From Isoetes taiwanensis (taxonomy: Eukaryota; Streptophyta; Lycopodiopsida; Isoetales; Isoetaceae), in the NCBI GenBank assembly GCA_021234155.1, contig JAJEKV010000013.1:5398775-5462774 (forward strand): 64,000 nucleotides of DNA. Reading direction: 5' to 3'. The notes beneath the pieces were generated by a model, which was not told the origin of the DNA, ran no database searches, and worked only from the letters and a program-made list of their open reading frames with translations. The first letter of the stretch is position 1; the number at the start of each line of letters is the position of its first letter. The translations under genes were made by a program, and so were the position numbers. Below are positions 1 through 64,000 of this stretch, one piece after another.

Positions 1-1416
1 TTTCCTAGTTTTGTCACATCTTCAAGATATGCTTTGCCAATAGATCTGTCAAAAGAAAACACCAATATGACATAATTGTGCTAATGTATAAAGAAAAGGA
101 CCATAACATTGAACAGATAAATGTTTAGTAATGAGCTTACTTATAGATGCAGCTTTTTGAGGTGAAGGATGCTTTTTATTATGTGGAGCTAGAGCAAAAA
201 ATCCTGCCATTATCTTGCCATTCCAGAACACCTTTCATGGTGGAATATTGGCGAATTCCATACCTCACATGAGTATTGAAGCCAGTGTTCTAATACTTTG
301 CCTTCTCATCTATTGGCATGTCAAAACTTTCATGAGCAACAGAGAGCATTTTGCTACAAACATCTATGACTCCATGGTGATAACCTGAAGCCAAATAAAC
401 ATAATTGGAATGCAGCTCTAGCATTGGAGCTCTTCCCTAAACAACATTTAAATAACATAAAAACTTCCATTTTGACTAGGTCATCATAATAATGCATAAA
501 ACTTTTCTTTAAGGATGGAGAAGATATAGATTTGGGCATGCATTGGAACTGCATGCTCAACACAGTAACGCCAACATTTTTAATATGACCACCATTATAC
601 TGTGCACAAAGGGGTATATACCACGAGCATCTATTTGTGCAAAAGATCACCGTGATATGCACATCACTACTTTTCACGTCTCCATTTTGTTCAACATGCT
701 ATATTTTATCAACCTTGCTCTAATAAAGCAAGAACAAATTAAAAAATACAAGTTGCCTTCTCATTGCAATGATCTTTGTGAAAGATACAACCAAATGCAC
801 GACATATGCTCATATGCAAGGCAAACAAGATAGAATTTAGAGCTGTCTTGCTGAAATAGAGCTATAAAGATAAGAGGAAAAATGCAAGATCAATTATCTA
901 TTATTGTATAATGGATCGTAGGAAGGACTATAATTGGATATAAACAAAGAAACGTAAGTTGTACTGTGAAGCATTTGCAGCGTGCACCTTTTCTTTTGTC
1001 AGAGAGTCAAAATGCTTTTTGAAAGCAAGGAAGAAAGTGTTTAGCTCTAACAGTTCCTCCTCTAGTATGAAACACACCATCAATGGAATTGCGGTAAATA
1101 TTCCAATTTGGTAAAGGAACTGCCCATTTAGTACAGTCTATAGTAAGGTTTTGTTAAGAATATCGCCTTGTCAAATCATTTTTCCCCTCCCTCCCTTCCG
1201 ATAATGCCTCGCATTTTCAAACCTATTCACGTAATGTTGAAGCACTTTTTGTTTCAATATAAGTAGCATATCAGATATAATTTGCCATAGAGGAAAGCAT
1301 ACGCTTATCCACACATACATCTACAAAGATGAAAATATTAGCCGAAGATTATTAGGATAGCTTACCAAGGTACAAATATAATATCTAACCAAGTGTAAAA
1401 TGAGAATGCTTAATGA
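1..1416. other. AT-rich intergenic DNA, no gene recognised
   Basis: No reading frame here resembles a known protein, and I see no RNA gene or clear repeat. The short open frames are what chance would give in AT-rich DNA. Confidence 0.6.
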
Positions 1417-4400
1417 TTTTTTATCGTCCAATCGAGGCCACCTACCTATGGGACCCATAAGGAGCCAGCAAAGAAACTTATTATTGTTCGGGTTAAAAAC
1501 CCCCGCCGGCGGGTTTTCGAGGGAAAACTGTAGGCGCATAATAAGAATGTTGTCAAACTGCATAAGTATACATCAACGTGTATATACATGTCAAGTGTGC
1601 CCGAGGACATAGCTGATCTCGCATGTCCATAACCTCCCGAAGGTATGATCCCAAAGACCGCATTTGGATGCTATGCTCAATGTCACATGTAACGGCTGGC
1701 GGGCCCGACCAACTCAAAGATAGCGCCGTCCGAATTTGATCATATGTCAAGGCAACTTTGAAGGGTATGAGATTCATCCTCAATGACTCCCATTTGGCAA
1801 AGATAGCGGCCCCGGCGTGGCTCACCAATCTATCTCGCCCGCCTCAATTCAAGATGATGTGCCCCTCGCGCGAATGGAGGCAATGAGTCCGGCGCCTTTT
1901 CATGGGCAAGTGGGCACGCAGTAGCATTGCGGGCCTCGCTCCAATGTGGGATTTATATGGCGCCGGGTAGTGTGTCCGCCTTGACATGTTCAAGGGCATT
2001 GGCATCCCAAAGCTTGCCGAGGAAGCAAGCGCCAAGATATTGCCTCAAGCTATGGCGACCGCCTTCTATTTGCACATGTATGCACCTCAGGCTCCCCGCA
2101 CATTCCATCTAGCCAACCATTGAGCTCTCTTTTTCCTCCAAAGAGGCCTTGAGGCGCATGCGGCCCCATTTCCATGATATAAGCTAGTTTAGGAGACGAG
2201 CATCGCCCATATTGACCACCTTCTAAAAATAGACCATGTGGCGATCAAGGGCCACCCTCCAAGAGGCAAGAATCCTGTCTCTTGCAGAGAATTTGATATG
2301 GGACTGTGGACTTCACCCCTAGTGCTCGTATTAAGAAGGCTTTCTCGACTGCCCAAGTCATTCTAAGTAGCAAGTGATACTATCAAGCCCCATACTTCCA
2401 CCCCCGTATAAAAGGATCTGCCCCGGTAAGACCTTGAATAGGTGTGACTAATAGGCCCAATCATACAACTCCGCTCTATGATCGTTGTTTTGCATTGCAT
2501 ATAGTGCCTTCCACCGTCACTTTCACTGAGAAATGCATGGATGTATCCCAAAGCATAGTAGAAGGAAACTCCACTCCCAAATATTTGTATGTGGATACAA
2601 CTTCCACATTCTGGCCTTGGTAACTGAAGGAGGGGACCCTCGGTTGACGGAAGATGATATGAAAACCACCTTAGTCTTGGCAGTTGTTGGTGCGCATATC
2701 ACCGCTAAGCGTATCGTGTGTCCGGGCATCGAGATGTCGCATGTCCGCTGGTGTGTGTAAGCTAGAGGTCCACATCATCAAAGATATATTAACCGGCCCG
2801 ATGATCCGATAGAGAAGGTGAGCTCCATCGCCCCCATTATCGCAAGCTTGATCAATGTAAAGCCCAAATAATGTTGGGGAGAGAGGGCATCCCCGACGAA
2901 CCCCGATACTACTATCAAATGGTTGGCTTGTCCGGCTGCAACCAATTCGAGCATCTTTCATATAACTCCTCATTAATCGCATTCTCGCAAATCTATAGGA
3001 ACCCCACCGTTGCATTCTTGCCCATAGTTTTTCCCCGAGGCACGCGTCAAACGCCAGAAAAAATCCACAAAGCAACAATATAGATCCCGACGGGCGTTCC
3101 CGCCGCCTTCAATCGAGTTCGCGAACGGAAGATGTGGTCAATGGTTGAGTGCCGAGGTCCGAATCCCGCCTGGGTGAGGGCCCGCACCTTCGCCTGCCGC
3201 CTACCGTCAACCGCCGCCGAGAATCCCAAAGAAGCGCTTTGCAAATACCGAATCGACCATGATTGTTCGATAATGGCTGGGCAATGTGGGTCACCGCCTT
3301 TATAGATGAGAACAACTCGCTATTGGTCCACCGCGGCGGAAGCCTTCCCGTAATGCCTTGTTGAACAAGGCGGTCACTGGTATTATGGACGGCCTTGCCC
3401 ACTTAAGCAATTCACCGCATACCATCCAAGTCCGGGGCTTTCCCATTGGCAAGACGCTGTAAGTCTTGTTCCATGTCCGAATCTGCGGATTTCCAAAGAC
3501 CGGCCTTCTTGCAAGGGTAATGCCGTATGTGCACCCCGAGGGTCGAGATAGCTGTTGCAAGTATTGCTTCCACTGCTCGGGAGTGATATTCCCTGGCTTT
3601 CTAAGAACCCTTCACCAGAAGGTCCTGGGGTGACGTTCCAGAAGGTAAAACATTTCTCTTTGATGCGCTGCAATGTACCTGGCTTTCTTAGCTTTAAGGA
3701 AGATGCGGTGATCGTCGACTACATGTGGGCGTAAAAAGAGGTGCGTGGACTTGGCGGAGCCGGCGTTTGTGTTCCGTGCACTCGCATCAAACCATTGATT
3801 ACGTGGGAAGGTTGTGTTTCGAGGTCCGTCATGCGGCTTTATCCCAAAAGCATCTCTCTCCGCGCCCGGCCCTAAGTACATCAAATCCGCCCGGCCCATG
3901 CATTTGCTCTAGTGTAGGATATTGCAAAATTTCTGCCAGGTCATCTATAAGCATCTGGGCATAAGCCCCTGCATGTTCATAATCCAATCGCAACTGAGGC
4001 ATGTGAGGAGTTGTTGCACCGGGGTTCGCACAACCTGCCAAGCCAACTTCAAGTAAAGTGGTAAGTGGTCCGAAATGCATCTCTTCATCCCTATTAGTTG
4101 TTCCCACCTGAAAGCTTTTGACGACATGCATATCCCGCCAGCACCGCACCGACATAGTCCACCACACTAGATCCGCCCCCACGGTTTTCACGCCTACAAG
4201 TGCTCTTGCGGTGGAAGACCATCGTGCCCGATCCATTGCAGATTACCAGGTCAAAGATACCGCGCAGAGCAAAAGCAACTGCGTCGACCATATCGCGTGA
4301 CCTGATTGTCATCCGATGTCCGTGGGCTAAGCTCCTTCTGCGCAGGGCGAAATCGCAATATATCATCAAAGGGATCAAATCTCATGGATTGTTCTACCCC

Positions 4401-4650
4401 CGGTCTGCTGTATTGAAGTCTCCAAGGAGTATGACACCGCCTAACCGCTTATGTCAGCGTATGTCATCATATAGATCGACATAAGTGTCCAGCCTATCCA
4501 CATCCGAGTGGGTGTGATAGAAGTTGCTTTCTGCATGTGGAAAATAGCAGGCTGCCACAAAGAGAGGTCTGCTACTGCAGTTTTGCACACGCACCCCACA
4601 AAACCGGGTTGTGCTTTGTCCGTCTTGAACAAGGAGATTATCTTTCAAAC
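1417..4650 (-). mobile_element. Decayed LINE (non-LTR retrotransposon) with endonuclease and reverse transcriptase remnants
   Basis: Read on the - strand, motifs appear in the order expected of an APE-type LINE. The endonuclease signature ILLGDFNTAD is at about 4395-4437, SDHLPLYL at about 4045-4075, the RT block QAGFGPRHSTIDHIF at about 3130-3175, and GVRRGCPLSPTLFGLYID at about 2840-2895. The conserved YADD position (about 2770-2800) is broken by frame changes, and stops and shifts occur throughout, so the copy is dead. The segment is visibly more GC-rich than the flanks. The 3' tail (about 1417-1540) holds a GC palindrome, CCCGCCGGCGGG, and a terminal GGACGATAAAA (in - orientation). Both the stem region and the tail recur near 53 kb. 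LINEs copy by target-primed reverse transcription; this copy could not do so. Exact ends and target duplication were not found. Confidence 0.88.
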
Positions 4651-6850
4651 AAAAATATAAAAGTTTCCTAGTCGATAGACATCTCTACTGAACATTTGCT
4701 CACCATTTCCACTTGAAACCTTTGCTTCAAATAATGCAATTTGGTTCAGGCCCACATCTCGATCTTTTCCAACTTGAATATGCAGGGGAATATAAATATT
4801 GTGGAGCATATGTAATGTCTTGTCAAACATATATTAACCCAGTATGTACTCATGATGTGCAATTCTTTTCTTGCCCGTTGGTAGGATTAAAACCCAGCGC
4901 AAAGAAGATAAATAATAGTTGGCATCCGCCAGAAAGCAAAACATAATATGATATATGTTGTAAGCAAGGATTGTGGATAGCAACCGCATAGATATCTTCA
5001 CTAATATTTGTTATACGAGAAGCTTTATTGATGTCGCCTCGTATTAGGGTGGAACACTAAAAGACATCTGGATGTCCATAATGCATTCGGGCCCTAAGAA
5101 ATGCGTAAGTCTGATCTTAGATTGATAGTTCCAGGCAACCAAAAAGCATTTAGCATAGAAAATTGATTTGCTGTTGCATGTTATGTATAATGCAAAAATA
5201 TGACGAAGGCAATTATTAGTTAAATTCACATCTCACCTCTAGACTCTTCCAATGCCTATTGCGTACCACCAAGATTCCCTCGTTAAAAGTGGCCGAAACA
5301 ATGGAGCTTAGCATGAAGCAAAGTCGCCGAAAAAAAAATGGCTCCACAAGCGTGGCCCCCAAAAAGAAGCCGAATGTAGAGGATTCACATATTTCAAATG
5401 ATCGCAAAAATAAACTCATTAGGTTTTATCCCCTTCAATCAATCATGATGTCAAAGCATTCAATAGCAAGCGTGGCTTTGTCATGCTAGACATATCCTCA
5501 GAAATATGAACCGTAGTCGCGCCCATTACAACAATATCGCATGTAAGTCCCTTTTAGTGAGATGGTCATGGATTTGTCTACCGTGGCTCAATAGCTCCCA
5601 CAATGCTACATGCCTTTAAATGCTTAAATATATATGTTTGTCCGAATTGATGCTCTCATATTCCATTTTGTTATACTGGCCGGTGCCATCTGCCCTTTGC
5701 CAGATTTAGCATGGCTTGCACTCCATGTATACAAACTTGGTTTGGTAATCCTAGAAAAGCTTTTAGAGAAGGAAAAAAACACGCACCAAGTGATCACCAA
5801 TGCAAAGAATAGAATCTAGTCCATCATGGGCAATCACAAAATCGCCCATCCAAAATCTTGTTCATTTGTGCCACTCATACATGATACATCAACCGTAAGC
5901 AAGATCTCTAGATATAGCCATTCCCCGCAAATCGCATAATTTTGCGAGGTAAGCACTCGCCAACCATGCCATCATTTGGAAACCGGAATAAGCCCAAATA
6001 TGGCACCTCGACAATCGGGGACATTCCACGGGATTTTTCGCTTGACAATCAAATCCATGTATCAAATTACCTACTAGTGCAAGGCTATGGCGACAATCAA
6101 GGACAAATACTCTAGACACAAAATTCTCCGGCCGAGTAGTTGTCTTTGCCGAGAATGGTCAATTAAATATAAATATGGTCGGATCAATCACCGAAAGTGG
6201 ATGTCTGGAGTGAGGAGAATTTCCAAAGCTCAAAAAATAGAAGGAAACAGAGAATGCGAGAATAGAACGAAGGTGAAGCTCAAACAAGCCAGTGTAGAAG
6301 GCCATGGCCAATGAAGGAAGAACGAGATGAAGCAATAGTCTCACAAAGAACAACGACTTGAGCTTCGTGGTTGAATTACTTGGGTTTTCTAATTTTTTCT
6401 CGCCCTAGGATTCAAAATTACACCCAGAATCCGGCTCAATATGTTTTGAGATGATGTGGTACGACACAAGGCATAGCTAGAATCGCAAGAAAGTGGGCAG
6501 CTCGGATTAGCAACCCCCGTTAAAAAATCCTATCACCCTTTTTTTTTTTTTTTTAAAAAATCCTAATTCATATAAACTAGTTATGGTGCCCCTGCTGCTT
6601 TGCTTTCTAACAATTTGAATAGGTGGTCGTTTCATTGTTGGCCTGGAATAGACAATGTGGCTTGGAGGGGTAAGGGTTATAAAGAACTTCTTAAGATTCA
6701 TTGACATAGAATTCAATGTATAGATTTTGTGTATGTGATATTTAACATTGAGCATCAATGTACTATAGAAACCCTTTTGTAGTGTGATATGCAAGTAGAT
6801 GAGATGAATTAAATTCAAATTTGAGAGTATATGATTTCTTGAATATGACA
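4651..6850. other. Intergenic DNA, no gene recognised
   Basis: Short frames only. A - strand frame at 5889-6119 is open for 76 codons but matches nothing I know. Near the end a homopolymer T/A tract (about 6539-6560) adjoins a repeat listed separately. Confidence 0.5.
6447..6520 (+). repeat. Dispersed repeat copy A (matches 56178-56247)
   Basis: The stretch ending in AAGTGGGCAG and a GGTTAG/GATTAG-GCAACCC-like block resembles 56178-56247 in the same orientation. They share GGCATAGCT, a CGCA(A/G)GAAAGTGGGCAG core and the CAACCC end. Both lie just beside unassigned frames, so they may be the end of one uncharacterised element family. Confidence 0.5.
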
Positions 6851-6900
6851 TATGTGCTAGTATAACCTAACAACATGTGCATTTTTGTGCTCCTCAACAT

Positions 6901-7137
6901 AGGCTTATGATCTATGCGCAGTATAACTTAATAACCAGACCGACTTTTCTGCTCCTCAACACAGGCTCTATAAAGATTGTCGGGCATAGCAACTCTATGT
7001 TATCTTGTTGAATATAGGTGTCCAATATAGGCTTATGAGCTATGCGTAGTATAACTTAATAACCAGGCCGACTTTTCTGCTCCTCAACATAGGCTCTATA
7101 AAGATTGTCGGACATAGCAACTCTGTGTTATCTTGTT
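6901..7137. repeat. Tandem direct repeat, two copies with period 127 bp
   Basis: The block starting AGGCTTATGA at 6901 recurs at 7028 and ends with TTATCTTGTTG in both copies. Copies differ by a few substitutions. It abuts another duplicated block immediately downstream, suggesting successive duplication of one larger unit. Confidence 0.85.
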
Positions 7138-7799
7138 GTATCGCCAAGGGTGTTGGTCTAAAATATTGTGTAGATCTTGTTGGAAGAGTAGACCAGCTGT
7201 ATCGATGACTGCAATGCGTAAAGGTAGTCTTTTCCCATATAGAATTTAGTGTATGTGGTATTTTGGGACTTAAATTTGGTTTTATCTTATGTTGGACCCC
7301 ATTGGGAGGCGTTGTGATTGTAGGGCATGTGACCAACACTTTACAAATAAGTTGTTCCTTGCATATATATTTTCATGTGGGCACTATTATCATCAACAAA
7401 TATACACATTGGAATGACATAGGCACTATGTCATGAACATATATTATAAGCTTGTTGAATATAGGTGTCCAATAAAAGCCAAGCATAAGAAGTTGTATCG
7501 CCAAGGGTGTTGGTCTAAAATATTGTGTAGATCTTGTTGGAAGATTAGACCAGCTGTATCGATGACTACAATGCGTAGGTAGTCTTTTCCCATATAGAAT
7601 TTAGTGTATGTGGTATTTTGGGACTTAAATTTGGTTTTATCTTATGTTGGACCCCATTGTGAGGCGTCGTGATTGTAGGGCATGTGACCAACACTTTAAA
7701 AATAAGTTGTTCCTTGCATATATATTTTCATGTAGGCACTATTGTCATCAACAAATATACACATTGGAATGACCTAGGCACTATGTCATGAACATATAT
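7138..7799. repeat. Direct repeat pair of about 305 bp (7138-7445 and 7495-7799)
   Basis: The unit begins GTATCGCCAAGGGTG in both copies, offset by 357 bp, and ends near GAACATATAT. The copies are almost identical, with a few substitutions and a small indel. The short spacer carries a third partial copy of the neighbouring repeat (CTTGTTGAATATAGGTGTCC at 7010 and 7451). No coding content is recognised. Confidence 0.88.
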
Positions 7800-8926
7800 A
7801 CACATTGGAAGTCTAGACTTAACTAAAGTGCACAGTATTATAAACCTCTTGTGGCAATTTATAAGTTTAGTGCCCTATACACTGGCAAATGGTAGTCCGG
7901 AAGTTCATGACTTTCAAACTATAATGAATTTTTTTAGCTTTACCTCATGCTCTAGATGCTTTTTGTCTCTTGGATGTTGCTGTCAAATCGTAGCAACAAT
8001 TTGTCATGTCAAAGCATTGACTTTTGGAAATCATTAATCATTAAATTTGAAAATGCCAAAATATTATGGCAATTCCCAATCATTATGCAGCCCATGGGAA
8101 GCACTCATATCTCCCATCTTTTTTCATGTCCAGCCAACAAAAAAGCTAAGAGGCAAACTAATAACTAAAGTAATGCCTAGACAGAACCAACTATTTGCAA
8201 ATGGTAAATGTTGACGAATGATGTTGAACCAACAACCAATTTCCTTTCAAATTTAACAGTGAGAATTGAGCTCCCTTCACAGCATACATTTCACTTTAAT
8301 CCTCATTTAGAACATGGAAACAACAGTATTTTCATCTACTTTTTCATGTGCAGCCAACAATAATGATAAGAAGTGAACATTCATCATCTTGTCATATATC
8401 AGTTGCCATAATACATATTAGAGACAATAGCACAGTGGGAAATGAGATTTGCACGGAAGACATTGATATAATCCTTGATCAAAATAGGTAAACAACCACA
8501 TATTCATTTGGATCCAACAACGAAGATAAGTGAACATTCATAATCCTGTCATATATGAAGTGGCATAATATACTCGTAATGGGTCCCTGGCGTTGCCGGG
8601 CATAAATACATTCTATAATACCTTGCTAATTTAGAAGGTGGCCAAGAGAAAGAAATGCAAGTAAGCTGATGATTCGAATTAGTTTGGAAATAGTAGTATT
8701 AAGATTTCAATGTTGAAAATTTTGAAAGTTATATAGAATATGAATTTTACCTATAGTGGTGGGAGATGTGTGCTAGCCATGGATGTCCAACGTAACTGAC
8801 TAAAGGTGTAACTGATTTAATATAACATGTACATTCGTCATAATTGACTTGGAGGGTGTCGATGGGTGTTATTCAAAGGACTTCTAAATAGAACATCAAT
8901 ATTAGAACACAAAACACAATAATGCT

Positions 8927-9126
8927 TCCAACTATCCTTGCAAAAGAAAGCATTTTATAGTTCCAGAGACCATAACACATGAGGTATATGCCATGACACC
9001 ACTTATTAGATTGCATTTGGCAACTATCCAACTATCCTTGCAAAAGAAAGCATTTTATAGTTACAGATATCATAACACATGAGGTATATATGATGGCACC
9101 ACTTATTACATTGCATTTGGTTGCAT
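8927..9126. repeat. Perfectly phased tandem duplication, 2 x 100 bp
   Basis: TCCAACTATCCTTGCAAAAG at 8927 recurs at 9027, and TTGCATTTGG at 9011 recurs at 9111, so the offset is exactly 100 bp. The copies have diverged by several substitutions. It is not coding. Confidence 0.9.
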
Positions 9127-11552
9127 GGCAAGCCTAGCATATTTGTGAGGTTCTAATAACATGTTAGAGCATGTAGCGATGCACAAATGGGAAAGGTGGC
9201 ACATGTACACGACTACATTCGATTCACAAATGGGATGGGAAAGGTGGCTGTGAAAGGTGGCACATGTATACGGCTACATTTTTTTTCCCTCATTTTGCAC
9301 ACAATCTTAATGCATACTTTTATTATTGTAATATAAGATCAACTTGTGGATAAGTATGTTGGTAACTTAATGTTCTGCTACATTTGCAAAATGTTGGTAA
9401 CTTATATTCCTCTACATTTGCAAAAAGAATGCTGCAAAAGTGTGAGTAATAGCAGTGCATTGAATGTTCATTTTTGTTATTCCTAGCATTCTCCTTTTTT
9501 TTACCTGAAAAACTAAGGCTGTTGTAATTCCCAATAGGATACACTTTCATTCTTAAATTATAAAGGGGATTCATCATAAGTTATAATCGCATTGTGGTTT
9601 CTGAGATATGTTTTGAACCCTTGGGTGAAGAAACTTAGGTGGACTCTAATGAGAAGATGGAAAATGCAAAAAATAAGAACAATTTAAAATCCTGTAAATG
9701 TTATTAACCACCTTTGCAACTTTGGCTCTGATGTATCTTTCAGGCATTAAGAGCAACACTTGTAATTCTGCCATAATGATGAGAACCTTTCAAGAAGAGC
9801 CTCATAACTTGAGATATATCCCTAGGATGACCAAATGAACGCGTAAGAATAAACTATCATCCTAGAATAACATATATGTTTTGCATCATCCTAAGTAGTG
9901 TCATATATGTTATTACGCTTATTCTTATGCTAAGAATAAACTATCTGTTACCATCTTGATTTGCATCTGATGTTGTTTACCGTCAAAGTACTAAATAATA
10001 TAATGTGGTACAGCAACATGACACACTATAAAATGGAAATGAGTTGCCTCAAGCACCAGGCTCTTTACATTTGCAAAAGGAAACATGTCAAAACGAATAT
10101 AAGCATACATGAATGAGAGAAGTATGAAATTTTTTATGCTTGCATTATTGACAATAAAAGCATTAGAGAGAGACAAAGAGTTGGCACAAATTTCTCACGA
10201 AAAGAGGAGGGATTAGCACAAATCCAGTTTAGATGGGAAGTAGCAACAACCCAACATAACATATGGACATAGAGAAATTCATTGCTCAAACCGATTGCTT
10301 TAAATCAAATAATGGTATGACGCCATAATAAGGATGCTTCATCTAGATGACAATAACTTGAGCCGTAAACCGCACTGCAAAATAACGTCTGCTACTTGGT
10401 GTTGCTGCTGACCAAGCGCAGATTTGAAATAAGGCTATGCTTCAGATAACACACTAAACAATAGAAAGGAAATAGTCTATGGACTCTCACATGCATTGAT
10501 TAATAAATCTGTGACAGAATTCATGGTAAAGTGCAAAAGGAATATTTTTTCCGATGATCATCCACCTCAGCGTTGCATGCCCTTGAGTCATTTCCAATTC
10601 ATTCCAAACAGTCCGGGAGATTATAAACCATGTATGTTTAATCTTGTGCAGTATCAAAGGCAAGAGCAGCTCTACCAAAGGAAAAGATGATACGTAAAGT
10701 CAATGCTAAGCGGGACTCTTGACGTGACCTATTTCGCTCAGTGGTTGCAATGATATTCCTAGGTGGGAAAATGGTTTGGGCTATTTTTTAACTGATAAAG
10801 GACCATGTAGATGTCATTGGATCAATGGCTAAATCAAAGCTTGAATCTATGCTTGAAACCTATGCAATAGACGACAAACAATTCAATGGCAATCTGCCTT
10901 TGCCTATGAACAGAGATCTGACAAAATAGGAGCTTCAAGTGGACACAGAAGATAATCACCAACCTGAAGACTTATAGCAATGTGTCACTGAACATTCCAT
11001 GCATTGTCTGTAGAAAAATGATAAAGGGTAAGTTATAAATTCTTTAAGAGTTAAGAAACATTAATGGACAGAAAACAGAAATTGAGCAGATCAGAAGTAG
11101 CAGCCATAGAAGCTACAATGCTTAGATCGATGTGGCAAAAAATGACAATAATTGTTTGCCTTAGCACCAACCCAGTACAATTAAATTGTTTAAGTGGCTA
11201 CCAACACCAGTGGTTTAGACGGCAAACTTCATGAGCTAGATGCACAGGTCATCGTGTTTAATGCAGAAAATGTGATTCTAACTATTTTTCAAAAGCATGT
11301 AAGGCTGAAACGATGGACGTGAGTGTATTCAAGCATGGAATAGATGTGCAAACTTTTGTTATTGATCAATCGAAAACATATCATAGGCAAGATATGGAAA
11401 AAAAGCTTAACCTGCTGATTGTTGACGTAATCGCAGCAAATTGTTGTTATGTAACCAAGGTAAAGTAGTATTCAACTGCATCTTAGCATTTGAAGCTTAG
11501 ATGATTATCTGCATTTTTACAATAAAATTTAGATGCCTAGCCTTCCCTTGTT

Positions 11553-11685
11553 CGGTTTATTGGCTAGTCCATTGGGTTAGCAACTAAGAGATCTTGTGTT
11601 CAAGTCTCTGGGGGTCCGTCATATGTCCTCGTGGATGCTGCCAATGTGGCATGACGTAAAAATACTATCTATCTATCTACCTAAT
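11553..11685 (+). mobile_element. SINE-like element (tRNA-related head, simple-repeat tail)
   Basis: A pol III A-box-like stretch (TTGGCTAGTCCATTGG, about 11560) is followed about 35 bp later by a B-box-like GTTCAAGTCTC. The tail is GGCATGACGTAAAAATACT and then ATCT repeats. The same tail sequence recurs at 21812-21845, which supports a dispersed family ending in this motif. SINEs have no protein and borrow LINE enzymes. The boundaries are estimates. Confidence 0.6.
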
Positions 11686-12744
11686 AATCCACCATAGATA
11701 CTTGTAGCTTAAGGTTATCAAGTACAACTATACAATCGCAGCAGCAAAATAAAAATCATCGTGACTGTGCAAAATCCAATTCAAATTGTTCATACCTCGA
11801 TATTTGCAACCAAGTCCTGATCTAGTTTTGAAAAATTGTTAATCTACTGCGGCCGAACTTAAAGGGAATTGAAGCTATTCACCAATCCAGTAAAATCGAC
11901 CTGCAAAATCATACCACAGAGAAATGTTGTGATGCTGGATGACCTACTATGACGCACTCTTCTGCTCTTAGTTCTTGAACCAAAATCTCACAGTTTTCAA
12001 TTTATATTGAAGGACGAACCTCAAAGGCTACTGCTACTCCGGAAGTAGGAACTAACAACATGCATCACAAACCTTGAAGCACTCTCTGGAAGCACTCTTC
12101 ACATCCTTGAATGCATTCGAATTAGATACAAATTCATTGGCTGTGCTCTTCTTGCTTGATTTCTGCAAAATTCAAGACGGATTTGAGCAGGTTGTAAACT
12201 TACCAAGTTTTTAACTAAGGGAAAATCATATCATCACAGATAAAAACCTTGCTCTTTTTGAACTATGGTTTCGATGCCCTAACCTAGAGCATGAACTACC
12301 TGGCCTCCATGCCATCTAATCCGACAAATATATAATGCTTCGCGGACTCAGAGCAACCAAAAAGCGACCCTCCTCCGAACAACATGACAACCAACTTTTT
12401 GTTAATCGAAGCTTCAATACCTATCTGCAAGATGAAATACCATAGCCTGGGACGTCGCTCAGATGCATATGTCGCTTGTAACAACTTAAAACTTGCAGTA
12501 CAGAGGCCATGTTCATGAATCAAAGGGGTATAAAAATTAACCAAAGCCACTCGTGTGGTCTTTCAGCGTCCGTGGCATGCATGCCGAAGTGATGGATCGG
12601 GTCCCAGACCCCCCGCTCAAAAACATAGAAAAAATAAATGTTTCTAAATTTCCGAAGAATCGGTAATATTTCCGGCCACTAAAACATCAACAATTTTAGG
12701 AAATCACACAAAAATAAATTCCAAAAAGCTTTTCCACCAGACCG

Positions 12745-12862
12745 GAAATTTCCAAATTAACAAGATTGATTGATTGATTGATATGAATGGGATAAATCCT
12801 CTCGAAATTTCCAAATTAACAAGATTGATTGATTGATTGATATGAATGGGATAAATCCTTAA
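12745..12862. repeat. Tandem duplication, 2 x 59 bp, upstream of PDCD2
   Basis: GAAATTTCCAAATTAACAAG starts at 12745 and again at 12804. Each copy contains a GATT microsatellite run and ends with GGGATAAATCCT. The block lies about 110 bp upstream of the PDCD2 start codon and so falls in its likely promoter or 5' leader. Confidence 0.9.
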
Positions 12863-12968
12863 TACATTTTATCCTACTATATTTTCGGAAACTCAATTTT
12901 TGACCGGAAATTCTGTGAAGCGGCCAGGACTTTGCTGCACGTAGGTTTAGGGTGCCCTTGTCGGAGAC

Positions 12969-15900
12969 ATGGATGTAGAACCATTGGAAGCAGCTGTATC
13001 TAATCTCAGTCTCACTAGCAACTATAGTTCGGACGAGGACGATGATGGCTGCTGTGATGAGCCTGTTCTGCTTGGTTTTCTCAAAAAACCTGAACATAAC
13101 TGGTCCCTTGCTCGTCAACAGTTTCCTAGTAAAGTTGGTGGTCCACCGGTAATTTTAAGCCATTGCTCGTATCTGAAGATTCATGTTTTGTGTGATATTT
13201 GTCCAATCAAGCACTATGGGTTTGCCTGCAATCGTATTTACCTTCGCTTTTGATGCCACTCGTATGTGCATTTCACATTGACTTATATACTGCAGGCATG
13301 GCTTGACCCATTAAATATACCTGAAGATGGTAGCTGTGACTTCTGTAAGGAGCCCATGGAGTTCTTATTGCAGGTACACAAGTTTATAGTTTGAAAAGTT
13401 GGAATTTTGATGTACGACATTTTTTTTGACATTTTTGAAGGTCTATGCACCAATTGGCGAAAGGGATGACACATTTCACAGGACTTTATTCATTTTTATG
13501 TGCTCTGATTTGGCATGTTTACAAAAACACCAAGTGGAACAGGGAATTAGTTCTCTAAATTCCAAGCGGAGGTGAATTTGAGCACTAGACAGAATTTATT
13601 TGGTGGAATTTGAATTGGCTTAGCATTTGGAACATGTCCAAACAACAGTTTGACTATATTTTTCCCTCAGCATGAAGATATACCGTTGCCAGCTTCCTCG
13701 CAAGAATGAGTTCTATGCAGCTGAGCCTCCGAAGTCTAACGGACTTGATTTGCCACTTACTAAAGGAGGTGAGCTGAAGTTAAAGCATGTTGCATATCTT
13801 TTTGCTTTGTGCTCATCTTGTTGTGTTTATAAAACTGTAATTGCATGGAAAAGGCATTGTGCAGCTATAGGATCTAGCACCCTCACCTAGGTTGCATGCT
13901 GGACTTTATGCTCTTCTCTTTCCGCGTCAGAAAAGATTGATAAAATGCTGCTTCATATGCCTTTATGGTGAGTATCTTTTGAAATGTTTGGAGATGGGAT
14001 GACATAAATAGAAATGGAGAGGATTAGAGCACGTGCAGAGGCAAAAAAAGCCTGTAAAAGCCTTAATTAAGGTTGAAGAACTTGGTTAGGTAAAGGCTGC
14101 GAAATATACTAAAAAAATCAGGCAATTAGGGCTTCAAATAGATGCTTTCTTTCACTCTACTTTGATCAACATGTATGCAAAGGGTGGCTTTCAGAGGCAT
14201 GGGATGTCTTTCATAATATGGTGGCCCAAGATGTTGCATCATGGTATAGGGTATTGCATTAATTACGATGGTAAGATGGCTGTTGAATGCTTAGAGAATA
14301 AGGGTATGAAGCTAGATGCAATTTATGTTTTGTGCCTTCTAATTAATAACACTGGGACTCCGATGGGATGGTGTAAATAGAATGTAGGGGGTAAAGGAAA
14401 AGGCTGTGAAAACCATAATGAACGAACAAATTTGGTATAATGGGTAGAGTTGAGCTATTTGAGTTCTTGCACAATGGATGAAGGCTTTCTAATAACGAGA
14501 AGGAAGCAGCTTTTTGTGGGGATGCAGAGCTTCTATACACCATAGAGTGCATATGAGTAAAAGTTTGAGGGTCCACAATGATTGTCAGAATGCAAGCAAG
14601 ATTATATCTGAGATAGAAAGACGGGAAATTTTCCTTAAAAGTAAATTAAGGGAATGATCACCATTGAACTATGGTTTGTGCTCTTGTGGAGGGGGATGCA
14701 TGGTAATCAGACCTTGGGGTGCCTAAGCTTTGTTTATAGATTCGATTATTTATTCCAACAACATGCATAAATTGCATTGGACTTTTGTTAATTTAAAAAC
14801 TAAAATCATATTGGAGCTGAAGTGGATAGAGAACTAAAAGTAATGGGTTATATGTGTACTGCTTTTTGTGTCTAGAAGTTATTAAGAATGTGCAAACTGG
14901 CTAGACTGTTTATGACCCTTAATACCAATTTTGTGAAGTCACTGCCGAGTTTATTGCATAATCCTGTTTCTTTCCAAGATCAGATCATGTTCTTAAATAA
15001 ACAACATGCACTCAGTGCACGACAAAAGCAGCCTGGATAGTATGAGTGCAGAAAAATTGGAAGGCATATTGTCTTCCCATTTTTAAAAGTTATCTAAGAA
15101 TGTGCAAAATGAGATCTTGCAAGTTGCTCCAGCCAAACTATTCAGAGAAAAATGATGTAATTTGCCCATGCACGGCAAAGACTAGAGTAAAATGTATTGG
15201 ACATTTTTGTCATGCCGATGGCAAAAGAACATATTCATATGAGATCCTTTATAGTAGCATCTATTATTGTGATGTTGCATAATTGCGTTTGTGGAGTTTA
15301 TACTTATGTTTTCTTCAATTATGCAGTTCCGCTCTGCAGTTGGTGTGGGTCATGGAGGGGTGGAAAGCTTTGTGGATCTTGTAAAATGACAAGATACTGT
15401 TGTCGTGCACATCAGGTTAGTAAAATGCTTGAAGGTAGCAAATAATTCTAATAAGCTATATGTCCAAAGTGATACGCTTAGAGTATGATGTTATCAGGAA
15501 TTTGAAAGATGGTTAGTACTCTGTCTGATTATCTTCAATTGTAGACGAGCCACTGGCGTGCAGGTCATAGCACGACTTGTAAACAAGTTCAAATGCAGTC
15601 TATTTCAACAGCGCAGCTGGATCTTTGCAATGAAGGATCAACATGTGCGCTGCCTGCTAAGACAGGCCTAGCTACAGCATCAAACAAGAAGCTATGGCCA
15701 GAATTTGAACTGTTTGTAGAAGAGGAGGAAGAAGAAGGACAAGCTTTACCAGATGATGCGCTTTCATATAAGATCTCAAATAAAGATATGGATGGAGTTC
15801 TAATGAAGGATCTGAAGTACTTTGAGGAGGTAGCATCATAATGTTAATATTGGCATAGGTTACATAAATTTATAGTGTCTGCTAATTTAAGTTTTCATCT

Positions 15901-16363
15901 ACAGGCACCAAAGGAATGTCATATCTGGGCTTCATTCCAGGCTCGTATTGCGAAGTCCCCAACTCAAGTTTTAAGGTAAATTGATTTTGACGTAAAGGAA
16001 ACACGTTGTACTATTACAGGAGTCTTGTACAGGTACTGCAGGTCAAGAGTTGCAAAACCAGTGTGGTTGAATTCTAATGGCCAACTTGAAGCATCAAATC
16101 CTCCATCCTGCAGTCTATGTGGAGGTCCACGCATCTTTGAATGTCAGGTAAGAAATCTCGTTTAGAAGTTCAGTTAAAGACCGTTCTAATCAATTTGCTA
16201 TGTTGTCTCATTCTAGGCGATGCCACAGCTGCTATACTATTTGCAGGTGCAAAATGAACCAGGTTCTCTGGACTGGGGAACAATAGTGGTGTATTCGTGT
16301 GCATCATCATGTACGACCAAAGGCTATGTAGAAGAATATGCCTGGGTACAAATGGCATCATAA
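12969..16363 (+). CDS. PDCD2: PDCD2-type MYND zinc-finger protein, complete, 9 exons
   Basis: Joined exons are 12969-13148, 13296-13373, 13441-13571, 13671-13768, 15327-15415, 15545-15829, 15905-15975, 16033-16147 and 16217-16363. All introns are GT-AG and phases match throughout, giving 397 residues. The N-terminal motifs are LLGFLKKPEHNWSLARQQFP, AWLDP, CDFC and YAPIGERDDTFHRTLFIFMC, then RCQLPRKNEFY. A MYND finger spans about residues 164-204 (LCSWCGSWRGGKLCGSCK, RYCCRAHQ, HWRAGH). An acidic run EEEEEEG follows, and a PDCD2_C domain (about 288-397) ends in EYAWVQ. Family knowledge: PDCD2 proteins are chaperones for ribosomal protein uS5 in 40S subunit assembly and are conserved from yeast to plants. 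Length is normal for plants. The start ATG gives the expected acidic, short leader before the conserved block. No lesion is seen, so it is probably functional. Confidence 0.93.
14090..14345 (+). pseudogene. Pentatricopeptide-repeat (PPR) fragment inside PDCD2 intron 4
   Basis: Within the 1558-bp fourth intron, the + strand reads IRQLGLQIDAFFHSTLINMY followed by AKGG, the hallmark of a PLS-type PPR repeat. After a frame change it reads NMVAQDVASW (about 14214-14243). A second frame change leads to AVECLENKGMKLDAI, matching the next helical pair. Roughly two repeats survive, with no start codon and several shifts, so it is a dead insertion. PPR proteins normally bind organellar RNA and are numerous in early-diverging land plants. 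Confidence 0.75.
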
Positions 16364-17938
16364 AGCATAAATTTATAAATCTTCAGGTAACCGGTAATTG
16401 GAAAGTCACAAGCTTATGCCAAATGTCTAACTTTGCCTTTATGTTTTTATGCATTGACAAATGAACTATATATTATTTATTTCAAAGTCTACTCGACAAA
16501 CATGTCAGTATCATGCACATATTGTTAGAATAACTGGTGAAGCTTAGGCCAACAGTTGTACCATAGTTTCATTTTGCCATGTTATTATGATAACATGGCT
16601 CACATAAAAGTGTGGACAGTTCTTTGCCAAGCTGAGAGTTTTATGCCATTTTTCCTCTCTATTCTTTCCATCTTGATCAGTTGTTGTTTGGTTCGAGCTC
16701 AATTTTTAATATTATATCAAAGCCAATGAGGGATGGAAATTTCGTTCGCCAGAATTGGTGGTCTTTTTTAGAGGATGGGTGCAAATGTCCATGAACTTGT
16801 TGGATTTGAAGAAATGTAGGCAGATCGTTTGGAAGAGCTTTCAAGGATTCTGGTGTTGAAGCGAAGGGCAAGTTTTAAGGTAAGATCACGAATTAGCCAG
16901 ACTGAAGAACGTAAGAATCTGAGTTTTTAAGCAGCTTTATTTATTTCTTAGTTTACGGGGGCACAACATTAGTTGTTATAGCCAATGAGAGGCATTATTT
17001 GTGAGAGTTTAGCTAAAAATTAAAAAAATGGATTACTTCAACAGTAGAACCTAATAAACAAGTGCGAAGTCGTGACAGGAGCATAAGGGTTAACGTGAAA
17101 CCTGAATTAGTGAGCGTTTTTGGTGGAAAGATACAGGAACTAGCCACCTTAACAATGGGACTCAACAATTTGCCAAGAGGTTGTCAGGCCTGGTTAAGAA
17201 TATTCAAAAATATGAGCCCAGTGGAAGAACCAACGACTCTGGAGCACTACAGTTGCCAGTAACACTACTTAGACCAAAGAATATCTTCTACTCGCTGTCT
17301 TGCTTGCTCTTTGTTGTTAATGGCTGTTGCACCTAAAATTTTGGAAACATCTTATAGTGCACGGCCTCTACCATGTTCACAGCCTCCTTTATGTAGCTCG
17401 AAACCATTCTGGGCAATTGTTTTCAACATTGACCTCGTTGTGGATTGTCACAACATAATTAGAATAAATAATAATACAAAATTGTCTTTGCTATTGCTAT
17501 TGCTATTGCTAGATTGGTGTGCTTTAGCATTTTTGTTTCTTTTCTTTTGGGGAGAAGGAAAATACCCATTTTTAGTGGATCTTTCTAGAAAGGCCTAGGA
17601 CAAGCTACTAGATAGGGCAAACCTTCCTTGGAAGGTGGGGTGGTGGTATATATGCCATTTGATGCAGCTTGTTGTGCCACTTGGACATCTATAGTGTTGG
17701 CAGGAGCTTGGCATCTTGCGGCGTCTTCATGGTCTGCGTCAAGGTAAGTGGGCCTGCGATCTTGCATCTTCTTGAATCATTCTTGTCAAGAATGACAAAT
17801 TGCCCCTCCAAAACCTGTAGAATTTGGTCTCCCTTACCATGACGCAGTAGAATGGCATGGGGTCAGCCATTCTTGCTGTCCCCATGACCTGCAGAATCAA
17901 CAAGAATGGCTTCTTTTATGCCATTCTACATAACGTCC
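16364..17938. other. PDCD2 3' flank and intergenic DNA
   Basis: The PDCD2 3' untranslated region must begin here, but I cannot place its end. A frame at 17062-17262 (66 codons) is unrecognised. A short (TTGCTA)n microsatellite sits at 17488-17511. Confidence 0.5.
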
Positions 17939-18719
17939 AGAGGTATTAGTCAGGCTAATACTAAGTAGTGTACACCACTGTGCCTTGGATAGGCAGATCG
18001 TCCATAAGGACATGGCATCAGAGGAAGGTCTGATGGCCAAGCCGTATGTGTTGGGAGTCATGACCCCAAACATACGTTGGTTCTTACAAGATGCCTTCGG
18101 CAAAAAGGCAGCCAATTAAGGCCATAGGGAAAAAGGCTAAAGAGAGAGCACAGCTTATAAATAGAGAAGAGGACTTATTAATAGAAAAATGGACATATGA
18201 ATAGGGAAGTGACGTTGAAGGAAGGGACGTGACTTTTGGCCATTGGGCTTTTGCTGTCTCTCGCTGCTCGGGGGAGAATCTAAGGATTCTATGGTTGGGT
18301 GGAGAGTTCTGCCTTTTCCCTGCTGTGTGCTAGAGTAAGAACTTAACTGAACTCTCCACCCAGCCATAGAATCCTTAGATTCTCCCCCGAGCAGAGAGAG
18401 ACAGCAAAAGCCCAATGGCCAAAAGTCACGTCCCTTCCTTCAACGTCACTTCCCTATTCATATGTCCATTTTTCTATTAATAAGTCCTCTTCTCTATTTA
18501 TAAGCTGTGCTCTCTCTTTAGCCTTTTTCCCTCTGGCCTTAATTGGCTGCCTTTTTGCCGAAGGCATCTTGTAAGAACCAACGTATGTTTGGGGTCATGA
18601 CTCCCAACACATACGGCTTGGCCATCAGACCTTCCTCTGATGCCATGTCCTTATGGACGATCTGCCTATCCAAGGCACAGTGGTGTACACTACTTAGTAT
18701 TAGCCTGACTAATACCTCT
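17939..18719. repeat. Near-perfect inverted repeat, 371-bp arms, 39-bp loop
   Basis: The left arm (17939-18309) is the reverse complement of the right arm (18349-18719). I count only about three mismatches, for example ATAGGG against AGAGGG and GGTTGGG against GGCTGGG. The arms contain TTATAAATAG, a TATA-like motif, and TGTTGGGAGTCATGACCCC, which resembles the start of a retrotransposon LTR. A diverged third relative lies at about 18880-19105. It may be two LTR pieces joined head to head, or a foldback element. An RNA across it would form a long hairpin. Confidence 0.92.
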
Positions 18720-18879
18720 TGGGTTACGAACTGCAAGTGAAATCTCACTAAGTCCACACAGAACCTAGATGACTGCAAGGAGAGGTAAAGGTCTCGCCTC
18801 CCAACCGTAGATCCAACCAATGGATCACCCACCGAGCTGAGAACTAGCATCTGACATAGCCAAAGGAAAAGTCCCCTAG

Positions 18880-19130
18880 AATGTGACGTCCCTTCCTTCA
18901 TAAAGGCCTCCTCTTAAAATAGATCTAGTTCCCCTTTTACCTCCTCCTTCTATCTTTGGCTTCCACCTTTTGGCCAAAGATGACACACAAAGACAGCGTA
19001 TGATTGGGGTCATGACTCCAATACATACGGCTGTATTAGGGCATTTACCATCCTAATACCGTATTAGGGCATTAACCTTCCTAATACCATTTTGTGTACA
19101 CATTTAATATTTGGCGCCCTCTGAGTGCAC
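18880..19130 (+). mobile_element. LTR-like remnant with possible primer-binding site
   Basis: This stretch repeats the order of blocks seen in the right arm of the 17939-18719 inverted repeat: GACGTCCCTTCCTTCA, then GGGGTCATGACTCC, CATACGGCTG and CTAATACC. It ends near TGTGTACACATTT. TGGCGCCCTCTGAG at 19112-19125 looks like a primer-binding site, but I could not assign the tRNA. It is probably a solo or truncated LTR placed beside, and opposite to, the chromovirus fragment. Confidence 0.4.
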
Positions 19131-19259
19131 AAAGCTTAACTCAGATTGATCACACAGATCACCTGGCCACACAGATCCCTTGGTCTCTCTACACAGACCG
19201 GCTTCACCCTTGATGTCTATGTCTGGATTTTAGGTTAGAACTGTAACAGCCCACCAAGG

Positions 19260-20720
19260 TAAAGACAACTGACCTCAGTTGTTGGAACTCCCAATCGTTC
19301 CAGATGGACCTGCTTCATATAGAATAGGCCTTCCACATTCAGAACGCAGATAAACTTCCCTGTAAGCTTCCAGTAAAGACAAATGATCACGGAAGTATTC
19401 TTCTTTCTGCCATTCAGCTTCTGTATGTGGTGCATTGAGATACTTGACCAAATACCGCCTCCATTGTCCCTTCCCTTTATGCTGAACAATCATTTCTGGA
19501 ACAAACACTGATTCAGCCTCCTCCAATTCTGGTTCTGCTTCAACAGGTAACAATTGTGGATTAGTTCCTTTGAACGGTCTCAAGTACTCAATGTTGAATG
19601 CATTATGTATCTTCCATTGTGGCGGAAGTTCAAGTCTGTATGCATTACTATTAATCTTCTCAATTATCCGAAATGGACCATAATTCCTTGTCAGCAACTT
19701 ATGCTTCTTCCTATCAGGTTGAGCTCTTCGCTCCTTAATAACACGCACAAAAACCCAGTCATCTACTTCATATTGTACTTCCCGTCTTCTTCGATTTGCA
19801 GCAGCAGCATACTTTTCTTGAGCCGCTCTTATTGAAGAACGAACTTCCTCTAACACCTGATCCATGTCCTGCGCCACTTTGTCCGCTTCCATCACACCTT
19901 CAGCCACTTTGATCATTGGTGTTGGTGGCAGCCGATCTTGAACAATTTGGAAAGGCGCTAACTTCGTTGCTGAATGTGTTGCCATATCGTACGCGAACTG
20001 TACCATAGGTAGATAATTCTCCCATTCCCCTACGTGCTCATGGACATAACTCCGCAACATAGACAGTAATGTTCTATGAGTTACCTCGGTCTGCCCATCT
20101 GTTTGAGGGTGAAAAGCAGTGGAGAACTGCAACTTTGTTCCAAGACTTGTGAACAATGCACGCCAGAACTTACTACAAAACTTTGAATCCCGACCGATAT
20201 ATTATCACCTGGGGGCCCATGATTTTTGAACTTCCTTAAGGAAAAGTGTTGCAACAAGATCGCTCGGGGACTTCTTACAAGGAATGAATATGGTATACTT
20301 TGTTGAATCATCCACAATGGTCCGGACTTGATCATTGCCTTGGATACTACGTGGCACGGAAACAAAATCCATAGTCACATGCTGGAAGGGTTTTTCAGGC
20401 ACACACAATGCCATGAGCAACCCAGGAGTCTTGGCGTGTGAATCTTTTGTCTTCTGACAGGTTACACATCTTTCCACAAATGTGATCACATCACTTCTGA
20501 GTGACAAGAGTATTAAATATACCTCTATGCCCTGCCGTTGGAACTTCATGACATTCTTTCAACACAATATCACGAAAGTTTTTCGTTACGCACAAACAAT
20601 CATTGTGGAACAAGTATCCCCTCAAATGTAGTGATTGTCAACTACTCGCTTTCGACTTTCATTGAGCAGCAACCTCGCTAAACTCTGAATCACCTTCATA
20701 TTCATTTTTCATGGCTTGTA
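19260..20720 (-). mobile_element. Truncated Ty3/gypsy chromovirus: integrase with C-terminal chromodomain
   Basis: The - strand carries the end of a pol gene. It starts with a remnant of the HHCC zinc domain (CVTCQ at about 20455-20470). The core's first catalytic Asp is in MDFVSVPRS. The third acidic residue, the Glu, is in HPQTDGQTE (in the 293-codon frame 19275-20156). The reading frame changes close to the second catalytic Asp (about 20170-20205). The C-terminal GPFRIIEKINSNAYRLELP module is followed by a chromodomain-like segment with RRYLVKYLNAPHTEAEWQ. Gag, protease and RT are absent, since sequence beyond 20720 is unrelated. Chromovirus chromodomains steer integration to marked chromatin. 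This copy is defective. Confidence 0.88.
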
Positions 20721-21709
20721 ATGTACGTGGTGTGGAAATTTGCTTCGGCTCAAGCTTTACTGGTTTATTTTTTGGTTTTTTTGCTAAGTTCTAGAGTAAC
20801 ATTGAAACATTTTATTTTAAAAAGTTTTCATGAACAGGGGTCGATGGGCGGCTTCTTCATCAGAACCTTTATTGTGTTGTAGCTGGTAGCTGTTTGTTAA
20901 ATTTTTATCATCATTTTGTGTCCGATACTCGCTTGCTGTTATAAAAATGGTCGTTCAAGGAAAATGAGCTCGAGAATAACTCGTTGAAGACACCATGAAT
21001 TCTTGAATGGAATAAAACGATGTGTATATGCACATTCACTTTCACATTCTTCCTATTTTGCGCTCTCACTATTGATCTCTTATTGTTTTATAGGGTGATT
21101 CAGTTCTTCCCTTGCTATGCTTTGTGTTTGAAAGGCATGAATGATTTCCATTTTCAAATTCATCTCTTTTGTTGCTCGATAAAACAACTGAGATTTTTGG
21201 AATGTTGACGACACTGCTTCATGCTTGCAAAGATGTAATGCTTGTTATGGCCGATTCACATGGCTTAGAAATATGCAATGGCTAACTTCTAGCATTCTAG
21301 ATACTTCTAGCAAAGAAGCAAGGTTACGATGTTATTCTAGATAGACCTTGTTTCATGCAGCCTTTCTAGAATATCAGGGCTCTATAAAATCGCAGTAAGG
21401 GCAACCACAGTGCGTTAGCATCGTATTTTATGTTTTGCGCTATTTTATGATCTACTCTTTAAGTCTTTTTTCAGATACCTTGGTCAAAGTATAGATTTGA
21501 TGCAATTTTAAGTTTTGCCAACTACTCCTTCATCATTTCATATTGGATGAAATGACTTTCACTTGAATGACTATTTTTTTTTCATGCGTTAAATTTTATG
21601 CATCTATTATAAAATAAAAGCGTAAATCTTTGAGTTGGATCCCGCCCTCGCATAGTATTGGCTCCCCAAATGGGAGCTTTTGATCAAGATGATTCGTAGG
21701 TGTGAATTA
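20721..21709. other. AT-rich intergenic DNA, no gene recognised
   Basis: No frame shows family resemblance. Nothing structural stands out before the palindrome array begins at 21710. Confidence 0.5.
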
Positions 21710-22017
21710 GGGGTATTCACAGGTGTGAATACCCCAATGCTGATGTGGCGATGTGAGTGGAGCCTAATCTATTGAAGGGAGTATTCACATGTGTGAATAC
21801 CCCTTTTTCTTTGCATGACGTAAAAATACTATCTACTATCTTTATTTTTTGGATCTGCTGCACGAATCCCTTCAACACCTAAGCATACCATGCAAGCAGG
21901 GGGTATTCACATGCGTGAATACCCTAGTGCCACGTAGACTAGAAGTGTATTCACATATGTGGATACGAGATATTCACATGTGGGAATACTCCCATATTTA
22001 CACATGTGAATACCCTT
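21710..22017. repeat. Array of six imperfect palindromes, core GTATTCACA-N-TGTGAATAC
   Basis: Hairpin units lie at 21710-21735 (12-nt perfect arms, 2-nt centre), 21781-21800 (9-nt arms), 21901-21924 (10-nt arms, 4-nt centre), 21947-21966, about 21969-21990, and about 21994-22015. The last three are imperfect and closely packed, while the first three are about 70-120 bp apart. Several centres contain CACATGTG, an E-box-like palindrome. The units are too irregular for CRISPR. They may be an expanded protein-binding site or a series of small foldback insertions. Confidence 0.85.
21812..21845 (+). repeat. SINE-tail copy matching the element at 11.6 kb
   Basis: GCATGACGTAAAAATACTAT followed by a CTATCT-type run is shared with 11650-11680. 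Here it lies inside the palindrome array, between units 2 and 3, so the array may belong to the body of a related short element. Confidence 0.6.
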
Positions 22018-22160
22018 ACAAGCCCTTGTTTTTGGGGATCAATATAAGATCAGACGACCTAGGTTTGTCTCCACTATCGGACGACTTAGGTTTGATCTAC
22101 AACTAGACTGCCAAATTTGATCCACGTTTAACCCTTCCATTTGGTAAAGCTATTTTTAAC

Positions 22161-22317
22161 CTCCTCCTTGATCCATCCCCCCTTTTGCCCTTTATCATCT
22201 TGTAGCTATGACATCATTAAGAGGAAATGACATGTTCAATCCTCCCCCTTGATCCTTTCTCCCTTTGGCCCTTTATCATCTTGTAGCTATGACATCATTA
22301 AGAGGAAATGACATGTT
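22161..22317. repeat. Tandem duplication, two copies offset by 81 bp
   Basis: CCCTTTATCATCTTGTAGCT and the following ACATCATTAAGAGGAAATGA occur twice, 81 bp apart. It is non-coding. Confidence 0.88.
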
Positions 22318-23871
22318 GGGCAAGATTGGTTTGAGAGGAAAAGACATGTTCGATCCTTCTTAGTTCTGGCAGCCGCAATACCTTATGCTAGGAGCCGCTC
22401 GCATGTGATTATCTAGTACATATGGCAGATTTAAGGTCTCACTATAGGACTGGTTGTCATACTTGAACCCACTATCTAGCCGCAATACCTTTTGCTAAGA
22501 GCTACTTCATTTGATGATGCCGCCATAGCTTTCATAAAATCCGTCCAGGATGCTCCTCTTAGAGTCAAGGATGTCATGCGGAGGTTGTGCTTTCACATTT
22601 GAATGCTCTCATGAATTACGATGCTACTACGATATCAAATATCTGCAACCTATATTATGCACGAAAAGTATGCCATACTTGAAAACAAAGTAATGGAAAA
22701 ACAATGATAGGGATGGAATATTCTTTGAATGCAATTGCAATATCAGTGGTGTATTTTGTGCAAGGAATATTGGGCTTATCATGGCTAGTTATTAGTTTGT
22801 TTCGCAAGATTTGCATATGGATCCAACAGAAAATCCGTATTCATTGACAGTTTTCCAACCTTTGCTAGGCTTGGTTTGCTAGTAATAATATGACAACTTA
22901 AGGGTACTTGGTTAATATTGTAAAACTCATTAAAGGCATTTTATTAATTTGTAATGCATAAAGATATTGCAATGCAAATAGAACTTGTAAAGCATTAATT
23001 TGTCAAATCCAGATGGCTCCCACCAATACTGTGAGAAGCACCTATAAGCATGCTTTATGAACCAGATGCTACAGCGCACATGCAATGCATATGATGGTCC
23101 TCAAATAATACACTGACTCTTCATCATTCTTTGTTTGAGCACTTCTAAGTCAATACACTTATTTTACTCGCGTTTTCTTCTCCCGAAATTTGAATAGCCA
23201 TGCAACCTCATAACTTCTCAATTCCTTTATGGTCCATAACTCTGGTAGCTAGGGACATTTAGTTGGGAGCTCGTCTTTCTCATTCCTTAGCTTTTGGAAG
23301 AGGAGAAATTTAAAGGACTTGTCTGCAAATTGGAGCAAGAGTTGGAATTCTTCTTCAGCATGAAATGTTTTGCAGATTAGGTACAAAGCGACAAACGGGA
23401 CAACGTGGAGCAAATTTTGAATCCAAAGGGAGGGAAAAAAGAAAACAAAGTTATCTTCCATGCAAACTCACGTGAAGCTCCCAGTTCCCATAATATTCAT
23501 ACAACTCAAATAGAAAGGAAACTGGATACAAGGAACTTCAAATATCTAACTGTTACTTTTAGCTTCGCAACAACTTTAGCCATTCAAACCTAACTCAGAA
23601 AAGATATGTGTCGTCCATACAAAAGATTCCGATGCATATTCCAATTTCACATACTCGGTCCCTAGGGTCTGCTCTCTGGCAACCCAAAATCTGCGATACC
23701 ATTTCGAGTTGTGTCTTTTCTTCGCCCTTTGCCACAGTGATATCATAGTTGCGCTTCAAGGATCTTGAGAAGAAACCATGCATTGATGTGCATTTGCATC
23801 GATTGGCTATGGTCGCTGCCTTATGGAATTTTTTGATAAGCTTGGGGGTAGTTCCTTTTTGAAATATCTCA
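22318..23871. other. Intergenic DNA, no gene recognised
   Basis: Overlapping frames on opposite strands at about 23249-23593 share composition but match no family I know. Nothing else is seen. Confidence 0.45.
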
Positions 23872-24309
23872 AAGGGAAAGTTACGGAAATACCTTTATTG
23901 TTTTCTAAAGTTACCGAAATGCCCCTCAACCAGGGGCATTTCGGTAAAAATGGTAATAACTTTTTTATGCAAATTCGAATGCAAATGTGCCCTTCAATTG
24001 AATTGTAGACAACGATAAGAGCTTTCCAACAAGTCTAATGTCACATGATTTTAAGATCGCAACATTAAGTTATTACATATTTTGCTCTTAAAATTTTAAG
24101 ATTTTAAAACAACATAACTTTATATCAACAACTTCAATTCTGATAATCTTATACTTGTTGGAAAGCTCTCATTGTTATCTCCGATTTATTTGCAGGGCAC
24201 ATTTGCATTTGAATTTTCATAGAAAAGTTATTACCATTTTGACCAAAATGCCCCTGGTTCAGGGGCATTTCAGTAATTAGCAAACAATAAGGGTATTTTG
24301 GTTGTCCCT
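23872..24309. mobile_element. Foldback element (MITE-like), about 438 bp
   Basis: The ends are inverted: AGGGAAAGTTACGGAAATAC at 23872 mirrors GTATTTTGGTTGTCCCT at the right end. The complementarity continues inward through TTATTGTTT and GGGGCATTTC to ATGGTAATAACTTTT and GCAAATGTGCCCT. Each arm also holds its own small hairpin (ATGCCCC...GGGGCAT). No open reading frame is present, so it is non-autonomous. A clean target duplication could not be fixed; TATCT occurs on both sides but not exactly at the ends. Confidence 0.82.
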
Positions 24310-27300
24310 ATCTTATATGCTTTGCAACTGCGTGGAGGATGACATTATCTCATTTGGTTCACCATTTCCACTGCAGAGTGATGTTGCAACATGAGTCATG
24401 GTGGTATGATCCGTTTTGCCAATGATTTTTTTGTCCTTCTCTGATAATTCTTTTGTCTAAACTTTTGATCTTTCAGGGTTGCTGCAGAGTTATCTTTGTT
24501 GTGCAAGGTATGGGAAGTAGCCAATATGATCATTTTTCTTTTTACAAAAAGCTTCTCTTTTAGATTTAAGGATCATGAAGAAATAATGATGTCTCAAGTT
24601 TAAGACCATTTGTTGTGTTAAGCGTTTAGTTTATCAAGGCTTTTCTTAATAAACGCCTTGATTTAGGGTCAAAGTTAGAGATTAACACAGCTCTTTCGAA
24701 TGCAACAGGCTTTCATTTTGGCATATGCCTTTGAGCATTTCGATTGTTAAGGATGCGATGCCTGAAATCTTTGCATCTCAGTTCGAGACAGAACTAAACA
24801 GATAAGCATAGTCGCTTTAAAAAAAAAAAAAAAAAAAAAAAGCTTTTGCTTCTGGACCAAATAAAGCTAAACCACTTCTTGAATCCTGCCCTATTAGATT
24901 ACAGAGTTCTATGTTCATTTGCCATAAAGTGCTTATTCTAGAGTTCTGCTTGCTAAGATATTATAAGTCTGGGGTTCTAGGCCAAACTAAGGTTCTGAGA
25001 TATTAAAAGTTCAAGGCTAAGAATTATTGGACTACAAATTTTAATGGTTTTCCTAGTAAATTTTGTACATAGTTCTTGCCAAAGTAACCTCCAGAGTTGC
25101 CTTTAAGGCCAAATTTGTGTAGGCATAATTTAGAAGGTCAGGCTAATCATAGATTTACAAGATTAGTTATGCTGGTAAATGTATTCTAGACATCAATATT
25201 TCTATAGAAATCTAGGTGAATAATGATCAATGCAAGGGGGATTCACACAGAAGACCCATATAAACCTAGTGAGTGTATGGAAGGGGGTTTTTTCTCGATG
25301 TTTTCGTACGTATACTAGGGGTTTAAATCCCCCTCTTACTGACATTCTAGTGTATTTTCTCCACGGAAGGGGTGTTTTTCCAACAGTTTTGCGTACGTAT
25401 ATAGGGGTGTTTCTTCTCACCTTAAGCACGCAGGTGGCATATACTCATGTGATAAAGGTGAATCCCCCGTGGATCAATGTTATTTAACCAAGTTTTAAGT
25501 GTGCTTTTTTTCCCATGTACAATTTGTATAAGGAAATTTTCTTCACCCATAGCCTTAGTCAAGCTTATAAACAATTATAACTATATTGCATGATATAATA
25601 CCACAATTTAACCTTTGTAAATGAGGATGTGGCTTTATCCTTGTAGATAAAAAGGAAGGTCTGTAAAAAGATATTTTGTGCAAACCACAATGGTCAAGGA
25701 CAAATCCTCTATGTACCAACTCATGAAGTAAATCTCGAATTGTGTACACCTGCCTAACAGGGTAAATTTTAAGAGCAATAAATTTTTATCACTAAAATTA
25801 AAGCTAGCTAAAGCTATAAGAATTCAAGGTCCTTGCAAAATTTTATGGCTAATTGCATTTATATAAGTCTATTTTTTATTCTTCAGATGGCGAAAGTAAG
25901 GAAATATTTTATTCCTCAAGTTTTAACTTTGGCGATTTTATCTAAATTTATAGTTTGGACCTTTCCTCTCGCAAATGCCTATGTAACGACCATACGGCCT
26001 AATATTTTAGAAAATACCAAACATATTCAATATTTGATATTTTATCTCGTCTACTCACAAAGGATAAGTTGGTGATCCATTAAAGGACATGGCGCCTTCA
26101 GAAGCATCATATGTATAGGAGACGATATTCATAGAAGTGCCTATGAAAGGTACCTTTAGAAGCATTATAGGTATAGAAGGACCTACGAGGGAGGTCCCCT
26201 ATATGTGTAGTACAAGCACCTAGAATCCATATCAATTAGATACTTGCCACACTAGTGAATGCTTGCTTAACAATAGAATGACTCATTAGACGTATGGAAT
26301 GTAGTGAACTAAATATTTAATGAACCAAATATCATTATACACAATTTTCCAAAATTGGAGAACCTTCGGAAGCCCTTATACATTTTGATACGTCCGATGA
26401 CCTCTATGTCATTTTGTAGCTTAGTCCGATGGGATATTAGATCGCATCCCCTTAGGGGCGACCAATTTTGCCTAATCCTTCCATTCTAAAATGCCGAATG
26501 CCTTGTCAATTGATATATGCAAGAAATGATGTACATGATAGCATGTTAATTGCTAGGTTTGGATTGGAATAAACTTCCAAATTCCTCATGCTAATTGCTA
26601 GGTTCACGAACGGTATTTCCTTCAGAGCCAAAAAAACGTCAATGTTAACTTTATTTGCACAGACCTCCAACTGCACCGATTTTCACGAATCCGGGCTTGG
26701 GCGTTTTGATCTTCATGACATAGATTTTTTACATGCAGTCTGAACTTGGCAAGGATTATATTCAAGTTGCTGTAACTACCCTAAACACTGTAGACTCTAT
26801 TACAGGGAAATTTGTGAGGAAAATTTGTGATTAAATAACAATGTCAAATGCGATGACAATATATGCAGAATAGTTTATGATTTCAATAGAGAACCTAACT
26901 GGCTAGATATATCTCAATAGAGAACCTAACTGGCCAAATGTAGTGTCCAATGCCTGCCATTATGCATGTCTTCCTGAATTTGCCATTATGCGTGTCCATG
27001 AAAACCAACATTGCATTAACACAGATCTAGGAGTCTGCAAGATAGATTGCTATAGGTGCTGCAGAAAACAAGAGAGCCAAGATCATGCACAATAATGCAT
27101 ATTTAAATTTTGCAAGTGCTACAAGAAAACAAAAGAGCCAAGAGCATAAACCATATGAATCTGCAAATGCATATTCAACACAAACTACAGCTCCATAATT
27201 CAAAATTCAAGATCTAAACAATGTAATTGAAAACAAGTTTGTCTAAACAATGTTTTCAATCTACGACCTGTTTACAGACAAGTCACATTTTGGTTCATAA

Positions 27301-28073
27301 ACAAATGATTTTAACAAAATATAACTTTAAATTATCTACAAGCAGATGAAACCAATGTAGAAACAAATGCAAAAATGTAAGAAACCTACTGTAAGAAATT
27401 GTAAGAAACCAGACATCAAATGCAAGCATTGTAGGTAATCTACTGCTTGTAGGAGATCATTGTAAGAAACCGACACGTCTATATTCTGGAAGCAAAGTAC
27501 AGTAGAGAATGCTGTAGAAGTATTACTCTTGTTGACAATAACTACTTGCTACAGAGCTTGCATGAGTTGGCAAAACTTTGGCCATAAGCTTGCGAAACTT
27601 TGGCCATATATGCCACACATCCGTTGGCTTTTGCGTAATTTCCACCGTGGCCAAATAACTTATATTCTTTCATATTTAAACCTTATCCACCTGGATCGAG
27701 CAATAATGACAATTGCAAAACCATCCCGCCTCCTTTTCTCAAATCAACATGCCCACAAGAGAATATGTTACATATATTTCTCGAGCTCCTCCTGCGCTTT
27801 GTTAATATCTGAAACCTAAACCTAAATGTGTAATAACAAAAACTCCATTTACTTACAAATTCCAAGATTGAATTCCTAGTAATGCAATAAGAATTCTAAA
27901 CATGTTAAATTAACATAAGATGCCTAACCCTGTGCAAAACACTTGCAAACAAATCAAGATAACCGTGAGTGATGTTTTAAATTCAATGCTATGTTGGTCT
28001 GCAGAAAAGAACGGAAATATCAAACAGTTATAAACAAGGCCCATCAGCAGTAACAGATTAGTTATGCATACCT
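24310..28073. other. Intergenic DNA, no gene recognised apart from one MITE
   Basis: A run of 23 A's lies at 24819-24841, and a tandem 33-bp duplication around AATAGAGAACCTAACTGGC at about 26884-26938. Short GTAAGAAACC repeats occur at about 27376-27470. No coding similarity is seen. Confidence 0.5.
25225..25479. mobile_element. hAT-type MITE, 239 bp, with 8-bp target duplication
   Basis: The element spans 25233-25471. Its ends are CAAGGGGGATTCAC and, on the other strand, CACGGGGGATTCAC: 14-bp inverted termini with one mismatch. It is flanked by a perfect 8-bp direct repeat, GATCAATG, at 25225-25232 and 25472-25479. An 8-bp duplication with termini starting CA and a G run is characteristic of the hAT superfamily. 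It has no coding capacity and would need a hAT transposase in trans. Confidence 0.85.
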
Positions 28074-30657
28074 TTAATTGAGTTCATACAAATTGTTGTC
28101 ATGCTGCAGATTATTATCCACATTCATTGATGTTGCCTTGGAGCTTTCCACTTCAGCATGTGTTTTTGAAACACCACGTCGTTTGCAATCATCCTTCCAT
28201 AGCTCATAAGCCTTCTCATATGGAAAACTATCTAAATCATAATCTGAACTGTAGATTCTCAAAGCTGCATCTAAGCTACCATCTAATCTATTCCTTAGCT
28301 TATCGTTTAAGAAATTCATGGTACTAAAACATCTCTCGTCCTCCACGCTATCAAGTATCATGCATAAGCATAATTCTGCTAATTTAAAATATTCTGAAAG
28401 ATAAGATAAGATGAATTTAAAATATTCTGAAAGAGAGACCTGCAACACACTATTGGAGCCTACCTTTTGCCAGAGACGAGTTGGAGCTCCAAATTCTAGA
28501 GGATCCTCAAGCTCTTGAAACTGTTTATACGTTGTTTCACCAAAAAAGTTTTGACTGCATCTTAAGCTCTTCCCAATCTAAGATATCATCAATTGTCTCA
28601 GATCCAAGTGTCTTAGGCAAACAAAAATGCCTCTGAATAACTGCTGACTTCTCCACAAAATTCTTAGACGCCACAGAATTGCCTTGCATATTATTCCAGA
28701 ATTGAGGGAAAACAATACCAATTGCTTCTAGGATATCCACATGCGGAAACCTGCTACGTAATTCATAACTTAAATTTCTTGCCACCTGCACACATCCATA
28801 AACATTAGAAATATGTTTTATCAAATACCTATACACTGCAAAAATATGAAAGAAAACTCACTTGTCTCATGTGAACCTGAACTTTATCCATGAATACCTT
28901 TACATCTGAATTTTTGAAATCACATTTTCGGTAATGACCACCTCTCCCACTATTTTGTTTAACATACATTCGAATAAATTTACCTTTCACATAAATGCAA
29001 AGGATACCACTAGGGTCATATCGTAAAAAGCTTGATGGCGTCCCAATAGTCCATTTTTATTCCATAAATGAAATAAGTCTTTCTAAGATTGGAAACAAGA
29101 CTGACCTATCTTTATGTTATCAGCATACAAATTCTCAAGATCTGTTTGCAACATTTTTCGAGCCAATGTATATTCAGGTATAAAGATATTCCTGTCTTGT
29201 GAGATTTTAATCAAGTAATTCAACTTTGATAGAAGGGGCTGCAATGCAAACAATGTAAGAATACTCTCGAAGTCTGTCAACATTGTTAAGAGCTCGCTTG
29301 CTTTATCTGAAGTACTAGTATATTCGTCAAAACTCAATTCATCTACTAAACCAACCAACGACACAAACTCTTCACATAGGTGTTTGACAGGTCCATTTAA
29401 AGATATCCAACATGTACTAACATCCTTCAAAAGCTTCTTACAATCTGTCACTCCTTCAGCAAAAGCCCGAAATGCAGCACACCTTTGAGAACCCTTAGAA
29501 AAGAACTTATACGATGTGCGAACAATCAACTCCACCTTAGCAACATAAGGAGAATCTGAAATTGTCTTGTAAGCCAAATTTGTTCGATGACTCATGCAAT
29601 GTATGATACTCATGTAAGGTGCAAGATTAGTCTGCAGCCTTACACCCAATCCTGTTCTACTGCCTTGCATCACGACATCACCCTCAGCACCAAAACACAC
29701 TAATCTTTTGGCACATTCCAATTTACTTAAACCAGCAATGTTAGACAGACTAACAACAACCAAATCAAATAATGTCTCTGCAGTAGCACTTAAACTAAGC
29801 TTCTGGATTCCTAAAAAGAAGGATTTTCGTTCAAAATTTACGACAACATACAGATGCATTGCAACCCAAGAAGTGTTGTCGATTGCACTCACTTCGTCCA
29901 TAGATAAAGACATGAAATTGGCATTTTTTAGTGTCAATTGCAGATCTAACTTCATAGCCTCATTCATAGAATTGGCAAAGTTCCATCCAGCTGAATCACT
30001 CCAATGATAAATAGGACAATTCAGAACTTTTTGGACAAGTAAAAAACACCGCATTTTTGGATAGTCTCTCATTGGCTTACCATTTTTCAGCAGATGAAAT
30101 ACAGCTCTCATTTGAACAGTCTTAGATTCAAAGTTCAACTTATCTTGTCTAGAAAATGACATATGTAATGGAGTTTCCCTTTTCTTCTTTTGCTCTATCA
30201 ACAACAGCTCCCTACTATACTCATCTACATATTGCCTATGCTTGTTTTCTGAAATCCATTCAATTACCTCTTGTTGCTCACCATCTTCGGCGCGTACCAT
30301 GGACCTCTTCTTACCATGGTGTTTCATGATAGTGTCATACTTGCATTGCATAAGAACATCCCTTGAACGTGCCCACGTGCATACTTTGCATCTCACCCAC
30401 TCATCTCCATTTATAATGGCATGTTTAATGTAAGGAAACTCTGTTAGCCAATCTTCTCTGAAACAACGGCCAATAACATATATGTTCTTTCTTTTTTTCC
30501 GCAAGCTTCTAGAAGATTCAAAAAGAGCATTGTCTGAAGGCATAACAAGTGCATCCATTGAAGTCTCCAAACCAATATCACTGCCACTCGTTGTATGTGT
30601 TGCACTACAACTGGGATGTACATCCTTATAATCACTAATTCTTCTTTGTCGTGACAT
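28074..30657 (-). CDS. hAT-transposase-like protein (BED-like finger, RNase-H core, dimerisation domain), probably 4 exons
   Basis: Exon 1 (30657 to about 29106) encodes a zinc-finger-like WVRCKVCTWARSRD with a downstream KHHGKK. The RNase-H core carries the first acidic motif LSMDEVSAIDNTSW. The second acidic site reads GAEGDVVMQG, where hAT families usually have Asp-Gly. CWISLNGPVKHL follows. Further exons are about 28942-28862, 28785-28464 and about 28400-28074. The last carries the hAT C-terminal dimerisation domain VEDERCFSTMNFLNDKLRNR with its Glu. Splice signals fit, but a six-T run near 28545 shifts the frame (MQSKLFW then stop, against an alternative open frame). It may therefore be slightly decayed or contain a sequence error. 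It resembles ZNF862/DUF4371-type hAT proteins. No terminal inverted repeats were found, so it could be domesticated. Confidence 0.75.
28381..28433 (-). repeat. Duplicated splice-acceptor segment (2 x 20 bp, 33 bp apart)
   Basis: On the - strand CTTTCAGAATATTTTAAATT occurs twice, 33 bp apart, so two equivalent AG acceptors precede the last exon of the hAT-like gene. Confidence 0.8.
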
Positions 30658-33129
30658 TTTTTGCTGTAAAAGAAGATAAATGCCATATATCAGCTAAGTC
30701 AGTCACGGAGTAAATAGAATTTAAAATAATTTGAAAGTATTGCTGCTATCTAGTATAAGGAAAGAATGGAAGTTTTTCAAAGAACATTGCCTTAAGGCTT
30801 TGGACATGTTCCACGAAGAAATTAAGGTCTGCAATATTTTTCTAAATCGGAAAATGAGGTATATGCTTAGGGAGTTCACTAAAGAGGTGAAGGCTTGCTA
30901 AAGAAACATAGAGGCAAGTTAGATATTGAGACATGCATCCCTTTGGCCTTTAGCCTGATTGTAGCACTGCCAGAACTCAATTGGGGATTAACCAACCTAT
31001 CAACAAGGGTTTGAGCTTGAAATTTCGTGAGGAGATCAATTTGCCTCTGTTGAAGCTTCAGAATTATCATCTTATGCACTTATAATAATAATAAGTGCCA
31101 AAATCTGAACAGTAGATTTAAAACATCGATCTACTATACAATGATTAAACAAAACTGAAGCTATTTGAGATTAAACTAAAGCACAATGATTAACCAAAAC
31201 ACTGATTAAATCTCTTGAACTTACATGCCAGGAGAATCTCCTACTATCTGAACTGTAGAAACAACACCAAATAATGTCCAAGCAACTTAACAAAAGGAGC
31301 AGCAAATCTGATTACTTATTGATGTACATAGATCCATAATCCGTATGACTAGTAAATAAATAAAAACTTTATCACCTGAGCAATTCCAAAACCAACTGAA
31401 GTTCTCAGATTACATTGGCTATATCTTGTATGAGTTATATGACTCATCAGTAATGGTTTTGCAATATAAGTCCTCAATTTTGCTCTTAACTTGTGACATT
31501 TTCAGTGATTTGCCTGCAAAAAATATTCATCCCTATGATTCAATAAGCAATCTAATAAGGAGAAGCAGCATACGTATGAAATCTGTGCTCAAACCTGTGC
31601 TTGATGTGTTCAATGCTGAGCTAACAGGATATACGAAAACTCCATAGCTAAAAAGCCCTAATTGAAAATTGCAAATGCCGGAAGGTGTAAACATGGCGAT
31701 TTAAGGCTTCTTGGTGCGCACTGTCCGTCTTCAATCAAGGCGAATCAGTTCACCTGGCAGCAGAATTTCTCGGCGAATCGTCCGCTGTCGTAGGATTTCC
31801 CCCTTTCGACATGGCGAAAAAATTCGACATGGCGACATGTTCTATTCAATGGTTTCGCCATATTTTTTTGTAAACGTCCCAAAAATTTGCCATTTGGCGA
31901 AAAATCGCCTCTCTTTAATTCCCTACCTGCCTAATCATTAATGCACTCAATTGTGTGATGCACCTCCTGCCATTCCTTCACAGGTACCAATAGATTTTGC
32001 TGTTGAATAGAGCATACTAGATTTGCACCATCGCGTAAACATCAAGAAGTGGTACATTTCATGGCACTAAAGTAGAAGATGCCATATTGAGACTTGCTCA
32101 AGCCACTCCATCTTTGGAAATCCACGTTCTTTCAATATATACATGATAAAACGAGCGATTGTACACGTGTATATGTGTATTTGATTCAAAAAAAACATAG
32201 ATTCAAGATAAAAAATATTCACATTAGCTCACTCGATGCATTGGTTAAAGTAGTCTTATTAAGACATTAAGTGATTTTAATAGAGGTTCGAGCCCTCATA
32301 TTTCATCTTGTAGGAGGAAGAGGAGGAAATTTTTCAATATTACCATCCCTACTACCCTTATGTTAAGAGAGTATTAACCATCACTACGAGGTAAACTTGA
32401 CTATAAGAGCACAATTCTAAGCACTTTGCTCAATTGAACAATACATGATAAAAGGGTTGGCGAGTGCAATATATTTTCTTTCAAAGAACATGCTTACAAT
32501 TTCATCTACAGGCTTGCACGAAAAAGTTGTTTTTCATCAACATCTATACTTACCTTTTTTTGCAGAAAAGAAACCCGATACTAAGCTTTGCAGCAGCATC
32601 TTCCCAAAACCATTTGGGACAGCTTGGTTGAAATTAGCCCACATGGATCAGCTTGATGAATCTCGAACACCTTGATATCTTTTAAATACCCAAAACTCAG
32701 ATCCATTTAGAATTATTAATGTCCTCCCGAATAAATGATTATTCTGTTGCTTTGTCTGTAAGCTTTTAAACCCAAACCCTGGATACAAAACTATCTGATA
32801 GCTTCAGTGCTTTTCTGCATTTTATGGAAACAGGGAATCAAGTGCTGGATAAATGACACATGGAAGAGTTATTGCTTGCTATTAACAACAAACGACAAGG
32901 AGGCTTCTACGATACAACGTATATCAAGTTTGTAACGATGTTAAGAGGCTGCATACTTTGGCTACAGAGGAGAAGAGAATTTTTGCCGATTCAGCGGATA
33001 CAACAAGAAGACAAATGCAACATCCTTTATTCCATGCAATCGTGCCCGATGAATCCATGAGGAAAAGTAGTGAATTTCGAGTAAATGCATGCGTACAATA
33101 GGAAAATGTACGAAAAATGAACCATAATG
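30658..33129. other. Intergenic DNA upstream of the hAT-like gene and of the retroelement
   Basis: The region 31690-31906 is rich in TGGCGA/TCGCCA motifs on both strands and may be an end of the hAT element, but I could not define termini. A + strand frame at about 32915-33100 is open and contains LATEEKRIFADSADTTRRQM; I do not recognise it. A SINE-like head is listed separately. Confidence 0.45.
32225..32310 (+). mobile_element. SINE-like, tRNA-related sequence
   Basis: TAGCTCACTCGATGCATTGG resembles a pol III A box, and GAGGTTCGAGCCCTC (about 32283-32297) is a good B box. Spacing is slightly longer than in tRNA genes and the arms do not fold into a cloverleaf, which favours a SINE head. 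The 3' end is not defined. Confidence 0.5.
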
Positions 33130-33211
33130 GTGGACGTGTTGGAGTGGTTATCGGGCATGACTAGAAATCATATGGACTTTGCCCGTGCAGGTTCGAATCT
33201 TGTCGTCCACG
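33130..33211 (+). tRNA. tRNA-Ser(AGA)-like gene, probably decayed
   Basis: The acceptor stem GTGGACG/CGTCCAC is perfect. The anticodon loop CTAGAAA gives anticodon AGA. A serine-type long variable arm follows, and the T arm contains GGTTCGAATC. Several stem positions are weakened to G-U or mismatched pairs: the D stem begins TTG, the T stem ends CTTGT, and the variable arm is GGAC/GCCC. Each change is a C-to-T or G-to-A transition from the usual plant sequence as I recall it. That pattern suggests a methylated, decaying copy rather than an active gene, though function cannot be excluded. It ends 7 bp before a primer-binding-site-like motif of the adjacent retroelement. Confidence 0.75.
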
Positions 33212-33218
33212 ACCTCCA

Positions 33219-33232
33219 TGGTATCAACTTTC
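33219..33232 (+). promoter_or_regulatory. Possible primer-binding site (initiator tRNA-Met type)
   Basis: TGGTATCAACTTTC matches the first eight bases of the common plant retrotransposon primer site TGGTATCA and then diverges. It sits at the right place for the 5' end of the element, but no 5' LTR precedes it, so chance is possible. Confidence 0.35.
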
Positions 33233-33282
33233 ATTTTATTTTTCCATTCCACTTCGTTTTATTTTTCCATTCCACCTCGTTT

Positions 33283-34313
33283 CCTAACCCTGATGCTGAG
33301 GGAGAAGACCAGCAGCAGGAGGATGCCCAAGATCAGACCCAGGAACCAGAGGATCAAGAAAACCCTGAGGATCAGGGAAATGGCCAGGAGGAGGATGACG
33401 AAGAGGGCGAGCCGATTCCCCAAGAATTAGCAACTCGGTTGAAGAAAATGGCAAAGAAAAAGAGAGCAGCGAAGAGGAAGAGGATTGCAGAGAGGGAGGA
33501 GTGAAAAAAAAACAAAGGGAGGAGCAGCAAAAGCTGAAAGAGGCCAAAGGAAAGGACCCCGAAGTGCCCAAGAAAACCCGGAGAAAGACCAAGTCAACAC
33601 CAGCAAAAAGGGTGAGCATAAGGGAGCGAGAGCTTGACAGGCCACCGTCTTCTTCATCAGACACCGACTCGGATGAGGAGGCGTCAAGAGTACCCCGCCC
33701 AACAGAAGGTTTCGGGCCTTCAAATCCAGAGGAGCAGGAGGATGCATCTGCAGCAGCACCTCCATACCCGAAGTGGCCGAAGCCAACAACTAAACCAAAG
33801 AAGGGCAAGCCGGCTCGGGAATCCTTTGTACTCAAGCACGAGCGGGAGTACAGGAGGAAGCTGAAGGAGTACAACGAGTACATGAAGATGTAAGAGGAGT
33901 ACTCGAAGTTTTACGAAGCAAATAAGGTGACGTACGTGGAGGGAGGAAGGCCGACAAAGAAGAATACCCTGAAGCCGCCCTGGAGAGATCAGTACCAACC
34001 AAAAAAACCCATGAAGAGAAAAGCGGACTCCTATTTTGCAAGAGCAGCTCGGGAGATTCGCCATTTTCAGAGGAGCTACGGACTGCTGATTCCAAGAGCT
34101 GCCTTCGCAAGACTCACCCGCGAGATCCTGCAAGAATTCGACAAGACAAAGAGAGTAACAGACGACATGTTACTTGCGTTGTAGGAAGCGGCAGAGCAAA
34201 GGTTGGTCCAGCACTTCGAAGATTCCCTAGCATGTCCTCTTCATGCAAAGAGAGTCACTTGTATGCCTAGAGACATGAAATTAGCGAGGTTTATAAAGAA
34301 GAAAGATTGCTAA
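33283..34313 (+). pseudogene. Histone H3-like protein with long charged N-terminal tail, retroelement-associated
   Basis: The C-terminal part (34029-34310) is a histone H3 fold. It reads AREIRHFQRSYGLLIP (alpha-N), then AFARLTREILQEF (alpha-1), VTDDMLLAL before a stop, [14 protein letters not shown] (alpha-2), [18 protein letters not shown] (loop 2 and alpha-3), and ends KKKDC. It aligns to H3 without gaps, so loop 1 is not lengthened. The preceding roughly 250 residues are not an H3 tail. They are acidic (many E, D, Q), then Lys/Arg-rich, with SSSSDTDSDEE and PPYPKWPKP, and lack ARTKQTARKS-type motifs. Breaks are a frame change at a nine-A run near 33504, a TAA at 33891, and a TAG at 34182 exactly where H3 has the Gln of ALQEA. 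No initiator Met is apparent, so the 5' end is truncated or spliced. The histone identity is very secure. Function in the element is unknown. Confidence 0.9.
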
Positions 34314-34450
34314 CTTAATGTAACTGTAGAAACTTTTTGTGAATATAAATATGTTTTAATCAAGTGTAAAGTATAAAATTGTGTTATTGAGGTTGTAATA
34401 ATGGCATGCGCATTTGGAATTAGTTAAATTGGACGAATAGTCACTGTTTT

Positions 34451-34724
34451 GGAGCCCACCCCTTACAGAGTGTGCCTGGAGCATTTCCAAAAGTTTTGAG
34501 AATGCCTCTCACGCACTGTGTCAGCATTTGGCTACTGATCTATGTCTAGACTTGTCCAGATGTAGAAAGTAAGGGTACAAATTTCCTTAACTCTGCGAGA
34601 TAAGTAGGATTCCATTCTTAGATTATAATTTTAGAGCTATCTAGGACCTAAACAGGAGCCCACCCCTCACAGAGTGTGCAGGACCATTTCCAAAAGTTTT
34701 GAGAATGCCTCTCGCACACTGTGT
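34451..34724. repeat. Direct repeat pair of about 70 bp between the H3-like ORF and the next ORF
   Basis: GGAGCCCACCCC(T/C)(T/C)ACAGAGTGTGC and ATTTCCAAAAGTTTTGAGAA occur at 34451-34521 and 34655-34724. They flank a short spacer upstream of a TATA box. They may be regulatory repeats or the trace of an insertion. Confidence 0.85.
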
Positions 34725-34903
34725 GAGTGATCAGACCAAAATGACCCAAATTCATCCCAAGTACCTCCAAAGTAGGCAAAATTTTTTGCAGTCGGATTAG
34801 TAAGAGGTACTCTTCAATCCAGACCACCTATCAATTGCATAGCAGGACCTTGAAAGCATAGACATTCCCAAACTCAAAAAATTTCTCAGATTGAGGTTTT
34901 GCC

Positions 34904-34911
34904 TATAAATA
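34904..34911 (+). promoter_or_regulatory. TATA box ahead of the unrecognised ORF
   Basis: TATAAATA lies 112 bp before the ATG at 35023, followed by a C/T-rich leader (ACTCCGTCACTCCTCACTCC) typical of plant transcription start regions. It suggests separate transcription of the ORFs downstream of the histone frame. Confidence 0.6.
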
Positions 34912-35022
34912 TGACCACAACCCTCATTTGCATCCTACTCCGTCACTCCTCACTCCAAGACACTCTTTCAGCTCCTAAAGGCGCTTCCAGATCCGTTTGA
35001 TAACCCTAGTAGCATCAACATC

Positions 35023-36556
35023 ATGGCTACTTCTGTATTCAGGCGATGGTACAACGCCATTGCTCATGTGGCTGAGGCTGACATCAATTCGATCTTCGTT
35101 GTATTCCAAAAGGAGATCGATGTAGATGCCACCATAAATGTCACGCTCTTCTACCAAGAGATTATGATCGAGTTCCATGCCAAGATAGGACCCTCTCTGG
35201 TAGAACTCCCCCCATGCATAGGATATTTTGCACTTAGAATGGCTCTCCGTGCAGCTCTGAATGACATCCCAAATATAGACAAGTACCTAGAAAATAAGGC
35301 TGCCCGCATACATGACTATATCCATAAATAAGAAGAGATATTTCTCCTATACTGCAGGTGTAGCTATCTTTTTGTCCCAAAGAGCCCAAACCCAGATAGA
35401 AAAACCCTCTGTTCAACCTCTAGAGCTTGAACCCATAGCCACAGAAGCAGGTGAAGAGGAGCAGATGCTCCTGGACTATGAAGAGTCAAAACAGGAGGAA
35501 GAGGCCGAGGAAGGACAGGGATCAGACGTGGAAGACATCATCGACGTCGACCCCATACAAGAGAGGCAGCAAACAGAAGTAGAGCTCCCAAACTTCGAAG
35601 AATGGTTGAGAGCAACAAGGACAGCACCCTCACTTGGGTTAGGCATCACTAGTCTAACCCCGATCATCATCCAAGGGGAAGAGTACCTGACGCTCCATGA
35701 CATAAAGAACCTCTCGGAGTGCAGAGATAGAGGGTACAGGGTGGACGAACTCCTGCACCTTCTCCGCCAGCAGCCCGATCTCAATGACTTCATCGACCAG
35801 GAGACTCAAGACTTCCCCATCAACATCAAGGAGGCCCACATGCACTCGCGGTCGTCATTGGACATCGAAGCTTACACCGCATCCGACAGGGCGATGACGC
35901 AGCGGGAGCTACCCTCGGAAGAGGAGTTCATCGCACTCCAAGAGTGGATGGACATCGTGGAAAAACAACAAAGCGCACTCCCCTTCCCAACACCTCGGCC
36001 AGTAGCGCGCCGAATAGAAAGAGGCGGCATCAACTTGACCTCTTCCAGGTCCATGTTCGGCGACTACAAAGAGATGATAGCAGTGCCAGTAGATGAGTAC
36101 TCCGGAAGACACAGGGATGGAATCAGAATCGGAGAAGAAACAACAGAGGGAGGACACGATAAAGCCCTCAGATTCTACCTGTCACTCCTCATCGATGGAA
36201 GAATAGCGGTCGTACACCGCCAGTTTAGCCCATGGGGTGAAGAAGAAGTTTTCATGATGATTGCCCTCTCAGGATTCAGAAGACATACCCGAATGCCTTC
36301 AAACATCAACCATGTCATCCTGGTCAAGAAGATAATAGCTTTAAGCGTCTTCGATTTTGCGGTCCCATACATGTGACATGGCAGGTTGGCCGTCACTGCA
36401 GCCTACACATCAGATAGGAGGATCGAAGACTTGGTGACGGCACTCCAAGATGGTACGACCGCCAACATCCTTAGAAACTTGGGGCGAACAGTTGGCACAA
36501 CCCAAGTGAAGAAGTTCTTGGAAGACAATCCAGCATATAGAAGATTCCAGGAATAG
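35023..36556 (+). pseudogene. Unrecognised retroelement ORF upstream of gag
   Basis: The first frame (35023-35331) starts MATSVFRRWYNAIAHVAEAD and ends near a frame change at about 35312-35331. The second (35312-36376) continues with an acidic, Glu-rich stretch, then an alpha-helical region including FPTPRPVARRIERGG and RFYLSLLIDGRIAVVHRQF. A single TGA at 36374 interrupts it, and the same frame runs on to a TAG at 36554 through TSDRRIEDLVTALQDG. I do not recognise a domain. The position, before gag, is like the ORF1 of Tat/Ogre elements, but pol here is of chromovirus type. A structural or nucleic-acid-binding role is possible. A cryptic intron could also explain the first frame change. Confidence 0.65.
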
Positions 36557-36630
36557 ATTAAAACTCTTCTTTCCTTCTTATCAATTGTAAAAAATATTGC
36601 ACTTTATGAATATAAGTTATAGCATTATGT

Positions 36631-37974
36631 GTGTTCTTTGATATATTTTGTCCCCACAACTATATCATCAAACAAACCAATGCAATAACAAACAAAAAGC
36701 TAATCGTCAAAGTGCAATCTAATGTGTATGCAGCTAGAGCACCCAAGAATGTGGAACAAGATAGACAATCTCAGAAAGACCAAATACCCGCAAGGCAATT
36801 TCAGCCAAGGAACCTGTTCCAAGAGTTTGAGGCACCAATCCCAGAAGAAGAAATATCGCAGATAAGGTCGGATATCCATGAAATAAGAGCCTTGCTGGCA
36901 GGGGCGGCAACAATGGGACCAGACCAGAATGTCCAACTACCTCAAACATCAGCAGACAGAGCAGACAAAGCAAAGAAGAAAAGCCGGAGAAGGAGACCAC
37001 CTAGTACGGATTCCTCCAACCCTAGTTCCGACTCTGAATCCGAGGAAAAGGACAACAATCGATAGGACCGCCGGGAGGGTCCCAACGGTGATAGGGGCAG
37101 AATGGAAGCCGACTATCAGAAGAAAGTCGACCCGGCACTGAGCAACGTGTGGAAAGCCAAGAAATTGGAACAGTTCTCAGGGGACAACATATCTGGAATG
37201 GAAACCGAGGCTTGGTTGAATGAAATGAGGGAGTATGGGAATGCATATAGCATGAAGGATAAGGACAAGGGCAGGGTAGCAATAATCAACCTCAAGGGAG
37301 CAGTCAGAATTTGGTGGAAAGGCTATGCCAAAGCCCATGGGTTAAGCAGAGATAGCTACAGATTTAAGAAATTCTCCAAGGCATTTAAGTGTCATTACTT
37401 GCCGAGAAAACACAAGTGCCATATGATGCAACAGTTCTACAGGTTGGAGCAGGGCAATAAGACAGTCCAGAAGTACACCGAATAGTTCATGAGGCTGAGG
37501 CTCTATGCGCCAAAATTGAGTGAAAGACATGCAGTAGAGGGGTACATTGAAGGCTTGAACGAGGAGATCAGGAAGCTGGTGAGAGCAATAAATCCCAGAA
37601 CAGTGTCAGAAGCAGAGTCTAAGGCAGTGAGCTTACAAGGAACAGGACCTCAAGGGAGTGGGCAGAGACAACAGTACTATCAGGACAAGGGGAGGGCCAC
37701 AGGAAGCTACATCCCAAGAGCAACAAGCCCAGCAGCCACCAGACCTCAGTACAATGAAAATTATGGAAAGCAAGGCAATGCAAATTTTGGCAAGCAGGAC
37801 AAAAAGCAGGTCAGTTTCAAGGATAAGGAGCAAGCAGGTGGCTCAAACTACTCCAAAGCAGTGAAGCAGTTCTTACAGTCCATCCCCAAGGAGAAGAGGC
37901 AGGAATGTATTGAAAAGCAATTGTGCTTCAGGTGCCTCCAGCCAGGTCATCGGACACATAACTGCCCTTTGTGA
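36631..37974 (+). pseudogene. Gag polyprotein of the chromovirus, with CCHC zinc knuckle
   Basis: One frame runs from about 36631 to 37974 with two internal TAG stops (37063 and 37483). After a basic, serine-rich linker (KKKSRRRRPP) comes the retrotransposon gag domain: KLEQFSGDNI, TEAWLNEMREY, VRIWWKGYAKAHG and HYLPRKHKCHMMQQFYRLEQ. The nucleocapsid region ends in a CX2CX4HX4C knuckle, CFRCLQPGHRTHNC. Gag forms the virus-like particle in the cytoplasm and packages the RNA. Both stops fall where one C-to-T change from CAG would make them. Confidence 0.88.
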
Positions 37975-38105
37975 TGAATGCGGCGTTAGCAGAGCTAGAA
38001 GGATGGGAGACACTCCCGGAGATCGACGAAGAAGATGCTCGCGACTACATCCAGGGTGAGTGCCACATCTTTGCTGCTATTGACTCCGAGAATGCTGAGA
38101 GTTAG

Positions 38106-38426
38106 TATCAAGTCATTTCGATGATTGGGAAGGTCCGGGCCAAGTCCTTCATAGTGTTGATAGACACAGGGAGTACCCACAATTTTGTTTCGCCAAGGAT
38201 AGTAGAGATGTTGAAGCTGAAGCCTTTGAAGTCCAAGCCTAGACCGGTTGTGTTGGCAAGTAGGGCAATCCGACACATAGCAGGGAAGAGGATCAACTTC
38301 GACATAGACTTGCCAGGTATCAACATTGGAATGGGAGCAAAAGTGATGAACATCGGCAAGTACGATTTGATCATAGACATGGAATACCTTGGACTGGCTG
38401 GAGCCGTGATTGATTGTGGGAAGTGA
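38106..38426 (+). pseudogene. Retropepsin-type aspartic protease
   Basis: The frame contains VLIDTGSTHNFVS, the D-T-G-S active site of retrotransposon proteases, and the flap-side and C-terminal block YDLIIDMEYLG. The enzyme matures Gag-Pol inside the particle. It is separated from gag by a frame change and a TAG at about 38104. Confidence 0.85.
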
Positions 38427-38539
38427 AACCTTAACGACGCCAGAGAGCTAGGTCATTGAGATAACAGGTAAAGAGGTCACCCCAATCATGCAATGCATGT
38501 CTAGTAAGAAGTTACTTAGATGCATAAAGGAAGGAGCAA

Positions 38540-38833
38540 GTGACCTATGTCTTTAAACTCGAAGTTGACGAGCAAGAGGCAGAGGAAGACAAGGAGGCCA
38601 AAGCATTGTGCAAGCTCCCAAAGCCTATAGCCAAGTTGGTGAAGGAATTCCATGATTTGTTCCCAGATGAGATTAAGCATTTTCCACCTTACAGAGGAGT
38701 CGAATGTGAAATAGCACATGAGCCAGGAACGAAGCCAACAAGTAAGGCGCCCTACAGAATGTCACCTCAGAAGTTGACGGAATTGAAGAAGCAATTGCAG
38801 GAGTTGCTAGACCTAGGGGTTTATAAGATCTAA
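38540..38833 (+). pseudogene. N-terminal stub of reverse transcriptase
   Basis: The frame reads IAKLVKEFHDLFPDEI and then GTKPTSKAPYRMSP and LKKQLQELLDLGV, the fingers region that opens Ty3/gypsy RT. It stops at 38833. The palm with the catalytic aspartates and the whole RNase H are missing, and the next recognisable sequence is the integrase zinc domain, so an internal deletion of well over 1 kb is inferred. Confidence 0.88.
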
Positions 38834-40133
38834 CACAATAGCCCAATAGCCGGACACACAGGTTTTATGAAGACCTATTTTAAGATCAGAAGCAGCTACT
38901 TCTAGCCTGGCATGAAGAAGCAAATAGCCAAGTACATTTGAGAGTGCCCAGCTATGTCAGCAGACAAAGGCGGAACAACTCCGAATTCCTGGAGCTTTAG
39001 AGCCATTGCCTATGTCGAATGCAAAATGGGAGGTAATAAGCATGGACTTTATCATAGGGCTCCCGAGAACGGTAAGGGGCAAAGATGCCCTAATGGTGGT
39101 GGTGGACATATTGTCGAGGATGGCACATTTCGTGCCGTGCAGGACCACAGACACGGCGTTAGACACTGTCGTATTGTTCACCAAAGAGATGTTTAGACTC
39201 CACGGGATGCCGAGAGAAATAATCTCGGATAGAGATTCAAAGTTCATGAGCACATTCTGGCAAGACTTGTTCAACACGATTCAGATGAAGCTCTCCATGA
39301 GTACGGCATATCATCCTCAGACGGATGGACAGACGGAGCGCACAAATCGAATCATAGAAGACATGCTGAGAAACTATATCTGGAACAAGCAGTCTAAATG
39401 GGATGATTTTATTCACTTGGTGGAGTTCGCCTATAATAGCACCAAGCAGGAATCTTCCCAGATGTCGCCCTTCATGATAAATTATGGGTATCAATGCTTA
39501 ACATCAGATACATGGCACAATCTAGTGTCCAAAGTTGAAGTCTCTCAGCATATATTATCGAATATGTAGCAGCTAGTGGAGGAGATGAGAGGATACCTCC
39601 TAGCAATGAGAAGTAGGCAGAAAAGCATAACCGATAAGCACAGGGTAAGGGAATTCCAGGTTGGAGACAATGTATGGCTGAAGATCAAAGTCAAACAAGC
39701 GAAGCTCCGCATTGACAATTGCAAGAAGCTTGCTCCAAGATGGGCTGGGCCATTCAGAATAACTAAAAGAGTAGGTAGCCAATCCTACAAGTTGGACCTG
39801 CCAGCGCATCTAAAATCCATAGAGTCTTCCATGTAAGTCTCCTGAAGAGGCACACTCCTAATCCGGAGGAAGTATTGGAGACAACAGAGTTACTGGAAAT
39901 GACGGACGACCAGCTTGAAATCGTTTCAGAGGTTCTTCTTGACAGGTCCTATAAGAAGACAAGAAGATCAATAATACCTAGTGAAATGGACGCACTTACC
40001 TGTGGAAGACACTACGTGGGTACTACAATCAGATTTAGAGAAGTAGTACCCCCAATTCATGGAGCAATGCAAGGGTCGACTCGTCACCGAAGTAGTCGAC
40101 ACTGAACCGATAGGTGAGTGTGAGGTAGACTAA
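38834..40133 (+). pseudogene. Integrase with HHCC finger, DDE core and chromodomain
   Basis: The zinc domain begins HNSPIAGHTGFMKTYF and ends near ECPA, with TAG and TGA stops at a Trp-like and an Arg-like position. The core is open from 39006 to 39566. Its three acidic residues lie in WEVISMDFI, IISDRDSKF and HPQTDGQTERTNR. A TAG at 39567 precedes the C-terminal module (AGPFRITKRVGSQSYKLDLP). After further frame changes a chromodomain-like segment is readable at about 39975-40133, with LVKWTHLPVEDTTWV. Integrase inserts the DNA copy, and the chromodomain would recognise modified histone tails. Present breaks make it non-functional. Confidence 0.88.
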
Positions 40134-40800
40134 ACAGTCTACTTCCGTCCCACGGAAGTAGACGAACTTGAGAGATAAGAGGTCATTCAGGCATGCATTG
40201 ATAGGAAAGCACCTCTAGTCAATGCCTACTACGGGAAGGATGCCATCCTTCATGCCAAAGGCAACTAAAGGTGTAGGCATGAGTGATCATCTTAGGCATG
40301 ATAGGGCGCTGTCTCCACGGCCAAGATGGAAGAAACATAATCTTCCTACGCCGGGAGATTAGCCTTGCATCCATATAAATTGTAAATAATGGGTGGTTCC
40401 CTAATAACCAACTTTAAAATAATTAAATGTATACTGACGTAGTGTTGGACCTGCAGGCCAATAGAGGAGTCTAGTGGCGTAAAGGTCGATGATCATGTAA
40501 AATTTGCAAACACATGTTTCGTCATAATGTGTTGCAAGGAGACGATATGGAACCTTAATTAGAGAATTTTGGAACTATGTTAATGATAATGGTGTAAATC
40601 ATAAAATTTTGTGAATAATAGACGAGTAAGAGGGCGAAAGAGCCCCTTATCATAGTATGATATTGAACAAGGATGTGTTATGAAAAATTAAAATATACCT
40701 TGGGGTAATTATGTTGTAAAATTATATGCATCAAATGTATTGCAGGGTATGCAGGTTTCCAAGGTGGGGAGACGCGTGATGCTGAGGACAATATTAATTC

Positions 40801-42180
40801 AAGGTGGGGAGATTGTGACGTTCCAACATAACATACGATCCGAATACGTATATTATACTACCATGTCACACATACATGTCACCACGACAAGTACTTGAGA
40901 GCCGTAAAGAGTTGCACCTAAGGGGCAACCTCGTATGTTGCACATGTATATTAAACATATGCAATTAACCCCCCTTGCCAAGTGGCAATACACCATTTGA
41001 TCCCTTCTAACCTGACCCTAAAAGTTCATGTATAAGGAACAAAAGGGGAAAACCCTAAATCTTTCCCATTTTCACATTTTGGCTTCCCTAAGCCATTCTA
41101 GCCAAGGCAAGCTGCCATTCTGCATTGTCAGACGCCGCTGAGCCGCCTTTGCACATTAGATTCATCAGGAGCCGCTGTCTTCAGCAAGGACGAAGGCAAG
41201 GACGCAATTCGGGGAGCTGGACCAAGCCAAGGATCAGGTAACCTGCGATTCTGTTGTGCAAAACCGACTCTTAGCCCGGTAATGAGCTAGGATAGTATGT
41301 TAGATCAGTCTTATCAGCCATGTAGATCCTCAGATCACCAGCCGTAACGAAAGAACCTAACCATGTATGTTTAGGTAAGATAGATTAGATCTTATTCAGT
41401 ATTTCAGTTCTTGGTGATGATGATGTTCCATTCTATGCTTGTATATGGGAAGGGGGGTAGAGACCCTGAAACCTTCAGTAGCAGATGATCCTAGATAACC
41501 TCATTAATTCTCAATTAATGTGGCCCGTGTACAAGAAAGAGCCTGCCTGGTTGTGGGTGGTGGGGCTAGACCGGTGGAATAAGGGGGACTTGTCCCATCA
41601 CTGTCTGATCCCTCTGGTGTGTAAAGCCTATCGGGGATCTAAGCAGGCTAGGCTTAATGGTTTGCCACTGCATGTGGGCAAGGCATGAGCTCGACACCTC
41701 TTGGGTGATGCGTCACGTTCAATGAGGTTCAAGTGGAATACGGGCAGTGGCCATCTAGCCGCCTGTGATGGGCATGCGTGCCTCTGGAGGGGAGGAGACT
41801 CTCCTCCTGCCTCATCGGGACTGGGGAGATGCAACCCAGCAGTAGCCCCTTTGGCTACGCACGGCCGGGCTACGGTCCAGTCCCACGACTCTTCAACCTA
41901 CTCTGCAAAGTATGCATGGGAGGGGCGGATGGAGTGGACTACCCAACAACCATGTTTCTATGCCAGCCCAATCCGTTCTTATGAATTCCATCTGCAATGA
42001 CTTCTGGAGGTCCAAGCCGTCAATCCATACCCTGGAGTCCAAGCCATTGGGTAGGATCCCCCTTGTGATGATGATATTATTGATGTGCTATTACATGTAT
42101 GTTATGGTGAAGTCACCCTTCGAGGTGACTCTGTTGATATATTGATGTCATGTGCTTATGTTCATTCACGCTTCCGCAGC
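40801..42180 (+). mobile_element. Polypurine tract and putative 3' LTR of the chromovirus
   Basis: AAGGTGGGGAGA (40801-40812) is a good polypurine tract. The LTR would begin TGTGACGTTCC at 40814. A TATA-like TGTATAAGG lies near 41030. The far end is not fixed; TTCCGCA near 42179, where the opposite-strand gag element starts, is only a guess. No second copy of this LTR was seen, so the call depends on the tract and position. Confidence 0.5.
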
Positions 42181-44580
42181 TAGGATGATCCCGAGAGAAG
42201 ATTTTTGGCAAATGACCCATCCATTCTTCCTCATCGAACCATTGTTAAGGATTGGTGTCAGGTGGATGGCCCCTGTCAGTTTGGCTGCCAGGGGGATGGA
42301 CTCCGCCTTCGGATATGATGGGGGCATCGTAAAAGAAGTACGGGACGTCACCGAGAGACTGAGGGAAATTTTGATTTTTGCAAGCTCTTCTTTTAGCTCT
42401 AAGGGAAAGTGAGCTAAGGGATCAGTAGGATCCAACGGTGCGGGTGCCGGAGGCATCGACGCAGAAACTTCCTTTAGGAGTTCAACTTCAACAGCAATGT
42501 TGGGATACGGCTGAGTGCATGAGGGGATCTTAGACGTGGAAGGTACATCCTGGTGCTGCTAAGTGCGTGTGGTGGCGTGAACATTAGCCAGCGTGCATCC
42601 TTTAGTAGCTTGCATCAGTTTGAGAATACTTTGATGGATTTTGAGCATGACATGGGGCATGAGCTTGTCAAGATCGGGGTCGAAATGAACCGTCTTTGGT
42701 TCCTCATGAGGAATATTGTTGATAGAAAAGGCAGGCTATGTGTCTTGAGGCATGAGCGTCAAAGGGCATGTGCCCAGTGGTTGGCGTGAGACCAGACCTA
42801 CCTAGTTGGATTGTTCGACTAAAGGGTTGAGAGCTTGATAGATCTCTTCTTGAGCCTGTTGATCCAGGGCCTTGATGGAGGAGCTTGTTGGGGCGCTATT
42901 GAGGCGCCTGAGGTGGTTCCTTCGACGTGGGACAAGGGCCTTGTTTGCCGCTTGGCAACCCAGAGTTGATAAGAGTAAGGGACCGAGGGCGCTTTGGTTC
43001 GTGCCTGGAAGTTGTACTTGGACTTGAATTGTGGGCATGCCATGGTGGTATGACCCCATTCTTTATAATGATAGCATTGAGCTTTTGCTGGATCAAAAGG
43101 AGTGCGTGAGTTTTGACCATGTCGTTGCTGAGGTTGCCGAGATTGTGGATATTGCTGTGGCTGTGGATATGGTTGAGACTGTGGATATTGCTGAGGTGTC
43201 GTTTGAACTTGGAAGACTATCTTTTGTCGAAAAGGTATGGGATGAGAGCGTATGCATTCTTTAGTAGCATGATTGCACATGTTGCAACATTTGCAATGAG
43301 GAGGACCATTAGAGGAATTGCATTGATGGCCTTGATACTTACAGATATGGCACCAAATTTGACTGCGTTGAGGTGGAGCAGATTGATGAGGTTGAACTGT
43401 GTTTTGTGGAACTATAACGGGAGGAATGAAAGGGAGATCTATGAGAGGAATGCCTCGGGAAGATACGTTGACAGAAATTCTATAGCGTGGTCCAACGTCT
43501 TGGGGCGCAAGTACTCAGTCATAAGATGAATAGCAGGAGGCAGACCCTGCAGAAACCAAACTAAGATCTGACTCTGCATGGGATATTCTTTGAGCTTACT
43601 AACCAAGACATGGAGACGGTCGGCAAAATCACGGGCAGATTCCGTGGGTTGTTGTTGAAGGTCATTGAGTTACTTGAGAACTTGTTGATCATCATCAGTG
43701 GTACTATAATGTGATAGGAAGGCAGTCTTCATTTCTTGCCAGTTCTGTTTTCAATGACTTTTATTGGCCATAAGCCATTGATGAGGAGCGCCACGCAGCG
43801 TGGTGGAGGAAATATGAAACTTGAGTTGTGGCTGAGAGTGGCCATTCAAGATAGCCAGAGCTTCGAATTATTCCATGTGTGCCTGCGCACTGTGATCAAG
43901 GATGGGCTTTCCCTGTGCATTCCCAAAAATCAGATAGGTAAGCTTGAGATTACGAGCAGTCGACGGGACAGGAACCTGCGGGTAAGGTGGTGGAGCATAA
44001 GAAGGAGCATAACCTTGAGGCACAACATGGGCTGGGAGCAAGGTATTTGCGTGTGGACCGTGAAACCAGGAGGTCCTGAAAGAGGAGCGTCATTTGGCAA
44101 GATCCCGCGGGTGCCATCCTCATTCAGTTTGAGATCACCAACATTGTAAACTCGAACAGGAGGTTGGAAAGATGGAGAAGACTGAAATTCTTGAACATGA
44201 TTGGGACTGAAAGAAACTTGAGAGTAGCCCATACCATGCTAGGGAGAAGATGGTTGTGAAAGCAACGGCATCGGGCCAGAAGGAATGTGAATGTAAGTGC
44301 TTTCCGTCGTTTGAAAGTAATGAGGAGTTTGATACACAGGAGTGTGATATAGTGACTGTGGTTGAGAACAATGTTTGCAAGCAGAGGAGACCCCCTACGG
44401 AGCAAACATGAGGGGTAGATGGTGTAGAATGAGCACACGAGCGAATACGGCCACCTTCAGTATCATAATCAGCATCATACATATTGAGAGCAGCTTCTTT
44501 GCGTTGATGGCGATCCAATCGAGCCACAGTTTAGCTAAGAAGCTCATCTTGAGAAAAAGCACAAACTGACATCTTGGAGT
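42166..44580 (-). pseudogene. Gag region of a second LTR retrotransposon, several zinc knuckles, no pol
   Basis: On the - strand, broken frames give a gag domain: RGAPHQWLMANKS, a frame change, then MKTAFLSHYS, QQQPTESARDFADRLHVLV and LKEYPMQSQILVWFLQGLPP. Downstream come a cysteine/histidine-rich stretch (WCHICKYQGHQC and HCKCCNMCNHATKEC), a Pro/Gln-rich linker of YPQ repeats, and CYHYKEWGHTTMAC, a CCHC knuckle whose second Cys is Tyr. The frame then ends at the junction with the other element at about 42170. The element was probably truncated there. Its 5' side lies to the right. Confidence 0.75.
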
Positions 44581-44689
44581 TGGGAAAAAGGAGCTAAGAC
44601 CCGGCAGTAGTGACAGTGTTTAGGGTCTGGGTTCAGGATCATCTGCAAGACAGCCCTCTGTGAGGACCCTTGGATCAAGCAGATAGATC

Positions 44690-45191
44690 CTAATAGAGTG
44701 CCACGCGGGATTTTGCAAAGAAATCAGATCAGAAAGAATGAAATAGAACAGAAAAATAAAGAGACTATATGTCAAGATAAGGCTCCTTAAATCTCAATAA
44801 GAATACATGAACTCTCTTCAAGCGAGAAGAATGAAACAAGACAATACTAAGTCTCATCTAAAAACTTGAGATCTATCTATCTGATATATATAGTACAATG
44901 GCCTTGGGCCCAAAATAGATATATGGCAAATCTTGGTCACCAACTCCTGGATCATATGCTTGATTTAAAGGAATCTTTGCAGTGCCATCATTAGTGCCTA
45001 GAATCCCGCTAAATTTAGGCCGAACTCCCCGGCGGCCGTCATTTATCTTGTCTGGCTCTCTTCTTTGACGGGGGCATGGACTTCTGCGTGGTTTTTGGCG
45101 GGGGCATGGGTTTGCTACCTGATGCTTGACCTGGTCCCTTGTCTCTGCCCTACGTGGTATTCAGGAATAGTCCTGTGCCTGGCTGCATAGG
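44690..45191 (-). mobile_element. Putative 5' LTR of the - strand gag element
   Basis: On the - strand the sequence starts TGTTAGTCCTATGCAGCC at 45191. It contains a TATATATA box near 44886, as an LTR promoter would, and could end at TCCTCACA near 44660-44690. No convincing primer-binding site follows, so the limits are approximate. Confidence 0.45.
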
Positions 45192-48100
45192 ACTAACAAT
45201 TAGTGGACATATCTGCATGGGATTAGGAAATATGCAGGATTTTAGGCAATCATGCGACTTGCAATGAAGTTGATGCTATCACTAATAATGTTACCTATGG
45301 ACCTAGCTATATCTCATAAGCAGGTGATTATACAAATTCATTTCTTTTTTGCCTCTAATTTTTTAGAGTATCGTGCAAGAAGCCATGCAATCTGTGGCAC
45401 CAAATGTGGAAATAAAATGTTTTAGAAAGATAAGTATGAAATATCTGGCTTTTCATTTATTGAGACTATGTCACCGATTTACAAACCAATCCACATTGCC
45501 ATGTAGGATCTAGTTGAAGAGCTCAGGAACAACGAGAACCATGATAGGTTTTGCAAGAATTTGGAAGATTCAAATGTCTTCTTGGGTCACTCATTTTCGT
45601 GGAGGAGTTGGCCACAAAGATTATAACATTTTTGAAACAAGAAACGGATCGGCTAGATGTAGCATAGCTGATAAGAACAATCTACAAGGGTAGAATCAGA
45701 CTATACAATGCGTTGCCACTCGAGTGCATTTGCAAAAATCCGAGATCAAAGTGGTGGTAGGCTTCAAATTGAGCATCGACCATATCGACAGATGAAAATC
45801 AAATCAATGCATGGATAAGCTATTATGTCTTACCCTATGGTCTCCGAGATATAAGTGAGTAGCAAAACCAACTGTTTATTCGATTTATTAGCTATTGCCA
45901 GGGAGCCGATTTTGTCTGAAAGGATTATATAGGGCAGACTGAACCCTTGCCACAATACTTAAAACTCTCTAATCCATCCTTCTTGGGTGATTCGACCCAA
46001 TCAATCCTTTCAAGAACCTCTTGCATATTGTTGTTTTTTATGGCGACCACTACTATGGGGAATAATTCAAAACCCCAAATTGGCACTACACTCTAGTATA
46101 AGCACCTAAAACTGCCTCTAGATAATCTGCAAAAAAGATTTCTCCAATCTTCCCTTAGTTCTTATCTTGTAGACATTCAATTCTAATGTTCTTGATACAA
46201 TCCTTTTCAATTCCAGATTATAGTCTTAATTTTGATTCAATCATGCTCACATAGGATCTCAATAACTCAAGAACATGATATATGTACACCACCTGATGTA
46301 AGTATAAAGCACTGACCTAAGAATTCTTTCAAGTATAGACCCCTTACAGATGCTTGTGCCTCAAACGACTGGCTTCTAGCTCCAAGAATCAATCTGTAGA
46401 AGAAAGATACATGCATAGTCAATTCTGACCGATCATCACTCTTTCCATCATAACTCCGCCATACAGTTGAATTTTGGTTTGATTAGATCCAATCCGGAAA
46501 GCCGATTCAAAAAGCTTTTGTAGCAAAGTAAAAATACCTGAATTGAATCTCGGGGCCCTGAGTTATGATGCTCCAAACTTCGATCAACAAAACATCCTAG
46601 AAATTTCTCCTTCTCCTCCTTCCAGAAACTCTCACGTAAACTGATGCCCTTTGCTTTTATCACATAAACTTTGTATAAACTTCTCATACATAGTATGTAT
46701 TTCTCATGTAATGACCAATTAGAATAATCTCAATAATCATCATCAGTAGGACATGCCTGTTAATGGGCCAAGCTCGTTACAAATTGTAACATTATCCATG
46801 ACACAAATTGCATCACCTATAGCATTATCTTTGTATAAATGCCACCAACTGGAATGCGAGTCAATGTGACCAAGACCAAACTACTCCTCATATCATCTTA
46901 ACAGCATAGACAATCTCGCTTTAAATATCAGGGTGAAAAAGCAGAAGTGGTACAGACATACAAATATCTTTGAGTAGAAGTCACTATCACCATATATTGG
47001 GGCACCTGTATCCAACATTGAGTGTGAGAGCTGGATGAAAAGCACTCAATGCCATGCAAAGCAATTGTTAAAAAGTGGAGCGCTATGACTGGTCCCATCA
47101 AGCACGCTTGTTTGATGTTTTGGTAGAAACAATACTTTATATAGAGTTGAAGTACGGGTGCCAGTGATATCCCTTGCCACAGTGGACGATTGGGAATAGG
47201 TCCAGAAAGCCTTCCTGAGAGTATTATTATCACATTTGCTCATCAAGAGGCATAGAACAATTGCGTCCATTCGCACTTGTGCACACCGCCTCAAAATTGA
47301 AACAGGCAGATGGGGACAGGAGGAGCATGAAAACAGGAGATGCCAGTATTGCCACATGGGAACTATTGAAGATTATAGTGCCACACTCTTCAAAGCTGGC
47401 CAACGTTTATGACTATTCGAGCATGGTATGTGGACTTGATTATACCTAATCAGCTGCTACATTTGCTATTGCAGATGCGATAAATCGTAATGGCATTATC
47501 ATCTTTTATCCAAGAGGTTCTCAACATGTGAGATGAATTAAGTCATGCATCATTACATTGACATGTAAAAATGTACGGATGTATAATATCTTCTAGAACT
47601 GTTGAGGTTGCTCTCTCAAAAACCCTTCGAGGCGAGGGCTTTTTAATCCTTGACAGAAAAGTCTTCTCTGTATTCTCTCTTTCTTGTATTGGATCCCATG
47701 GACTATGGTCTCCGTGGATGATAAAAGTTGATTCTATTCAATTCCAAAATTTGTCAAGAATAAGAAACACTTTTTTCTCGCCCCACCCTATCTTAGACAG
47801 TGACAACCTTATGCACCTACACTTTCTTAGATGAAATAATAAGCATCCTACATCATACTCTTTTTCCAAGCTCTTAAGAGCTAGAGCAGGAGTGTTTTAA
47901 AAATTCTTGGCAAAAAACCATTCTATTCTATTCTTTTCTATTCTAATGCTTATTTTCACAAGGAAACCGTTCTATTCTTTTCTTTTCTATTCTAATGCTT
48001 ATTTTCACAAGGTACGTGGTAAGAACCTACGGATAAGGTACAAGAGACACCAAAATATTTGAAAACTATTGTACCTATTATATATCGATATGGTCGTCAC

Positions 48101-50088
48101 AAATTTGATCTGCAGCTTACGCTATTTCTTAAGGATTCCCTGATGGTTTTATTAAGAGCATCTAGGCAAGATGGAGATTAGATGTGTCCATTGAGTGTTC
48201 ACAACAAGGAAACAAAATGAAGAATAGAATATATTGTAGAAATTACAAGCATCTGAAATAGACATTGCATATTTTATGATAACGCAATTATAATCGCCAC
48301 TTTCATTTGGAGACGTGGAAGTCTCCGTGTTAAAGCCTTAGGTCTCAGTTTGAGCCAATATTTCACTAAGTATAAATATGAGTCCTACTCAAGATGGAGG
48401 GCCACACAAGTGGACATTGATAAGCAGTAACAACTAACTAGGAAGAACTATTTTCTTACACTTAAAATGAATTGCATACATTTCTTCATGCCCAAACAAT
48501 CCATTGGTCAAACTCAAATAATGAGATGACGACTTGGGAGCAGACGTAAAATTGTTAAACATGCGCAATGCCACTTGTGTTGATTTTCCACAGGCAGGAA
48601 CAAGTAGGGATAGACGTGAAAACACGTAGTAGTTGATGAGGCAAGGCATATGTGGTTGATCTGATGTAGGAGACAGAGCAGATGTCGAGGAAGCATCTGA
48701 ATTGTCAAGTCAGTCTGGTTATTCAATCATCGGTCGAAGACAATTTGAGTAACTCTAGGCATTGAACAAGTTTGTATACATAAAAAAATTTCCACGTATA
48801 GAATGGCCATATGTCTACTAAAAAAATTTCCTTGTATAAAAGTGACCATATGTCCAATTTATGGGCCATATGGGCCATGTTGTCTAGGACCATTGAATTG
48901 AAATAATCATCTTGATGTTTTTGCATGACGGCCTTGGCCGTCAAAATGACGTCCTGAAATTTCCAAGTACCTGCTCGTCTGACTGTGTCTGCCATGGTTG
49001 GCTTCTTCTGGTTGCGAGTTCGGAGAAGATGGAGGCTGCATAGATCCAGTTTTCGCAGCCTTCAGTGTTTCTACTGAAATGGGTTCCTTTGCTGTCTATT
49101 TCGGCACATCATGCAATTTCCAGCATGTAAAATAATGCTGGTTCCCCCCCCTGTCCATATGACCAGATAAGATATAATACTTCATTTTCACGTATTCTTT
49201 CTTTGATTCTCTTCGTACAATATAGTGGAAGAAACCCTCCTTCACGCTGCCGCTTACTGTATTGAAGTCATTTCCAGGCAAAAGTTTAGGCATGTGGTTG
49301 TTTTTTGTTTCGTGGGCTACACCGGAAAAGGGATTTTTGAGCTTGGATTTGGGACTTTTGGTAATGCAATGGCTTGGGATTTGGAGAAGCCTGTTTGTTG
49401 TTGAGAGTATGAATTAGATTTGATGCAAAAATGTTGTGGAGTTTTGTGTGGCAGTGATCTAGGCACTTTGTTCTGGTGTCTGTTGGTCAGCTGCTCCATT
49501 GATCTGGCAATGGGGAAAATATGGGCCATCTGTGTAAGTGACAAACAGACAATCAAAAGGCGTTTTTGGATTAAGCTGAGCTTTATAGTGGAGAAAGGGG
49601 ACATGCAAATTTTTTACTTTCTACGCAAGATGCTGAAAATAGTCCGTGAAGCAGAGAACCAAGAGATAAGTGGCGTTTTTAAATGAAGCTTGTGAAAGCA
49701 CATCGAACTGTACCCATCCAGGTTCGAGCTCATTCTGAACAAAGAGTTATCATGTCCATTCGTTGTATCATATTTGTACATGCATTTTCTGAAAGTTACT
49801 ATATTTTCTTGTATGTTTGGAAGCTTAATTGAAATCCTGATGCATTCTTTATGATCCCCTTTCTTAAACCTGCCTAATTGTATTGATGAGTTGCATGTTC
49901 ATTATCATCATACAAAACTTTTTCTTTCCCATTCTAACTCTTTGTCTCAAAGTCTTTCTAATGTGCAACCATTGCATTGCTTTATGTTGTTAAGGAAACA
50001 CATACATTAATTTGTTTATGTCTGTCTTGTGCGTGTTTTTCCAAGAGGATAAGTTGTCTATTGGGTCCAGTCGTCAAATTATTTTCCT
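45192..50088. other. Intergenic DNA, no gene recognised
   Basis: A + strand stretch at about 45365-45600 has short open pieces (for example SIVQEAMQSVAPNVEIKCF and LVEELRNNENHDRF) that could be decayed exons; I cannot name them. GGTCTCAGTTTGAGCC at about 48341 resembles a SINE B box. Nothing else is supported. Confidence 0.45.
47918..48012. repeat. Tandem duplication, about 47 bp, two copies
   Basis: A TTCTATTC-rich stretch followed by TAATGCTTATTTTCACAAGG occurs twice, at 47918-47963 and 47966-48012. Confidence 0.85.
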
Positions 50089-51363
50089 ATGTCTGATGCA
50101 CTCAGGACTATAATGTTCCATTGCCAGGCTGGAACTGCAGCATGTTACTGTGGGGTTGATACAAGTCTCACCATCGCTGGGGCAAGGAGATTTGTCCCTG
50201 GAACAAGACATTGTATTCAGTCTGATATAAAGCCCACCATTGTTACTCCAAAAACACGTGCTTCTAGAGGTGAAAGGAACAAAGTACCATCTGAACTAAT
50301 TCCTGGTCTTCCAGATGATTTGGCAATTGCATGTCTAGTAAGGGTTCCACGAATATATCATCGAAAATTACGAGTAGTGTGCAGGAGATGGTATAGATTG
50401 TTGGCTGGGAACTTCTTTTATTCACAGAGGAAAGGTCTAGGGATGGCAGAAGAGTGGATATATGTTATCAAAAGAGATCGCGATGGTCGTATATCATGGC
50501 ATGCTTTTGATCCTATATATCATCTTTGGCAACCGTTGCCTCCTGTCCCACCAGAATATTGTGAGGCATTGGGATTTGGTTGCAGTTTTGAGTGGTTGTC
50601 ATTTATACTTGTTTGGTGGCAAGGATCCCGGCAAAGGCTCAATGAGGAAAGTTATATATTACAGTGCAAGGACAAACAAATGGCATCGAGCCCCTGATAT
50701 GCTCCATGCCGCCACTTTTTTTCTTTGTGTTATCAACAATTGTCTTTATGTTGCAGGAGAGGGGAATGTGAAGGCACTCAGCGTTCACTAAAGTCAGCTG
50801 AAGTGTATGATCCAAATAAGAATAAATGGTGCTATATTTCAGAAATGAGCACGGCCATGGTTCTTTTTATTGGTGTTGTATATGAAGGCAGATGGTTTTT
50901 AAAAGGATTAGGAAATCATCGGCAAGTAATGAGTGAGGTTTATGTCCCATCAACAAATCATTGGGGTCCCCGTTTCAGATGGCATGGTTAGTGGGTGGCG
51001 CAATCCTAGTGCTTCCTTAAACAAATACCTGTATGCTTCGGATTGTAGGGATGGATGTAAACTGCGGGTTTATAATCAGACAACCGATTCATGGAATAGT
51101 GCAGTGGATAGCAAGTTGCATTTAGGAAATTCAAGGGCAGCAGCGCTACTCCCTCTTGGGGGTAAGCTTTGTATTATAAGGAACAACATGAGTATAAGCA
51201 TTGTGGATGTTGCAAATGCGATGATCCATCTAAGAAAGATCGGTTGTGGGAAACTATTGCTGGAAAGGGCTTATTTAAAACGTTCGTTACAATCTACGGT
51301 CCAATATTGCGGAAGAAGCAGATTGAAGAGCCATATGGGTATCGCCAAGTATTACAAGCATGA
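50089..51363 (+). pseudogene. SAGL1: SAGL1-like F-box/kelch protein, full-length but frameshifted
   Basis: The protein order follows plant F-box/kelch proteins of the AT1G55270 (SAGL1) type. The F-box reads IPGLPDDLAIACLVRVP and RKLRVVCRRWYRLLAGNFF, followed by EEWIYVIKRDRDGRISWHAF. Kelch blades include LSGCHLYLFGGKDPG, RTNKWHRAPDML, KSAEVYDPNKNKW, LFIGVVYEGRWFLKGLG, DGMVSGWRNP, DCRDGCKLRVYN and GGKLCIIRNNMSISIVDV. The C-terminus is RLWETIAGKG and then YRQVLQA with a stop at 51361. Frame changes occur near 50580, 50755, 50965 and 51215. Known family role: substrate receptor of an SCF ubiquitin ligase, and in Arabidopsis a regulator of wax and phenylpropanoid enzymes. No intron is needed across the copy, which would fit a retrocopy, but no poly-A tail was seen. 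Confidence 0.85.
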
Positions 51364-52989
51364 TTTGTGTACAAGTATGAACCTCTTTTACATTCATTTT
51401 GCTTGTTATAGATTGGTCCCATGGTCTTGTCTGCGGTTTATTACTTGTGATTTCCTCGGACAAGCTTATGCCATTCTGCTCACGGGCATCATAAGTTCTG
51501 CTCCTCCCCGATATGCAACAATTTTGTAACTATACTAGCAATTTTCTAAGAACTGTGTAAGACTTGTGTGCATCTGCAGTTGTTTCCGATGGAAATATTG
51601 TCGGTCACGATCTTGATGGGTATAAGGATTTCTTAAGATCCTCCTGTTAATAGAGAGTCATCAACATCCTTTCAATATTCAGAACTGTTGCCCCATTGGG
51701 CTGGATATAAATTCTGTGGCATTGGCATTGAGATTCCTTACTGTTGAGGCAACCAATTTGAACTTCTAGTTATTCTGCTAGACTTCTTTTGTCTACATTC
51801 ATTGAGCTTTTATGTGAACTCCAATTTGTTATTGCCTTATTGCCTCCACATGTGAGTTGTAGCAGCTTTATGGCTTGAACCAAAACAACAAAAAGAGAAC
51901 AAACCAAAAGCAACCAAGCAAAACAAACAACCTATATATAAGACAAGAAAGTATGGCCAATGGATAAAACCTTGACCAATTCACATGATTTGCGCCATTG
52001 ATTGGTATAGTTTATTTTATCTTAACCATTCTTATCATCTCTCCCTTATTTTCATTATGCCAACAATTTATAGCTCTCAAAAATTGTAACTCACACATGC
52101 TAGAAAAAACAAACAAAAGAGCCAAATTGTTCCCTTGTTTACTTTCCAAAATACTTAGGAATCAGGATATTTGTCATAGCTATGCTATGTGAGACAAGAT
52201 TATTGTAAATGTGGCATAACAATTATGAGGTTATGGTACGTGACATTGCAGTAGATAATGTGGGAGATTCACAATCTTCATTACTTCCACAACCCAGTTT
52301 TCGAGGAAAAGATATTGCCTAGGATATTGCCTAAAATTTCTATGGAAAGTTTAATGCTACCTTTGCGATTCAATGGTTTCTAAATTCTTGAGCACTCAAA
52401 TGCAACCCTGAAAAGTAAGGAAATGAGAGTCATGCATCCAAGGGATGCCCAAAAACACAAGAATTGTCATAGATGCACTTACAACTTAGGGCATGGAAGC
52501 ACCATACTTAACCAAAAGGATCTACCTATTTGCTTTGGAAAAGGTATCATCTTCTCCTCAAGGATCACCACGTTATTGTTGAAGAACATTCTTCTTGTGG
52601 AGCTAAAGTTTGTGAATCCTTCCATCAACCATGGCAACCAACAGCAAGGAAGTTATTTTAAAGTTTCATAACATGTGTTCTTTTTGCTAGGAATACTCTT
52701 GCTGCTTGATATTTGCCTTCAGATGCGAACGAAGAAAAAATAACCAACTGAATATTTACATTTTGTATCCTAATGCATGAGGGCCAATGCAAGCACACAT
52801 CTTAGGCTAATCAAGAGAAAACAATTTAGACATCGTACCTGGCTCATAGATTCTATGATAATGTCAAAGATGCTCAGCAAAATCAATGTCTTTTAACTTG
52901 ATGATGAATGGGTTAAAAAATGATCCACAAAAATCTACAAAGGAGAAGAAACTAGTAGAACAAATATTCTTTTTTGGAAGGAAGGAAGG
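51364..52989. other. Intergenic DNA, no gene recognised
   Basis: Only short chance frames are present, and no repeat stands out. Confidence 0.5.
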
Positions 52990-53105
52990 TTCTTTTATCG
53001 TCCGCGGAGGCCAATCGGCCTATGGAACCCAAATTACATGGGTGCAACAAGTCCATTGCTACCCGGATTAAAAAACCCCCCCTTAGGAGGGAAAAACCGT
53101 CGCAG
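52990..53105 (-). mobile_element. 3' terminal stub of the LINE family seen at 1.4-4.6 kb
   Basis: In - orientation the order is a G-rich/A-rich hairpin (CCCTCCTAAGGGGGGG), TTTTTTAATCCGG, GGTTCCATAGG, TTGGCCTC, and the end GGACGATAAAAG. The same order and end are seen at 1417-1540. A severely 5'-truncated insertion is typical of LINEs. GAAGGAAGGAAGG next to the tail may be target sequence. Confidence 0.7.
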
Positions 53106-54924
53106 CAACAAGCCTGCTGGCAGCTGCACAAATATACATAGGAACTGACTCAATATCAAACTCATCTCTTATCCAAAACATCATACATGTCTCATATCTT
53201 ATACATGAAATGTATGAGGAAGCCAATTTACTCCAGGCTTGGATACTTTATGGGTTTTGTTTTTAGGATTGCACGCGGACCATTGATCTCCAGCATATGC
53301 CAGGCATCATGCCAAATCAACGGCCAATATTTTTTTCACAAAAAAAATCCTCTACCACTTTCTAAGGTCACTTTGAAATATATGAACATTTAATTTTATA
53401 AACCTTTCCACATGACCATTAAAAATGAAAACATCACAACAGAGCAGAGATCCAAGCAAGAAAAGGAGGTATGGATCCAGGGAATCAGACCGAAATTCAA
53501 ACAACATGGCCGATTTGGTCAAGGAAACCATGAATCAGAGGAGCCGCCGGATTAGCCGCCGGAATTGGTTCCTAGCATCCCGATTTCAGAAGAACAAGGC
53601 CAACTTACAATTAACCAGAACTGAGGCATCTGAAATTCGGCCAGGGATCCCTGGAAATCGACTGTTCATTCATTACACAAAACCTTTCATTTGCACATGA
53701 CCATTTACCATGCACAAATTAATGAACCACAAAAAGCTGGCTGGTCTGCAACCACAGACTTCCACAACAATAACTTGTAGCAGCGCAGAAATGAATGGAA
53801 GTGCATTTGGAATCTCCTTCTATAGGACAATTCGGAATCTTTGCATAATGCAAAACCATAGAAGCCAAAAGAAAGAGGGCCGATTCATCCGGAATAAACA
53901 GGGGCAGCTAAGGACTGTCGGAATAAACAGGGCCATCTATGGATTGCTCTTCTCAATCAGGCCAGATGGACATAATCCCTCCAGACATCTATTTAAGGCT
54001 GATTATTTTGCCATAGATCCAGTGCAAGCAGTTCTTTAATCCAACATGAGCTCAAACCCAAACAAATATCACCTGCCAAATTCAATCTCCAGCACGCCAA
54101 TATAAATCCAGGCTGCTTTGAATTCGTATAATATAGAAAGACTGAGACAGATCATCTAATGAGGACCCATGCCATGATTCGAGGCTGAACATCTGCAATA
54201 TTGAAGCTGCCTATACCATGGCCATGGCAGGAGGAATCGAAACACGAAACAGCCATGGCAGAAGCATAGCTCCTATTCCTGATTTTCAATATAAAACAGA
54301 ACAACCATAGTTCCACCGGTACTCTAAAACAGAGGCGCAGCTCCACTGGAGCCCTAGCAGCAGCAGACAAGGAGCCCACATAGGCTTATGCCTGGCAAAT
54401 CGGACTTCGTGAAAACCCTGACCTCCCTGCCTCAACGAAAATCCCTCACCCAGGCGCCCTCTGTAAGCTATTGCCGTCCCTGTCGAAAATAGAAAGGGGC
54501 GTGCACCCTTATCTATACCCTAAGAAAACGGCCCTGACCATTGCAAACAAAATACATTCTAAAAAACCTCTAATAACAAACTAGCAGAATTGCAGGGTTG
54601 AGGCAAAGGAAAGATTTATAAAATATTAATGTGTGCTAGTATGTTCACAGAAGGAACAAAGAAGAGCAAAATTTTGTTTTCAGATGTTTTGTGCTTCGAT
54701 GGTGTTTTACTTTAGAAATTCAATGCAAAGCTGTGAATTTTTGTGTCTCTTGATTGCGGCACGTTTTCAACCGGGGTAAAAAAAATGGTAAATAATAGAG
54801 ATGCTCAATAATTATCCAATTTTTATGAGTAAAAATTTTTATGATTTTTTTGGCTCGTGCTTGTAATTCAAGTCTAAGTCTTCACACGCTTTTCTGTCTT
54901 CATCAGATAGGTCATTATTTGGTA
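53106..54924. other. Intergenic DNA, no gene recognised
   Basis: Several open frames of 60-110 codons are present, but none has a recognisable motif. Confidence 0.5.
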
Positions 54925-55632
54925 CAAATTGTCTGTTTACAGAAATAACAAAACATATTGATCAGAAAAGCCACGAACAATGATGATGCACTCTCCAGGA
55001 AGTAGTATCTGTAGCCATCCTGTTCCACATAGGACAAAAAAAGGTTTGATCAATAATTGCATAGCAACAGGAAGAACCTTGATAACAAATCGTGAACTTG
55101 CAGCCATGTTGAATTTGCAAGTTTTTACCGTACTTAAAAATAAAAAGAGCTAACACTACAAGCTTAGAGTTAGACCATCAAGCCTACATGATGAGCAAAT
55201 TTTTTAACAAGCGGAGCATAAAGATCATAGCTATCCAGCTGGCACGATAAATAATTGCAAAATATTTCACAACATCTGTTAACTAGTGTGCATTATATGA
55301 AGGCAATAGAGGTCAACAACAACATGGAGGCTAGCTTCTGGCCATACATCTTACAAGGACAATAATATCATTGATGCAAAAGTGTCCAAACATGCATGGT
55401 TTAGTCGAAATACATACCTTTATTCCTTGGTTAGACTGTGATATGTTCCTTGTTGTGGTTTAAATCCGCACAATATAATCATTGCACCCAGCAAAGAGAT
55501 GGCCAATGCAGTTGAACCACTTCCATTTAATCTAGGAATAAACAGGCCCTTCATAACTTCCATAGGATTTGGCTTAGGATATCCTAGCTCAACACGGAAG
55601 GAGGTGGCTATGATGAACACAAGACCTCCTAT
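54925..55632 (-). pseudogene. NRAMP-type metal transporter, two exon remnants
   Basis: The upstream exon (55632-55478) reads [18 protein letters not shown] and then [18 protein letters not shown] and [10 protein letters not shown], the NRAMP1/6-type segment just before the MPHN motif. The next one (about 55019-54925) reads GYRYYFLESASSLFVAFLIN and, after a frame change, VISVN, the following membrane helix. The order and strand are right, but the MPHNLFLHSA segment between them and all other exons are missing. Living NRAMPs are proton-coupled Fe/Mn transporters with about 12 membrane helices. This is a fragment. Confidence 0.75.
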
Positions 55633-56491
55633 GATAAATAAAGTCTAGCTTTTGAACTTGCAGATCTATTGGTCATCGCGACCTATTAGAAATCTGTAAC
55701 TGGTGACCTTGATTGAAGTCACTCCATAACTGAAAAGATCCCAGGTCCAAATGGCGGAATGGCCTTTAGCCGCGGCCTAAGCGGAAGAAAGGAAGAAATG
55801 GAAATAAAAACTTCGAAGGATTGGGTTTCAAACCTCGATCAAGAGCAAAGCGATGCAAAAACATGAAAAATCTAGGTCAAAGGATGGCTATGGCGAGGCT
55901 ATGGGTCGGATTGGGCGTAATGAACTCATTGGAGCGGATTGGGTTGGTGGAGCGAGAATGAACTTCGATGGAGCGGATTGGGTTTCATGGCAGCAACTTC
56001 CAAAAAGGAATAGGCATCCGGAACACGGTCGCGAACAGGCACTTGCCCTAAACGGCAGGAAGAAAAGAAAGAAAACCACGAAAGCTTGGTAGATCTCCGG
56101 CAGGGAAATACTTGCTTTTCTAATTTCCCTGACCCTACGATCAGAAAATAAAGAATTGGACGGCTAGAAAAGAAAACAGCTGACGTGGCAGGACACATGG
56201 CATAGCTCAGAACGCAGGAAAGTGGGCAGGGGGGGTTAGGCAACCCTGCTAAACATGACCACTAAATGCAAATAAGCTGCTCTAACCCTGCAAAATATAC
56301 GGTTCACATACTATACATCACCGAAATCATAGTCAACACCATGCGAGAAAGCACCTCCCAGGCTCCCACAATACCAAACTCAAACTTTGGAAGTTTATAG
56401 TAGAACAAAAACATCTTGAATTAGCCTTAACTAGTAGTCCCATTTGTAGCACAACCTGCTTCTTCCATTTGTACGGGGAAGGTAAGCGGCT
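55633..56491. other. Intergenic DNA and likely TANGO6 5' region, with dispersed repeat copy B
   Basis: The repeat copy at 56178-56247 matches 6447-6520. No coding similarity is seen. The last few hundred bases must hold the promoter of the next gene, but no clear TATA box was identified. Confidence 0.5.
56178..56247 (+). repeat. Dispersed repeat copy B (matches 6447-6520)
   Basis: GGCATAGCTCAGAACGCAGG and AAAGTGGGCAGG followed by GGTTAGGCAACCC match the block at 6447-6520 in order and orientation. Confidence 0.5.
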
Positions 56492-59400
56492 ATGGTAGCT
56501 ACAGTACTAGAAGATGCAAAATGCTTGCTATCCTCTCTATCCAAGTACCCACACGATCCTCAGGTACTTCTTTCGTCTGATTCACAACAAGCCCATCTCA
56601 TCCTTGCGCATGTCCTGGATTTAGCCAGGAGCATGTTCCTGACATTTATAAACCAAGGGCCCCCTGTTACTTTGGACTCTCCAGATTGGACAGTGGTGAA
56701 GGCTGTTTATGAAATCTTGGTGAAATGGGGAATTTACCCAGGATTGGCTGCTGATGTGGGGATTCCCTTCCATAAAAGGTTTAAAAGTAGAGGATATGTG
56801 GATGCAGCCACAGCAGCAGTTTTTGAGCATGTGAAATACAGCAATCTGGGTGATGCAGAAGCACTAGAATGTGGATCAGGATCAGCTGTTTTTGAATGTG
56901 CAGAGTTTCTTGTTAGGGTTGCTTGTAGTGAATCTTCCAGTGCCTCTTTACTAAGGAATCATGTCCTAGTTCATCATTTGCCTGATGTTTGGGCTGCATA
57001 TTTCCAGCTTGGATATGGAGATATGCATAATTGCGGTTCTGAACAGGATCCACAAGAGCTGAGGGCTAAGGCAATTCAGAGAATTGAGTATCTGGAAATG
57101 GACCTGCCTGTAGGACATGCCATTGAAGCTCTCTTGACGTTACTGGGTCAGGATGCTCCAGCCCCTCCACAATGGCTTAAGCGAGAAGTGGGAAAAATAC
57201 TCTCCAAACTTGTCATGAGAGAAGGCGGGGTAGTTGCCGTGCTCGAGAGACTTGTGGGAAGTGCTGCACAGGTAGCTTCTTCATACGTAGCATTCAGTAA
57301 CCTTTAAGAATACTTGAACTGAAGTCCTAGTTGAAACAGTACTAACAACTAGATACTATAAGTGGAATGTAATGCTTGCTCATTAGCCTGATTTGTCTGA
57401 ACCAATTTTTTTAACTGTCTTTGGCTATCTCATAGAGACCCTACGGTCTAGGAGACGAACAAGTATAACAAAAAAACATAGAGAATTTCAGAGAGTTATC
57501 GTAACTCAAAGTCAAAATCGAGTATTTTATATCAGAATCAGAATGTTCTAATTCTTCTAAAGATTGTAGACGAGCTTTTCTTATGTCCAGCCTTCCTTCA
57601 AAATCGCTGTTAGCCTTCTTGATGGTATTTGGAGTAATGCATAGATGCTAGTAAGGTTATTCGCATTAAGATGGTATCGATGCCGGATTGCGTCTTAGGC
57701 TGGACAACAGACCAAGAAATAAAATCCATCTTCTACTTTATAAATAACATAAGCTACATTGGCGTTCTGCCCTTTCAGTTTTTTGCCAATGGCCACTCTC
57801 ATGGGTAGAGTGCATTATGCAGCCCCCCACCCCTACGTGGCTGATATCTGGCCGTCCATGTTTGAAATGAAGGGCTAGGATAGCGCCACGTAGGGGAGGG
57901 GGGCTGTATAATGCACTCGTCCCCACTCTCATCTGTAGATGGTGGGCATTTGACAAACAATCCAAAGGATATTGCTGTGCTTTATAGGCAATCATTGGGT
58001 TTAGCTCCACTCTATACGTCTCCATTTTACCTTGTGCATTTGCCATAATTTGCCATTGGTCTTGCTAATAAACATCATATGCCTTCTGGAGTTGCAGGCA
58101 GATCATTTAAAGTAATAATCCAGCTACTTAGCCATTTCTTGGCATCACATTGTGGCAATGACTGTAATCTGGGTATATAAAATATATGGTCTCTCCCTCA
58201 AGAGGAAGCATGTCTGTTTCCACTAACATCATAGGATAAGGATTTTGCAACTTAATCCCCAATTTATTGATCAAGAAACGTTTTCGTACTGCAAGAGAAA
58301 ATCGATTTTGGTTTTCATTGCATGCGTGCATCAATCGTCTTCTCTAACTCAAAAGTACATGAATTTAAAATATGTCATTGTTTTGTTATGTTTTCTTGGT
58401 TACCTTTTAGATGATAGGAGTCCACTTTTAGCAAGCAACTGTGTTTGAATATCTTAGTTACTTTCCAGGGCGATGTCAGTACATATAGGAGAATCGCTGC
58501 TCATCTAGCAAAATGTCCAAAACAAGTTGCAGAACCAGAATTGTACTTCTCTCGAGTATGTACTCAGGTTTTGCCATATCTTCGGCCCCCAACTTATCTA
58601 AAACAGAAGCAGCAACAAAGTCAAGTATCATCTGGAATTACAAATAACATCCACCACACTTCTGTTCTTCTTGCTTGCAGCATGGCGCAACAGGAACTTG
58701 AGCTTCTGAACAAGTACTTGATTACTCCTCTCCTAAACCCAGTTTTTAAATGGGTGTCCATGATGGATGAAACAAAGCAAAAACCAGGTGATACTATCAC
58801 AGAGGATGCCATTATAGACTGTGTATTGGTGTTACAGGTTCTCACTAGCGCAGGACATCCAGGAAGCAAATTAATCGGCCAAGTAATTTTTGAGAGAATA
58901 AACAGGGTTATGGCCAAAATTCTGGCACTCCATTTTTTGCTTGCAGCACCAAAAGACCAACATGAAAGTGCAAGGACAAATAATAGGGAAGTTGTAAAGT
59001 CCCCAGAGTCAGGCATAAATGGAGAATCTAGTGGTAATACCTGCCTGAAGAGCTTTAGAATATCAATTGCTGATCTTGTTGTTACAGCACTAAAGACCCA
59101 ATCTCCAGAATATTTAATTGATATTGCTTATGACTACTTACTTCTCGAACAAGATTATATCAAATGGCCCAATGCTGACAGTGAAATTTCTGCTGCTATT
59201 TCAGACGGCCATGTGCATCATAAAAGTCCAGCATGGTATGCTGTGCATTGTTTTTTTTCTATCTTCTTTGAATGATCTTTTCCCAGTTTGTCTTGAATTG
59301 GTATGTTTATTGGTCTTGTTTTCCATCACTTTGTACAGGCATCTCTCAGAGTTTTTTTCTTCTGTTGAGACTTGGGACCTTGCTATAAAGCTTATGAACA

Positions 59401-60105
59401 AAGTTTTTAAAAGAATTGTTCAACTTCATAAACTGGTAAAACAGAAGCCGGATGCAGCATTTCACACGTCTACAGAGTTTTTGAAATTGACGTCATACCT
59501 GGAGGAAATAATCGAGGGTGTTGGCAGCAAAGCACTGGAGGAGGACACAGCAGCAGTGCTTCCCTTTGTGAAGGTTTGCAGAACATTTCCTCCAAACCTT
59601 AGTGTCTGTGGTTACGCTAGCAGTGCACTTCTTGGGTAATTCTTAAAGAACCATAGGCTTAAAAGATGCCTTTTGTCATTTCTATTTAAAGTGATTTGTC
59701 CTGTTTCCTCTATCTCACTTGATATAAAGTACCGTTTGCAAGTGGGTTATTAACTAAAGGCAGATTTGTAAGATTACCATGATGCACATAAACAGAAACA
59801 ACTTTTTCTGAATCATGCTCTAATTTTGCAATTTATCAGGACCTCATAGATGATGACGATATAATGTCTGATGAAGACATTTTGGAGCTGGCTCTACATA
59901 TGATATATCAGCTACTTCAGAAGCTTATTGAGAGGAGCAAGAGTCTTTCAGAAACACAGTCCTTAGGAGGACAAGAGGCATATTGGGCATCCATATTATC
60001 CTCACTTCAAAGTATATGTACTTCTGATTTATCATCATCAAAAGCGAAGGGGATGGCAAGTACACTATACGACTCTCTTGTGGAAGAATGTGTTTGCAGC
60101 TCAAG
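56492..60105 (+). CDS. TANGO6: TANGO6/RTP1-like ARM-repeat protein, 5' four exons (3' end outside or not found)
   Basis: Exons are 56492-57271, 58469-59235, 59339-59573 and 59840-60105, all with GT-AG borders and matching phases, giving about 682 residues. Helical, leucine-rich segments fit an ARM/HEAT fold. Conserved-looking blocks are AIEALLTLLGQDAPAPPQWL, WVSMMDE, EDAIIDCVLVLQVLTSAGHP, SPEYLIDIAYDYLLLEQDY, EEIIEGVGSKALEEDTAAVL and EDILELALHMIYQLLQKLIE. Family knowledge: the yeast relative RTP1 helps nuclear import of RNA polymerase II, and animal TANGO6 affects Golgi organisation and COPI-related traffic. Exon 4 ends in phase 2 with a donor at 60106. No following exon is recognisable before 64000, so the gene probably continues to the right. 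The start ATG is the first in frame with the conserved N-terminus. No lesion is seen. Confidence 0.75.
57793..57933. mobile_element. Mutator-type MITE, 121 bp, in TANGO6 intron 1
   Basis: The element spans 57803-57923. The termini GGGTAGAGTGCATTATGCAG and (other strand) GGACGAGTGCATTATACAG form an inverted repeat that extends inward to CCCCTACGTGG, leaving about 44 bp of loop. It is flanked by the direct repeat CCACTCTCAT (10 bp) at 57793-57802 and 57924-57933. A 9-10-bp duplication with G-rich termini is typical of Mutator-like elements. No ORF is present. Confidence 0.82.
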
Positions 60106-60819
60106 GTGATAGTTTTCTGACAAAAATTATAATGTTTTTTTTTTTGCTCCTTTCCTTGGTTCATTGTAAATGTCTTTGTAAATGCTAGGTTGTCTTTATT
60201 GGTGTACATAAGAATCCTTATCTATTAGATCTCTGTGCACAAACATATGCTTCAGCCCCTCCTCTTTGCGTAGTTGGTTCTCGTTCCTTTGCGAAAGATT
60301 TCAATAATTCCACAAAAGATGGATAGTGTTATTAGTCTTGGCCTATTATCTTCTATGGCTTGAAGGTGCACAGAAGGCACTTAACTTCGTTTATCTCCCA
60401 CCTCAAGATAGCCGTGTGGAACCTGCACTTGCTTGCTTCTTTTTGCTGAGTTATAGGGCTAGAGGGTTCATTTGCATATTTCATAGGTGTAAACATCTTT
60501 ACTCAAATGTGGGGCCTGGTTAGAAAACTATCGTATATTCACTTTTTGTTCTGGCTACCAGTTTATCAACCAAAAGCTAGCAGCCTTCCTTTCTTGCAGC
60601 TAGTTTAGGGTGACTGTGAAAAGCTTTTTAGAGCTTTATCGATTCATAAATACAAATAACATATATAGCTCATGAGATGTAATTACCTTTGACTCCTAAT
60701 TACAAATAATATGTAGCTCATAAGATGTAAGTATGACCAGTATAGAATCATTATTAATATCTTTTTATTTTAATTATAATGGTTTGGTGTTATGATTTTG
60801 AGAGGGAACATGTGCAGTT

Positions 60820-61290
60820 GGGGCAGATCAGTCTATAGACTTATCGGGGATCATGGGTTTGAATCAATGCACCATGGATTTGGTGGTTGGTTGAGGGCTT
60901 ATGAGGAGCAGCCTATATGGGCATAAAAGGGTAAAACAGCCTTACAAGGTGAAAGGCTTATATGCCAAGCTACTTTGGGTGAAAGGTCTTGGGGAAAGGT
61001 GAAAGGAGAGCTGGCTTTGTTTCTCCTATATAAGAGAGGTAGATACATGGGTCTGGGATCTCATGAATCCAGACATCAGGATGTCTAGAGATATGTTTCT
61101 CGTGTGCCAGCTCTCAGTTGGTAGGGAGTTCAAGGGGGAGTTCAGATTTGTTTGATCTCAAAGGTTGGGTGGTGAGTTATTTCACTCTTTCTGCTGTCCC
61201 TATGGATTGTGGCCATATTCCTCTTGCAGTCCTATGTGGACTTAGCTTGATTTCACTTGTTATTCGTAACAATGGTGCTTTCACTCAAAG
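60820..61290 (+). mobile_element. Possible LTR remnant with primer-binding-site-like end
   Basis: A TATA-like CCTATATAAGAGAGG (about 61026) is followed about 240 bp later by GTAACAATGGTGCTTTCACT. TGGTGCTTTCA after an ACA/CAA end is a layout known from plant LTR elements. No second LTR or coding part is present. Confidence 0.35.
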
Positions 61291-61491
61291 ATTGCTGTTT
61301 CTGTTTACGATAAGACAATGTATCGAGATGATGCCAGTGTAGCTTGTGATAGATGTAGGTCAATGGTCACATAGGAACGAGTTTTGTGATTTTTCTATTA
61401 TTTTGGAAGGGGACAAAGCTTTGATTCAATATTATCTGCGAGACATGCATGCTGGAAATGACATATTTATTATAATATTTGGAAGAGACAG

Positions 61492-61603
61492 TTGCTATCA
61501 TGCAAAAAGATGAGCCATTGTCCAACTTTTGAGATGTAATTCTTTACTTGCTATCATGCAAAAAGATGAGCCATTGTCCAACTTTTGAGATGTAATTCTT
61601 TAC
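61492..61603. repeat. Perfect tandem duplication, 2 x 56 bp
   Basis: TTGCTATCATGCAAAAAGAT begins at 61492 and at 61548, and both copies end TGTAATTCTTTAC. No mismatch was seen, so the duplication is recent. Confidence 0.92.
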
Positions 61604-64000
61604 TGTAAACTTCATTCTTTGCTTTTCAAAAAATACATTACATCGACCAAAATGAATAATAGAAAGTAGAGAAATGAACTTCTTTAGGTTATCCACTATT
61701 CTTGTAGAATTCTAATCATTCCATTACATTACACATTTATTTAATGCATATTAATGATTGATTTTCAATGTACAAGAAATTTATTGTAGCGGACCAAGGT
61801 CATGAATATTCTCTTTGCCACTTAAATTCATGAAATCCACATGCATAATGTAAAGCACAACTTGTAAACCTCGCTAATGTTTGAAATATAGCGGAACAAG
61901 GCTTCGCTCACATGCAAAACCGAAGCGGGGGCGAAACAAGGAAAAAAAGCGCGGAATCTGCGATCCATCGGTAGGATTTCTCCGTCGGCCATTTGCATGT
62001 CTCAAAAAAAAAACTCGAACAAACCCGGATCGGGGTTTAGAAATGCATGTGCACATAATGAATATCTAATTTTGAACCTTGGAAAAAAACCAGAACAAAC
62101 ACAGAAACCCCCTTTCTTCGGCCCACCATTGCCCAAATCTTAGTATCCAGAAAATTTTGCAACCTTATCGTATGCTTAAGGGGATACCATAGCATAAACA
62201 CATTTTAGAGTAAGTAGATGTCTTTTCTTAATGCTTTCCTTTATCTACAATGATGTTCATTTGATGTTTATTACATGCATTGAATCCAATGATAACATTG
62301 CATTGGAGTAGACTCACGTGACAACAAACTAGAATGGTTCCGTGTGAGATCCTATAGTTCTGTGCATTATAGAGCGCATTTTTGTTTGTATCTAAAGTAA
62401 TTGCCTTCTGCAGTATACCCCAATAGTAATCCTAAAAATAAATGGGATATTTTGCACTTGCAGTATCCCCCAATTACACATATGGTATATAATGGGCTCT
62501 AGCATTAGAAAGCCTTGTAATCTCAAGCACGCTAAAATAAAGTCAACCTGTCTTTGTAGATAATGTTCTCTATCCTTACGCGATTTAATGTGAGAACCCT
62601 TTAATAACTATCAGGTAATGATCTGACGACTCTGCAACTACTTATGCAATAATCTCCACCAAGTTTCTATCAAGATGCAATTAAAACAATGGTCGAGAAT
62701 AAAATATGCAAACAAACCGATGAAGTAAAGTATGCAAATAGAAAAAAGTTTGTATTACGAAAACTTTAGCTACGAAGATTTGTCTTTTACAATTGTTGAG
62801 GGCATGACCATGAATGTCCTTTTCTTTCTATAGCATTATTCTTTCAGACTCTTTTGTGTTTGTGAATGTTTGTGAACTTAGACGATAAAGATATAACTTT
62901 TCCTTGATTAAATGAGAAAATGTTCAAGAGTCCCTCATGAGTAAAGGATCAAACGTGAAAGTGATTATGATCCATGTCAAAAGTTAAATTGTTAACATAG
63001 CTGGACATAGAGTATAGAGATTCTTACCTTTTTCAATCCCTTGTTAACCATCCTCCACTGCACAAGTATGGCATACTTCAGTCTGGGCACACAAGGAATT
63101 GTCCTAATTAAATTCATGCAAATCTAAAATTTTGAGAGCATTTTCTTGGGAGTTAGATGGTCCATAAGGTGGCCGACGGAGACTTTAATTGTCTGGTTGA
63201 CTTATGCTGTAATGAGGGAATACAAATTTATTCTTCTTGAGAGAAATAAATCCTAGTGCAATTCTATAGCATGAATAATTACAGGATATTCGGTGGAATC
63301 CCTAGAAACAAAAGGCATATTTCATGGTCATCCCCAGCCTATAAAACAGATTAAGATTTAAAGTATGGCTTTAATAAGCTATACAATCAAAATATACCTA
63401 CACCCCTCTGGGGAGTGCTACGTGCTCTATTTTGATTTATTTTGATTGTTTTGCTTTGACAAATGGTAACATTTGGCTTTTATCTTTTGCCATTGAACCT
63501 GTCTGATCAAATCCAAGCAACTGTAACAGGAAACTACAGAGCATCAGATCTGGAAGAAGCAACCCCTCTGCAGGCCTTCGATGACCAGATTGATCATTTT
63601 ATTTATCAGAAGCATCATGTATTTGCACATTTGACATCATTCATAGCATATCTATGAAAAAAATTCCCACTTTATGCAAAAGAGTACAGGAGTAGCAGTT
63701 ACAGGGTTCCTAGCTAAACGCTAATATTTGTATGTGCATGCGCCTATTTTATAAGCCGCTTCATAGAATGTATTATTTGGCTGCTACCACCAAAAATTAT
63801 TTCTTAGGATCCACATGCCTTGCCAAAGGATTTGTATGGACACTAGTTTGGCTGCATTGGCTATGGCTTATCAGCACCACCAGTGTTCTAGAAGATGAAG
63901 AAAGTAATTTGCCAAGCATTCTCTGAAGCACTTGGACATGCCGGATCCAGAGAAAGGGCAATTATGATTCTAGTTCTACCCTTTCAAGCATGCAAAAATT

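Follow-up and report, generated by a model that had tools for sequence, protein, structure and literature searches.

Ty3/gypsy chromoviruses are built from LTRs, a PBS, gag, protease, reverse transcriptase (RT), RNase H, an integrase and SH3-like and Chromo domains, and they are flanked by a 5-bp target-site duplication. Core histones are known in DNA viruses, and giant viruses carry histones. According to the accessible part of a review on viral histones, single viral H3s and the bracovirus H4 are lone, host-like histones, sometimes with a lengthened N-terminus, which are thought to enter host nucleosomes, and single viral histones are mostly 73-89% identical to those of the host (PMC9145170). 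In orchids, Ty3/gypsy elements carry an ORF for an m6A RNA demethylase, and a screen of 121 angiosperm genomes yielded 15 unusual domains, with no histone among the nine described in the available text (PMC9289625). The VANC proteins of VANDAL transposons have been reported, in the available part of the source, as anti-silencing proteins that clear silencing from their own copies and target noncoding repeats (PMC10398659).

Described here is a chromovirus of Isoetes taiwanensis that carries a new kind of cargo. It shares all of the above features with Ty3/gypsy chromoviruses and differs from them in having an H3-fold ORF (ORF1) and a further ORF (ORF2) before gag, a complete copy of its more intact lineage (family 2) measuring 13.1 kb. 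It resembles the single viral H3s and the bracovirus H4 in bringing one host-like histone without partners; as far as the accessible text of the review allows a comparison, it differs from viral histones in its carrier (a retrotransposon instead of a DNA virus or polydnavirus), in its many genomic copies, in an N-terminal part of hundreds of residues where theirs has tens and, for the family to which the analysed copy belongs (family 1), in a fold only 45-48/89 identical to host H3, against mostly 73-89% (PMC9145170). As in the orchid elements, a gypsy lineage has a host-derived domain established as an additional ORF, the domain being a different one (PMC9289625, available text). VANC and VANDAL offer a model for a self-desilencing transposon protein with repeats in noncoding regions, but the VANC proteins are not described as histones in the accessible text, and anti-silencing is here a proposal (PMC10398659). 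The original prediction knew of no plant LTR retrotransposon family with a histone, and likewise no transposon-encoded histone was found in the open-access literature searched: the word "histone" is absent from the main text of a paper on the ORFs of plant LTR elements (PMC7264820) and from the available text of one on gene capture (PMC13317346), and no transposon-encoded histone is mentioned in the accessible parts of the viral-histone review (PMC9145170) or of a study on chromoviruses of non-seed plants (PMC2864245).

The stretch of DNA analysed, hereafter the window, comprises 64,000 nucleotides, and its positions 33283-34313 encode a true H3 fold in a broken frame, a break that the original prediction does not mention. 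Scanned apart, the two halves of the fold matched the Histone family (PF00125, Pfam cut-off 26.4 bits) at 34014-34181 (30.6 bits) and 34185-34310 (29.2 bits), and both matched H3 chains of known structure (best E 1.3e-5 and 1.4e-9). The gapless alignment to H3 that had been predicted holds over 89 residues (Table 1); host H3 has the same residue at 46 of them, the stop being entered as X. Because the frame has many genomic matches and its coding frame bears a mark of selection, it lies far beyond chance. Position 33283 is the left edge of a truncated element and not the start of a gene; a start codon, a PBS and a 5' LTR stand upstream of it in sister copies. Besides the 5' LTR and the start of ORF1, about 1.4 kb of pol (RT-RNase H, at 38832/38833) is absent from the window copy.

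Table 1. Features of the truncated element in the window (positions in the window).
Feature	Position	Strand	Remarks
ORF1, H3-like gene, 5'-truncated, frame-broken	33283..34313	+	frame change ~33501, TAA 33891, TAG 34182
H3 histone fold, H3 residues 47-135, gapless	34044..34310	+	Pfam and structure matches
Hairpin-forming repeat of ~73 bp, first of two 3' of ORF1	34451..34524	+	
Second hairpin repeat, ~-29 kcal/mol when folded	34655..34732	+	
ORF2, protein without assigned family, split into two frames, related to family-2 ORF2	35023..36376	+	
gag, broken frame: capsid (Retrotrans_gag above cut-off) and zinc knuckle (below Pfam cut-off)	37102..37974	+	
Protease region	38106..38423	+	from position and reading; protease match itself obtained in family-2 copy L041
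Reverse transcriptase start	38528..38832	+	from position and reading; ~1.4 kb (RT-RNase H) gone before 38833
Integrase core (rve)	38928..39566	+	above Pfam cut-off
Integrase C-terminal region, broken frames	39570..40102	+	SH3_Tf2-1 and Chromo at the corresponding place in copies E and H
3' LTR, TGTGACGT...GACGTCAC, purine tract before it	40814..42351	+	

The surroundings of the element include a tRNA-Ser (AGA) gene at window 33130-33211 on the plus strand (ARAGORN), 71 bp left of the truncated edge. The region 31790-35816, which takes in the host flank, is repeated at 97.8% identity on contig C1073 (L002), either as a segmental duplication or as an allelic contig.

The genome (1,658,258,908 bases in 1110 contigs) was searched with the DNA of 33283-34313, and the best 40 scored of 919 first-look candidates gave 41 matches, 77-100% identical apart from one fragment at 74%. 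Ten family-1 copies (A-J) were retrieved with 20 kb each, most of them broken like the window copy. In eight of the ten (A, B, C, D, F, G, I and J) the LTR-like stretch of window 40.8-42.35 kb also stands upstream of the H3 frame, and in A, D, E and H it follows pol, whole or in part; the LTR ends of the family read TGTGACGT...ACGTCACA. Next to the 5' LTR, the PBS TGGTATCAGAGC, which we take to fit the initiator tRNA-Met, was found in copies D, G and I, in the diverged copy I2 and in L041 of family 2, with one mismatch in B, while C is without it. The element reads 5'LTR - PBS - H3 ORF - ORF2 - gag - pol - 3'LTR, which bears out the predicted place of the histone gene upstream of a chromovirus gag-pol. 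The succession of Gag, protease, RT-RNase H and integrase with chromodomain was found across copies, the window supplying gag and integrase and copies E and H the SH3_Tf2-1 and Chromo domains (Pfam). All copy counts given here are lower bounds, because only the best candidates were scored.

The tail of the protein had been read as unlike any H3 tail, a claim that stands in one respect and falls in another. ORF1 opens with MARTKQTAR, the canonical H3 start, or with one letter changed in six of the ten copies (B, C, E, G, I and J), and with two-letter variants of it in A and D (the starts of F and H are not visible). H3 K9 is nevertheless missing from all visible family-1 starts, which show VVMP or VVRP in its place. 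ORF1 of I2 starts with MVRTKQTARVPRG. The canonical tail ARTKQTARK... with K4, K9 and K27 was found in neither family.

Family 2 came to light in a genome search with Arabidopsis H3.1. The best 150 of 9022 first-look candidates comprised 15 host H3 genes (96-98% identical), a single stop-containing place at 72%, and a group of 134 with identities of 71-86%. In these 134 the match begins at H3 residue 9-36, open frames extend up to 567 aa, and five have a stop inside the matched stretch. Nine copies were retrieved (L041 and L043-L050, the last around the fold only). In L041 and L043-L046 a single open frame encodes some 300 N-terminal residues followed by an H3 fold close to the canonical one, and the same parts are present in L047-L049 in broken frames. 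The fold (PF00125, E 4.9e-41 for ORF1) is identical to host H3 at 76/89 residues, and ORF1 starts with MAxTKx, the canonical H3 tail start being absent. When the N-terminal part alone, free of any histone, served as the genome query, 67 of the best 150 scored places (3332 candidates) lay in open frames that, at 405 aa or more, have the length needed to extend into the fold.

One family-2 element is complete: C974:15271966-15285078 (L041) spans 13,113 bp between two 1.6-kb LTRs (5' LTR 1606 bp) with ORF1 inside and ORF2 at L041:4285-5442. Its paired LTRs run TG...CA, and two pieces of their alignment show an identity of 91.7% over 1267 columns and 96.5% over 367; the 5-bp duplication CCGGC flanks both sides, family 2 being where the duplication was examined. 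Gag, protease, RT, RNase H, SH3_Tf2-1 and Chromo all exceed their Pfam cut-offs in it; its integrase is 78% identical to that of copy A, and the RTs of family 2 and of the family in the window are 77% identical.

R49 (K in I2), R69, R72, R83, K115, R116, T118, C110, H113 and L126 of H3 are kept. Of the positions examined, presumably those of DNA contact and H3-H3' contact, family 2 retains every one and family 1 most, R63 being lost in the latter. The H3 chaperone site reads DMLL or EMLL in family 1 and FAIL in family 2, against SAVL in host H3, and deposition by host chaperones is therefore uncertain.

ORF1 of family 1 matches that of family 2 at E 2e-25, but the signal beyond the fold is marginal, 1-3 of 500 shuffles being as good; pieces of the two ORF2s are related as well (E 1e-5 and 4e-4, I2 ORF2 left out). 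No Pfam family reached its cut-off in ORF2, whether of the window copy or of copies of either family, and the 278-aa piece of it that was searched had no relative among 1089 protein-database candidates. A first protein-database search returned one H3-like protein, and the best 120 of 3608 hits in an alignment search all carry the Histone domain at a query coverage of at most 58%. NCBIfam gave nothing above cut-off, and the predicted structures of two proteins are of low confidence (mean pLDDT 53 and 41).

In a tree of 89-98 columns, with many forks unresolved, each family formed its own clade (100/99 for both); a second tree left out P0001, P0017, P0033, P0046 and human CENP-A, the P rows being a subset. 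As to one capture or two, joining the families into a single clade was not rejected (AU p 0.207). An origin from CENH3 was considered, as family 1 shares EIRHFQ, LIPxAxF and a long N-terminal part with plant CENH3 (Arabidopsis), LIPxAxF giving the hint. Loop 1 has, unlike that of plant CENH3, the canonical H3 length in an alignment of G, D and I2 with H3 and CENH3 sequences. Over the 89 residues, G and D share 45-47 with H3s and 41-44 with plant CENH3s (I2: 43-44 and 42-43), and neither loop length nor identities support this origin. A giant-virus insertion, considered in view of the histones of such viruses, was discarded on the strength of the unit's LTR structure.

K9/K27 methylation drives plant silencing. 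Judging from its sequence, the product of ORF1 would most likely be a tail-swapped H3 variant that joins host H4 in nucleosomes, and we consider it probable that this chromodomain Ty3/gypsy lineage, with an H3 gene as its first ORF and a kept fold, makes a product that enters nucleosomes with its tail replaced. The H3 gene lies between the PBS and ORF2/gag, and, within the limits given below, its fold was kept under selection while the elements multiplied. The product would most likely fold with host H4 and enter nucleosomes, a step proposed because the fold and the DNA-contact and H3-H3' residues are conserved. The normal H3 tail would be swapped for an element-specific N-terminal part, nucleosomes on element DNA would be unable to carry K9/K27 methylation, and the N-terminal part might recruit element or host factors. 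What suggests silencing escape is that family-1 starts have no H3K9 site and family 2 has no canonical tail start; as the likeliest gain we offer, only tentatively, the missing K9/K27 methylation of element nucleosomes together with N-terminal recruitment. It is possible, if doubtful, that the element would in this way write its own chromatin, as unmarkable nucleosomes carrying an element signal, alongside its chromodomain integrase. For tail sites other than K9, loss was judged by visual inspection, and two family-2 copies, L048 and L049, retain ARKS in the ORF1 linker (VARKS; compare the K9/K27 context of H3), possibly a remnant of the H3 tail, where some others have AHKS.

If the protein does sit in nucleosomes, a selfish element would supply the very substrate of the host silencing system. 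The old question of how plant retrotransposons escape H3K9 methylation would then become testable through a natural tail-swapped histone, and the family would be a natural experiment on how far the H3 tail can change.

The main rival to silencing escape is integration tethering, to which we give a somewhat lower probability. The histone part would plant the N-terminal domain in chosen chromatin, or dock the integration complex onto nucleosomes, and so steer insertions together with the chromodomain. Chromodomains are reported, in the accessible parts of two studies, to steer integration (PMC2864245, PMC9289625), the same element encodes a chromodomain integrase, and the N-terminal part is conserved; no Pfam family above cut-off was, however, found in the N-terminal part of family-2 ORF1.

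Doublet histones of some giant viruses condense DNA. By analogy, the ORF1 product might package the element, condensing its cDNA in the particle or the nucleus, and the basic linker, the intact DNA-contact residues and the place of ORF1 beside gag would suit this function. A lone H3 fold needs H4, however, and no other histone was found by Pfam in the pieces scanned (window, copies and family 2); moreover, the high identity between the family-2 fold and host H3 is a pointer to host nucleosomes. Packaging is improbable.

A tail-swapped H3 that serves its carrier, as preferred here, should be distinguished from a passenger, that is, a transduced host H3 copy, useless to the element, which spread by hitch-hiking. 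Such a passenger could explain why 17 of 40 ORF2-anchored family-2 copies have a mostly degraded H3 while their ORF2 is still 90-96% identical to that of L041; compared with L043 over the longest ungapped stretches, these 17 show 77 synonymous, 149 replacement and 2 stop differences. Part of this degradation is possibly assembly error. In most of L052-L068 the differences, inspected by eye, are concentrated in scrambled patches where the sequence is rich in C/G, and the blocks separating these patches are intact. The I. taiwanensis assembly was built from Nanopore reads polished with Illumina reads, according to the accessible text (PMC8566536), and the scrambled spots are either uncorrected errors in methylated repeats or real decay, the same doubt applying to the stops in the window copy.

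What leaves the passenger with little credit is the occurrence of H3 at the same place in families whose RTs have diverged as given above, and an excess of synonymous changes in shared family-1 variants, between families and between subfamilies. In the family-1 fold (16 copies), variants found in at least two copies were 48 synonymous and 19 replacement, against 37 and 68 among singletons (Fisher p 2.7e-6; L039 left out as misaligned, L037 never included, and L002 kept out of these and the within-family counts as a near-duplicate of the window), a pattern expected of a gene that is under constraint during the active phase of the elements and released from it once they have inserted, or else of errors in single copies. 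Measured against the diverged copy I2, synonymous change is at or close to saturation (dS 2.3 in one comparison), with dN of 0.27-0.44. In the nine family-2 copies, dS between subfamilies is 0.8-1.5 and dN 0.009-0.028, and the fold protein is identical in five chosen copies despite 2-15 synonymous changes. For the five intact family-2 ORF1s (L047-L050 being excluded for broken frames or an ORF not covered), dN/dS of the fold is 0.03-0.04 for L046 against the others, and that of the N-terminal part is 0.06-0.18 among the four closer copies, the linker being less conserved; the family-2 dN/dS is biased downwards because the nine copies were picked by likeness to H3. The synonymous excess in shared variants and between families shows past selection on the fold, and an H3 shape apparently kept while the elements multiplied suggests a use in managing the surrounding chromatin.

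How firmly the histone belongs to the element was assessed from ORF2. In family 2 an H3-fold sequence stands just upstream of ORF2 in all of the best 40 matches scored (1376 candidates), 23 with a listed H3 match at 437-458 bp and the remaining 17, those with mostly degraded H3, upon retrieval. The predicted capture of a histone is supported by this constancy within LTRs and a duplication. Copies lacking the frame, which had been named as evidence of mere adjacency, are thus absent among the 40 of family 2 but do occur in family 1. There, H3 lies nearby in 20 of 40 ORF2 matches (15 by listed matches, 5 by direct check): among the matches listed, H3 is no more than 3 kb away in 15 (at 660-717 bp in 13 of these), lies 4-14 kb upstream in 7 and is missing in 18. 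Seven of these 18 were checked directly, and H3 proved present in five (L038, L039, L071, L072 and L073) and absent at L070 and L074. Likewise, of 12 gag matches picked for lacking a listed H3 match nearby, six do have H3, L033 has later element sequence without it, and five have no element sequence at the place examined. Linkage is weaker in family 1 than in family 2; within these limits, an H3 fold sits at a fixed place in a bona fide LTR element and has been under past selection. That a retrotransposon merely happened to land beside a host histone pseudogene, as the window alone could suggest with its H3 frame outside any visible 5' LTR, is refuted by constant spacing over many insertions and by LTRs and a target-site duplication around the unit.

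In five of the ten family-1 copies (B, C, D, G and I) the H3 ORF has two of the hairpin repeats of about 73 bp in front of it and no fewer than two behind it, and the other copies have fewer. These repeats could, as a lead only, be a binding or expression element. Elsewhere in the window, a different, second chromodomain-type integrase end was seen by eye in the ORF list on the minus strand (19275-20156), and a 371-bp inverted repeat lies at 17939-18309 and 18349-18719, its arms 99% complementary and 39 bp apart.
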